A stretch of DNA of 37,142 nucleotides from the NCBI GenBank assembly GCA_902802265.1, contig CADCLN010000031.1, forward strand, positions 1 through 37,142, read 5' to 3'. The notes beneath the pieces are model-generated. The model did not search any database, was not told the DNA's origin, and was given only the letters and a program-made list of their open reading frames with translations. This stretch comes from an uncultured Bacteroidales bacterium (lineage in GTDB: Bacteria > Bacteroidota > Bacteroidia > Bacteroidales > Bacteroidaceae). A program made the position numbers and the translations under genes. Below, piece by piece: positions 1 to 37,142 of the stretch. Each line of letters opens with the position of its first letter. The first letter of the stretch is position 1.

Positions 1-50
1 TCCTGCAATACCTTTACAGTTATTTAACATAATCCTGTTTTGCACCCGAA

Positions 51-82
51 TGTTGCAATGCTGCAATGTTGCAATGTTGCAG
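51..82. repeat. Tandem array of octamer TGTTGCAA (4 units)
   Basis: Four consecutive 8-bp units, of which the second (TGCTGCAA) and the last carry single substitutions. The array is preceded by CCCGAA, the same flank found before the array at 3422, so the two look like copies of one dispersed element. No coding function is seen. Confidence 0.9.
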
Positions 83-250
83 CGGAATTTGCGAAAAAAA
101 GCGCTTAACATTTGCCGAATTGTCGCACTACTGGTAAAGAATTACCATACTGCATGTAAAGAATACAATATAGTATGATATATATGTGACTAAACACACT
201 CGTGTGTAAGAAGTATTTTTATTATATACATAGGGCAAAGAAAAAACTGC

Positions 251-355
251 TTGCAACATTGCAACATTGCAACATTGCAACAATTTGTCTGTAAAAAACG
301 TTTTGTTTTCATGCGCAGTTCAATGTTGCAATGTTGCAATGTTGCAATGTTGCAA
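251..355. repeat. Inverted pair of TGTTGCAA arrays (32-bp perfect arms)
   Basis: Positions 251-282 hold four perfect TTGCAACA units. Positions 324-355 hold four perfect TGTTGCAA units, the exact reverse complement. The 32-bp arms are separated by 41 bp and could form a long hairpin. The outer flanks are also related (AAAAAACTGC on the left, GCGTTTTTTT on the right), so the inverted symmetry extends beyond the octamers. Confidence 0.9.
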
Positions 356-772
356 GCGTTTTTTTGGGGTCAAATTTAGTAGGGAAACGAGGCTGCTTTT
401 CGGGAAGTGACCTCATTTTTTGTTCTATGCTTACCGAAGATGAGCATAGCCTTGACTGTTTCAATGAGGACGATGCTGGTTTCCCTAACAATCATGATTT
501 TCTTCTTGAAAACCTGCTGCTTAACAATCTTAACGTGGATAACAAAGGCAATTTTCCGATTTTTGGCATTTGGAATCTGCGCAGATTGAAATGATGGAGT
601 CCTAACAAGACTCGTCAGCACAGTATGAACTTATGTTGTTTTGCGAATAACTAAAGTGAATACCAACAGAAATGTGAATCCATTATGTGGCATTTTGCGG
701 TAATTTCAAAGAAAATGTAGGACTATCCATAACTTTCTTTTAATAACAGTCGTTACTTTCATAAATTTTTGA
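356..772. other. Intergenic stretch without a supportable gene
   Basis: Short open frames of 60-87 codons overlap each other on both strands between about 331 and 621. None has a recognisable motif, a promoter of the TAnnTTTG type or a clear start. It may be the remains of a decayed gene. I do not call a gene here. Confidence 0.6.
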
Positions 773-780
773 TACCTTTG
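773..780 (+). promoter_or_regulatory. Bacteroidota -7 promoter element
   Basis: TACCTTTG matches the Bacteroidota TAnnTTTG element and lies 27 bp upstream of the ATG at 808. No TTTG is seen at the expected -33 position, so the promoter is only partly matched. Confidence 0.55.
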
Positions 781-807
781 CACCATATTATTATAAATTG
801 CAATATT

Positions 808-888
808 ATGGCTAATCTCAATCGAATTAAACTCGTTTTGGTTGAAAAGGCAAAACTGGCAAATGGCTTGCAGACGAACTTGGTGTGA
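808..888 (+). pseudogene. Frameshifted N-terminus of a small HTH (Cro/C1-like) regulator
   Basis: An ATG well placed behind the -7 element opens a 26-codon frame starting MANLNRIKLVLVEKAK and then stops. With one extra A in the run at 852-855, the frame would continue TGKWLADELGVTK, the start of a Bacteroidota Cro/C1-type helix-turn-helix protein as I recall that family. It would then run directly into the next frame at 885. The rest of the HTH (recognition helix, typically TVSKW) is missing. This looks like a double lesion: a 1-bp deletion in an A-run, plus a deletion that joined the HTH start to another gene. Confidence 0.6.
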
Positions 889-1355
889 CAAAAGATATAC
901 AAAACGTCATCGATTGTTTTAAGACGGTAGAAAATGACATTGATTCTTTTACAAAGGATCTTGTCTCAAATGATGTGTTAGCTGCCGTTCGTCCACATAT
1001 TGAAAGGCATGGATACAAAGTGGAAAGGGGTAAGAGTAACGAGGAGAAAATTGACGTACCTGTTTTGTTCGGTCAGGATAACCAGATTGACAAATCGTTC
1101 TATGCAGATGCTTTAAGCCCTGATGGTAAAATTGTGATAGAAGTTGAAGCGGGGCAAGCGACAGAAAATCATCGCTTCTTGAAAGACATATTTGAAGCAT
1201 GTATGATGTTTGACGTAGAATATCTCGTGCTTGCTGTAAGGAATATTTACAGAAAGCATGATGATTTTCAACGCGTATTCACATTTCTCGAAACATTATA
1301 CATTTCAAATCGTTTACAATTACCCCTAAAAGGAATACTACTTATCGGATACTAA
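885..1355 (+). CDS. PD-(D/E)XK nuclease-like protein, possibly N-terminally fused or truncated
   Basis: A 156-residue protein if it starts at the GTG at 885, which overlaps the stop of the broken HTH frame. Around residues 73-91 it reads YADALSPDGK followed by IVIEVEAGQA. An acidic residue (D75 or D80) before E86-x-E88-A-G-Q resembles the active site of restriction-endonuclease-fold proteins. After it comes a helix-rich stretch with FEACMMFDVEYLVLAVRN and a C-terminal LPLKGILLIGY. I recall this layout from uncharacterised restriction-endonuclease-like proteins, but the nuclease assignment is inference. The frame is open upstream to 846 without an ATG, so a GTG start or the fused HTH is the only way in. 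The next gene overlaps its stop (TAATG), indicating a coupled three-gene unit ending in a RAYT. Confidence 0.6.
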   Translation: MTKDIQNVIDCFKTVENDIDSFTKDLVSNDVLAAVRPHIERHGYKVERGKSNEEKIDVPVLFGQDNQIDKSFYADALSPDGKIVIEVEAGQATENHRFLKDIFEACMMFDVEYLVLAVRNIYRKHDDFQRVFTFLETLYISNRLQLPLKGILLIGY

Positions 1356-1540
1356 TGGGTAAATACTTTGTTACAACAGAATTCCTTTATAGGTCAACTA
1401 CTGAAATTATGGCAGATTCGGCAGAGCAAGCAAAAGAGATTTGGGAGGCTATGTCCATAGAAAAAGTTGTCGGCAAGAAAAATGTAGACATTAGAGAGTT
1501 AGAAGAGGGTATTGTAATAGCAATAGATAAAGAGGCATGA
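1355..1540 (+). CDS. Small hypothetical protein between nuclease-like gene and RAYT
   Basis: A 61-residue acidic protein beginning MGKYFVTTEFLYRSTTEI. It has a beta-strand start, then a helix with ADSAEQAKEIWEAM. Its ATG overlaps the preceding stop by one base, and its own stop overlaps the next start (ATGA), so it is probably translated by coupling. The strand-helix-strand pattern recalls small DpnD/PcfM-like proteins of mobile elements, but I cannot name the family with confidence. Confidence 0.65.
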   Translation: MGKYFVTTEFLYRSTTEIMADSAEQAKEIWEAMSIEKVVGKKNVDIRELEEGIVIAIDKEA

Positions 1541-2517
1541 CTCGGGAAGAAGCCATAGCTGCAGGCATGGAGGTGCACGAGATACAGCACTCGATGAAGA
1601 GGCGCACCCCATGGCATGACTATAGCCGCAAGGGAACATATATGCTGACCCTTGTGGTGAGAGAACGCATGGTGTTATTGGGCACGTTGAGGGGATGTCT
1701 AGATGGCCATGTGATGCCTTATGTGGAACTCTCTGCCCTCGGAAATGCGATTGTTAAGGAAGAGCAGAAGAAGATAAATCTATTTTACCCTCTGGTGGAG
1801 GTGTGGAAACTGTGCATTATGCCAGACCACTTGCACATGATTGTGAGGATCAAAGAGAACATGGGGGAGAATGAGCATCTAGGGAAAGTAGTGGCTGGAT
1901 TCAAATCGGGATGCAACAATGTATATTGGAAATTGTTTAATTTGAACAAACCACCCAGGCAAGGCTTGTTTGAGAAAGGCTATTGCGACAAGATTCTCAT
2001 GCACGAAGGACAGTTGGACAATTGGAAACACTATCTTGATGATAATCCTCGCCGATTGATGATGAAACGTCAGAACCCGGAACTGTTCTCCGTACTAACA
2101 GGGATGGAGGTGGCAGGTGAGCAATGTCAGGTAGTAGGTAATAGATTCCTGCTGGACATTCCCGACAAAGTTGCTGTCATTGTTCACAGGCGCTATACGG
2201 ACGAAGAAAATGCCCGGATGAGAGAGGAATGGCTGGCATGTGGCGAACGCGGTGGGGTGCTTGTCAGTGCAGCCGTCTCGCCAAAGGAAAAGGATGTGCT
2301 GCGGGAAGCGATGAACCGAGGATACAACATCATCCTGCTTAGGGAGAATGGCTTCCCGAAACTGTACAAGCCCTCAGGTGAGGCTTTTGATGCTTGTGCC
2401 AAGGGGGTGCTGTTGCAGATAAGCCCTTGGGATTTTCATTACGAGAGACGGGTGATTACGAGAGAGCAATGCTTCCACCTAAATGCAATGGCGGAAAGGA
2501 TTGTTGATAACGGATAG
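1537..2517 (+). CDS. REP-associated tyrosine transposase (RAYT, Y1/IS200-like) with extra C-terminal domain
   Basis: A 326-residue protein. The first 190 or so residues match the Y1 transposase fold. They include the metal-binding H98-L99-H100 in PDHLHMI and the candidate catalytic Y166 in NWKHYLDDNPRR, the Y..(D)NPRR signature of RAYTs. Roughly residues 200-326 form a second domain. It includes GGVLVSAAVSPKEKDVL, ILLRENGFPKLYKPSG and ITREQC, which looks like a Rossmann-type SLOG/DprA-like fold and which I associate with Bacteroidota RAYTs. RAYTs are single-copy relatives of IS200 transposases that mobilise REP hairpins in trans and do not usually move themselves. Two 7-bp-stem hairpins lie directly downstream. 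The start overlaps the previous stop by ATGA. Confidence 0.85.
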   Translation: MTREEAIAAGMEVHEIQHSMKRRTPWHDYSRKGTYMLTLVVRERMVLLGTLRGCLDGHVMPYVELSALGNAIVKEEQKKINLFYPLVEVWKLCIMPDHLHMIVRIKENMGENEHLGKVVAGFKSGCNNVYWKLFNLNKPPRQGLFEKGYCDKILMHEGQLDNWKHYLDDNPRRLMMKRQNPELFSVLTGMEVAGEQCQVVGNRFLLDIPDKVAVIVHRRYTDEENARMREEWLACGERGGVLVSAAVSPKEKDVLREAMNRGYNIILLRENGFPKLYKPSGEAFDACAKGVLLQISPWDFHYERRVITREQCFHLNAMAERIVDNG

Positions 2518-2532
2518 AAATGACACGCTTTT

Positions 2533-2596
2533 CAAGCGGCTAAACCGCTTGGGACAGTAGTGGAAGTGTTACAGTCCACGTCAGTTTTGCTGACGT
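2533..2596. repeat. Two REP-like hairpins behind the RAYT gene
   Basis: The first hairpin has the perfect 7-bp stem CAAGCGG/CCGCTTG (2533-2539 and 2545-2551) with loop CTAAA. The second has ACGTCAG/CTGACGT (2578-2584 and 2590-2596) with loop TTTTG. Both have 7-bp stems and 5-nt loops, and they begin 15 bp after the RAYT stop. That is the arrangement expected of REP/BIME substrates. No T-tract follows, so they are not simple terminators. Further copies in the genome would confirm this. Confidence 0.6.
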
Positions 2597-2664
2597 CATA
2601 TTCAAACTTCGGCGATGCCAAGTACATGACTGCGATTGTATAGAAGAAGGCTTTTGCCGACCAA

Positions 2665-3180
2665 ATGAATATCTCAAAAGAAGAGAAAAATCAGGTTCAG
2701 CAATCTATCAAACAAGTTCCTATTATCAAAATTGCAGAAAAATATCCAAGACACATTGTCAACAATACCAATCTTGTATTTGTCAAAGATATAACAGGGC
2801 TTGAATTGGATAAACGAGTGCTTATCAGTCTTGTAAAGCCAGACAATATTGAACACTACGTTGATCATTCTGCAAAGATATATTATACAGGCAAGAAGTT
2901 CCCTACAACTGTAGCTCTAAATAAGTTGTATTACTTTATGCCGTATATAAAAGGCTTGGGAGTGCGCGACTTGTATCTCATAAAGATTGCAAGAGTCGGT
3001 ACTAAGCAAGAGGTTCATCCTGAATGTGAAGATAATGACTTCAGACTCGTATTTGAAATTCAGTATGTAAAACAGTTGTTTGAGGGGTACCGCCCCATAC
3101 ACCTAAACATTTGGAGAACATTTACTGACACAACCATGGACTCATTGTTAAAAATGAACGAGATAGAGGAAGTTATATAA
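2665..3180 (+). CDS. Hypothetical protein
   Basis: A 171-residue soluble protein without a signal peptide or membrane segment. It opens with a Lys/Gln-rich helix (NISKEEKNQVQQSIKQ). It continues with a beta-rich middle (VFVKDITGLELDKRVLISLVKP) and a C-terminal half containing YLIKIARVGTKQEVHPECEDNDFRLVFEI and LNIWRTFTDTTMDSLL. I do not recognise the family. Given the nuclease-like gene and RAYT upstream it could be a remnant of a restriction-modification or other mobile module, but this is only context. It ends about 240 bp before the (TGTTGCAA)4 array and is convergent with the GH51 gene. Confidence 0.6.
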   Translation: MNISKEEKNQVQQSIKQVPIIKIAEKYPRHIVNNTNLVFVKDITGLELDKRVLISLVKPDNIEHYVDHSAKIYYTGKKFPTTVALNKLYYFMPYIKGLGVRDLYLIKIARVGTKQEVHPECEDNDFRLVFEIQYVKQLFEGYRPIHLNIWRTFTDTTMDSLLKMNEIEEVI

Positions 3181-3421
3181 TCTTTGAATGGTAGAATAAA
3201 AGAACAATGCAAAAAGATTATGAACAATGATGAATTAGACAATTGACAACTAAACGAAGAAACCCACTGATTTTCAGCATCAATGCCGATTGTCAGTGGG
3301 TTAATTGTTCCTAAAATGATACTCACAAAACATTTTGGGAACATTAGATGAGTAAAACCAGTTGAGCCTTTTGCCAACCATTATGGATGGTTAAATATCA
3401 CGTCGATATTACCCCCCCGAA
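3181..3421. other. Intergenic region with a 10-bp hairpin
   Basis: No gene is seen. A perfect 10-bp inverted repeat, AACCCACTGA (3261-3270) with TCAGTGGGTT (3293-3302), encloses a 22-nt loop. It lacks a strong T-run, so it is at best a weak terminator for the converging transcripts. Confidence 0.6.
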
Positions 3422-3453
3422 TGTTGCAATGTTGCAATGTTGCAATGTTGCAA
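3422..3453. repeat. Tandem array of TGTTGCAA (4 perfect units)
   Basis: Four perfect units, preceded by CCCGAA as at 45-50 and followed by GCAGTTTTT. The array plus its right flank is the reverse complement of 242-282, so the island carrying the nuclease-like, RAYT and hypothetical genes lies between inverted copies. Confidence 0.9.
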
Positions 3454-3490
3454 GCAGTTTTTCGGGACGGATGGGCTGGGCTTTTTCCCC

Positions 3491-5980
3491 TCACTTCTTC
3501 CCTTTCTTCTGGATGCGTAGAACACCGACGGAGTAGCAGGGGAGGGTGAGGGAGAACGACTTGTCGATGTTGACAGAGGTGGTTTCGTTGGTGTCCCACT
3601 GGCGTTTGTTGTTGGGCTTTTCTGCGCAGCTGAGCAGGGTGAACTGGGCGGCAGGGTTGTAGGCTGCGAGGTCGAAGTCTGTGCCCAAGTTTATGGTGAC
3701 TTTGTTCTCTTTGGCTACAATGCTGACCAGTTTGATGATGATGTCACCCGTCTTTGAGTCGATGACGACGGAGTTTTTGACACGTTGGTCGAGGTCGAGC
3801 GGTGTGTAGAGGTCGTCATAGCCGTTGTATTTGGCTTGCAGATTAGAAAAAACATACTCGTCACCCGCATTCTGACCGAAAGCGCGGTGAACAAAGTAGT
3901 TGCAAGAGGGTTTCAGCTCGGTGTTGTTAAAGTAAATCAGGTCGGGATTCCAGTTGGTATGTCCCTCCTTTGCCAACAGCGGAGCATAACTTGACATCAC
4001 GACCACGTCGGCATTGCGTTCCACGTTGGTGAGGTAGAGTGCTTCCACGAGAGCGTTGGTGATGTAGTTGCCTTTCGATGCCCATTCACCGAGATAGACT
4101 TTGGTGCCAGTTCGACTGTAGTTGTCGTAGAAATCCTGATGGTGGAAGTACCAGCCAGGCGAGTTGTAGTAGTGTTCATCCACAATCTCGATGTTGTTTT
4201 CCTTGGCACACTTCCAGCCGTATTCGTAGTCGCTGCCTTCCCAGAAAGGACCCACGGTGCCCACGATGGTGATTTCGGGATGCACTTTCTTGATGCCTTC
4301 GATGAGGAAGAGGTAACGCTTCAGGAAGGTGTCGCTGATGAGGTCTTCGTTGCCAATGCCCAGATACTTCATGTTGAAGGGCTTGGGGTGTCCTGCTTCG
4401 GCACGCAGTTTTGCCAAAGGACTGGTCTTGGCATCACCGTTAGCCCATTCGATGAGGTCAAGAAGTTCTTGTAAGTAGCTCTCCATGGTGAGCGGCTTTC
4501 CATTGTATAAATAAGGTGAGGGGTTGCCGTTCAAATCTTTTTCAAACGGAATGCCTCCTTGCTGACCGTTGCCGCCCTTCCATGAGTTTTGGCAAGGCAC
4601 ACCTGCTGCCAATACGGGCAGAGGTTCAGCACCGATGTCTTCGCAGTATTGGAAGTATTCGTAGAATCCCAGTCCGCGTGTCTGGTGGTAGTTCCAGATG
4701 TTCATGTCGGGCTGACGTTCCCACAGCGGACCGACTGTGGCCTGCCAGTGGTAGATGTTGTCGATGCCTTGTCCGTGAGTGGCACAACCGCCAGGGAAAC
4801 GCACAAAGCGAGGATGCAAGTCGGCAATGAGTTGTGCAAGGTCCTTGCGCAGTCCGTTCTTGCGCCCCTTGAATGTGTCCTGTGGAAAGAGGCTGATGAA
4901 GTCGATGTCAACGGTTCCTTTTTCCAATGGCTCTATGACGAGCACGGCATTTGTTGCATCGGCATTTGGGGTGAACACCGTTTTGAGTTGCTTCCAGCTC
5001 TTTTGCCTGGTTGAGAATGTAGCAGAAGCCAGAGTTTTGCCATCTGCCACAAGGCTCAGTTTTATCTTGCCTATACCACGCAGGAAGAAACTGAAGTCGT
5101 ACTTGGCTTTGGCTTTCAACGGAATGCCATCGAAACCTTCGTTGATAAGCTGGGCACCAAGCGTAGAAGTGTTCAGCGTCGTGTAGTGCTTGTTATTCGA
5201 GTGGATAGGGTCAGCCGTGTTGATGGTCCATTCTGTGCCGTTGCCTTCCAGTTTCCATGCTGTTTGTGCATTCCAACCTTTGTGGTCGTCAGCGGTGTAT
5301 TCAAAGTCGCGGTTCTGAACGAGTTCGGCATACAGTCCACCGTCGGCAGCATAGCTGATGTCCTCAAAGAAGATGCCGTAGAGGTTCGGCGAAATGGCTT
5401 TACGGTCGGCAAAGTCGATGTCAATGGTCGTGGCAAAGTCTTTGGCGAGTTTTGAGATGTAGTCGCTGCTGATGATGTTCTCCTTTTCGTTTTGGGCATT
5501 CAGTCTGGCTAGCTTGGCACGTTGGAGCAGCATTTCGAGGTCGCGGTAAGGAATGCGCAACACGTTGTTTTTGCTGACAATGGCGAGTTTAGCCTTCTCT
5601 TTCTCAAAGTCGGCAGCAGAGAGTGTGGGGTAGTCCTGTGGCTTCCAAAGGTAGAGGTTTTCCGATTCGGTCACAGCCACTTGCGGATGGTTGGGGTTGG
5701 GAATGAACTCGGCATAGTATTTCTTTCCGTCGTAGCGGAGCACGACGTTGTGCAGTTTCTTTTCACTGCCCCAGGGTCCATAGTCGCTGCTGAAAATGGT
5801 GTAGGGAACGTGTGTCCAGTGCTTCTGGTCGATGGAGTAGTCCAGTTGCACGGGGGATGTCCCTGCACGGTAGGCGGGACGGATATAGACGGAGTCGGGG
5901 GTGTTGGCGGTGGCGGTGATAAAATGAAGAATGAAGAATGAAGAATAAAGAATCTTCTGGAAATGAGGGATATGGTACAT
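3491..5980 (-). CDS. Secreted alpha-L-arabinofuranosidase, GH51 family
   Basis: An 829-residue enzyme that removes terminal arabinofuranose from arabinan, arabinoxylan or pectin side chains. Residues 1-26 form a signal peptide with a hydrophobic core, cut near TATA|NT. Residues about 30-110 form an extra N-terminal module (RPAYRAGTSPVQLDYSID) seen in Bacteroidota GH51 proteins. The GH51 core starts near residue 190 (ISPNLYGIFFEDISYAADGG) and runs through a galactose-binding-like insertion to a (beta/alpha)8 barrel. The acid/base is E545 in GIGNED and the nucleophile E632 in YLGEWASKGN. A C-terminal beta domain ends in YSVGVLRIQKKGKK. No other polysaccharide-utilisation genes adjoin it. The signal-peptide DNA contains the GAATGAA repeat found between genes nearby. 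Confidence 0.96.
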   Translation of the reverse strand: MYHIPHFQKILYSSFFILHFITATANTPDSVYIRPAYRAGTSPVQLDYSIDQKHWTHVPYTIFSSDYGPWGSEKKLHNVVLRYDGKKYYAEFIPNPNHPQVAVTESENLYLWKPQDYPTLSAADFEKEKAKLAIVSKNNVLRIPYRDLEMLLQRAKLARLNAQNEKENIISSDYISKLAKDFATTIDIDFADRKAISPNLYGIFFEDISYAADGGLYAELVQNRDFEYTADDHKGWNAQTAWKLEGNGTEWTINTADPIHSNNKHYTTLNTSTLGAQLINEGFDGIPLKAKAKYDFSFFLRGIGKIKLSLVADGKTLASATFSTRQKSWKQLKTVFTPNADATNAVLVIEPLEKGTVDIDFISLFPQDTFKGRKNGLRKDLAQLIADLHPRFVRFPGGCATHGQGIDNIYHWQATVGPLWERQPDMNIWNYHQTRGLGFYEYFQYCEDIGAEPLPVLAAGVPCQNSWKGGNGQQGGIPFEKDLNGNPSPYLYNGKPLTMESYLQELLDLIEWANGDAKTSPLAKLRAEAGHPKPFNMKYLGIGNEDLISDTFLKRYLFLIEGIKKVHPEITIVGTVGPFWEGSDYEYGWKCAKENNIEIVDEHYYNSPGWYFHHQDFYDNYSRTGTKVYLGEWASKGNYITNALVEALYLTNVERNADVVVMSSYAPLLAKEGHTNWNPDLIYFNNTELKPSCNYFVHRAFGQNAGDEYVFSNLQAKYNGYDDLYTPLDLDQRVKNSVVIDSKTGDIIIKLVSIVAKENKVTINLGTDFDLAAYNPAAQFTLLSCAEKPNNKRQWDTNETTSVNIDKSFSLTLPCYSVGVLRIQKKGKK

Positions 5981-6028
5981 AGTATGAATGAGGAATTTTT
6001 AGTTAGTCTGCTTCGCAGAGAAATTTTT

Positions 6029-6064
6029 CAAATCTTTCAAATCTTTCAAATCTTTCAAATCTTT
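6029..6064. repeat. Tandem repeat CAAATCTTT (4 units)
   Basis: Four perfect 9-bp units lie in the intergenic region between the lipoprotein gene and the GH51 gene. An inverted relative (GATTTGAAAGATTTG) follows at about 6090-6105. No gene is seen between 5981 and 6156. Confidence 0.9.
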
Positions 6065-6156
6065 TGCTCTTATATTTTTTGATTTGTACGATTTGAAAGA
6101 TTTGGCTTCGCCGAGCTAAAGGTTCTGCCCGTTAGGGCACTCTTTGTAAGTGGAAC

Positions 6157-6582
6157 TTATTCCGTTACGTTCAGGGTGCAACTGACGCTGCCCATTGGGG
6201 CGGTGTCGAGATAGGCCCTGTCTCCGGCGTAGGCGGCTATCATCTTTGCTGAAACCGTCAGCGTGAAGATACCTGCTGTGTCGGGGGATTGGAACTTTTC
6301 GCTGAATGAACCTACTGGCGCATATCGGTTGGTCTCTCCTGCGGCAAGAACCTTGCCGTTCTGTCCGGTGACGGAAAACCTGTAGGTGCCACCGATGTTT
6401 TCGCCATGGTCTTTGAACGACACGGTGTAGGTGACTGCCTCCTTCTTCCCGTAAGCGGTTTTGTCGGTGACGACCTTGTCAAACGTGGGAGCCGCGGAGG
6501 ATTTCTTGTCTTCCTTGCAGTTTGTCAGCATGATACTGACCGTCAGCAGGGACGTAATGGTTAGAATGTTCGTTTTTTTCAT
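6157..6582 (-). CDS. Small outer-surface lipoprotein, unknown function
   Basis: A 141-residue protein if started at the ATG at 6582 (MKKTNILTITSLL). An in-frame ATG at 6615 would put charged residues before the signal peptide and is less likely. The signal-peptidase II lipobox ends SIMLTNC, and the +2 to +6 residues KEDKK are acidic/charged, resembling Bacteroidota surface lipoprotein export signals. The mature part is beta-rich (AVTYTVSFKDHGENIGGTYRFSVTGQNGK, GIFTLTVSAKM) and may be an Ig-like fold. Nothing identifies a ligand. It is divergent from riboflavin synthase across a shared promoter module. Confidence 0.8.
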   Translation of the reverse strand: MKKTNILTITSLLTVSIMLTNCKEDKKSSAAPTFDKVVTDKTAYGKKEAVTYTVSFKDHGENIGGTYRFSVTGQNGKVLAAGETNRYAPVGSFSEKFQSPDTAGIFTLTVSAKMIAAYAGDRAYLDTAPMGSVSCTLNVTE

Positions 6583-6604
6583 CTTTCTTTTCTTAGTTTT
6601 GTGT

Positions 6605-6722
6605 TTTGTGGGCAAAGGTAGGAAAAAATGAAGAATGATGAATGAAGAATGAAGAATATTTTTATAAAAAATAGTAAAATGGTAAATGGTAAATGGTAAA
6701 TTATCCTTATCTTTGCGCCCAA
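6605..6722. promoter_or_regulatory. Bidirectional promoter module, copy 1 (with TAAATGG array)
   Basis: Leftward, TACCTTTG (complement of 6613-6620) is the -7 element for the lipoprotein gene. Rightward, TATCTTTG (6708-6715) serves riboflavin synthase. Between them lie GAATGAA repeats (6626-6655), an AT-rich block with ATATTTTTATAAAAAAT, and TAAATGG repeats (6673-6700). The same order of elements recurs at 30308-30428 between aroB and rfbC. No clear -33 TTTG is visible for either side. Confidence 0.7.
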
Positions 6723-6761
6723 ATTAGCAAAAATAAATCTGTAAGAATTGTAAATAAAGCC

Positions 6762-7361
6762 ATGTTTAGCGGAATAGTAGAAGAATTTGCAACGGTTGTT
6801 GCCATAGAGAAAGAACAGGAGAATGTGCATTTTACCTTGACGTGCTCCTTTGTGGATGAACTGAAGATAGACCAGAGCGTGGCACACAATGGTGTCTGCC
6901 TGACGGTGGTGAAAATCTTTGACGGGAAGTATGTGGTCACCGCCATGAAGGAAACTCTGATCAAGTCCAACCTCGGCGACCTGAAGGTGGGCGACAAGGT
7001 GAATGTGGAGCGCAGCATGCTGATGAACGGCAGGCTCGACGGACACATTGTGCAGGGACATGTGGACCAAACGGCTGTCTGCACCGAGAAGGTGGACCAG
7101 CAGGGGTCTTATACCTTCACGTTCCAGTACGTTTTCGACCGCGAAATGGCACGCAAGGGCTACCTTACGGTGGACAAGGGCAGCGTGACGGTCAACGGCG
7201 TCAGTCTCACGGTGTGCAACAGTCGGGACGATTCCTTCCAAGTGAATATCATTCCCTACACCTACGACAACACGAATTTTCACCAGATAGAGGTGGGTAG
7301 CCGTGTGAACCTGGAATTTGACATTATCGGAAAATATATAGCAAGATTACAAACCATTTAA
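6762..7361 (+). CDS. ribE: Riboflavin synthase alpha subunit
   Basis: A 199-residue protein of standard family length. It dismutates two 6,7-dimethyl-8-ribityllumazines to riboflavin and the pyrimidinedione precursor. It starts MFSGIVEE, the invariant N-terminus, so the ATG at 6762 is preferred over an in-frame one at 6693 that lies upstream of the promoter element. Two tandem lumazine-binding barrels are visible, each with its motif: NGVCLTV near residue 45 and VNGVSLTV near residue 145. The protein ends in a helix (EFDIIGKYIARL). It is probably expressed from TATCTTTG at 6708. The PL11 gene starts only 16 bp after its stop. Confidence 0.97.
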   Translation: MFSGIVEEFATVVAIEKEQENVHFTLTCSFVDELKIDQSVAHNGVCLTVVKIFDGKYVVTAMKETLIKSNLGDLKVGDKVNVERSMLMNGRLDGHIVQGHVDQTAVCTEKVDQQGSYTFTFQYVFDREMARKGYLTVDKGSVTVNGVSLTVCNSRDDSFQVNIIPYTYDNTNFHQIEVGSRVNLEFDIIGKYIARLQTI

Positions 7362-7377
7362 CCCCAACTATTTCGTT

Positions 7378-10300
7378 ATGAAGAAAATCCTACTAACCAT
7401 CTCCATGGTCTTCCTCACATTGGCAGCCGTGGCGCAAAGCGTCAGCGTGACATGGACACTGAGCGACAAAGACAACCTCGGTCTGGCACAAGTGACAGGC
7501 GACAATGCCTACCTGAGCGACAGTTTTACTCTGGGCAGTAACATCGGGGCTACTGCCACCATGACGGGGACCAATGCCGACAGCGGCTACGAAGCCGTCA
7601 GTTACGACCCCTACTTCACCACCTTTACTCCCAAGACCCGTGTGACGGGCAAGACGGCTGGACACTGCATCCAGATGACCGTCACTCCGCAGACGGGGCA
7701 CAGTTTCAAACCCACGAGCATCTCCTTCGACGCCGCCAAGGTGGGTACGGACGGAGGCAATGTGGATGTTTACTACCAGCTGGGCACGGCAAGCAACGTC
7801 GGTCTGGCTACAGCCCTCTCCCCGCTGCGCAACAAGATTACGAGCAGCAACTCCACGGGCTTTTCACACTACGAATATTCCCTGGGCGATGTCATTGTCA
7901 AGGGGCAGTCCTTCAGTTTATACTTATATATATATAACCTGAACGGTACCGACACCGAGAATCCCAAAGCCATCGGTTTCCGCAATGTGAACATCACCGG
8001 AAAGATGGACGAACAGGTGTTCGACGTCAGCCACTACCTCTCTGCCTTTACCTGCAACGGTCAGACTTCTGCCGATGCAGCCCATTCCATTGACCTCTAC
8101 GACGTTACCAAGAACCTGAAGAATGGCGGACTGGCTTCCTACACCACCAAACTCTATGGCGACCCCACCGACTTCGAGGCGGTTTGCAACGACGGCTACA
8201 CAGCCACCGTGGACTACTCCGGACACGTGGCTACCGTGAAAATCTACAGCGGCAGCGAACAGGTGTTTTACTTCGAAACGATGTTCACCGTGACCAACCG
8301 TCAGCCCAAACCTGCTTCCACGCCGCTGAAACGTGGACTGATGGCAGTCAGCCTGAAGGGGGCAGGCATGGGCTCTGGCAACCTGGTGAGCTGGCGACAC
8401 CGTGAAGCCGACGGCTACGGCGTGAAGTACAAGCTCTACTACGGCACCAGCGCCAACCCCACGCTGAAGTTGAACAGCGGAAAATATATCACCGACAAAA
8501 CCAATTTCCTCCACACCACGGGCACAACCAACCATCGCTACAAGCTGGAGGTCTATGACAAGTACGGCAATCTGCTCGAAACCGAAATCTCCGAGAAGGC
8601 ATGGGAGAACCAGACCAAGAATGTTACGCTGGCTGCCGCTCCGGTGGATTTGCGCAATGGGGCCACCTATACACCCAACGATGCGTCGTTCTGCGACATG
8701 GACGGCGATGGTGAGTACGAAATCATCCTGAAGTGGCGACCCTCGAATGAGAAGGATGCTGCCAGCAGCGGCACTACCTCCCAGGCTGTGTATGACTGCT
8801 ACAAACTGGACGGCACGCAGCTTTGGCGCATTCAGACGGGTTACAACATGTTCAACAGTGCCCACACCACACCTTTCATTGCATGGGATTTCGATGGTGA
8901 CGGCTATGGAGAGTTTATGTGCAAGACAGCCCCTGGAGCCATCGACGGCGAGGGCAACTACGTCATCATGGATGGCGACGACCCCAACGCCAACTGGCTC
9001 AACAGCCGTGGAAAGCAGGTGAGCGGTCCCGAATACATTACCGTTTTCGACGGCAGGACAGGTGCTGAAATCTCCACCATTCCTTATCATACAGCCTACG
9101 GCGACGTCAGCACCAGCATCTGGGGCGACAGCGATCAGAACCGTTCCGAGCGTTACCTCGCTGCCATTGCCTGGCTCGACGGACCCGACAAGAACCCCAG
9201 CCCCATCTTTGCCCGTGGCTACTACAGCGGAGCGTTTGTCGCAGCCTACGACTTCGACGGCGTACAGCTGAAGGAACGCTGGGTCAGCCGCAACACCAGC
9301 AGCGGAAAGGGACTTTGGGGCGAAGGTGCACACTCCATCACCGTGGGCGATTGTGATGGTGACGGCAAACAGGAAATTGTCTATGGTTCTGCCGCACTCG
9401 ACCACGACGGCAGTCTGCTCTATCGCACCGGACTGGGTCACGGCGATGCCCTCCATCTCAGCGACTTCGTTCCCGAACACGCTGGGCAGGAGGTCTTCAT
9501 GGTACACGAGAAAAAGCCTTATGGCTACGACCTGCGCGATGCCAAGACGGGTGAACGTCTGCTCTACAAGACTGCCAGCGGCGACACAGGCCGTGGACTG
9601 GCTGCCCACTTCGACTCGTCTTCTCCCCACTCACAGTTCATCTACAGCGCAGCGGCTGGCATGTACGACTGCCTCGACGGTTCCGAGATAGCCTCCAGCT
9701 GGGCTATCGGCAACAGCGGTGCAGGCATCAACTGCCGCATCTATTGGGATGGCGACCTCTACGACGAGTTCTTCGACAAGAGCATCATTGCCCACTGGAA
9801 CCCCACCGGCAAGGCTTTCGACCGCTACACTTTCAACGGCGGCAACTACCTCTGGGGCGAACTGAACAACGGCAGCAAAAACAACCCCTGTGTCATGGGT
9901 GACCTTCTGGGCGACTGGCGCGAGGAAATCGTGACGTGGAGCAATACCGACATGGACAAGACAAAAGACAGCAACGGCTATCCTATCTATACCTGCCGAG
10001 GCAATTTCTACCTCTGCATCTGTGCCACAAGCTTCACTTCGGACTACCGCATTCCGCACCTGATGGACGACCCAGACTACCGTGCACAGGTGATTCTTCA
10101 AAACAGCGTTTACAACCAGCCGCCGCACCTCAGCTGCGACCCCTCTGTGAAGTATGCCGGCAATCCCAACCAGGCACAGCAGGAAGACCTCGACCCCGAG
10201 GACGAACCCGAACCACTGCCCGAATTCACATGGACAGAGCAGTTCAGGATTGACTTCGAAGACGAAGACTACAGCATGTTCACCTTCGACAACGCAGCCA

Positions 10301-11616
10301 ACATCACCCAGAGCATCACCACCGAAGCCAACGGCACGAAGTCCTACGACATCTATGCTGAGCGTACCCGCACCGTCAGCCTCAATCTCTCCGACGTAGA
10401 TCTTGGCAGCTACGACGCCTATAAGTTTGAATTCGACTGGGGTACAGGCGGTTCCAACATGGAAGCCTCCACACTCACCGTCCGTGCCGACAGCGTAGAT
10501 CAGCCGCTGCTTACCATCACCGTTCCCGAAGGCTATGCCACCATTACCTTCAATGCCGGTGAACAAACCCTGGCCACCTACGACAACGGCCGTCCCCTTT
10601 CCGTACCCAACTCTCTCTTCCACATTCAGTTTGTGGGAATCGACAACGGACTTTACCTGACCATCACAAAGGATGGTGTCACCTATGTTGACAACGTGAA
10701 GGTATGCGACACACCAGCCAGGATTACGGGCATCACCGAACTGCTGGGTCGTGCCTACAACCACACCGTCTTCGACAACATCCTGTTCAGCACCTACCAG
10801 ACACCCGAACCACAGCCCGAGATAGTCTGGACTTCAAAACTCAACATCGACTTCGAAGACGAAGACTACAGCATGTTCACCTTCGACAACGCAGCCAACA
10901 TCACCCAAAGCATCACGACCGAAGCCAACGGTACGAAGTCCTACGACATCTATGCTGAGCGCACCCGCACCGTCAGCCTCCCGCTCGCCAACCTTGACCT
11001 TGGCAGCTATGACCTCTACACATTCGAGTTCGACTGGGGCACAGGCGGTTCCAATACCGAAGCCTCCACACTCATCGTTCATGGCGACAGTGTAGATCAA
11101 CTGCTCACGGTCAACATCCCCGAAGGCTATGCCACCATTACCTTCGTGGCAGGTGGCGACACCCTCGGTTCCGGCTACAACGGTCGTCCCCTTTCCGTGC
11201 CCAATGCCCTCTTCCACTTCCAGTTCGTCGGCAGCGAGGCAGGAGTCTATCTTACCATTACCAGGGGAGACGAAACCTACGTTGACAGCGTGAAAATCTG
11301 CCCGACGATGGACAAGGTTACAGGCATCACCAACAAGCTCGGTCGCAGCTACAACCACACCGTCTTCGACAACATCCAGTACAAAGTCCGTGCAGTCGAG
11401 ACCCCCGACATTCCAGAACCACAACCCGTTCTTGGCGATGTTGACGGCGACGGCTTCGTCACCGTTTCCGACATCACCCTGCTCATCAGCATCTATCTTG
11501 GCGAAGAGTCCGAAGTCTATATTCCTGGCTCAGGTGACCTTGACAGCGACCAGCGCATCACCGTGACCGACATCACCCTGCTCATCGACATCTACCTTGC
11601 TGGCGAACAGCAATAG
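7378..11616 (+). CDS. Secreted modular rhamnogalacturonan lyase, PL11 family, with dockerin-like tail
   Basis: A 1412-residue protein. Residues 1-19 are a signal peptide (MKKILLTISMVFLTLAAVAQ). Residues about 20-210 form a beta-rich N-terminal domain of the kind found in Bacteroidota pectate lyases. Residues about 315-925 are the PL11 beta-propeller. Recognisable pieces are PLKRGLMAV, GNLVSWRHRE, DMDGDGEYEIILKWRPSNEKD, YKLDGTQLWRI, DFDGDGYGEFMCKTAPG and the Ca-binding DxDGDG loops. The family cleaves the pectin rhamnogalacturonan-I backbone by beta-elimination. Residues about 958-1340 are two near-identical modules with a 199-residue period, perhaps carbohydrate binding. Residues 1352-1412 carry two dockerin-like EF-hand repeats (DVDGDGFVTVSDITLLI, DLDSDQRITVTDITLLI). 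The gene lies 16 bp after riboflavin synthase, with no promoter seen between. Confidence 0.93.
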   Translation: MKKILLTISMVFLTLAAVAQSVSVTWTLSDKDNLGLAQVTGDNAYLSDSFTLGSNIGATATMTGTNADSGYEAVSYDPYFTTFTPKTRVTGKTAGHCIQMTVTPQTGHSFKPTSISFDAAKVGTDGGNVDVYYQLGTASNVGLATALSPLRNKITSSNSTGFSHYEYSLGDVIVKGQSFSLYLYIYNLNGTDTENPKAIGFRNVNITGKMDEQVFDVSHYLSAFTCNGQTSADAAHSIDLYDVTKNLKNGGLASYTTKLYGDPTDFEAVCNDGYTATVDYSGHVATVKIYSGSEQVFYFETMFTVTNRQPKPASTPLKRGLMAVSLKGAGMGSGNLVSWRHREADGYGVKYKLYYGTSANPTLKLNSGKYITDKTNFLHTTGTTNHRYKLEVYDKYGNLLETEISEKAWENQTKNVTLAAAPVDLRNGATYTPNDASFCDMDGDGEYEIILKWRPSNEKDAASSGTTSQAVYDCYKLDGTQLWRIQTGYNMFNSAHTTPFIAWDFDGDGYGEFMCKTAPGAIDGEGNYVIMDGDDPNANWLNSRGKQVSGPEYITVFDGRTGAEISTIPYHTAYGDVSTSIWGDSDQNRSERYLAAIAWLDGPDKNPSPIFARGYYSGAFVAAYDFDGVQLKERWVSRNTSSGKGLWGEGAHSITVGDCDGDGKQEIVYGSAALDHDGSLLYRTGLGHGDALHLSDFVPEHAGQEVFMVHEKKPYGYDLRDAKTGERLLYKTASGDTGRGLAAHFDSSSPHSQFIYSAAAGMYDCLDGSEIASSWAIGNSGAGINCRIYWDGDLYDEFFDKSIIAHWNPTGKAFDRYTFNGGNYLWGELNNGSKNNPCVMGDLLGDWREEIVTWSNTDMDKTKDSNGYPIYTCRGNFYLCICATSFTSDYRIPHLMDDPDYRAQVILQNSVYNQPPHLSCDPSVKYAGNPNQAQQEDLDPEDEPEPLPEFTWTEQFRIDFEDEDYSMFTFDNAANITQSITTEANGTKSYDIYAERTRTVSLNLSDVDLGSYDAYKFEFDWGTGGSNMEASTLTVRADSVDQPLLTITVPEGYATITFNAGEQTLATYDNGRPLSVPNSLFHIQFVGIDNGLYLTITKDGVTYVDNVKVCDTPARITGITELLGRAYNHTVFDNILFSTYQTPEPQPEIVWTSKLNIDFEDEDYSMFTFDNAANITQSITTEANGTKSYDIYAERTRTVSLPLANLDLGSYDLYTFEFDWGTGGSNTEASTLIVHGDSVDQLLTVNIPEGYATITFVAGGDTLGSGYNGRPLSVPNALFHFQFVGSEAGVYLTITRGDETYVDSVKICPTMDKVTGITNKLGRSYNHTVFDNIQYKVRAVETPDIPEPQPVLGDVDGDGFVTVSDITLLISIYLGEESEVYIPGSGDLDSDQRITVTDITLLIDIYLAGEQQ
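10249..11391 (+). repeat. Two tandem gene-internal modules (597-bp period)
   Basis: The copies start at about 10249 and 10846 inside the PL11 gene. The first 130 or so bases (FEDEDYSMFTFDNAANITQ onward) are almost identical, and similarity falls off towards the 3' ends. Both copies keep GYATITF, GRPLSVPN and YNHTVFDNI. The linker reads PEPQPE. The pattern suggests a recent duplication or gene conversion limited to the 5' part of each module. Confidence 0.9.
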
Positions 11617-12120
11617 TTTCCAATGCATCCCTTCCCCACGGGCCAGGACGCACAACACCCAAAGCCTTTTGCCTGCACCTCTCCACAGGCGAAAGGCTTT
11701 TTTTTGCACGGTAACCCACCAAAAAGGAAAATGATGTTCGCTACATCTGCATACGCTCAAGGAAAGTTCCACGGTTCCACGGTTCCACCGGAAATCCTAC
11801 TTCCTTTCTAAAAAACTTTTTTTATTTTTTATACCCCTCAATTTTTGCTATTTTCGGTGGTACCGTGGAACCGCTTATGGGAATAGTGATAATAATATAC
11901 AGATTTTCAATCAATAAATACGTTTTATTAAATTTTTAGGTGCGGTTCCACGTCGGTTCCACGTCGGTTCCAGGCTCCCCACCCTGGAACCGCATTCCCA
12001 CTTCGATAGCAAAGTTCTCCTGCTGCCGTCGCATAGTTCTGCCGTCTGGGTGGCAATGCAGTGCCAGACGAGTGGCACAGTTCTCCCACCGCAGTGGCAT
12101 AACTGTGCCACCTTGGCGAG
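11614..12120 (+). repeat. Structured non-coding repeat of about 500 bp, copy A
   Basis: It closely matches 28606-29180 in the same orientation. Similarity begins at the stop codon of the upstream gene. The order is a terminator hairpin (11661-11705), an ATGATGTTCGCTACATCTGC block, GGTTCCAC repeats with an imperfect 20-bp inverted pair (11772-11791 and 11854-11873), an AT-rich run, and a second GGTTCCA series. That series ends in the perfect 10-bp hairpin CGGTTCCAGG/CCTGGAACCG (11965-11992). Degenerate units of about 22 bp containing GGCACAGTTCTCCCAC complete the element. Short frames inside it look accidental. No gene is supportable between 11617 and 12324. Confidence 0.85.
11661..11705 (+). 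terminator. Intrinsic terminator after the PL11 gene
   Basis: The 15-bp stem AAAGCCTTTTGCCTG (11661-11675) pairs with CAGGCGAAAGGCTTT (11686-11700), including one G-T wobble. The loop is 10 nt and the run of T continues to 11705. It starts 44 bp after the stop codon. Confidence 0.92.
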
Positions 12121-12270
12121 ACAACTTTGCCCCCTCTAACGCAAGCCATTCAGACAAAAAAACGGCATCCGTTCTTCGTGTCTTGACAAGATTATTCCGT
12201 TTTTGTGTCTTTTTGCCATCGAAAAGATGTTTTTTCTGGTTTTTATGTCGTTTCTTTCGTGGAAAAGTTG

Positions 12271-12278
12271 TAATTTTG
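12271..12278 (+). promoter_or_regulatory. -7 promoter element of the ilv operon
   Basis: TAATTTTG matches TAnnTTTG and lies 46 bp before the ilvD ATG. The -33 region has no clean TTTG. The short leader leaves no room for a peptide-type attenuator, and none is seen. Confidence 0.65.
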
Positions 12279-12324
12279 CAGCCGATTTTGTACGTAATAA
12301 ACGCAAATAACGAAGGGAGAACGC

Positions 12325-14127
12325 ATGAAACATCAGTTACGCAGTGCTGTGTGCACTGAAGGTCGCCGTATGGCAGGGGCACGCGCCCTGTGGGTAGCCA
12401 ACGGCATGAAGCGTGAACAGTTTGGCAAGCCTATTATTGCGATTGTCAACTCGTTCACTCAGTTTGTTCCAGGACATACCCATCTGCACGAGGCAGGTCA
12501 GATTGTGAAGCAGGAGATTGAACGGATGGGTTGCTATGCAGCGGAGTTCAACACGATTGCCATTGACGACGGCATTGCCATGGGGCATGACGGCATGTTG
12601 TATTCGTTGCCCAGCCGCGACATCATTGCCGACTCGGTGGAGTATATGTGCAACGCGCACAAGGCAGATGCGATGATCTGCATCTCGAACTGCGACAAGA
12701 TTACGCCAGGTATGCTCATGGCTGCCATGCGACTGAATATCCCTGCCGTGTTTGTGAGCGGCGGTCCCATGGAGGCTGGCAAGTATAAGGGCGAGAATCT
12801 TGACCTGATTGCTGCCATGGTGAAGGGTGCCGACCCCACGGTGAGCGACGACGAACTGGCTGAGGTTGAGAACCGTGCCTGTCCTGGTTGTGGCTGCTGT
12901 TCGGGCATGTTCACGGCCAACTCCATGAACAACCTGACGGAGGCTATCGGCCTGAGTCTGCCTGGCAACGGCACGATTTTGGCTACTCATGTGAACCGCA
13001 AGGAACTGATGAAGGCAGCTGCCCGTCAGATTGTGAAAAATGCGTTGGCTTACTATGAGGATGGCGACGAAAGTGTGTTGCCTCGATCTATTGCCACACG
13101 CACGGCGTTTCTCAATGCCATGACCCTCGACATCGCCATGGGAGCCAGTACCAACACTGTGCTGCACCTTTTGGCTGTGGCTCAGGAGGCTGGCGTGGAC
13201 TTCACGATGAAGGATATTGATGCGCTGTCGCGCAGGACGCCGTTCCTGTGCAAACTGGCACCGAACAGCCAGAAGTACAGTGTGCAGGAGTGTGGACGTG
13301 CAGGCGGTATGCTGGGTCTGCTAGGCGAACTGGCAAAGGGTGGACTCATCGACACGAGCGTAAAGCGTGTGAACGGTGCTACGCTGGCTGAAGACATAGA
13401 GAAGTACAGCATCCTGAAGGAGAACATTGACCCAGAGGCAAAGCGCATCTACAGCAGTGCGCCTGCGGGTGTGTTCTGCAACGAACTGGGTGTACAGAAT
13501 ACAAATTACGACACTTTGGACACCGACCGCACGGCTGGCTGCATCCGCGACATCGAGCATGCCTACACGAAGGACGGCGGCATGGCCATCCTGTTTGGCA
13601 ACATCGCTCAGGACGGTTGCGTGGTGAAGACGGCTGGTGTAGATGAAAGCATCTGGAAGTTCAGCGGTCCTGCCGTCGTGTTCGATTCGCAGGAAGATGC
13701 TTGCGAAGGCATTCTGGGCGGCAAGGTGAAGAAGGGCGACGTGGTGGTCATCACTCACGAGGGTCCGAAGGGCGGCCCTGGTATGCAGGAGATGCTTTAC
13801 CCCACATCGTACATCAAGAGTATGCACATGGGCAAGGAGTGCGCCCTGATTACCGACGGACGCTTCTCGGGCGGTACCAGCGGACTGAGCATCGGCCACA
13901 TTTCGCCGGAGGCTGCCAGCGGTGGCAACATCGGAAAGATTGTGGATGGCGACATCATCGAGATTGACATCCCGAACCGCAGCATCAATGTGCGTCTGAG
14001 TGACGAGGAACTGGCCGCACGCCCGCAGCAGCCGCTGAAGCGCAACCGCGTGGTGAGCAAGGCTTTGCGTGCATACGCCCAGAGTGTTTCATCTGCCGAC
14101 AAGGGCGGCGTAAGAATGATTGAATAA
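12325..14127 (+). CDS. ilvD: Dihydroxy-acid dehydratase
   Basis: A 600-residue cytosolic Fe-S dehydratase that converts dihydroxy-isovalerate and dihydroxy-methylvalerate to the keto acids for Val/Leu and Ile. Family landmarks are present: [14 protein letters not shown] (start near residue 73), cluster cysteines C119 and C123 in CISNCDK, and [18 protein letters not shown] with C186, C189, C191 and C192. The C-terminal swivel domain has [24 protein letters not shown]. Length and motifs indicate an intact enzyme. A purine-rich GAAGGGAG precedes the ATG. It is the first gene of ilvD-ilvB-ilvN-ilvC, and its stop (TAAATGG) abuts the ilvB start. Confidence 0.98.
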
Positions 14128-15819
14128 ATGGAAAGAATTACTGGTGCAGAGGCGTTGATGCGTGCCCTGGAGCACGAGAACGTGGATGTTCTCTTTGGCT
14201 ATCCTGGTGGCAGCATCATGCCGACATACGATGCACTTTATGATCACAAGAAGACGTTGAACCACATCCTTGTTCGCCATGAGCAGGGAGCCGTACATGC
14301 CGCGCAGGGTTATGCCCGTGTCAGCGGAAAAGTGGGTTGTGCCATTGTGACCAGTGGTCCAGGTGCAACAAATACGATTACGGGTATTGCCGATGCGATG
14401 ATTGACTCCACACCGATTGTGGTCATCTGCGGTCAGGTGGGTGTTGCCATGCTGGGTACGGATGCCTTCCAGGAGGTGGATGTGGTGGGTGTCACTTCGC
14501 CTATCACGAAGTGGAGCTATCAGATTCGCCGTGCGGAGGATGTGGCATGGGCTGTGGCTCGGGCTTTCTACATTGCCAAGAGCGGACGCCCAGGGCCTGT
14601 AGTGCTCGACTTTGCAAAGAATGCACAGACAAGCATGGTGGACTACCAGCCCGCGAAGGCTGACTTCATCCGCAGCTATGAGCCTGACCCCGACCTTAAC
14701 GAAGACCAGATTCGGCAGGCTGCCAAGATGATTAACGACAGCGTGAAGCCGTTTGTCCTGGTGGGGCAGGGCGTGGAACTGGGCAATGCCCGTGAGGAAT
14801 TGAAAGCCTTCCTGGAGAAGGCCGACCTGCCTTGCGGCACGACATTCCTCGGACTGAGTGCCATCGAGAGCGACCACCGTCTGAACAAGGGCATCCTGGG
14901 TATGCATGGCAATCTGGGACCCAATGTAATGACCAACCAGTGCGACTTGCTCATTGCTGTGGGTATGCGCTTCGACGACCGTGTGACGGGCAACTTGCAG
15001 ACATACGCTCGGCAGGCCAAGATTATCCACTTCGACATCGACCGCTCGGAGTTCAACAAGAACGTGAAGGTGGATTTGGCTGTGCATGGCGACTGCAAGA
15101 AGACGCTGGCTGCCGTGACAGCTTTGCTCGACCAGACCACACACACGGCATGGATTGATGGTTTCAAACCCTACGAGGAGAAAGAATATAATAAGGTAAT
15201 AGACAAGGCTCTGCACCCCAAGGAGGGTGCGCTGCTGATGGGCGAAGTGATTCGCAAGGTGAGCGAAGCCACAAACAACGAGGCTATCCTTGTGACCGAC
15301 GTGGGTCAGAATCAGTTGTTTGCCTGCCGTTACTTCAAGTTTACGAAGCCGCGTAGCATTGTCACTTCTGGCGGACTGGGCACGATGGGCTTTGCCATTC
15401 CTGCCGCCATCGGTGCCACGTTTGGTGCGCCCCACCGCACGGTGTGTATGTTCTGTGGCGATGGTGGTATGCAGATGACCATTCAGGAGCTGGGTACCAT
15501 CATGGAACAGGGTGCGCCCGTGAAGATGATTCTGCTGAACAACAATTATCTGGGCAATGTGCGCCAGTGGCAGGAGATGTTCTTCCAGCGCCGGTATTCG
15601 TTCACTCCGATGGTGAACCCCGACTACGAACTGATTGCCAAGGGCTATGGCATTCCTGCCAAGACGGTCGTGGAGCGTAAAGACCTCGACGCCGCCATTC
15701 AGGAGATGCTGCAGACAGCGGGTCCATACCTCTTGCAGTGTGCCATCAAGGAGGACGACAATGTGCTGCCGATGACACCGCCTGGAGCCAATGTGAATGA
15801 AATGCTCCTGGAATGTTGA
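14128..15819 (+). CDS. ilvB: Acetolactate synthase large (catalytic) subunit
   Basis: A 563-residue thiamine-diphosphate enzyme making 2-acetolactate from two pyruvates, or acetohydroxybutyrate from pyruvate plus ketobutyrate. The N-terminal TPP pyrimidine-binding domain shows FGYPGGSIMPTYDAL and catalytic E52 in RHEQGAVHAAQGYAR. A central FAD-type domain contains GILGMHGN. The C-terminal PP domain has G444-D-G-G and N471-N-N, the Mg/TPP motif GDGG...NNNYLG. It starts directly after the ilvD stop and is followed by its regulatory subunit. Together they form the committed step of branched-chain synthesis. Confidence 0.97.
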   Translation: MERITGAEALMRALEHENVDVLFGYPGGSIMPTYDALYDHKKTLNHILVRHEQGAVHAAQGYARVSGKVGCAIVTSGPGATNTITGIADAMIDSTPIVVICGQVGVAMLGTDAFQEVDVVGVTSPITKWSYQIRRAEDVAWAVARAFYIAKSGRPGPVVLDFAKNAQTSMVDYQPAKADFIRSYEPDPDLNEDQIRQAAKMINDSVKPFVLVGQGVELGNAREELKAFLEKADLPCGTTFLGLSAIESDHRLNKGILGMHGNLGPNVMTNQCDLLIAVGMRFDDRVTGNLQTYARQAKIIHFDIDRSEFNKNVKVDLAVHGDCKKTLAAVTALLDQTTHTAWIDGFKPYEEKEYNKVIDKALHPKEGALLMGEVIRKVSEATNNEAILVTDVGQNQLFACRYFKFTKPRSIVTSGGLGTMGFAIPAAIGATFGAPHRTVCMFCGDGGMQMTIQELGTIMEQGAPVKMILLNNNYLGNVRQWQEMFFQRRYSFTPMVNPDYELIAKGYGIPAKTVVERKDLDAAIQEMLQTAGPYLLQCAIKEDDNVLPMTPPGANVNEMLLEC

Positions 15820-15893
15820 CGAGAAGGACTGGAGGACAATGTGGCGACTGCCAGTCTTGTGGGAAATGCGACAAGATATTGACACCCGACCAC

Positions 15894-16484
15894 ATGGCTG
15901 AAGAAAGTAAAAACGTAAAAACGCAAGAACGAATGGAACAAGAGAATAGCATAAAGCTTTACACCTTCATCATTTATTCAGAAAATGTGCCTGGTCTGCT
16001 GAGTCAGATTACGGCTGTCTTCACACGTCGTCAGGTGAACATCGAGTCGCTGAACGTGTGTGCGTCGAGTACGCCTGGTGCCCATAAATACACCATCACG
16101 GCAAACTGCAACCTGGCCATGGCTAAGATGCTGACAGCACAGATTGAGAAGAAAATCGACGTGCTGCAGGCAAATTTCTTTACAGACGAAGAAATCTTCA
16201 TCAACGAGACTTGTCTGCTGAAAATCAGTACTCCCGTCATGCTGGAAAACAAAAATGTCTGTCGCATGGTGCGTTTGCATGGAGCACACATCGTGGAGGT
16301 GAACCCCATTTACGCCACCATAGAGAAGACGGGCATTACGTCGGACATCCTTTCGCTCTACGATTCGCTGAAGACGTTGGGCTGTGTGCTGCAGTTTGTG
16401 CGTTCAGGGCGTATTTGCATCACCAAGGACTTCACCGAACATCTGGATGAATACTTGGCTGAACGGGAAAAGAAAAGAAAATAA
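15894..16484 (+). CDS. ilvN: Acetolactate synthase small (regulatory) subunit
   Basis: An ACT-domain regulatory subunit that conveys valine feedback inhibition to IlvB. The core begins IKLYTFIIYSENVPGLLSQITAVFTRRQVNIESLNV, the typical first ACT domain. A second ACT-like half and a C-terminal tail (EYLAEREKKRK) follow. The start is uncertain. ATG 15894 (MAEESKN) gives 196 residues and ATG 15933 (MEQENS) gives 183, closer to usual family length. ATG 15813 overlaps the ilvB stop and would add a CxxCxxCxxC stretch. None has a good ribosome-binding site. Confidence 0.93.
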   Translation: MAEESKNVKTQERMEQENSIKLYTFIIYSENVPGLLSQITAVFTRRQVNIESLNVCASSTPGAHKYTITANCNLAMAKMLTAQIEKKIDVLQANFFTDEEIFINETCLLKISTPVMLENKNVCRMVRLHGAHIVEVNPIYATIEKTGITSDILSLYDSLKTLGCVLQFVRSGRICITKDFTEHLDEYLAEREKKRK

Positions 16485-16537
16485 GTACCAATATTTTATC
16501 AACAATAATTTATCAACTTAATTAATTACAATCAAAA

Positions 16538-17581
16538 ATGGCAAAAATGAATTTTGGCGGTGTGATTGAAGAAGTAGTTACCCGCGAAGAATTTCCACTT
16601 GAGAAGGCTCGTGAAATCCTGAAAGACGAGCAGATTGCAGTAATCGGTTATGGTGTGCAGGGTCCTGGTCAGGCTTGCAACTTGCGCGACAATGGCTTCA
16701 ACGTCATCGTTGGTCAGCGTCAGGGCAAGACTTTCGAGAAAGCCATCAAGGACGGTTGGGTACCAGGCGAAACACTCTTCTCTATCGAAGAAGCTGCCGA
16801 GAAGGGTACCATCATCATGTGTCTGCTCTCCGATGCAGCTGTGATGTCAGTATGGCCAACCCTGCAGAAGTACCTCACTCCTGGCAAGGCGCTCTATTTC
16901 TCTCACGGTTTCGCCATCACTTGGAACGACCGCACCGGCTGTGTGCCTTCAAAGGACATCGACGTCATCATGGTAGCTCCAAAGGGTAGCGGTACTTCTC
17001 TCCGCACCATGTTCCTCGAAGGTCGTGGTCTGAACTCTTCTTATGCTGTCTATAACGACGCTACAGGCCGTGCGCTCGACCGCACTTTGGCTCTGGGTAT
17101 CGGTATTGGTTCTGGCTATATGTTCGAGACCACTTTCCAGCGTGAAGCCACTTCCGACCTCACCGGTGAGCGTGGTTCACTGATGGGTGCCATCCAGGGC
17201 TTGCTCCTGGCTCAGTATGAAGTGCTCCGTGAGAATGGTCACACTCCATCCGAGGCATTCAACGAAACTGTAGAAGAACTGACTCAGTCGCTCATGCCGC
17301 TGTTTGCCAAGAACGGAATGGACTGGATGTATGCCAACTGTTCTACCACTGCACAGCGTGGTGCACTCGACTGGATGGGTCCGTTCCACGATGCCATCAA
17401 GCCCGTGGTTCAGAAGCTTTACGAGTCTGTCAAGAGCGGTCACGAGGCTCAGATTTCTATCGATGCCAACTCAAAGCCCGACTACCGTGAAGGTCTTGAG
17501 AAGGAACTGGCTGCTCTGCACAACTCTGAAATGTGGCGTACAGCAGAAGTAGTTCGTCAGCTTCGTCCAGAAAACAACTAA
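16538..17581 (+). CDS. ilvC: Ketol-acid reductoisomerase (NADP-type, class I length)
   Basis: A 347-residue enzyme that isomerises and reduces acetolactate to dihydroxy-isovalerate. The Rossmann N-domain has IAVIGYGVQGPGQACNLRDNG near residue 35 and the cofactor-specificity loop VGQRQGKTFEKA. The knotted helical domain has the Mg-binding acidic stretch (DLTGERGSLMGAIQG) and ALDWMGPFHDAIKPV. It follows ilvN by 53 bp, closing the ilvDBNC operon. A hairpin terminator made of repeat DNA follows at 17591. Confidence 0.98.
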   Translation: MAKMNFGGVIEEVVTREEFPLEKAREILKDEQIAVIGYGVQGPGQACNLRDNGFNVIVGQRQGKTFEKAIKDGWVPGETLFSIEEAAEKGTIIMCLLSDAAVMSVWPTLQKYLTPGKALYFSHGFAITWNDRTGCVPSKDIDVIMVAPKGSGTSLRTMFLEGRGLNSSYAVYNDATGRALDRTLALGIGIGSGYMFETTFQREATSDLTGERGSLMGAIQGLLLAQYEVLRENGHTPSEAFNETVEELTQSLMPLFAKNGMDWMYANCSTTAQRGALDWMGPFHDAIKPVVQKLYESVKSGHEAQISIDANSKPDYREGLEKELAALHNSEMWRTAEVVRQLRPENN

Positions 17582-17590
17582 TGATTCTAT

Positions 17591-17660
17591 TTACCATGTA
17601 CCATTTACCATTTACTGCCATGCGCAGCCAAATGGTAAATGGTAAATGGTAATTTTTTTT
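17591..17660 (+). terminator. Hairpin built from TAAATGG-type repeats, after ilvC
   Basis: The 23-bp arms 17591-17613 (TTACCATGTACC...) and 17630-17652 pair with one mismatch around a 16-nt loop ACTGCCATGCGCAGCC, followed by eight T. It looks like a dispersed repeat acting as a rho-independent terminator. The 27 bp at 17611-17637 recur inverted at 18384-18410, beyond the aquaporin gene. Confidence 0.8.
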
Positions 17661-17686
17661 AATAACCATTTAAATTCAAAGTAATT

Positions 17687-18355
17687 ATGAAGAAGTATCT
17701 TGCAGAAATGGTAGGTACACTCGTGCTTACACTTCTGGGTTGCGGCACAGCTGTCAGCCTGAATTGCGGCGTTGACACAGCCAGCGTAGTCGGCACAGCC
17801 ATGGCCTTCGGTCTTGCTGTTGTTGCCATGGCTTACACCATCGGCGGCGTGTCTGGTTGCCACATCAATCCCGCCATCACACTGGGTTGCCTCCTGTCTG
17901 GCCGCATCAGTGCAAAGGATGCCTGCCTGTACATGGTGTTCCAGGTAATCGGTGCCATCCTCGGTGCTGCTATCCTCTTTGCGCTCACTTCTACCGACTT
18001 GGTATTGGCTGGTGGTACTACTACCGGTGCTAACAGCTGCGGCGACCACGGCACAACTGTCGGTCTGATTGCCGAAATCGTGCTTACTGCCATCTTCGTG
18101 CTCGTTGTGCTGGGTACAACCGACGCAAAGAAGGGTGCCGGCAACTTTGCTGGTTTGGCCATCGGTCTTTCACTCATCCTCATCCACCTCGTAGGCATTC
18201 ACTACACTGGCACCAGTGTGAACCCCGCTCGTTCTATCGGTCCTGCTCTCTTCGAAGGTGGTCAGGCTCTCAGCGACCTCTGGGTATTCATCGTAGGCCC
18301 ATTCGTAGGTGGCGCTATCGCCGCTGGTTGCTGGAAGATGATTGGTGAAGAATAA
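17687..18355 (+). CDS. aqpZ: Aquaporin (AqpZ-like, MIP family)
   Basis: A 222-residue inner-membrane channel with six predicted helices and two half-membrane loops. The NPA boxes are N61-P-A (GCHINPAITLG) and N179-P-A-R (TSVNPARSIGPAL). The Arg after the second box is the selectivity-filter Arg. The stretch LILIHLVGIHYTGTSVNPARS matches the water-selective AqpZ pattern better than glycerol facilitators, which carry Asp after the second NPA-R. It is a single-gene unit between the ilv operon and a peptide transporter, enclosed by 27-bp inverted repeats. Confidence 0.94.
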   Translation: MKKYLAEMVGTLVLTLLGCGTAVSLNCGVDTASVVGTAMAFGLAVVAMAYTIGGVSGCHINPAITLGCLLSGRISAKDACLYMVFQVIGAILGAAILFALTSTDLVLAGGTTTGANSCGDHGTTVGLIAEIVLTAIFVLVVLGTTDAKKGAGNFAGLAIGLSLILIHLVGIHYTGTSVNPARSIGPALFEGGQALSDLWVFIVGPFVGGAIAAGCWKMIGEE

Positions 18356-18360
18356 ATTCA

Positions 18361-18492
18361 TTTACCATTTACCATGTACCATGTACCATTTGGCTGCGCA
18401 TGGCAGTAAATAGTAAATGGTAAATGGTAAATAGTAAATTGTAAAAATACTCCGCATGGTAAATAGTAAATGGTAAATAGTAAATTGTAAAT
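18361..18492. repeat. TAAATGG/TAAATAG tandem repeats with hairpin
   Basis: Arms of ACCATTT units and TAAATGG units flank GGCTGCGCATGGCAG (18391-18405), forming a hairpin. A second run (18451-18492) leads right up to the GTG start of the POT gene. 18384-18410 is the perfect reverse complement of 17611-17637. Confidence 0.85.
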
Positions 18493-18498
18493 AAAAAG

Positions 18499-19848
18499 GT
18501 GGCTCGGCATCCCAAAGGTTTATACCTGCTCTTCACGACAGAAATGGCTGAACGTTTCAGCTATTACGGGATGCGTGCCCTCTTCACACTCTACATGATT
18601 AATGCCCTCTGCCTCTCTGTTGAAGAGGCGGCGGGCATTTATGGTACCTATACGGCTTTGGTCTATGTCACTCCGCTGATTGGCGGATACATAGCCGACC
18701 GCTATTGGGGCACACGCCGCAGCATCCTTTGCGGAGGACTGATTATGGCATTGGGGCACTTTCTTCTCTTTCTCAGTGCCTCCATGCTGTCCGACCTCGA
18801 CATGGCAAAGACGCTCATGTTCTGCGGACTGGCGGCACTTATCATAGGCAACGGCGCGTTCAAGCCCAATATCTCCACGATGGTGGGAAGCCTCTATCCG
18901 CCCGAAGACAGTCGAAAGGATGCTGCCTTCACCATCTTTTATATGGGAGTAAACGTCGGCGCCACTCTTGCTCCGTTGCTTTGTGGCTGGCTGGGCAATG
19001 TGGACTACCGCTGGGGCTACCTCTGTGCCTGTCTTGCCATGCTCGGCGGCACAGCCATCATGCGTCTGCTGCAACACCGCCTCTTGGTCACCCCCGAAGG
19101 CAAACAGATTGGCTTGTCCCCCTCTGCCTCTGTGTCTTCCGTTTCCTCCGTGTCCCCTGTGTCCCACAAACTAACCGCTGCCGACCGTCGTCACATCCTT
19201 GTCATCCTCCTGATAGCCTTCTTCGTCATCTTTTTCTGGGCAGCCTACGAACAGGCTGGCGTTTCGCTCATGGTCTTAGCCGAGCGCAATACCGACCGCA
19301 ACCTCTTCGGTTGGATCATGCCTGCCGAGTGGACACAATCCCTTCCGGCCATCTTCGTGGTAGTCTTGGCACCCGTCTTTGCAGCCCTTTGGGAAACACT
19401 CGCCGCCCATCGCATCGAACCTGCTGCCCCTGTGAAGCAGGCTATTGGCTTGCTCTTCCTTGCCTTGGGCTACTATGTCATTTCTTTGGGTGTGGACGGT
19501 GTGACGGGCGAAGAAAAAGTCAGCATCCTCTGGTTGGTCGTTCTCTATTTCCTCCATGTCTGTGGTGAACTCTGTCTGGCACCCATCGGTCTTTCATTGG
19601 TCAACCGTCTCTCGCCAGCCCATCTTGCATCCCTCATGATGGGTGTGTGGTACATGAGCACAGCCGCCAGCAATGCCCTTGCCGGCGTACTTTCCTCCTT
19701 CTATCCCCACGATGGGGAAGTAAAACATTTCTTAGGCTACCAGATAGCCACCCTTTCCGACTTCTTCATGCTCTTTGTCTTCATGAGTGGTGCGGCAGGC
19801 ATCCTTATGCTTTTGGCTTGTCCCAAACTCATCAAGATGATGAAGTGA
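18499..19848 (+). CDS. POT/PTR-family proton-dependent oligopeptide transporter
   Basis: A 449-residue polytopic inner-membrane protein. The N-terminal helix carries the proton-coupling motif ExxER in FTTEMAERFSYYGMRALFTLYM. The second family signature is GGYIADRYWGTRRSI, followed by GNGAFKPNISTMVG and FTIFYMGVNVGA. The C-terminal half includes FWAAYEQAGVSLMVLAERNTDRN and the helix with ELCLAPIGLSLVNRLSP. It imports di- and tripeptides with protons. The start is a GTG, because an in-frame stop lies at 18481 and HPKGLY is the usual family N-terminus. The upstream DNA is repeat sequence with no TAnnTTTG. It is convergent with the YbjQ gene, 11 bp away. Confidence 0.93.
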   Translation: MARHPKGLYLLFTTEMAERFSYYGMRALFTLYMINALCLSVEEAAGIYGTYTALVYVTPLIGGYIADRYWGTRRSILCGGLIMALGHFLLFLSASMLSDLDMAKTLMFCGLAALIIGNGAFKPNISTMVGSLYPPEDSRKDAAFTIFYMGVNVGATLAPLLCGWLGNVDYRWGYLCACLAMLGGTAIMRLLQHRLLVTPEGKQIGLSPSASVSSVSSVSPVSHKLTAADRRHILVILLIAFFVIFFWAAYEQAGVSLMVLAERNTDRNLFGWIMPAEWTQSLPAIFVVVLAPVFAALWETLAAHRIEPAAPVKQAIGLLFLALGYYVISLGVDGVTGEEKVSILWLVVLYFLHVCGELCLAPIGLSLVNRLSPAHLASLMMGVWYMSTAASNALAGVLSSFYPHDGEVKHFLGYQIATLSDFFMLFVFMSGAAGILMLLACPKLIKMMK

Positions 19849-19859
19849 AAACTCCGTCT

Positions 19860-20180
19860 TCAGGAGACGACTACAGCTGTGCCGCTGGTGGCAACCATCA
19901 GCATGGAATTGTTGCTGCCAATCGTTTCGTAATCGATGTCGATGCCTACAACGGCGTTGGCACCCAGAGCCTGGGCACGCACTGACATTTCTTTCAGCGA
20001 AGTGTCTTTTGCTTCGCGCAGAACATTCTCATAACTGCCGGAACGACCGCCCACGATGTCGCGGATGCCTGCAAAGAAATCCTTCACGATGTTTGCACCA
20101 ATAATCGTTTCGCCTGTCACCACACCCTTGTATTCGCGGATGCTATGACCCTCAATGGTCGGAGTTGTTGAAAGTATCAT
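19860..20180 (-). CDS. YbjQ/UPF0145 family protein
   Basis: A 106-residue cytosolic protein matching the UPF0145 fold throughout: [59 protein letters not shown] and a final [13 protein letters not shown]. The family forms pentameric rings and is sometimes called heavy-metal-binding. Its cellular role is not established. The length is standard, and the gene stands alone. Confidence 0.93.
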
Positions 20181-20533
20181 ATTCTTCTCTTTTTAAGATT
20201 TCTGCCTATCCTAACGTTGTAAACTTCCAGAATGTTGCCACACTCCTTCCTTTTTTCTTTAACAGGAGTAAATTTGACTTCGTCGAGCCTCTTACATACT
20301 CCTAAAAATCTAAGCCTCCCCGCAGGGGCAACGTCGGCTCGATTTTTATGTCGTCTGTTTCGAGGGTTGATTTCGTCGAGCTAAAGGTTCGTATCTTCAA
20401 CAGCCGTGTTTTGAATATTCAACAGCAAAGTTTTAGTTTTGAAAGACGAGGCTGTGCCAAAAAAGAACCTAAAAATCTCCCTTGTTTACTGATATTTGTA
20501 ATTTTTTCCACAAGGGTCGGTTCAGCGAAGTTT
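20181..20533. other. Intergenic region with no supportable gene
   Basis: It holds only short frames. A CCCC-GCA-GGGG mini-hairpin and a TCGTCGAGCTAAAGGTTC segment near 20375 are visible. The latter resembles TCGCCGAGCTAAAGGTTC near 6110, suggesting another minor dispersed repeat. No promoter match is seen for the YbjQ gene. Confidence 0.5.
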
Positions 20534-23023
20534 TTATAGGCTGGGTTTTACAGGGAACACGTAAAATTTGCGGTCGGCTTTGGGGTCGAGCATCCACTGG
20601 TCCATGAGGATGTGGTCGTCCAGGGCTGTGATGGTGAGGGTGTGACTGCCTGCGGGCAAGTCCACGTCGAGGGTGCGGAGGGTTTGACCACGCAGGACGT
20701 TCTGTTTCCAACGTTCTGACCGATAAGCCTCCTTGAGACTATAGATGGTGGGAGGTGCTGTGTCGATGCTGACACTGTAGCGGATGTCGCCCTTGTCGTT
20801 GGCCTGTGTGGGGATGACGGCTGTGCGGAGTACACCCTTCAGGGGCTGTGCGAGATGGATTTCGTAAGTCAGCGAACCGCCTCGGGGCAGACTGACAGCG
20901 TTCATGCTGTGGCCGAGCATTTGTATTTTCTGCACACCGGCTGTGGCGGTGGTGTAGTCACAGGCATTGCGGACAATGGATCCGTCGGTGTCGATAGGGT
21001 ATTGACGGGTGTCGGGCTTGTTGTACTGTGCCATTTCTTCGGCTGATGGTATCACAGGCAGCGTGGGGGCACCAAATACATTCAGGTCGCGTGGCGCATT
21101 GTTCATGTTGCCTCGCCATTTTCCGCCAGCCAGGGTGTTGTTGTAGTAGTCTGTCAGGGAACGGATTTTGTAGTATGCCCCCAAACTGCGGGCTGCGGCT
21201 GTAAGCAGGTTTGTCTGACGATCACTAATGCCTCGTCCGCTTTGTCCGGTGCAGAGCGAGCGTGCTTTTTGGGCTTCAAGCAATTTGGTAGCCATGGCTG
21301 CGGCTCCTTCTACGGGATACAGAATGGCAGCGAAGTAGGCGTCGCGCAGTTCGGGGCGTACTTGCTGGGCGATGCGTTCCACGGCATCTACAAGCCCGTG
21401 GTAGTCGTGCAGGTAGCGATTCAGTTCGTCGCCAAAGGCTGAAGTGAATTCTGTGTCGGTGACGGGTGAATGTCCGCGTGGATATTTCTTCTTGTCAAGT
21501 TCTACCTGTGTCCATCCCATGAACTCTGGCCGACGGATGGCGCAGAGATGGTAGAACCTTGTCATTACAGGCAGGAGTTGTCTGCCCACGTCTGTGCCAA
21601 ACTGTGTGCTGAGCCACTTGCCCAGGTGTGTCTGTATGCCCTCAGGCTGAATGGCATGGATGTTCCAAGCCATGTCGAGGAAAAGTTCCAAGTCGTAGGC
21701 AGCCACCTTCGGGTCGTGCACGTTGACTATCCAGAGCCGACGGGCGTTGTGGTCGTATGCCTGTCGCATTTCGTTGTAGATGAGTCCTGGTTGCTGGGTT
21801 GTGAGCCACAGGTAGTCGTGGGGCCGTCCCCAATAGCTGAGGTGGTAATACACCCCACTGCCGCCGCTGCGACGTTGTCCGTCGGCATCGGCCAGGCGTG
21901 TCATGTAGCCGTAATTGTCATCACACCACATCAGGGTCACGTCGTCGGGCACACGCAGTCCGCTTTCGTAGATTTCCAATACTTCTTTATAGGGAATGAA
22001 TACCTGCGGCACACGTTCCACATCCTTTCGGAAGTATTTTTTGATGAGTTCACGCTGGCTGTCGATGACGGCTTGCAGACCCTCCAGTTTTTCTTGCGGC
22101 GTTTTTACACCCTCCATACTGCCGTCGTGGATGCCACGCATTCCGATGGTGAACAGGTATTCGCCGCCTTTCGCCTCCTTAAGTCGTTCAGCCCAGTAAT
22201 TTAAAACTTGGTCGCGGTTGGAAATGAAATTGTAGGGTCCACGTTCTTTCACATTCCATTCGGCAACATTGTTGCGAAGGATGGGTTCACAGTGGCTGCT
22301 GCCCACAAGGATGCCGCATGAATCTGCCATTTCGCGGTTGCCTGGCACGGTGAAGAAGCCAGCTGTGCCTTCGTGCATACCTGGCCAAATGGCATTGGCT
22401 CGCAGACGAAGCAGCAGTTCAAAGATTTTTTTGTAGGTCTTGGGACCAATGGTGCCGTATTTCTGCTGGGGTTCAACGGTCGTGCTTGCCCAGTGGCGTG
22501 TGGTCCAATCTTCGTCGTTGATAAAAATGCCACGATAGCTGACGGATGGACTTTGACAGGTTTCAAAGTCGTCGGGCAAGGTAAGACGGTTTTGTTTTTG
22601 TGGCTTTACGTCGCCCCACCACACCCAGGGTGAAACTCCTGCATGGCGGGAGAGTTCGAGGATGCCGTATGAAGCGCCACGTCCGTTGTTCCCTGCAATG
22701 ATGATTTTGCCTTGCTGGATGCCTACATAGAAACCGTCGAGTTCTTTCTGGAGTCTATCGGTAGGTATGCCCAGTTTTTGCAGATGCTGGCTGTTTTGTC
22801 TGTTCAGTTCGTAAATCTGTATGGTGGCATTCTTCGCGGGTTTGGCTTCATGGCCTGTCACCTCCTTCATGTCGGAACGGAACATCTGCAGGGCTATGTC
22901 CACCACAGGGGCCGTCTTGCCATTGACTTGATAGGTCACAGGTTCTCTTCCTGTGTACCAATCAAAAGCCCATGCACAGTGGAGTGTGCACAGGCTTATC
23001 ATTGTAAAAAGTATTCTCTTCAT
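20534..23023 (-). CDS. Secreted xylan alpha-glucuronidase, GH115 family
   Basis: An 829-residue enzyme with a signal peptide (MKRILFTMISLCTLHCAWA). GH115 enzymes remove (4-O-methyl)glucuronic acid from internal xylan residues. The N-terminal domain A shows IIIAGNNGRGASYGILELSR and SPWVWWGDVKP. The barrel shows SYRGIFINDEDW, LRLRANAIWPGMHEGT, TIGMRGIHDGSM, VTLMWCDDNYGYMTRL and VYYHLSYWGRPHDYLWL. A helical domain (AVERIAQQVRPELRDAYF) and a C-terminal beta domain (GSHTLTITALDDHILMDQW) follow. Length matches the Bacteroides GH115 enzymes I know of. It starts 35 bp after tyrA in the same direction, with only an AT-rich 8-bp hairpin between, so read-through from the aromatic amino acid operon is possible. 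Confidence 0.94.
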   Translation of the reverse strand: MKRILFTMISLCTLHCAWAFDWYTGREPVTYQVNGKTAPVVDIALQMFRSDMKEVTGHEAKPAKNATIQIYELNRQNSQHLQKLGIPTDRLQKELDGFYVGIQQGKIIIAGNNGRGASYGILELSRHAGVSPWVWWGDVKPQKQNRLTLPDDFETCQSPSVSYRGIFINDEDWTTRHWASTTVEPQQKYGTIGPKTYKKIFELLLRLRANAIWPGMHEGTAGFFTVPGNREMADSCGILVGSSHCEPILRNNVAEWNVKERGPYNFISNRDQVLNYWAERLKEAKGGEYLFTIGMRGIHDGSMEGVKTPQEKLEGLQAVIDSQRELIKKYFRKDVERVPQVFIPYKEVLEIYESGLRVPDDVTLMWCDDNYGYMTRLADADGQRRSGGSGVYYHLSYWGRPHDYLWLTTQQPGLIYNEMRQAYDHNARRLWIVNVHDPKVAAYDLELFLDMAWNIHAIQPEGIQTHLGKWLSTQFGTDVGRQLLPVMTRFYHLCAIRRPEFMGWTQVELDKKKYPRGHSPVTDTEFTSAFGDELNRYLHDYHGLVDAVERIAQQVRPELRDAYFAAILYPVEGAAAMATKLLEAQKARSLCTGQSGRGISDRQTNLLTAAARSLGAYYKIRSLTDYYNNTLAGGKWRGNMNNAPRDLNVFGAPTLPVIPSAEEMAQYNKPDTRQYPIDTDGSIVRNACDYTTATAGVQKIQMLGHSMNAVSLPRGGSLTYEIHLAQPLKGVLRTAVIPTQANDKGDIRYSVSIDTAPPTIYSLKEAYRSERWKQNVLRGQTLRTLDVDLPAGSHTLTITALDDHILMDQWMLDPKADRKFYVFPVKPSL

Positions 23024-23058
23024 ATTTTTTACATTTTTTCCAAAAACAAATCTTGTTT

Positions 23059-23832
23059 TTATTTGATGTTCGCGCGAATCTTTGTGAGGAATTGCTGCAT
23101 TCGGTCTTCGTCTTTGGTGTCGATGATGGCGATAATCTCTTTCATTTCGGCACGGATTTGCTCCACTTGGTCTTTGGTGTAGGGGTTGAACAGAATCTCG
23201 CGCAGCAGAGTGTCGTCTTCGCTGAGTACACCCTGGGCTATCTTCATGTGGCGCTTGAACGTGGTGCCTGGTGCGTCCTGGTGTTTCATCACGGCAGCAA
23301 AGGCAAAGGTGCTGATGAAGGGGATGCTCAGCGAGTATGCCACGGTGCGGTCGTGCTCGTCGAAGGTGTATTCGCAGATGTGGAGTTCCAGCCGCGAATA
23401 GAGTTCCTTGAAGAAGCAGCGAGCCATGAAGTCGCCTTCGTTGATGATGATGGCGTTCTCCGTGGAGAGTTTGCCCAGGTTGGCAAAAGTGGGGCCGAAC
23501 ATGGGGTGGGTGCTGACGTAGCGCATACCCGTCTTTTCGTAGTACGTCTTGAAACCTGTCTTCACGGACGAAATGTCGCTGAGGATACAGGTTGAAGGCA
23601 GGTGAGGAATCACTTGGTCAAACACCTGAAGGGTGTATTTCAGACTGACCGCATTGATGACCAGTTCGGGCTGGAAAGCATCAATTTCGTCTATTTGGGT
23701 AAATCGCTGGGCGTTGTACATGAAACGCAGTTTCCTGGCGTCGATGTCATAAACAGCCACTTCGTGTTCAAAGGAGAGCAGGTCGGTAAAGAAGGAACCC
23801 ATCTTGCCTGCTCCGAGAATCAATATCTTCAT
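23059..23832 (-). CDS. tyrA: Prephenate dehydrogenase
   Basis: A 257-residue NAD(P)-dependent enzyme converting prephenate to 4-hydroxyphenylpyruvate for tyrosine. The Rossmann start is MKILILGAGKMGSFFTDLL. ILSDISSVKTGF and STHPMFGPTFANLG are the catalytic and substrate-binding motifs of the TyrA family. A helical dimerisation domain follows. It lacks a C-terminal ACT domain. It is the fourth gene of the attenuator-controlled operon and starts 8 bp after the DAHP synthase gene. Confidence 0.92.
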   Translation of the reverse strand: MKILILGAGKMGSFFTDLLSFEHEVAVYDIDARKLRFMYNAQRFTQIDEIDAFQPELVINAVSLKYTLQVFDQVIPHLPSTCILSDISSVKTGFKTYYEKTGMRYVSTHPMFGPTFANLGKLSTENAIIINEGDFMARCFFKELYSRLELHICEYTFDEHDRTVAYSLSIPFISTFAFAAVMKHQDAPGTTFKRHMKIAQGVLSEDDTLLREILFNPYTKDQVEQIRAEMKEIIAIIDTKDEDRMQQFLTKIRANIK

Positions 23833-23840
23833 CTTCTCGT

Positions 23841-24905
23841 TTACTTGTTAATAACTTCTATTTGTTGATTGACACTCTCTTCATGGATTTGTTCAAAAAT
23901 CTTTTTCACGCAGTCCTGACCGATGCCGAGCAGAGCACCCTGTGCACCGCGCTTCTCCATGATTTCGTTGTAACGACTTGTCTGTACGACAGTCATGCCG
24001 TGCTCCTTTTTATACTGACCAATTTCGCGGCTGATGCGCATACGCTTGGCGAGGATATCGATGAGTTGGTTGTCTATTTCGTCAATCTGCTTGCGTAAAG
24101 CCCTGATGTTTTCGGTGGTTTGCATTTCCTCGCGGATGACGAGGATGCTGAGGATGTAGTCGAGCACATCGGGCGTTACCTGCTGCGGTGCATCGCTCCA
24201 AGCCTTTTCGGGGTCGCAGTGGCTCTCCACGATAAGTCCGTCCATGCCCATATCCATGGCCTGCTGACAGAGTGGGGCGATGAGGTCGCGGCGTCCGCTG
24301 ATGTGACTGGGGTCGCAGATGATGGGCAGGTCTGGAATGCGACGGTGCAGCTCAATGGGAATTTGCCACATGGGCAGGTTGCGGTAAATCTTCTTGTCGT
24401 AGCTGGAGAAACCGCGATGGATGGCTGCAAGTCGTTTGATGCCGGCACCATTGATGCGTTCCAGTCCACCAATCCACAGTTCAAGGTCGGGGTTGACGGG
24501 ATTCTTCACAAACACAGGATTGTCAATGCCACGCATGGCGTCGGCCAAAGCCTGTACGGCAAAGGGATTCGCTGTGGTTCGTGCACCGACCCACAGAATA
24601 TCGATACCGTATTTCAGCGCCAGTTCCACATGTTCGGGTGTGGCGACTTCGGTAGCGGTCAGCATTCCGGTTTCTTCTTTCACCTGCTTCATCCAGGGCA
24701 ATGCCTTCTCGCCGTTGCCTTCGAAGCCTCCAGGCTTGGTGCGTGGTTTCCACACACCGGCACGAAACATGTGGCAGCCTTTTTCTGCCAGTTGTCGGGC
24801 GGTTGTCATCACTTGCTCTTCTGTTTCGGCAGAGCAGGGGCCAGCGATTACGATGGGACGTTCATTGTCGCTGGGCAAATCCAGTTTCTTTAATTCTAAT
24901 TCCAT
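23841..24905 (-). CDS. Bifunctional DAHP synthase / chorismate mutase (AroQ type)
   Basis: A 354-residue fusion. Residues 1-260 are a type I-beta DAHP synthase: RPIVIAGPCSAETEEQV, FRAGVWKPRTKPGGFEG, WVGARTTANPFAVQ, PVFVKNP, PIICDPSHISGRRD and GLIVESHCDPEKAWSDA. It condenses PEP with erythrose-4-phosphate, the first shikimate step. Residues about 265-354 form an AroQ helical chorismate mutase (IRALRKQIDEIDNQLIDIL, RMRISREIGQYKK), which makes prephenate and probably conveys feedback inhibition. The start at MELELKKLDLP is chosen because an upstream in-frame ATG (24977) lies inside the preceding gene. The entry and branch steps of Phe/Tyr synthesis are thus in one polypeptide. Confidence 0.95.
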   Translation of the reverse strand: MELELKKLDLPSDNERPIVIAGPCSAETEEQVMTTARQLAEKGCHMFRAGVWKPRTKPGGFEGNGEKALPWMKQVKEETGMLTATEVATPEHVELALKYGIDILWVGARTTANPFAVQALADAMRGIDNPVFVKNPVNPDLELWIGGLERINGAGIKRLAAIHRGFSSYDKKIYRNLPMWQIPIELHRRIPDLPIICDPSHISGRRDLIAPLCQQAMDMGMDGLIVESHCDPEKAWSDAPQQVTPDVLDYILSILVIREEMQTTENIRALRKQIDEIDNQLIDILAKRMRISREIGQYKKEHGMTVVQTSRYNEIMEKRGAQGALLGIGQDCVKKIFEQIHEESVNQQIEVINK

Positions 24906-24957
24906 TATTTTGTTATTTTTGATTCCTGAATTCCTAAATTCCTTAGAGAAAAAAAAA

Positions 24958-26130
24958 CTATTCCTTAGAGAAAACACTTTTTATTCGTTCAAGTGCCAGT
25001 TGCATCTTTTCGTCCTTGGCGCAGAGGCTGATGCGGATGTAGCGCTTGCCGTTGCTGCCGAAGATGAAGCCTGGGGCAATGAAGACGCGGGCTTCGTGCA
25101 ATACCCTTTCTGTCAAATCCTCCACGTCGGCAATGGTGTCGGGGATGCGTCCCCAGAGGAACATACCCTGCTGTGTGGGGTCGAAGGTGCAGCCCAGAGT
25201 GGTCATGATGTTCTCGGCAATCTTGCGGCGCGAAGCGTATGTCTCGATGTTAGCCTGTGTGTGCCAGGCATCAGAGTTGTCGTAAGCCTGTGCTGCTGCC
25301 AACTGCAAGGGACGGAAAGTGCCCGAATCAATGTTCGACTTGATCTTCAGAATCCACTGCACAAACGTGCTGTTGGTTGCCAACATGCCTACACGCCAAC
25401 CAGGCATGTTGTGGCTCTTCGACATGGAGTTGAACTCGATGCAGCACTCCTTGGCTCCTGGCACTTGCAGGATGCTCAGGTGTTCGTCGCGGTTCAGGAT
25501 GAAAGAGTAGGGGTTGTCGTTTACAATCACGATGTTGTGTTTGCGGGCAAAGTCAACCAGTCGCTGATACAACTGTCGTGTAGCTCTTCCCCCTGTAGGC
25601 ATGTTGGGGTAGTTCGTCCACATCAGTTTCACGCCGGTGAGGTCCATCTGTTCCAGCTGTTCAAAGTCGGGCTGCCAACCGTTCTGCTCCAGCAAGTCGT
25701 AGTTCACAATTTGCTGTCCCAGAATCTTGCTCAAAGCCGTGTAGGTGGGGTAGCCAGGGTTGGGCACCAGCACTTTGTCGCCAGGATTGCACAGTGCCAA
25801 TGTCACGTGCAGGATGCCTTCCTTCGAACCAATCAGCGGCTGAATCTCGGTGGCGGGGTCCAGTTCCACGCCATACCAGCGGCGATAGAATCCAGCCATG
25901 GCCTTGCGCAGTTCGGGTGTACCCACGGTGGGTTGATAGCCGTGTGTGTCTGGTCGGCGTGCCTGTTCGCAGAGCACATCGATGGTCTCCTTGCTGGGCG
26001 GCATGTCGGGACTGCCGATAGCCAGCGAAATAATGTCTTTGCCCTCAGCATTCAGCTGAGCCACTTCCTTGAGTTTTCTCGAAAAATAGTATTCGCTAAC
26101 GAGCGAAAGTCTGTCTGCGGGTTGTATCAT
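24958..26130 (-). CDS. Class I/II aminotransferase, probably aromatic (Phe/Tyr) aminotransferase
   Basis: A 390-residue PLP-dependent fold-type I aminotransferase. Visible motifs are ISLAIGSPDMPPS, HGYQPTVGTPELRKA, PLIGSKEGI, NPGYPTYTAL, TNYPNMPTGG, the PLP-lysine region FNSMSKSHNMPGWRVG, and an Arg carboxylate clamp near RYIRISLC. It starts 2 bp after pheA. Its place between prephenate dehydratase and DAHP synthase-chorismate mutase suggests it transaminates phenylpyruvate and hydroxyphenylpyruvate, or prephenate. Sequence alone cannot exclude aspartate or diaminopimelate-type activity. Confidence 0.88.
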   Translation of the reverse strand: MIQPADRLSLVSEYYFSRKLKEVAQLNAEGKDIISLAIGSPDMPPSKETIDVLCEQARRPDTHGYQPTVGTPELRKAMAGFYRRWYGVELDPATEIQPLIGSKEGILHVTLALCNPGDKVLVPNPGYPTYTALSKILGQQIVNYDLLEQNGWQPDFEQLEQMDLTGVKLMWTNYPNMPTGGRATRQLYQRLVDFARKHNIVIVNDNPYSFILNRDEHLSILQVPGAKECCIEFNSMSKSHNMPGWRVGMLATNSTFVQWILKIKSNIDSGTFRPLQLAAAQAYDNSDAWHTQANIETYASRRKIAENIMTTLGCTFDPTQQGMFLWGRIPDTIADVEDLTERVLHEARVFIAPGFIFGSNGKRYIRISLCAKDEKMQLALERIKSVFSKE

Positions 26131-26132
26131 AA

Positions 26133-26978
26133 TTATATTGTACTTTTTCCTTCCATGTATTCACCTAAAATCTTCAGCTGCTTGGTCAGTGGGCGCACGG
26201 CGTCGATGCTTTGGCGATAGCGTGTGTAGTCGTCGTGCATGATGTCGATATAGAACATATACTCCCATTCGCGTCCGATGATGGGCAGCGACTGGATTTT
26301 GGTGAGGTTTATCTTGTAAAACGAGAAGATGCTGAGCACTTGCGACAGGCTACCCTCGTTGTGGGGCAGGCTGAACACCAGACTGGCCTTGTTCGACTTT
26401 CTCGGATTGATAAGAGCTTCTGCCTGCCACGGGTCGCTCAGCACCAGGAAGCGTGTGAAGTTGTGCTTGTTCGTCTCGATGCCTTCTTCCAGCACCTTCA
26501 GTCCGTACAGTTCAGCTGCGGCTTTCGAGCAGATGGCTGCATGGCCCCTCAGTCCTCTTTCCTTGATTTTCTTGGCAGAACCAGCCGTGTCGCCCGTTTC
26601 CACCACTTTCAGGTCGGGGTGCTGCTGCAGGAACTCGCGGCACTGCATCAAAGCCACAGGGTGGGAGTTTACCTCCGTAATGCTGTCCCAGTCATCTTCG
26701 GGCAGACAAACAAACGAGTGCTTGATGCGCAGCTTGTGTTCGCCTACGACCTGCATACCGCTTTCGCGCAGCAGTTCATAGTTGTGGAGCAACGAACCGG
26801 CAATGGTGTTTTCGATGGCAACCAGCGCAATCACATTGCTGTCTGCCTTCATCTCCTTGAACACATCCTCGAAGGTTTCGCAGCAAACCAGTTCAATCTG
26901 CTCCAGTTCTCCGAAATAGCAGTGCGCTGCCACGTCGTGGTAACTGCCCACCTGTCCTTGTATCGCAATTCTTCTCAT
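26133..26978 (-). CDS. pheA: Prephenate dehydratase with ACT domain
   Basis: A 281-residue enzyme that converts prephenate to phenylpyruvate. The N-terminal catalytic lobes show IAIQGQVGSYHDVAA, VALVAIENTIAGSLLHNYELL, GEHKLRIKHSFVCLP, VETGDTAGSAKKI and AAICSKAAAELYGL. A C-terminal ACT domain begins SLVFSLPHNEGSLSQVL and contains the Phe-binding loop region LTKIQSLPIIGREWEYMFYID. It has no chorismate mutase domain. That activity is fused to DAHP synthase two genes on. It is the first structural gene after the attenuator, whose terminator ends about 15 bp before the ATG. Confidence 0.95.
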   Translation of the reverse strand: MRRIAIQGQVGSYHDVAAHCYFGELEQIELVCCETFEDVFKEMKADSNVIALVAIENTIAGSLLHNYELLRESGMQVVGEHKLRIKHSFVCLPEDDWDSITEVNSHPVALMQCREFLQQHPDLKVVETGDTAGSAKKIKERGLRGHAAICSKAAAELYGLKVLEEGIETNKHNFTRFLVLSDPWQAEALINPRKSNKASLVFSLPHNEGSLSQVLSIFSFYKINLTKIQSLPIIGREWEYMFYIDIMHDDYTRYRQSIDAVRPLTKQLKILGEYMEGKSTI

Positions 26979-26993
26979 TATATATATTGTATA

Positions 26994-27084
26994 AGAAAAA
27001 ATCCCACTCGTTCACGAGCGGGATTATCTTGTTTTTACTTCAATGATTCTTCTGCATTCTGGCACACATACTGAATACCCGCTC
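26994..27084 (-). promoter_or_regulatory. Transcription attenuator of the pheA operon (terminator and anti-terminator arms)
   Basis: On the minus strand the terminator is AATCCCGCTCG (27025-27015), loop TGAA, CGAGTGGGATT (27010-27000) and a U-rich tail. Upstream, GAGCGGGTATT (27084-27074) is complementary to the terminator's 5' arm AATCCCGCTC with one bulged base, so the two structures exclude each other. The anti-terminator arm starts only 4 nt after the leader-peptide stop codon. A ribosome that reaches the stop would cover it and let the terminator form. A ribosome stalled on the Tyr/Phe codons would leave it free and allow read-through into pheA. Confidence 0.88.
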
Positions 27085-27088
27085 TTAC

Positions 27089-27154
27089 TTATTTGCTAAA
27101 GTAAAAGTAAAAGTAAAAATATGTGCTGTACCAAGACTTCATTGTTCTTTGCAT
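27089..27154 (-). CDS. Tyr/Phe-rich leader peptide of the pheA operon
   Basis: A 21-codon frame from ATG 27154 to TAA 27089, beginning MQRTMKSWYST and continuing with four consecutive Tyr-Phe pairs before SK-stop. In total 5 Tyr and 4 Phe codons occur in 21, plus one Trp, and eight of them are contiguous (27098-27121). The start lies about 12 nt after the -7 promoter element, so the transcript has almost no leader before it. Composition, position and the downstream anti-terminator make this a classical attenuation peptide. It is too short for routine gene finding. The Tyr-Phe run is encoded by TTTTAC hexamers. Confidence 0.9.
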   Translation of the reverse strand: MQRTMKSWYSTYFYFYFYFSK

Positions 27155-27166
27155 TTTTTTCGGGTG

Positions 27167-27197
27167 CAAAATTACACATTCTTTGTCAAATACCAAA
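27167..27197 (-). promoter_or_regulatory. Promoter of the pheA operon
   Basis: On the minus strand TTTG (27197-27194), a 19-nt spacer and TAATTTTG (27174-27167) match the Bacteroidota TTTG-N19-TAnnTTTG consensus exactly. Of the promoters examined here it is the best match. Confidence 0.88.
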
Positions 27198-27268
27198 CTA
27201 TTTGCAAGAAAAAATGCTGCTTGCGCTGTAATTTTGGTTGTTTTTCTGTTTTTTTGTTTCACGTTTTG

Positions 27269-27276
27269 TATCTTTG
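27269..27276 (+). promoter_or_regulatory. -7 promoter element of the secreted Big2/Fib_succ_major gene
   Basis: TATCTTTG matches TAnnTTTG, 45 bp before the ATG at 27322. The -33 region is T-rich but has no clean TTTG at 19 nt. It is divergent from the pheA promoter about 70 bp away. Confidence 0.7.
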
Positions 27277-27321
27277 CAACCGAAATCAATAACAATTCAT
27301 CACATAAAAACATTAAATACA

Positions 27322-28608
27322 ATGAAAAATCTATGTCTTTCTGCGCTGCTCCTTGCAGCCACCGTGCTGACCTCAGCGGTCCAGGCACAAGTGATTAACG
27401 GAGACCTGAACCACAATCAAGGTCTCGATGTGGAAGATGTCACTTTGCTCATCGACGGCTACCTCACAGGTGCGTCCGAAGTCATCGAAACCAATTCCGA
27501 CTATTACAAGGTGGACAACAGCCTGATTGTGGGCACATGGTATGCCTCGAAAACCAGTTCCATCGTCTTCGAGGCAGACGGCACCTACGGCGGCGGATTT
27601 CCCTACAAGTTCATCCCTGCCCAGGGTGAAATCCTGATGTTCGACAACTACGGCAATGTCGTGGACGATTTCAGGGTGATCTATCTGACGGACGAAGTAA
27701 TGATCATCAAGCGGAACGATGGCACTTATCTGAAGATGACCCGCACCATTCCCCCTCAAAGGGTCACAAGCATCACCCTTTCTGCCACGGAACTTTCGCT
27801 GGCCCTTGACGGCTACGAAAAACTGACAGCCACAGTCCTGCCTTCCGATGCCGACAACCCCTCTGTGGTGTGGAGCAGTAGTGACGAAACGGTAGCCACA
27901 GTCAGTCAGAAAGGTATGGTGGAAGCCGTGGGCGAAGGCACAGCCACCATCACCTGCACCGCAGCCGACGGCAGCGGCGTACAGGCCATTTGCTCGGTAA
28001 CGGTCTACAAGCCATACTACAACAACGGCTATGAAGCGGTTGACCTCGGCCTCTCCGTGAAATGGGCAATCATGAACATCGGCGCAAATGCTCCCGAAGA
28101 GTCTGGAGACTACTTTGCCTGGGGAGAAACTGAACCGAAAGACAATTATAACTGGTATAACTGGGAAACCTATAAATGGTGCAAGGGCTCAAAAACAACC
28201 CTGACCAAATACTGCACCAATTCAGACTATGGCACCGTTGACAACAAGACCATTCTTGACTTGAAAGACGATGCAGCCCATGCCAACTGGGGTGGTACAT
28301 GGCGTATGCCCACCTTTGATGAATTTACGGAACTTCAGACGAAATGTAGTTGGAAGTGGACAACTCAGAATGGTGTGAACGGTCAGAAGGTGACAGGTCC
28401 GAATGGCAATTCCATTTTCTTGCCCGCTGCTGGGTATCGCTACGACAGTTCGTTTAGCCATGCGGGCAGCAGCGGCTACTATTGGTCGAGTTCGCTCTAC
28501 ACAGGTAGTCCGCTCTACGGGTGGTACTTGTACTTTAATCCGAGCAATTTCTACATGAACTACAACAGCCGTTACTACGGGCGAAGTGTTCGTGCTGTCT
28601 GCCAGTAG
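27322..28608 (+). CDS. Secreted protein: dockerin-like repeat, Big2 domain, Fib_succ_major (FISUMP) domain
   Basis: A 428-residue protein from ATG 27322 (MKNLCLSALLLAATVLTSAVQAQ signal peptide). An earlier in-frame ATG precedes the promoter. One dockerin-like unit (GDLNHNQGLDVEDVTLLIDGYL) lies at residues 25-48. A lipocalin-like stretch (VGTWYASKTSSIVFEADGTY) spans roughly residues 60-140. A Big2 immunoglobulin-like domain spans residues 147-228 (VTSITLSATELSL, VVWSSSDETVATVSQKG). A Fib_succ_major domain spans residues 229-428 (AVDLGLSVKWAIMNIGA, FAWGE, WRMPTFDEF, LPAAGYR, GYYWSSS, GRSVRAVCQ). It is probably a surface or extracellular binding protein. The last 58 residues are Tyr/Ser-rich, and the gene is followed by copy B of the 500-bp repeat. 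Confidence 0.85.
   Translation: MKNLCLSALLLAATVLTSAVQAQVINGDLNHNQGLDVEDVTLLIDGYLTGASEVIETNSDYYKVDNSLIVGTWYASKTSSIVFEADGTYGGGFPYKFIPAQGEILMFDNYGNVVDDFRVIYLTDEVMIIKRNDGTYLKMTRTIPPQRVTSITLSATELSLALDGYEKLTATVLPSDADNPSVVWSSSDETVATVSQKGMVEAVGEGTATITCTAADGSGVQAICSVTVYKPYYNNGYEAVDLGLSVKWAIMNIGANAPEESGDYFAWGETEPKDNYNWYNWETYKWCKGSKTTLTKYCTNSDYGTVDNKTILDLKDDAAHANWGGTWRMPTFDEFTELQTKCSWKWTTQNGVNGQKVTGPNGNSIFLPAAGYRYDSSFSHAGSSGYYWSSSLYTGSPLYGWYLYFNPSNFYMNYNSRYYGRSVRAVCQ
28432..28605 (+). other. Candidate hypervariable region at the C-terminus of the FISUMP domain
   Basis: The final 58 codons contain 12 Tyr and 12 Ser, many as TAC and AGC/AGT codons. They sit on a conserved frame (GYR, GYYWSSS, YFN, GRSVRAV) typical of C-type-lectin-fold variable regions. 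TAC, AGC, GAC and GGC can all arise from AAC by adenine mutagenesis. No reverse transcriptase or template repeat is present in this window, so this is only a resemblance. Confidence 0.4.
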
Positions 28609-29180
28609 TTTCAGAATTTCAAATGCATCCTTTCCCTCCACGGGCAAGGACGCGCAACCCCCAAAGCCTTTCGCCTGTGCGGAGGTGCAGGCGGCGGATC
28701 TCAAGAACGGATCCGTTGCAGCACCTCCGCACAGGCGAAAGGCTTGTTTTGCACGGCAATCAACTTAAAGGCTAATGATGTTCGCTACATCTGCATCCGT
28801 CTAAAGAAAGTTCCACGGTTCCACGGTTCCAGCGGAAATCCTACTTCCTTACTAAAAAAACTTTTTTATTTTTTATACCCCTCAATTTTTACCATTTTCG
28901 GTGGTACCGTGGAACCGCTTATGAGAATAACAATAATAATATACAGATTATCAATCAATCAATATGTTTTATTAGCCTTTTAGTTGCGGTTCCAGGTCGG
29001 TTCCAGGTCGGTTCCAGGCTCCCCACCCTGGAACCGCATTCCCACTTTGGTAGCACAGTTCTCCTGCTTCCGCCGCACAGTTATGCCACCTGGGTGGCAA
29101 TGCAGTGCCAAACGAGTGGCACAGTTCTCCCACGTTGGCGGCAGAACTGTGCTACTGCTGCGGCAGAACTGTGCTGTCGG
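28606..29180 (+). repeat. Structured non-coding repeat of about 500 bp, copy B
   Basis: It repeats 11614-12120 in the same orientation. Shared parts are the AAATGCATCC-type start by the stop codon, the terminator arms, the ATGATGTTCGCTACATCTGC block, GGTTCCACGG repeats, TTTTTATACCCCTCAATTTTT and the CGGTTCCAGG/CCTGGAACCG hairpin. The degenerate 22-bp units with GGCACAGTTCTCCCAC are shared too. Differences are small substitutions, an enlarged terminator and extra inverted units (GGCAGAACTGTGC) at the 3' end. No gene is supportable between 28609 and 29262. Confidence 0.85.
28664..28745 (+). terminator. Long 25-bp hairpin terminator after the FISUMP gene
   Basis: The arms 28664-28688 and 28721-28745 are perfectly complementary over 25 bp (AAGCCTTTCGCCTGTGCGG...). 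The 32-nt loop contains a further 6-bp stem CGGATC/GATCCG. The tail is GTTTTG, a weaker T-run than in copy A. It is about 80 nt long against 40 nt in copy A. Confidence 0.8.
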
Positions 29181-29262
29181 CTGGTGGACACAATATGAAC
29201 CTTTCCACCAATGATAACACTAAAGTTGGTTTAATCTGTGGTTTTATTACTTCCATTTGGCT

Positions 29263-30306
29263 TTATCCTTCGCGGAAAAAGTCAAGCATCTCGTAGATTT
29301 CGTCTTGTGTGGCTGTCTGGTTGATGCGGATATCGCCAATGTCGGCAAGCAGGGTGAAGTTGATGCTGCCTGCTGTGTTCTTCTTGTCGTGGGTCATCAG
29401 TTGGTAGAGTTCGGGGTAGTCGTCGCAAGTGATGGGCAATGATCCGTAATGTTCACGGACGAAGCGGACAGTCTGACGCATTCGGTCGGTGGGGAAGTGG
29501 GTCTTGGTGCAGGAAAGATAGAGTTCGCAGATGAGTCCCCATGCTACGGCATAGCCGTGGAGGACGGGGTGGCGAGTGAGTGTCCAGCTTTCAAAGGCGT
29601 GTCCGGCGGTGTGACCCAGGTTGAGGGCTTTGCGGATGCCGTGCTCTAAGGGGTCTTCGGTGACGATGCGTTCCTTGACGGCGACGCTGGTGCCGACCAT
29701 GTTGGCAAGGTGCTGATAATCTATGTGGTCGAGGTCGAAGTTGAGCAATTCTGCCCAATGTTCCGTGGTGGAGATCAGTCCGTGTTTCAGCATTTCGGCA
29801 TAGCCCGAAAGGATATTTTGGTGGTCGAGCGTGCGCAGGAAAGTGGTGTCGATGAGGACGCAATGAGGTTGGCTGAACACGCCGATTTCGTTTTTCAGTC
29901 CGCCAAAGTTGATGCCCGTTTTTCCGCCCACACTGGCATCGACCATGGAGAGCAGGGTGGTGGGTATGTTGATGTATTGAATACCCCGTTTGAAGGTGCT
30001 GGCAGCAAAGCCGCCGAGGTCGGTGACCATGCCGCCGCCGAGGTTGATGAGAAGGCTGTGGCGTGTGCCGCCGTGCTGGCTCAGTTCTGTCCAGACATGA
30101 GAGAGTGTGTCGAGTGTCTTGTGGGTATCGGTAGCTCCGATGGTGATGAGGGTTGTGTCTTGCAGACAAGGGAGGTCGGCCATGACGGGCAGGCAGAGTT
30201 GGCGGGTAGTTTCGTCGCAGAGCAGGAAACGTTTGTCGTGTTCGATTTCGCCGATTTGCTGTGTCAGCAAGGTGCGAATGTCGGTGGAAATGATGACCTT
30301 GTTCAT
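29263..30306 (-). CDS. aroB: 3-Dehydroquinate synthase
   Basis: A 347-residue NAD- and metal-dependent enzyme that cyclises DAHP to 3-dehydroquinate, the second shikimate step. It acts directly on the product of the DAHP synthase encoded at 23841. Motifs are LINLGGGMVTDLGGFAASTFKRGI, INIPTTLLSMVDASVGGKTGIN, the metal-ligand region SGYAEMLKHGLI and NLGHTAGHAFE. Its length fits Bacteroidota AroB. It is divergent from rfbC with a TACCTTTG element (complement of 30318-30325) just before the start. It lies 2 kb from the Phe/Tyr operon but is separately transcribed. Confidence 0.96.
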   Translation of the reverse strand: MNKVIISTDIRTLLTQQIGEIEHDKRFLLCDETTRQLCLPVMADLPCLQDTTLITIGATDTHKTLDTLSHVWTELSQHGGTRHSLLINLGGGMVTDLGGFAASTFKRGIQYINIPTTLLSMVDASVGGKTGINFGGLKNEIGVFSQPHCVLIDTTFLRTLDHQNILSGYAEMLKHGLISTTEHWAELLNFDLDHIDYQHLANMVGTSVAVKERIVTEDPLEHGIRKALNLGHTAGHAFESWTLTRHPVLHGYAVAWGLICELYLSCTKTHFPTDRMRQTVRFVREHYGSLPITCDDYPELYQLMTHDKKNTAGSINFTLLADIGDIRINQTATQDEIYEMLDFFREG

Positions 30307-30307
30307 G

Positions 30308-30428
30308 TTTTTGTGTGCAAAGGTAGGGAAAATAAATGAAGAAGTGGTGAAGAATGCGGAATATTTTTATAAAAAATGGTAAATGGTAAATGGTAAATGG
30401 CAAATTATCCTTATCTTTGCGGCAAATT
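30308..30428. promoter_or_regulatory. Bidirectional promoter module, copy 2
   Basis: Leftward TACCTTTG (complement of 30318-30325) is the aroB -7 element. Rightward TATCTTTG (30412-30419) serves rfbC. GAAGAATG units, GAATATTTTTATAAAAAATGG and TAAATGG repeats lie between, in the same order as 6605-6722. The rightward ends share the segment AAATTATCCTTATCTTTGCG exactly. Confidence 0.7.
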
Positions 30429-30444
30429 TTCAGAACGAATCGTT

Positions 30445-31017
30445 ATGATAAATGTATTTGATACCGAAATTGAAGGCGTGAAAATCATTGAACCACGCTT
30501 GTTTGGCGATGCCCGTGGATATTTCTTCGAGAGTTTTTCGCAACGTGAGTTTGAAGAAAAAGTGTGCAAGACACAGTTTGTGCAGGACAACGAAAGCATG
30601 TCCACGGCAGGTGTCGTGCGTGGTTTGCATTTCCAGAAGCCGCCGTTTACCCAGTCAAAGCTGGTGCGTGTGGTGAAGGGTGCCGTGCTGGATGTGGCTG
30701 TGGATATCCGCAAGGGCAGTCCGACGTTTGGCAAGCATGTGGCTGTGGAACTGACCGCAGAGAATCACAGGCAATTCTTTGTGCCGCGTGGTTTTGCCCA
30801 TGGCTTTGCCGTGTTGAGCGACGAGGCGGTGTTCCAGTATAAGTGCGACAACTACTATGCTCCGCAGAGCGAGGGTGCCATTGCTTGGGACGACCCCGAC
30901 CTGGGCATCGACTGGAAAGTGCCTACCGAGAACCGTATTCTGAGCGAAAAGGATGCGCACCATCCCCGTCTGAAGGATGCAGAACTGGTGTTTGACATCA
31001 ACGAACCTTTGTGCTAA
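30445..31017 (+). CDS. rfbC: dTDP-4-dehydrorhamnose 3,5-epimerase
   Basis: A 190-residue cupin-fold epimerase of the dTDP-L-rhamnose pathway. The catalytic His lies in VVRGLHFQKPP, a Tyr in FQYKCDNYYAP, and sugar-nucleotide contacts in FFESFSQREFEE and DNESMST. FVPRGFAHGFAVLS is another family signature. ATG 30445 (MINVFDTEIEGVKIIEP) is the natural start. The longer in-frame start at 30397 precedes the promoter element. rfbA, rfbB and rfbD are not in the window. It supplies L-rhamnose for surface polysaccharide, consistent with the transferases and flippase to its right. Confidence 0.95.
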   Translation: MINVFDTEIEGVKIIEPRLFGDARGYFFESFSQREFEEKVCKTQFVQDNESMSTAGVVRGLHFQKPPFTQSKLVRVVKGAVLDVAVDIRKGSPTFGKHVAVELTAENHRQFFVPRGFAHGFAVLSDEAVFQYKCDNYYAPQSEGAIAWDDPDLGIDWKVPTENRILSEKDAHHPRLKDAELVFDINEPLC

Positions 31018-31020
31018 TTG

Positions 31021-31080
31021 AAAATTACCATTTACTATTTACCATTTACTATTTACTATTTGCCATTTAGCATTTACCAT
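31021..31080. repeat. Degenerate TTTACCA/TTTACTA tandem repeats
   Basis: About seven 7- or 8-bp units of TTTACCATTTACTA type lie between rfbC and the next gene, the complement of the TAAATGG family. No inverted partner occurs, so no hairpin terminator forms here. Confidence 0.8.
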
Positions 31081-31109
31081 ATTTTTATAATAAAAATTCA
31101 CCATTAAAA

Positions 31110-31670
31110 ATGAAGAAAGTTTTTTCTGTTATGCTGCTGATGGCCATGGCCATGCAGTTGTGTGCCCAGTCAGTAGTGGGCAATTGGAAGTCGCAGTATG
31201 AATCAAAGGAGGCTGGCAAGGTTGACATCTATTACAACCTGAAGGCAGACAAGACCTGTGCGGTGACGATAGATGCGAACATGACCAAGCAGGAGACTGC
31301 TACCAAGATTCTCGTGAAGATTCACTTTGACGTGAAGGGCACCTACGCTGTGAACGGCAAGAAACTGGCGTTGAAGTATGACAAGACCACCGCCAATACC
31401 GGCCTTGACATCGACATTGATGCCCCTGGTGCAGACAAGTCGAAGGTAGAAGGCATCAAGCAGATGGTTCAGGCTTTGTTTGCCAAGCAGAAAGACCAGC
31501 TGGTGTCGAAGATTACGGACGACCTGAAACTGACTCAGCAGGACATTGTCAGCGTAAGCGAGAAACAGCTGGTGCTGAAGAATGTGGACGGTGTGACATT
31601 CTCGTTCAACAAGGTTGCAGATGCTGCTCCTGCCGCCAAGGCTCCGAAGGTTCCTGCTAAGAAGAAGTAA
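31110..31670 (+). CDS. Small secreted protein, lipocalin-like fold possible
   Basis: A 186-residue protein with a signal peptide (MKKVFSVMLLMAMAMQLCAQ). The mature part begins VVGNWKSQYESKEAGKVDIYYNLKADKTCAVTI, the W-containing start and repeated antiparallel strands of lipocalin-like proteins. Next comes a charged helical segment (DKSKVEGIKQMVQALFAKQKD). The tail is Ala/Pro/Lys-rich (PAAKAPKVPAKKK). The function is unknown. Its 3' end overlaps the convergent GT2 gene by 14 bp. Confidence 0.8.
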   Translation: MKKVFSVMLLMAMAMQLCAQSVVGNWKSQYESKEAGKVDIYYNLKADKTCAVTIDANMTKQETATKILVKIHFDVKGTYAVNGKKLALKYDKTTANTGLDIDIDAPGADKSKVEGIKQMVQALFAKQKDQLVSKITDDLKLTQQDIVSVSEKQLVLKNVDGVTFSFNKVADAAPAAKAPKVPAKKK

Positions 31671-32658
31671 GTGGCTTGATGCTCCTGAACAGATGGTAGG
31701 CTTGCTGCTGTAGGCAGAAAAGTCGCCAGAAGGGATGCAGCGGCATATAGGCAGGTTTGTATTTCACCCTGAACGGCAAACTTCCCGTATCGATGCCTTG
31801 CCACGCATGATGCAGTTCACGCTCGATGAACGACTGTTCGTCGGGAGTGAACTGTTTTTTGTGCCGCAAGTAAAGGCGGTGGCAATCCAGCAGATTGTAA
31901 TATCGCTGGGCTTCGTACAGGTTGATGATGTCGGAGGGAATGTTCCATGCCTTGAGCTGCCGATGCAGGCTTTCGTTGGCTCTGAGCCAGTCAAACCGAC
32001 GGATGCTGATGCCGTGGGTGCAGGAATCGTCGTGCTGCACAAAGTGGTAACGGGCATCACACCATCTCACCTCTCGGCTGTGCAGATAATGCGCCATGGT
32101 GGTATTGTCGTCGCTGTATGAATGGCAGGTCGTGTCGAAGGGGAAACGTCGGTAAAGTTCGGAACGGGCTACATACCAGCCGTGTACATCCCATGTAAGG
32201 GATTTGACGAAGGCGTCATATCCCGTCATGACGGTAAAGGGTGGCTGGGTGTCTATGGCGGGAGAACGGAAAGAGTGAATGTGTCCGTCGGGGTAGTCGT
32301 ACAAGACATTCAGCAGCACGCAGTCCGTCTGGTCGTGTTGCTGAAACACCTTCTCCACCTTTTCAAAGACGTCGTTTTCTATCCAGTCGTCGCTGTCGAG
32401 GAAAGCAGTCAGATTGCCACGGCTTTGTTCTACGGCTTTGTTGCGAGCCACGGCCTGTCCCTGATTCTTCTCCAAACGTATGACTTTGATGCGTTCATCC
32501 CGTCGGGCATAGTCGTTCAGCACCGCCAGGGAGTTGTCGGTGGAGCAGTCATCTACACAGATGGCTTCCCAGTCACTCCAAGTCTGTGACAGGATGGAAT
32601 CGAGGCATCGTGGCAGAAACGTTGCGCGGTTATAGACAGCGATGAGGACGGTAATCAT
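31657..32658 (-). CDS. Family 2 glycosyltransferase
   Basis: A 333-residue GT-A transferase. The nucleotide-sugar fold starts ITVLIAVYNRATFLPRCLDSILSQ, with VDDCSTDNSLAVL, NQGQAVARNKAVEQSRG and the metal-binding FLDSDDW (DxD-type). A C-terminal helical region (HHAWQGIDTGSLPFRV) contains Arg/Lys-rich amphipathic segments but no clear membrane helix. It transfers a sugar onto a surface glycan. The acceptor is unknown. Its start overlaps the flippase stop (ATGA), so the two are co-translated. Confidence 0.92.
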   Translation of the reverse strand: MITVLIAVYNRATFLPRCLDSILSQTWSDWEAICVDDCSTDNSLAVLNDYARRDERIKVIRLEKNQGQAVARNKAVEQSRGNLTAFLDSDDWIENDVFEKVEKVFQQHDQTDCVLLNVLYDYPDGHIHSFRSPAIDTQPPFTVMTGYDAFVKSLTWDVHGWYVARSELYRRFPFDTTCHSYSDDNTTMAHYLHSREVRWCDARYHFVQHDDSCTHGISIRRFDWLRANESLHRQLKAWNIPSDIINLYEAQRYYNLLDCHRLYLRHKKQFTPDEQSFIERELHHAWQGIDTGSLPFRVKYKPAYMPLHPFWRLFCLQQQAYHLFRSIKPLTSS

Positions 32659-34151
32659 GGTCGGCGAGTCCTTTTTCTGGGGAATCTTTGTTGGACGATA
32701 TCTTTGATGCCGATGCGTTTGTCAAGCTGATAGTAGGAACAGATGCAGGTGACAAGGGCACAAATCGTCATGATGCTGTAGCTGATGTATGGGTCGGCAA
32801 TGTAGGAGGCAGCCAAGGCGAGGAGGTTGGTCAGCAGCAGCGGAATGAGTGTGTAGAGCAGCGTAGAAGAGTAGTGCAGCTTATACTTCCACTGGTTCAG
32901 GGTGAAAGACACCACGATGTCAATCAGGGCACTCAGCACAATGGCATAGCCCAAACCAATCAGTCCGAAGCAGTGGTAGCCCAGGATGAGCAGGAGGTAA
33001 GTCTTGGCGTTTGACCACACACCCTGTGTCCAGAAGAAGAAAGCCTTGTCGCCCTTGGCCATGCAGACATAGTCGAGCGGGAAACAAAGTGCTCTGCCAA
33101 TGAAACTGATTGCAATCAGACGAATCAGCGGTATGATGGCATCAAACTTGGCAGTAAGCAAAATGCGCACGGCGAGGGGAGAAAAGAGGATGAGCAGCAC
33201 CGTGATGGGGGCAATGATGAGCAAAACGATTTCCCCCTCGTGCTCCACCAGTTCGTTGGTTCCAGTCTTTGTTGCGATGATCGAAGAGAGGTGGGGATAG
33301 TAGTCGGTAGCCATTGCCGTGAATACCATCGCTGTGCATTGCAGGGTGATGGCGTTGGCTGCCTGGAAAAGTCCCACATCGGCAATGCCGCCATATTTGC
33401 GGATGAACGTGTTGATGAAGTAAGTGGTGAGTGTGCCAATGAATCCTGCCAACATCATGGTTGCACCCAGGATGAGCATATTCCGTCCGCGGCTGAACGT
33501 TTCGCTCCAGGCTTGCTTGTGGGCTGGAATCTGCAGGCGGCTGGTGTAGTAACGGGCAAAGCCGTAAGTGAAACCCGCCATCAAGACCATGGCTGGCACA
33601 ATGCCGTCGGTCTTGAGCCAAGCGTAAAGCGGAACACCGATGACGAGTCCGCAGACGGGGCCCACGACATTGCAGGTGGCAAGTATTTTCAGTTTGCGGT
33701 AGCCTTGCAGGATGGTGCTTTCGCCGGCGGCAAGAATGAAGAAAAGCAGGGCGACAGACATCTCGACAAACCACCACATATACCTTTCGTCGCCAAAGGT
33801 GGAGATGCTGAACAGCGACGAACAGGCTATCATGGTAAGGCTACCTGCCACGGCGAGTGTGGTGAGCAGACGGCGGAAGGTGAGCACAGCCTGGGCTTTG
33901 CGCTGAAGGTCGTTCTCGGCGGCAATATCCTTCACAGCCGATGTGGGCAGTCCGAAGGAGAATAATTGCTGCATTGGGGTAAGTGCCGATTGCATCAGCG
34001 ACGAAAGACCCATACCGTAGTCGCTCAGTATCGTTGCCACAAACTTGCCTCGCACGATGTTGGCAAGCATGGAAAGGACCTGCGTGCCGCCAAACACGGC
34101 AGTGCCCTTCATGATGTGTCGGAAATCAGAACGTTGCTCGGCTTTTGTCAT
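32655..34151 (-). CDS. Wzx-like oligosaccharide flippase (MOP superfamily)
   Basis: A 498-residue inner-membrane protein with about 12-14 predicted helices. It begins with a cytosolic N-terminus (MTKAEQRSDFRHIMKGTAVFGGTQVLSMLANIVRGKF), the common polysaccharide-export-protein start. Further marks are the MOP-type SLMQSALTPMQQL, GLPTSAVKDIAAEN and FQAANAITLQCTAMVFTAMATDYYPHLS. It would translocate lipid-linked repeat units for O-antigen or capsule. It is coupled to the GT2 gene and in line with the gene at 34208. Confidence 0.9.
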   Translation of the reverse strand: MTKAEQRSDFRHIMKGTAVFGGTQVLSMLANIVRGKFVATILSDYGMGLSSLMQSALTPMQQLFSFGLPTSAVKDIAAENDLQRKAQAVLTFRRLLTTLAVAGSLTMIACSSLFSISTFGDERYMWWFVEMSVALLFFILAAGESTILQGYRKLKILATCNVVGPVCGLVIGVPLYAWLKTDGIVPAMVLMAGFTYGFARYYTSRLQIPAHKQAWSETFSRGRNMLILGATMMLAGFIGTLTTYFINTFIRKYGGIADVGLFQAANAITLQCTAMVFTAMATDYYPHLSSIIATKTGTNELVEHEGEIVLLIIAPITVLLILFSPLAVRILLTAKFDAIIPLIRLIAISFIGRALCFPLDYVCMAKGDKAFFFWTQGVWSNAKTYLLLILGYHCFGLIGLGYAIVLSALIDIVVSFTLNQWKYKLHYSSTLLYTLIPLLLTNLLALAASYIADPYISYSIMTICALVTCICSYYQLDKRIGIKDIVQQRFPRKRTRRP

Positions 34152-34174
34152 GGTATTATTTTATCAAAATCGTA

Positions 34175-34198
34175 ATGACGTGATGACGTGATGACGAA
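34175..34198. repeat. Tandem repeat ATGACGTG (3 units)
   Basis: Two perfect and one partial 8-bp unit occupy the short gap between the flippase start and the end of the gene at 34208. It is another of the 6-9-bp intergenic repeat types in this window. Confidence 0.8.
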
Positions 34199-34207
34199 AG
34201 AAGGTAA

Positions 34208-35242
34208 TCAGAATTTGATGGAATGGAAAGGCTTGTCGTAGATTTTTGCGGCCGAGTAGGGGAATCCGCTGCTGTGCATCCATTGCGTTTCCAGCCGATA
34301 GACGGCCGATGCGTTGGCAATCATGAAGTAGTCGAGGAACGTCTTTTCGTACAGCTGATAATTTGCGTCCGCTGGTGCCGTGTCGAGGTGGAGCACCTTG
34401 CCAGGGATGACATACGTGTAGTCCAGCTCTTGCACCGCACTGAGGAAGGTGATGCTGTCCGAGTTGATGAGGATACGCTTGTTGGGGTGCTTGCTGTGCA
34501 ACCGTTCAAGCTGGTCGAGGCAAGCGTCGATGAGTTGCTGTTTGAGGTTCGCAGGGAGAGGCTCACCCTGCTGTGTGTCAACGAAGTCGCCGAGGCTGTT
34601 GATGAATCGCCCCGACAGGCTGATGTAGTCGTCGCCCAGCACATCCTTTAGTCTTTCAATGCTGGGCAGCAAGTGTTCTGACGGTCGGAACAGTTCGTTG
34701 AACAGGGCTGCAAAGTCTGCCCGATAACAGAAATGCGCGTTGGTGCAGACATGAATCTGACAAGCCTCCGAGCGTGCAATTTGTTCGCTGATCAGCTCGT
34801 ACTGTTTCCTTGCCTGATAATCCGATTCTTCTCCGATTTCCAGCGTCAGTATGTCGGAGTAAGGCTGTTCAAAAATTACGTCTTCGGGGAAAATGCGCCA
34901 GTCGTAAGCATTAGGGACAAGGTAGTCCGTCAGGTTGAAAGGGTAGGTAAACAAGAGTCGGAAGGGGATGGACTGTTCCTTGCAGACCAGGTAGGTGGAA
35001 AGGATACCCTTCAGGCGGTCTGCCCAGCCACCGTTCTCCACGAACCCATTACACAGGAACACAACAGTTTTGCGGTCGTCCATCGTTCTATTCCCCTGCG
35101 CATAGTGTACGCTCAACTCATCCTCCCACCTGCGACTCAACTTGCGGCTGAAAACGTACCAATTGTAGTAGCGGTTGGCAAGCAGGGTGCGCTGTACATT
35201 GCGCATGATAAAATGGTGTGTGCGAACCAAAACGTTACCCAT
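34208..35242 (-). CDS. Hypothetical protein of the polysaccharide cluster, possible GT-B glycosyltransferase
   Basis: A 344-residue soluble protein. Near residue 60 it reads VVFLCNGFVENGGWADRLKGILSTYLVCKEQ. The G-G-x-A-D-R-x-x-G pattern is reminiscent of the donor-side loop of fucosyltransferase-like GT-B proteins, which is why I suggest a transferase. The C-terminal half has ILINSDSITFLSAV followed by DYFMIANASAVYRLETQWMHSSGF, which also resembles the end of O-fucosyltransferase-type folds. No family is securely recognised. The gene lies upstream of the flippase and GT2 in the same direction and divergent from a GT4-like gene. Confidence 0.65.
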   Translation of the reverse strand: MGNVLVRTHHFIMRNVQRTLLANRYYNWYVFSRKLSRRWEDELSVHYAQGNRTMDDRKTVVFLCNGFVENGGWADRLKGILSTYLVCKEQSIPFRLLFTYPFNLTDYLVPNAYDWRIFPEDVIFEQPYSDILTLEIGEESDYQARKQYELISEQIARSEACQIHVCTNAHFCYRADFAALFNELFRPSEHLLPSIERLKDVLGDDYISLSGRFINSLGDFVDTQQGEPLPANLKQQLIDACLDQLERLHSKHPNKRILINSDSITFLSAVQELDYTYVIPGKVLHLDTAPADANYQLYEKTFLDYFMIANASAVYRLETQWMHSSGFPYSAAKIYDKPFHSIKF

Positions 35243-35301
35243 ATTACACTCTTTTAACTCTCTTTTCTACTTATAACGCATCATATTAAAAAAAATTGTG
35301 C

Positions 35302-35309
35302 TAAATTTG
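35302..35309 (+). promoter_or_regulatory. -7 promoter element of the GT4-like gene
   Basis: TAAATTTG matches TAnnTTTG and lies 8 bp before the ATG at 35318, implying a nearly leaderless transcript. No -33 TTTG is seen. Confidence 0.6.
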
Positions 35310-35317
35310 CAGCCATT

Positions 35318-36427
35318 ATGAAAATATTATTGCTTGGCGATTACTCCAATGTGCACAACACTCTGGCTGAAGGCTTCAAAGCGCTTGGGCATGAGTGCGT
35401 TGTGGCAAGCGATGGCGACCACTGGAAGAATTATCCCCGCGACATTGACCTGAGACGCGGGTTCGGTTTCAAGGAAAACCTCTCCTTTCTGGGACGATTG
35501 ATGAAGGCCATGCCCAAGTTCCGAGGCTTCGATGTGGTGCAGCTCATCAACCCCGTCTTTATCGAACTGAAGGCGGAACGCATAGCCCCCTTCTACAAAT
35601 ACATCCGTCGCCACAACGGCAAAGTGGTGATGGGTGCATTCGGCATGGACTACTATTGGGCCAAAGTCAACACCGACCTTCGCCCCCTTCGCTACAGCGA
35701 CTTCAACATCGGCGACCAAATCCGTCACGATGAGGCTGCAGAGATTTTCCGTCAAGCCATGATTGGCACACCGAAGGAGACGCTCTGCAAACTCGTAGCC
35801 ACCGACTGCGACGGCATTGTCGCCGGACTCTACGAATACTGGGCAACCTACAACGCCGTCCCTGCATTGCGGGACAAATGCGTGTTCATACCTTTCCCCA
35901 TCAAGACACTCCCTCACAGGAAAATCCAACCGCACCCTGCAGATCCATCCTCCCCCCTCCGTCTTTTCATCGGCATCACCCCCGACCGTTCCGCCTACAA
36001 GGGCACCGACATCCTGCTGGCTGCGGCTCAAGCCCTTCAGCAGAAATACCCTGGGCAGATAGACTTGCAGATAGCCCAAGGTGTGCCCTTTGCTCAGTAT
36101 CAGCACATGATGGACACATCGGATGCCATTCTTGACCAGATTTACAGCTATACGCCCAGCATGAACTCCCTGCTTGCCATGTCGAAAGGCATTATCGACA
36201 TCGGTGGCGGAGAACCCGAAAACTACGACATTCTGGATGAACCCACCCTGCGTCCCATCATCAACGTTCAGCCCACCTACGATAGCTGCTACCACGAAAT
36301 AGAGCAGCTTGTCCTGCATCCTGAACGGATTCCCGACTTGAAGCGTCAAAGCATTGAATACGTCCACAAACACCACAACTACCTCAAAGTGGCACAGCAG
36401 TACCTCGACTTCTATGGCCGCTTATAA
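35318..36427 (+). CDS. GT-B glycosyltransferase, GT4-like
   Basis: A 369-residue protein. The N-terminal Rossmann domain begins MKILLLGDYSNVHNTLAEGFKALGHECVVASDG, as in GT4 enzymes. The second domain begins SPLRLFIGITPDRSAYKGTDILLAAAQAL, with the post-donor motif near YTPSMNSLLAMSKGIIDIGGGEPENYDIL. This corresponds to the E-x7-E region in reduced form. It ends in a helix returning to domain 1 (HHNYLKVAQQYLDFYG). It is probably a retaining sugar transferase for surface glycan. The EX7E pattern is poor, so donor and mechanism are uncertain. Confidence 0.85.
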   Translation: MKILLLGDYSNVHNTLAEGFKALGHECVVASDGDHWKNYPRDIDLRRGFGFKENLSFLGRLMKAMPKFRGFDVVQLINPVFIELKAERIAPFYKYIRRHNGKVVMGAFGMDYYWAKVNTDLRPLRYSDFNIGDQIRHDEAAEIFRQAMIGTPKETLCKLVATDCDGIVAGLYEYWATYNAVPALRDKCVFIPFPIKTLPHRKIQPHPADPSSPLRLFIGITPDRSAYKGTDILLAAAQALQQKYPGQIDLQIAQGVPFAQYQHMMDTSDAILDQIYSYTPSMNSLLAMSKGIIDIGGGEPENYDILDEPTLRPIINVQPTYDSCYHEIEQLVLHPERIPDLKRQSIEYVHKHHNYLKVAQQYLDFYGRL

Positions 36428-36632
36428 GGAGCCGATTTTGATGACCAAAATCCTGATTTTCGCTGTCGGGGAAGGTTCTAACGCCGTTAGATTTTAATTT
36501 TCCGCGTCGGGCGACGTCTAAAGCATGGGGTACCGAGGGTGCCATAGAAAAACACAGGGACGCATCACTGCGCCCCTGAGCCGGAATAGCTTAAGCTTAC
36601 GAAAAATTCTACTAACCTGTTTTATTGTGTGT
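36428..36632. other. Intergenic region between convergent transcripts
   Basis: No gene is seen. A CTAACG-C-CGTTAG near-palindrome lies near 36480, and the minus-strand terminator at 36548-36578 is annotated separately. Confidence 0.5.
36548..36578 (-). terminator. Intrinsic terminator for the leftward genes at the right edge
   Basis: On the minus strand CAGGGGCGCAGTGATGCGTCCCTG forms a stem of 5 + 4 bp with one mismatch and a 4-nt loop, followed by TGTTTTTC. It lies about 55 bp beyond the 44-codon ORF and supports that ORF being transcribed. Confidence 0.65.
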
Positions 36633-36767
36633 TTACTTTTTCACTACGCGCGGATGATGCTCTTTGGCGTATGCAATGCGGAACGGACGAATACCTGGGA
36701 TGATGCTGTCTCGCTGCTGTTTCAGCTGCAAACCTTGTGCTGTAAACTGTTCACTCTCGTTTCGCAT
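36633..36767 (-). CDS. Small hypothetical protein (44 residues)
   Basis: The frame runs from ATG 36767 to TAA 36633, starting 8 bp after the stop of the larger gene upstream. The product is hydrophilic, with RNESEQFTAQGLQLKQQRD forming a likely helix and then SIIPGIRPFRIAYAKEHHP, ending RVVKK. It has no cysteine, signal or membrane segment. Its codons look like those of neighbouring genes, and a terminator follows. The family is unknown. It could be an accessory subunit of its neighbour, or its detached C-terminus if a frameshift occurred between them. Confidence 0.55.
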   Translation of the reverse strand: MRNESEQFTAQGLQLKQQRDSIIPGIRPFRIAYAKEHHPRVVKK

Positions 36768-36775
36768 ATAGTGGT

Positions 36776-37142
36776 TTACAACCCCTCGAAATCCTTTTCG
36801 GGAATGACGTCAAAGTTGTGGGTTTGTTTGACTTTAAGCCAGAGGTGCGGTATGGCAAAGCGGGGGACGTCGGCGGTATTGAGTTCCAGGATGTGGATGC
36901 CTTTTGGTGACTGTTCCATCAAGATGTTGTAGATGCGACGCTTTGTTGCGTAGTCATAGACCGAGTAGCGCAATATGTTTGCGCACCCGTCTCCCCGCTC
37001 CAAATACTCCTTGAATCTTGCCGTCGTACTGAGTACGGTTCCTATGCGAGGCTGCTCTGTGGCAATGCGGTTCAGACGGTTGTAGAAATCTACTGCCACG
37101 TCGATGCGGCGGCTGTCCTTGGCGGGTATGAAATAGTGGTTA
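36776..37142 (-). CDS. Hypothetical protein, 5' end cut by the window edge
   Basis: The frame is open to the right edge, so the real start is outside. A GTG at 37099 is internal. The visible 121 or so residues read HYFIPAKDSRRIDVAVDFYNRL at the edge, then GTVLSTTARFKEYLERGDGCANILRYSVYDYATKRRIYNIL, and end in VKQTHNFDVIPEKDFEGL. It appears soluble, of mixed helix and strand. I do not recognise the family. The 44-codon ORF follows 8 bp downstream. Confidence 0.65.
   Translation of the reverse strand, partial: NHYFIPAKDSRRIDVAVDFYNRLNRIATEQPRIGTVLSTTARFKEYLERGDGCANILRYSVYDYATKRRIYNILMEQSPKGIHILELNTADVPRFAIPHLWLKVKQTHNFDVIPEKDFEGL

Follow-up and report, generated by a model that had tools for sequence, protein, structure and literature searches.

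A putative leader-peptide attenuator with Tyr and Phe codons upstream of the pheA operon in Bacteroidia

The region upstream of pheA in a 37,142-nucleotide stretch of DNA from an uncultured Bacteroidales bacterium, whose full length is referred to as the window, most probably constitutes a ribosome-mediated transcription attenuator controlled by a leader peptide. In this reading, to which we assign a probability of roughly 0.9, the operon encoding pheA, an aminotransferase, a DAHP synthase/chorismate mutase fusion and tyrA would be read through when either charged tRNA-Phe or charged tRNA-Tyr becomes scarce. The elements of the device, their conservation and the co-variation of its antiterminator (2:3) and terminator (3:4) stems can be followed in the sequences, the switch between both stems is computed from folding, and from these properties we infer the stalling of ribosomes, the termination of transcription and the sensing of amino acids in the cell. 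A preliminary description of the same DNA had proposed a Phe/Tyr attenuator at this place, and our analysis supports this proposal by the conservation of the leader, compensatory changes in the stems, the predicted folding switch and the identity of the genes in the operon.

Results

Organization of the putative attenuator region

The attenuator is located on the minus strand between positions 27197 and 26994, where a promoter, a leader ORF, an arm and a terminator follow each other ahead of pheA, and it is thus placed between this gene and a divergent ORF on the plus strand (27238-28608; Table 1). The promoter that had been suggested for this region is present at 27197-27167 and consists of TTTG and TAATTTTG with a spacing of 19 nucleotides, corresponding to TTTG and TAnnTTTG, which we take to be the -33 and -7 motifs of promoters in Bacteroidota. 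In relatives, TAnnTTTG is found in the 110 nt preceding the leader ATG in 73 of 97 loci (compared to 8.4% of shuffled sequences), and in 61 of the 97 it is accompanied by TTTG or TTG at a distance of 17-22 nt farther upstream. Transcription would consequently start near 27160, with the promoter presumably being used in the cell.

Table 1. Features of the attenuator and the operon in the window.
Feature	Positions	Strand	Basis
-33 promoter element TTTG	27194..27197	-	sequence
-7 promoter element TAATTTTG	27167..27174	-	sequence
Leader ORF from first ATG (27154), 21 codons, MQRTMKSWYSTYFYFYFYFSK and stop	27089..27154	-	sequence
Conserved leader ORF from second ATG (27142), 17 codons, MKSWYSTYFYFYFYFSK and stop	27089..27142	-	alignment of relatives
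Control codons TAT TTT TAC TTT TAC TTT TAC TTT (Tyr-Phe, four times), region 1	27098..27121	-	sequence; Tyr/Phe-rich run kept in relatives
Antiterminator arm GAGCGGG, region 2	27078..27084	-	pairs with 27022-27016
Terminator 5' half AATCCCGCTCG, region 3	27015..27025	-	sequence, folding, terminator scan
Terminator 3' half CGAGTGGGATT (region 4, 27010-27000) and T run (27001-26996)	26996..27010	-	sequence, folding
Protector hairpin (1:2) formed by the control codons and the arm region	27066..27124	-	folding, -15.1 kcal/mol
pheA, prephenate dehydratase	26133..26978	-	Pfam PF00800, 188 bits; ATG at 26978
Aminotransferase class I/II	24958..26130	-	Pfam PF00155
DAHP synthase - chorismate mutase fusion	23841..24905	-	Pfam PF00793 and PF01817
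tyrA, prephenate dehydrogenase	23059..23832	-	Pfam PF02153, 39.8 bits

The leader had been described as an ORF of 21 codons with nine codons for Tyr or Phe, eight of which are consecutive. The codons are indeed present, but the start that is kept in relatives is the second in-frame ATG, which defines a leader of 17 codons, and the first ATG has no counterpart at the same position in the remaining 42 rows of an alignment of 43 sequences inspected by eye. Within the control codons, the region 27101-27118 consists of three perfect tandem copies of TTTTAC, where slippage could alter the number of Tyr and Phe codons. The leader terminates with TAA (27091-27089) and is followed, after a gap of 4 nt, by the arm GAGCGGG, to which CCCGCTC in the terminator is exactly complementary. 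The position of the arm beyond the stop and its pairing with the 5' half of the terminator thus agree with what had been claimed, although the bulge-free part of this pairing is limited to these seven bases. The expected GC-rich terminator with its U-tail, AATCCCGCTCG-TGAA-CGAGTGGGATT with the subsequent T run (27025-26996), is found 17 nt ahead of pheA and contains a stem of 11 base pairs and six T, with a folding energy of -16.8 kcal/mol. A terminator scan of the region 26900-27400 returned 2 sites, compared to 0.3 per shuffle, the second of which is the same hairpin read on the opposite strand. At one position, the terminator uses a G-U pair, as it does in 19 of the 43 alignment rows with the window included, and because of this pair the arm GAGCGGG is, within the seven-base stretch, a better match to region 3 than is region 4 (GAGUGGG). 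An additional element, which had escaped the preliminary description, is the pairing of the Tyr/Phe codons with the arm region in a 1:2 hairpin. The structure of the leader as a whole is beyond chance, with a z-score of -4.4 for the folding of 186 nt.

From these elements, a mechanism can be proposed in which the ribosome would decide between the two stems. If both charged tRNAs were ample, the ribosome would translate the Tyr/Phe codons up to the stop and cover the arm beyond, and with the arm being covered, the 3:4 terminator would form ahead of pheA. If either of the charged tRNAs was short, the ribosome would stall on its codons and break the 1:2 hairpin, thereby leaving the arm free to pair with the 5' half of the terminator once this has been made, and the polymerase would continue into the operon. 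Without any translation of the leader, the arm would be held in the 1:2 hairpin and transcription would stop.

The operon downstream contains, according to Pfam, the first step of the pathway (DAHP synthase) and the branches to Phe and Tyr without the intervening shikimate steps. While the identities of its genes fit the previous assignment, its portrayal as a pathway from PEP and erythrose-4-phosphate to the final transamination was thus too wide, as the middle shikimate steps are missing. A leader reading both Tyr and Phe codons fits an operon of this content. All four genes are found on one strand in 72 of 80 named loci, and the remaining eight contain fewer partners in the DNA examined. 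An ORF on the minus strand (29263-30306), which in our assumption resembles the shikimate-pathway gene aroB encoding 3-dehydroquinate synthase, is located about 2.1 kb from the attenuator, with a gene on the opposite strand in between.

As would be expected for termination by the 3:4 hairpin, a run of 4-8 T follows the stem in 28 of the 35 loci of the same genus, including the window; L027 does not match the T-run pattern, yet it contains five T after the stem. In six of the 35 loci (L006 and L031-L035) the hairpin and the arm are kept with only two T following, and about 20 nt separate the end of the hairpin from pheA. In these loci, where termination may have been lost or changed, or where regulation may have shifted to translational control, an ordinary intrinsic terminator is doubtful. 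These six loci would also suit an explanation in which the leader and the 3:4 hairpin gate the access of ribosomes to pheA, with the T run not being essential. As a general account we consider such translational control to be improbable, since the 4-8 T found in the window and in 27 other loci of the genus are what would be expected for an intrinsic terminator and since the distance between hairpin and pheA varies between 9 and 49 nt in the 34 loci of the genus that were matched.

Conservation of the leader and co-variation of its stems

To define a leader, we have used the presence of a small ORF upstream of pheA that starts with ATG and that contains at least six Tyr/Phe residues in nine codons. 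Such an ORF is found in all 35 loci of the same genus including the window, in all 11 loci from other families of the order, in 52 of 55 loci sampled from the class, in 76 of 78 named contigs (a set that overlaps with the loci of the same genus) and in five of 34 loci outside the class. The class sample was picked by hand from the listed matches with about one locus per genus; it is not random and biased towards higher PheA scores. One locus at a contig end (L044) and two named loci with less than 180 nt of upstream sequence were dropped before counting. The leader was found in none of eight genomes of the class encoding a divergent PheA with 30-32% identity to that of the window. Among the misses in the class sample, L190 contains a leader with a GTG start, and in L174 and L177 there is no leader within 900 nt and another reading frame extends up to pheA. 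On the named contig L106, no leader was detected within the stretch examined. In L155, also counted as a miss among the named contigs, the Tyr/Phe codons, the arm and the terminator are kept, and there is no ORF of 8-50 codons starting with ATG, GTG or TTG that would span these codons; its leader might have decayed, might use an unusual start or might be affected by a sequencing error. If ATG, GTG and TTG are all permitted as starts, 180 of 213 sequences upstream of pheA, combined from overlapping sets that include those outside the class, reach a score of at least six, compared to 7 of 213 reverse complements and 20 of 1065 shuffled sequences.

The order and number of Tyr and Phe residues vary and the remainder of the peptide differs between families. 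Only one of 56 genus representatives has no Tyr in its leader. This Phe-only leader (MTRFFTHFFFFFTQQ) belongs to L036/L217 (G054), where 6.1 kb of DNA revealed no operon gene besides pheA and where PheA is 63% identical to that of the window, compared to at most 50% in other genomes of its family. Four loci from a single family (L237, L238, L244 and L246) retain Tyr in the leader, with no tyrA found in the approximately 6 kb examined. The idea that the composition of the leader would track the content of the operon, for which there is one Phe-only case against four genomes keeping Tyr with no tyrA found nearby, is thus treated as anecdotal. In L041 and L047, inspection by eye revealed two tandem stretches coding for Tyr and Phe before pheA, and a hairpin-like sequence with a T run comes after each of them.

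The arm and the 5' half of the terminator have changed together between genera, as illustrated by the pairs GAGCGGG/CCCGCTC in the window, GGCAGGA/TCCTGCC in L052, GACCGGGA/TCCCGGTC in L040, CGAGGCTT/AAGCCTCG in L046 and GCCGGGACT/AGTCCCGGC in L070. Summed over 56 genus representatives, the score for cognate pairing amounts to 1107, compared to 796 (sd 22) after re-pairing, with none of 5000 re-pairings reaching a value as high. Compared to shuffled arm regions, the cognate arm scores with p ≤ 0.05 in 45 of 56 genera; with genera considered singly, no more than 20 of 56 have their cognate arm within the top 5% of non-cognate arms, which probably results from the CCCG type of terminator that many genera have in common. 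In an alignment of 43 rows, composed of the window and a manual selection of 42 out of 72 distinct named loci from its wider kin, 99.3% of the cells in the 2:3 stem are paired with two pairs changed on both sides, and the equivalent values for the 3:4 stem are 92.8% and six pairs. Some Bacteroides and Phocaeicola loci in which the terminator was misassigned by the finder (such as L119, L123, L142 and L152) were excluded from this alignment, the misassigned L049 was kept in the test of 56 genera and counted as a miss, and the counts for co-variation, folding of genera and geometry omit loci in which no terminator was found.

Homologous loci that either lack the leader ORF or contain uncompensated changes breaking both stems had been named in advance as evidence against the attenuator. 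Instead, the Tyr/Phe ORF is kept across relatives, and both the 2:3 and the 3:4 stem continue to pair by means of compensatory changes. As judged from the alignments, the antiterminator stem is mutually exclusive with the terminator and conserved by compensatory change. A peptide rich in Tyr and Phe that is kept across families could also be the product of an unrelated gene for a small protein, which is followed by a constitutive partial terminator without any coupling between both. This explanation appears very unlikely in light of the variable order and number of Tyr and Phe residues and the difference in the rest of the peptide, and because an arm past the codons that co-varies with the terminator would be needless if both were separate.

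Predicted folding switch

The attenuator mechanism requires that the position of the ribosome determines which stem is formed, and the preliminary description had predicted, from the geometry, read-through at low levels of charged tRNA-Phe or tRNA-Tyr. Folding with the ribosome placed at different codons, assuming a footprint whose downstream edge extends 14 nt past the occupied codon, gives such a switch. For the window, at the moment when the polymerase has just completed the 5' half of the terminator, the calculated P(2:3) amounts to 0 if no ribosome is present, the arm being sequestered in the 1:2 hairpin, and to 1.0 if a ribosome has stalled at control codon 1, 4 or 7. A ribosome that has reached the stop covers the arm, and P(3:4) is then calculated as 1.0. 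Once the terminator is complete, the 3:4 stem wins at equilibrium in every state including the stalled one, and the switch must therefore be kinetic, with 2:3 forming first and lasting while the polymerase passes; it presumably persists long enough for this passage.

In the equivalent calculations for other genera, a stalled ribosome leads to P(2:3) of at least 0.5 in 55 of 56 cases. The geometry was compared in 54 of the 56 genus representatives, after two with an arm score under 14 were dropped. In these, 7-24 nt separate the nine-codon core from the start of the arm, and the stop of the leader is located between -8 and +31 nt from the start of the arm. The first base of the stop lies upstream of the arm in 11 of the 54 representatives and downstream of the first arm base in the other 43, and the arm thus resides wholly or partly inside the coding sequence of the leader in most genera. 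In loci of the same genus, the stop is found just before the arm in 28 of 29 cases. The geometry and the folding are consistent with an arm that would be freed by a stall and covered by completed translation. If the stop is far beyond the arm, a ribosome residing at the stop would cover the arm only in part or not at all.

Without a ribosome, P(2:3) is below 0.5 in 13 of 56 genera, 18 of 29 loci of the same genus and 25 of 69 named loci. The inner nine pairs of the 1:2 hairpin are formed to 95.8% over 27 loci, in which counting of pairs showed no co-variation, and RNAalifold did not return a consensus for this hairpin in the alignment of 43 loci. If folded without the terminator, the mean pairing between arm and codon region is 0.66, compared to 0.41 in shuffled sequences, and 27 of 56 genera exceed at least 19 of 20 shuffles. 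A general role of the 1:2 hairpin as protector was nevertheless rejected, since 2:3 remains below 0.5 in only 13 of 56 genera once the 5' half of the terminator competes. Together with the absent co-variation, this value suggests that an effective 1:2 hairpin is a feature of only the genus of the window and some others. Not every ribosome-mediated attenuator contains a protector hairpin. In Phocaeicola vulgatus (L117), the calculated P(2:3) without a ribosome is 0.97, and the folding thus predicts that an untranslated leader would terminate by default in the species of the window and be read through by default in P. vulgatus.

Evolutionary history

A tree of PheA with 79 rows, from which L296 and loci with upstream sequence only were left out, places 44 leader-bearing rows of the class, including the window, in a single group with a support of 100/95. 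All five rows from outside the class that bear a leader belong to the same group, as do three closely related rows in which no leader was found. Of the five, two (G216 and G447) are nested inside a family of the class with a support of at least 98/90, which suggests that the operon has moved along with its leader. Seven divergent rows of the class without leader form a separate group, which has to be regarded with caution as long branches meet there. A search for plasmids with the DNA of the leader gave no match.

Taken together, these observations permit a tentative view, which we rate at somewhat less than an even chance, where Bacteroidia would hold an old Tyr/Phe attenuator of the pheA operon that was for the most part passed on vertically. 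Across most lineages this would be a stripped-down version that is on by default, with no effective protector, an arm inside the coding sequence of the leader and termination caused only by a ribosome running through the arm, the genus of the window would have turned to a default-off version by strengthening the protector, and the device would have moved with the operon outside the class. If true, the device implies a tight coupling of transcription and translation in Bacteroidota. Bacteria of this phylum hardly use Shine-Dalgarno sequences.

Leaders of other amino-acid operons

Small ORFs rich in Trp were observed near TrpE in the genome of the window itself (L331, G000:C22) and in L329, L330, L332-L334, L337 and L338. 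The ORF of L331 (MKRNNSTYWRWQSLGFKIIVS) contains only two Trp in nine codons, and WWW is found in seven of the 11 TrpE loci examined. These ORFs are located about 1.4-1.5 kb upstream of the TrpE domain, except for L329 where the distance is 210 nt. The trp operon of this genome probably has a leader of its own, although the Bacteroid-trp model fails to match it. An ORF rich in His (MKLYTSHHGHHHFLQ) is found in L326 at 332 nt upstream of the match to HisG and, less certainly, MHHHQHQFF is encoded 1.4 kb upstream of HisG in L318. At the HisG locus of the own genome (L319), there is no His-rich ORF, with the best candidate containing 2 His in nine codons. An equivalent test for threonine leaders was uninformative, as the matched domain lies far inside the gene.

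Discussion

Bacteroidia are a major group of bacteria in the gut and the environment, in which our analysis has described a widespread candidate device for regulating the synthesis of aromatic amino acids, one that was missed at the thresholds of Rfam 15. Since attenuation works only if the ribosome closely trails the RNA polymerase, such leaders would make the coupling of both processes in Bacteroidota directly testable. Natural variants, which differ in the effectiveness of the protector and in the location of the stop before or after the arm, or which combine a Phe-only leader with a lone pheA, offer ready predictions.

The pheA attenuator of E. coli has 1:2, 2:3 and 3:4 pairings and its leader contains exclusively Phe as control residue. 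The candidate described here resembles the enterobacterial system in the leader peptide, the three pairings and the T-tailed terminator before pheA, and it differs in the mixture of Tyr and Phe in the peptide, in an operon that serves both amino acids and in a promoter of the Bacteroidota type. Leaders that sense more than one of the amino acids made by their operon are familiar from ilvGMEDA and thrABC, which are similar to the window in this respect but concern other amino acids, operons and a different phylum. A scan of the window with Rfam, including the models for T-boxes and riboswitches, gave nothing at gathering score, and the enterobacterial family Phe_leader (RF01859) matches over its full length with 29.4 bits at a cut-off of 55. 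A T-box, a riboswitch or a protein-binding leader that senses the amino acid or tRNA directly, as a long and structured 5' region (z = -4.4) might imply, is thus the least probable of the explanations considered, with no Rfam family reaching its gathering score anywhere in the window and a family of leader peptides providing the best match below threshold. For the leader-peptide attenuator, a search of 149 genomes of Bacteroidia with Phe_leader found none above the cut-off, with E. coli as positive control, and weak matches (E ≤ 0.001) in 45 of 149. Five genomes with weak matches were compared to the known place of pheA, and the match is directly upstream in G206 and not in G062, G290, G140 and G089.

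The Bacteroid-trp RNA acts in attenuation. This family (RF01692) differs from our candidate as its name refers to the Trp operon, and it has no match in the window or its genome and exceeds the cut-off in one of 31 genomes searched. PMC2864571 tables it as a motif of Bacteroidetes that is likely an RNA and likely cis-regulatory, and additionally lists a Leu/phe leader for Lactococcus and, for Actinobacteria, a pheA motif of uncertain status. According to PMC7366714, which makes no mention of pheA, long 5' UTRs of B. thetaiotaomicron contain small ORFs that are reminiscent of leader peptides. Excerpts of PMC2965389 provide the view of 2010, and those of PMC4833913 statistics on the spacing between leader and gene. 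In the sections accessible, neither PMC13323073 on coupling nor PMC8305728 on his genes nor PMC4833913 contains anything on attenuation in Bacteroidota, and a pheA attenuator of Bacteroidales is not described in the accessible parts of the open-licence literature searched.

The closest precedent is found in Flavobacterium psychrophilum, where the available part of a transcriptome study from 2021 reports a structured 5' element upstream of pheA, which occurs in other genera of Flavobacteriaceae and is absent from Rfam, together with strong clues for leader-peptide attenuation before amino-acid operons (PMC9723704). This element shares with our candidate the gene, the phylum, the structured 5' region and the lack of a hit in Rfam. 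In the same part of the study, it is described without peptide, codons or pairing, so that the likeness is one of description, and its occurrence is given for other genera of Flavobacteriaceae only (PMC9723704). As far as its features can be judged from sequence, the attenuator of the window thus represents a known mechanism that was partly anticipated for Flavobacteriaceae, that is by its score not a member of Phe_leader in Rfam and that is widespread in the Bacteroidia sampled.
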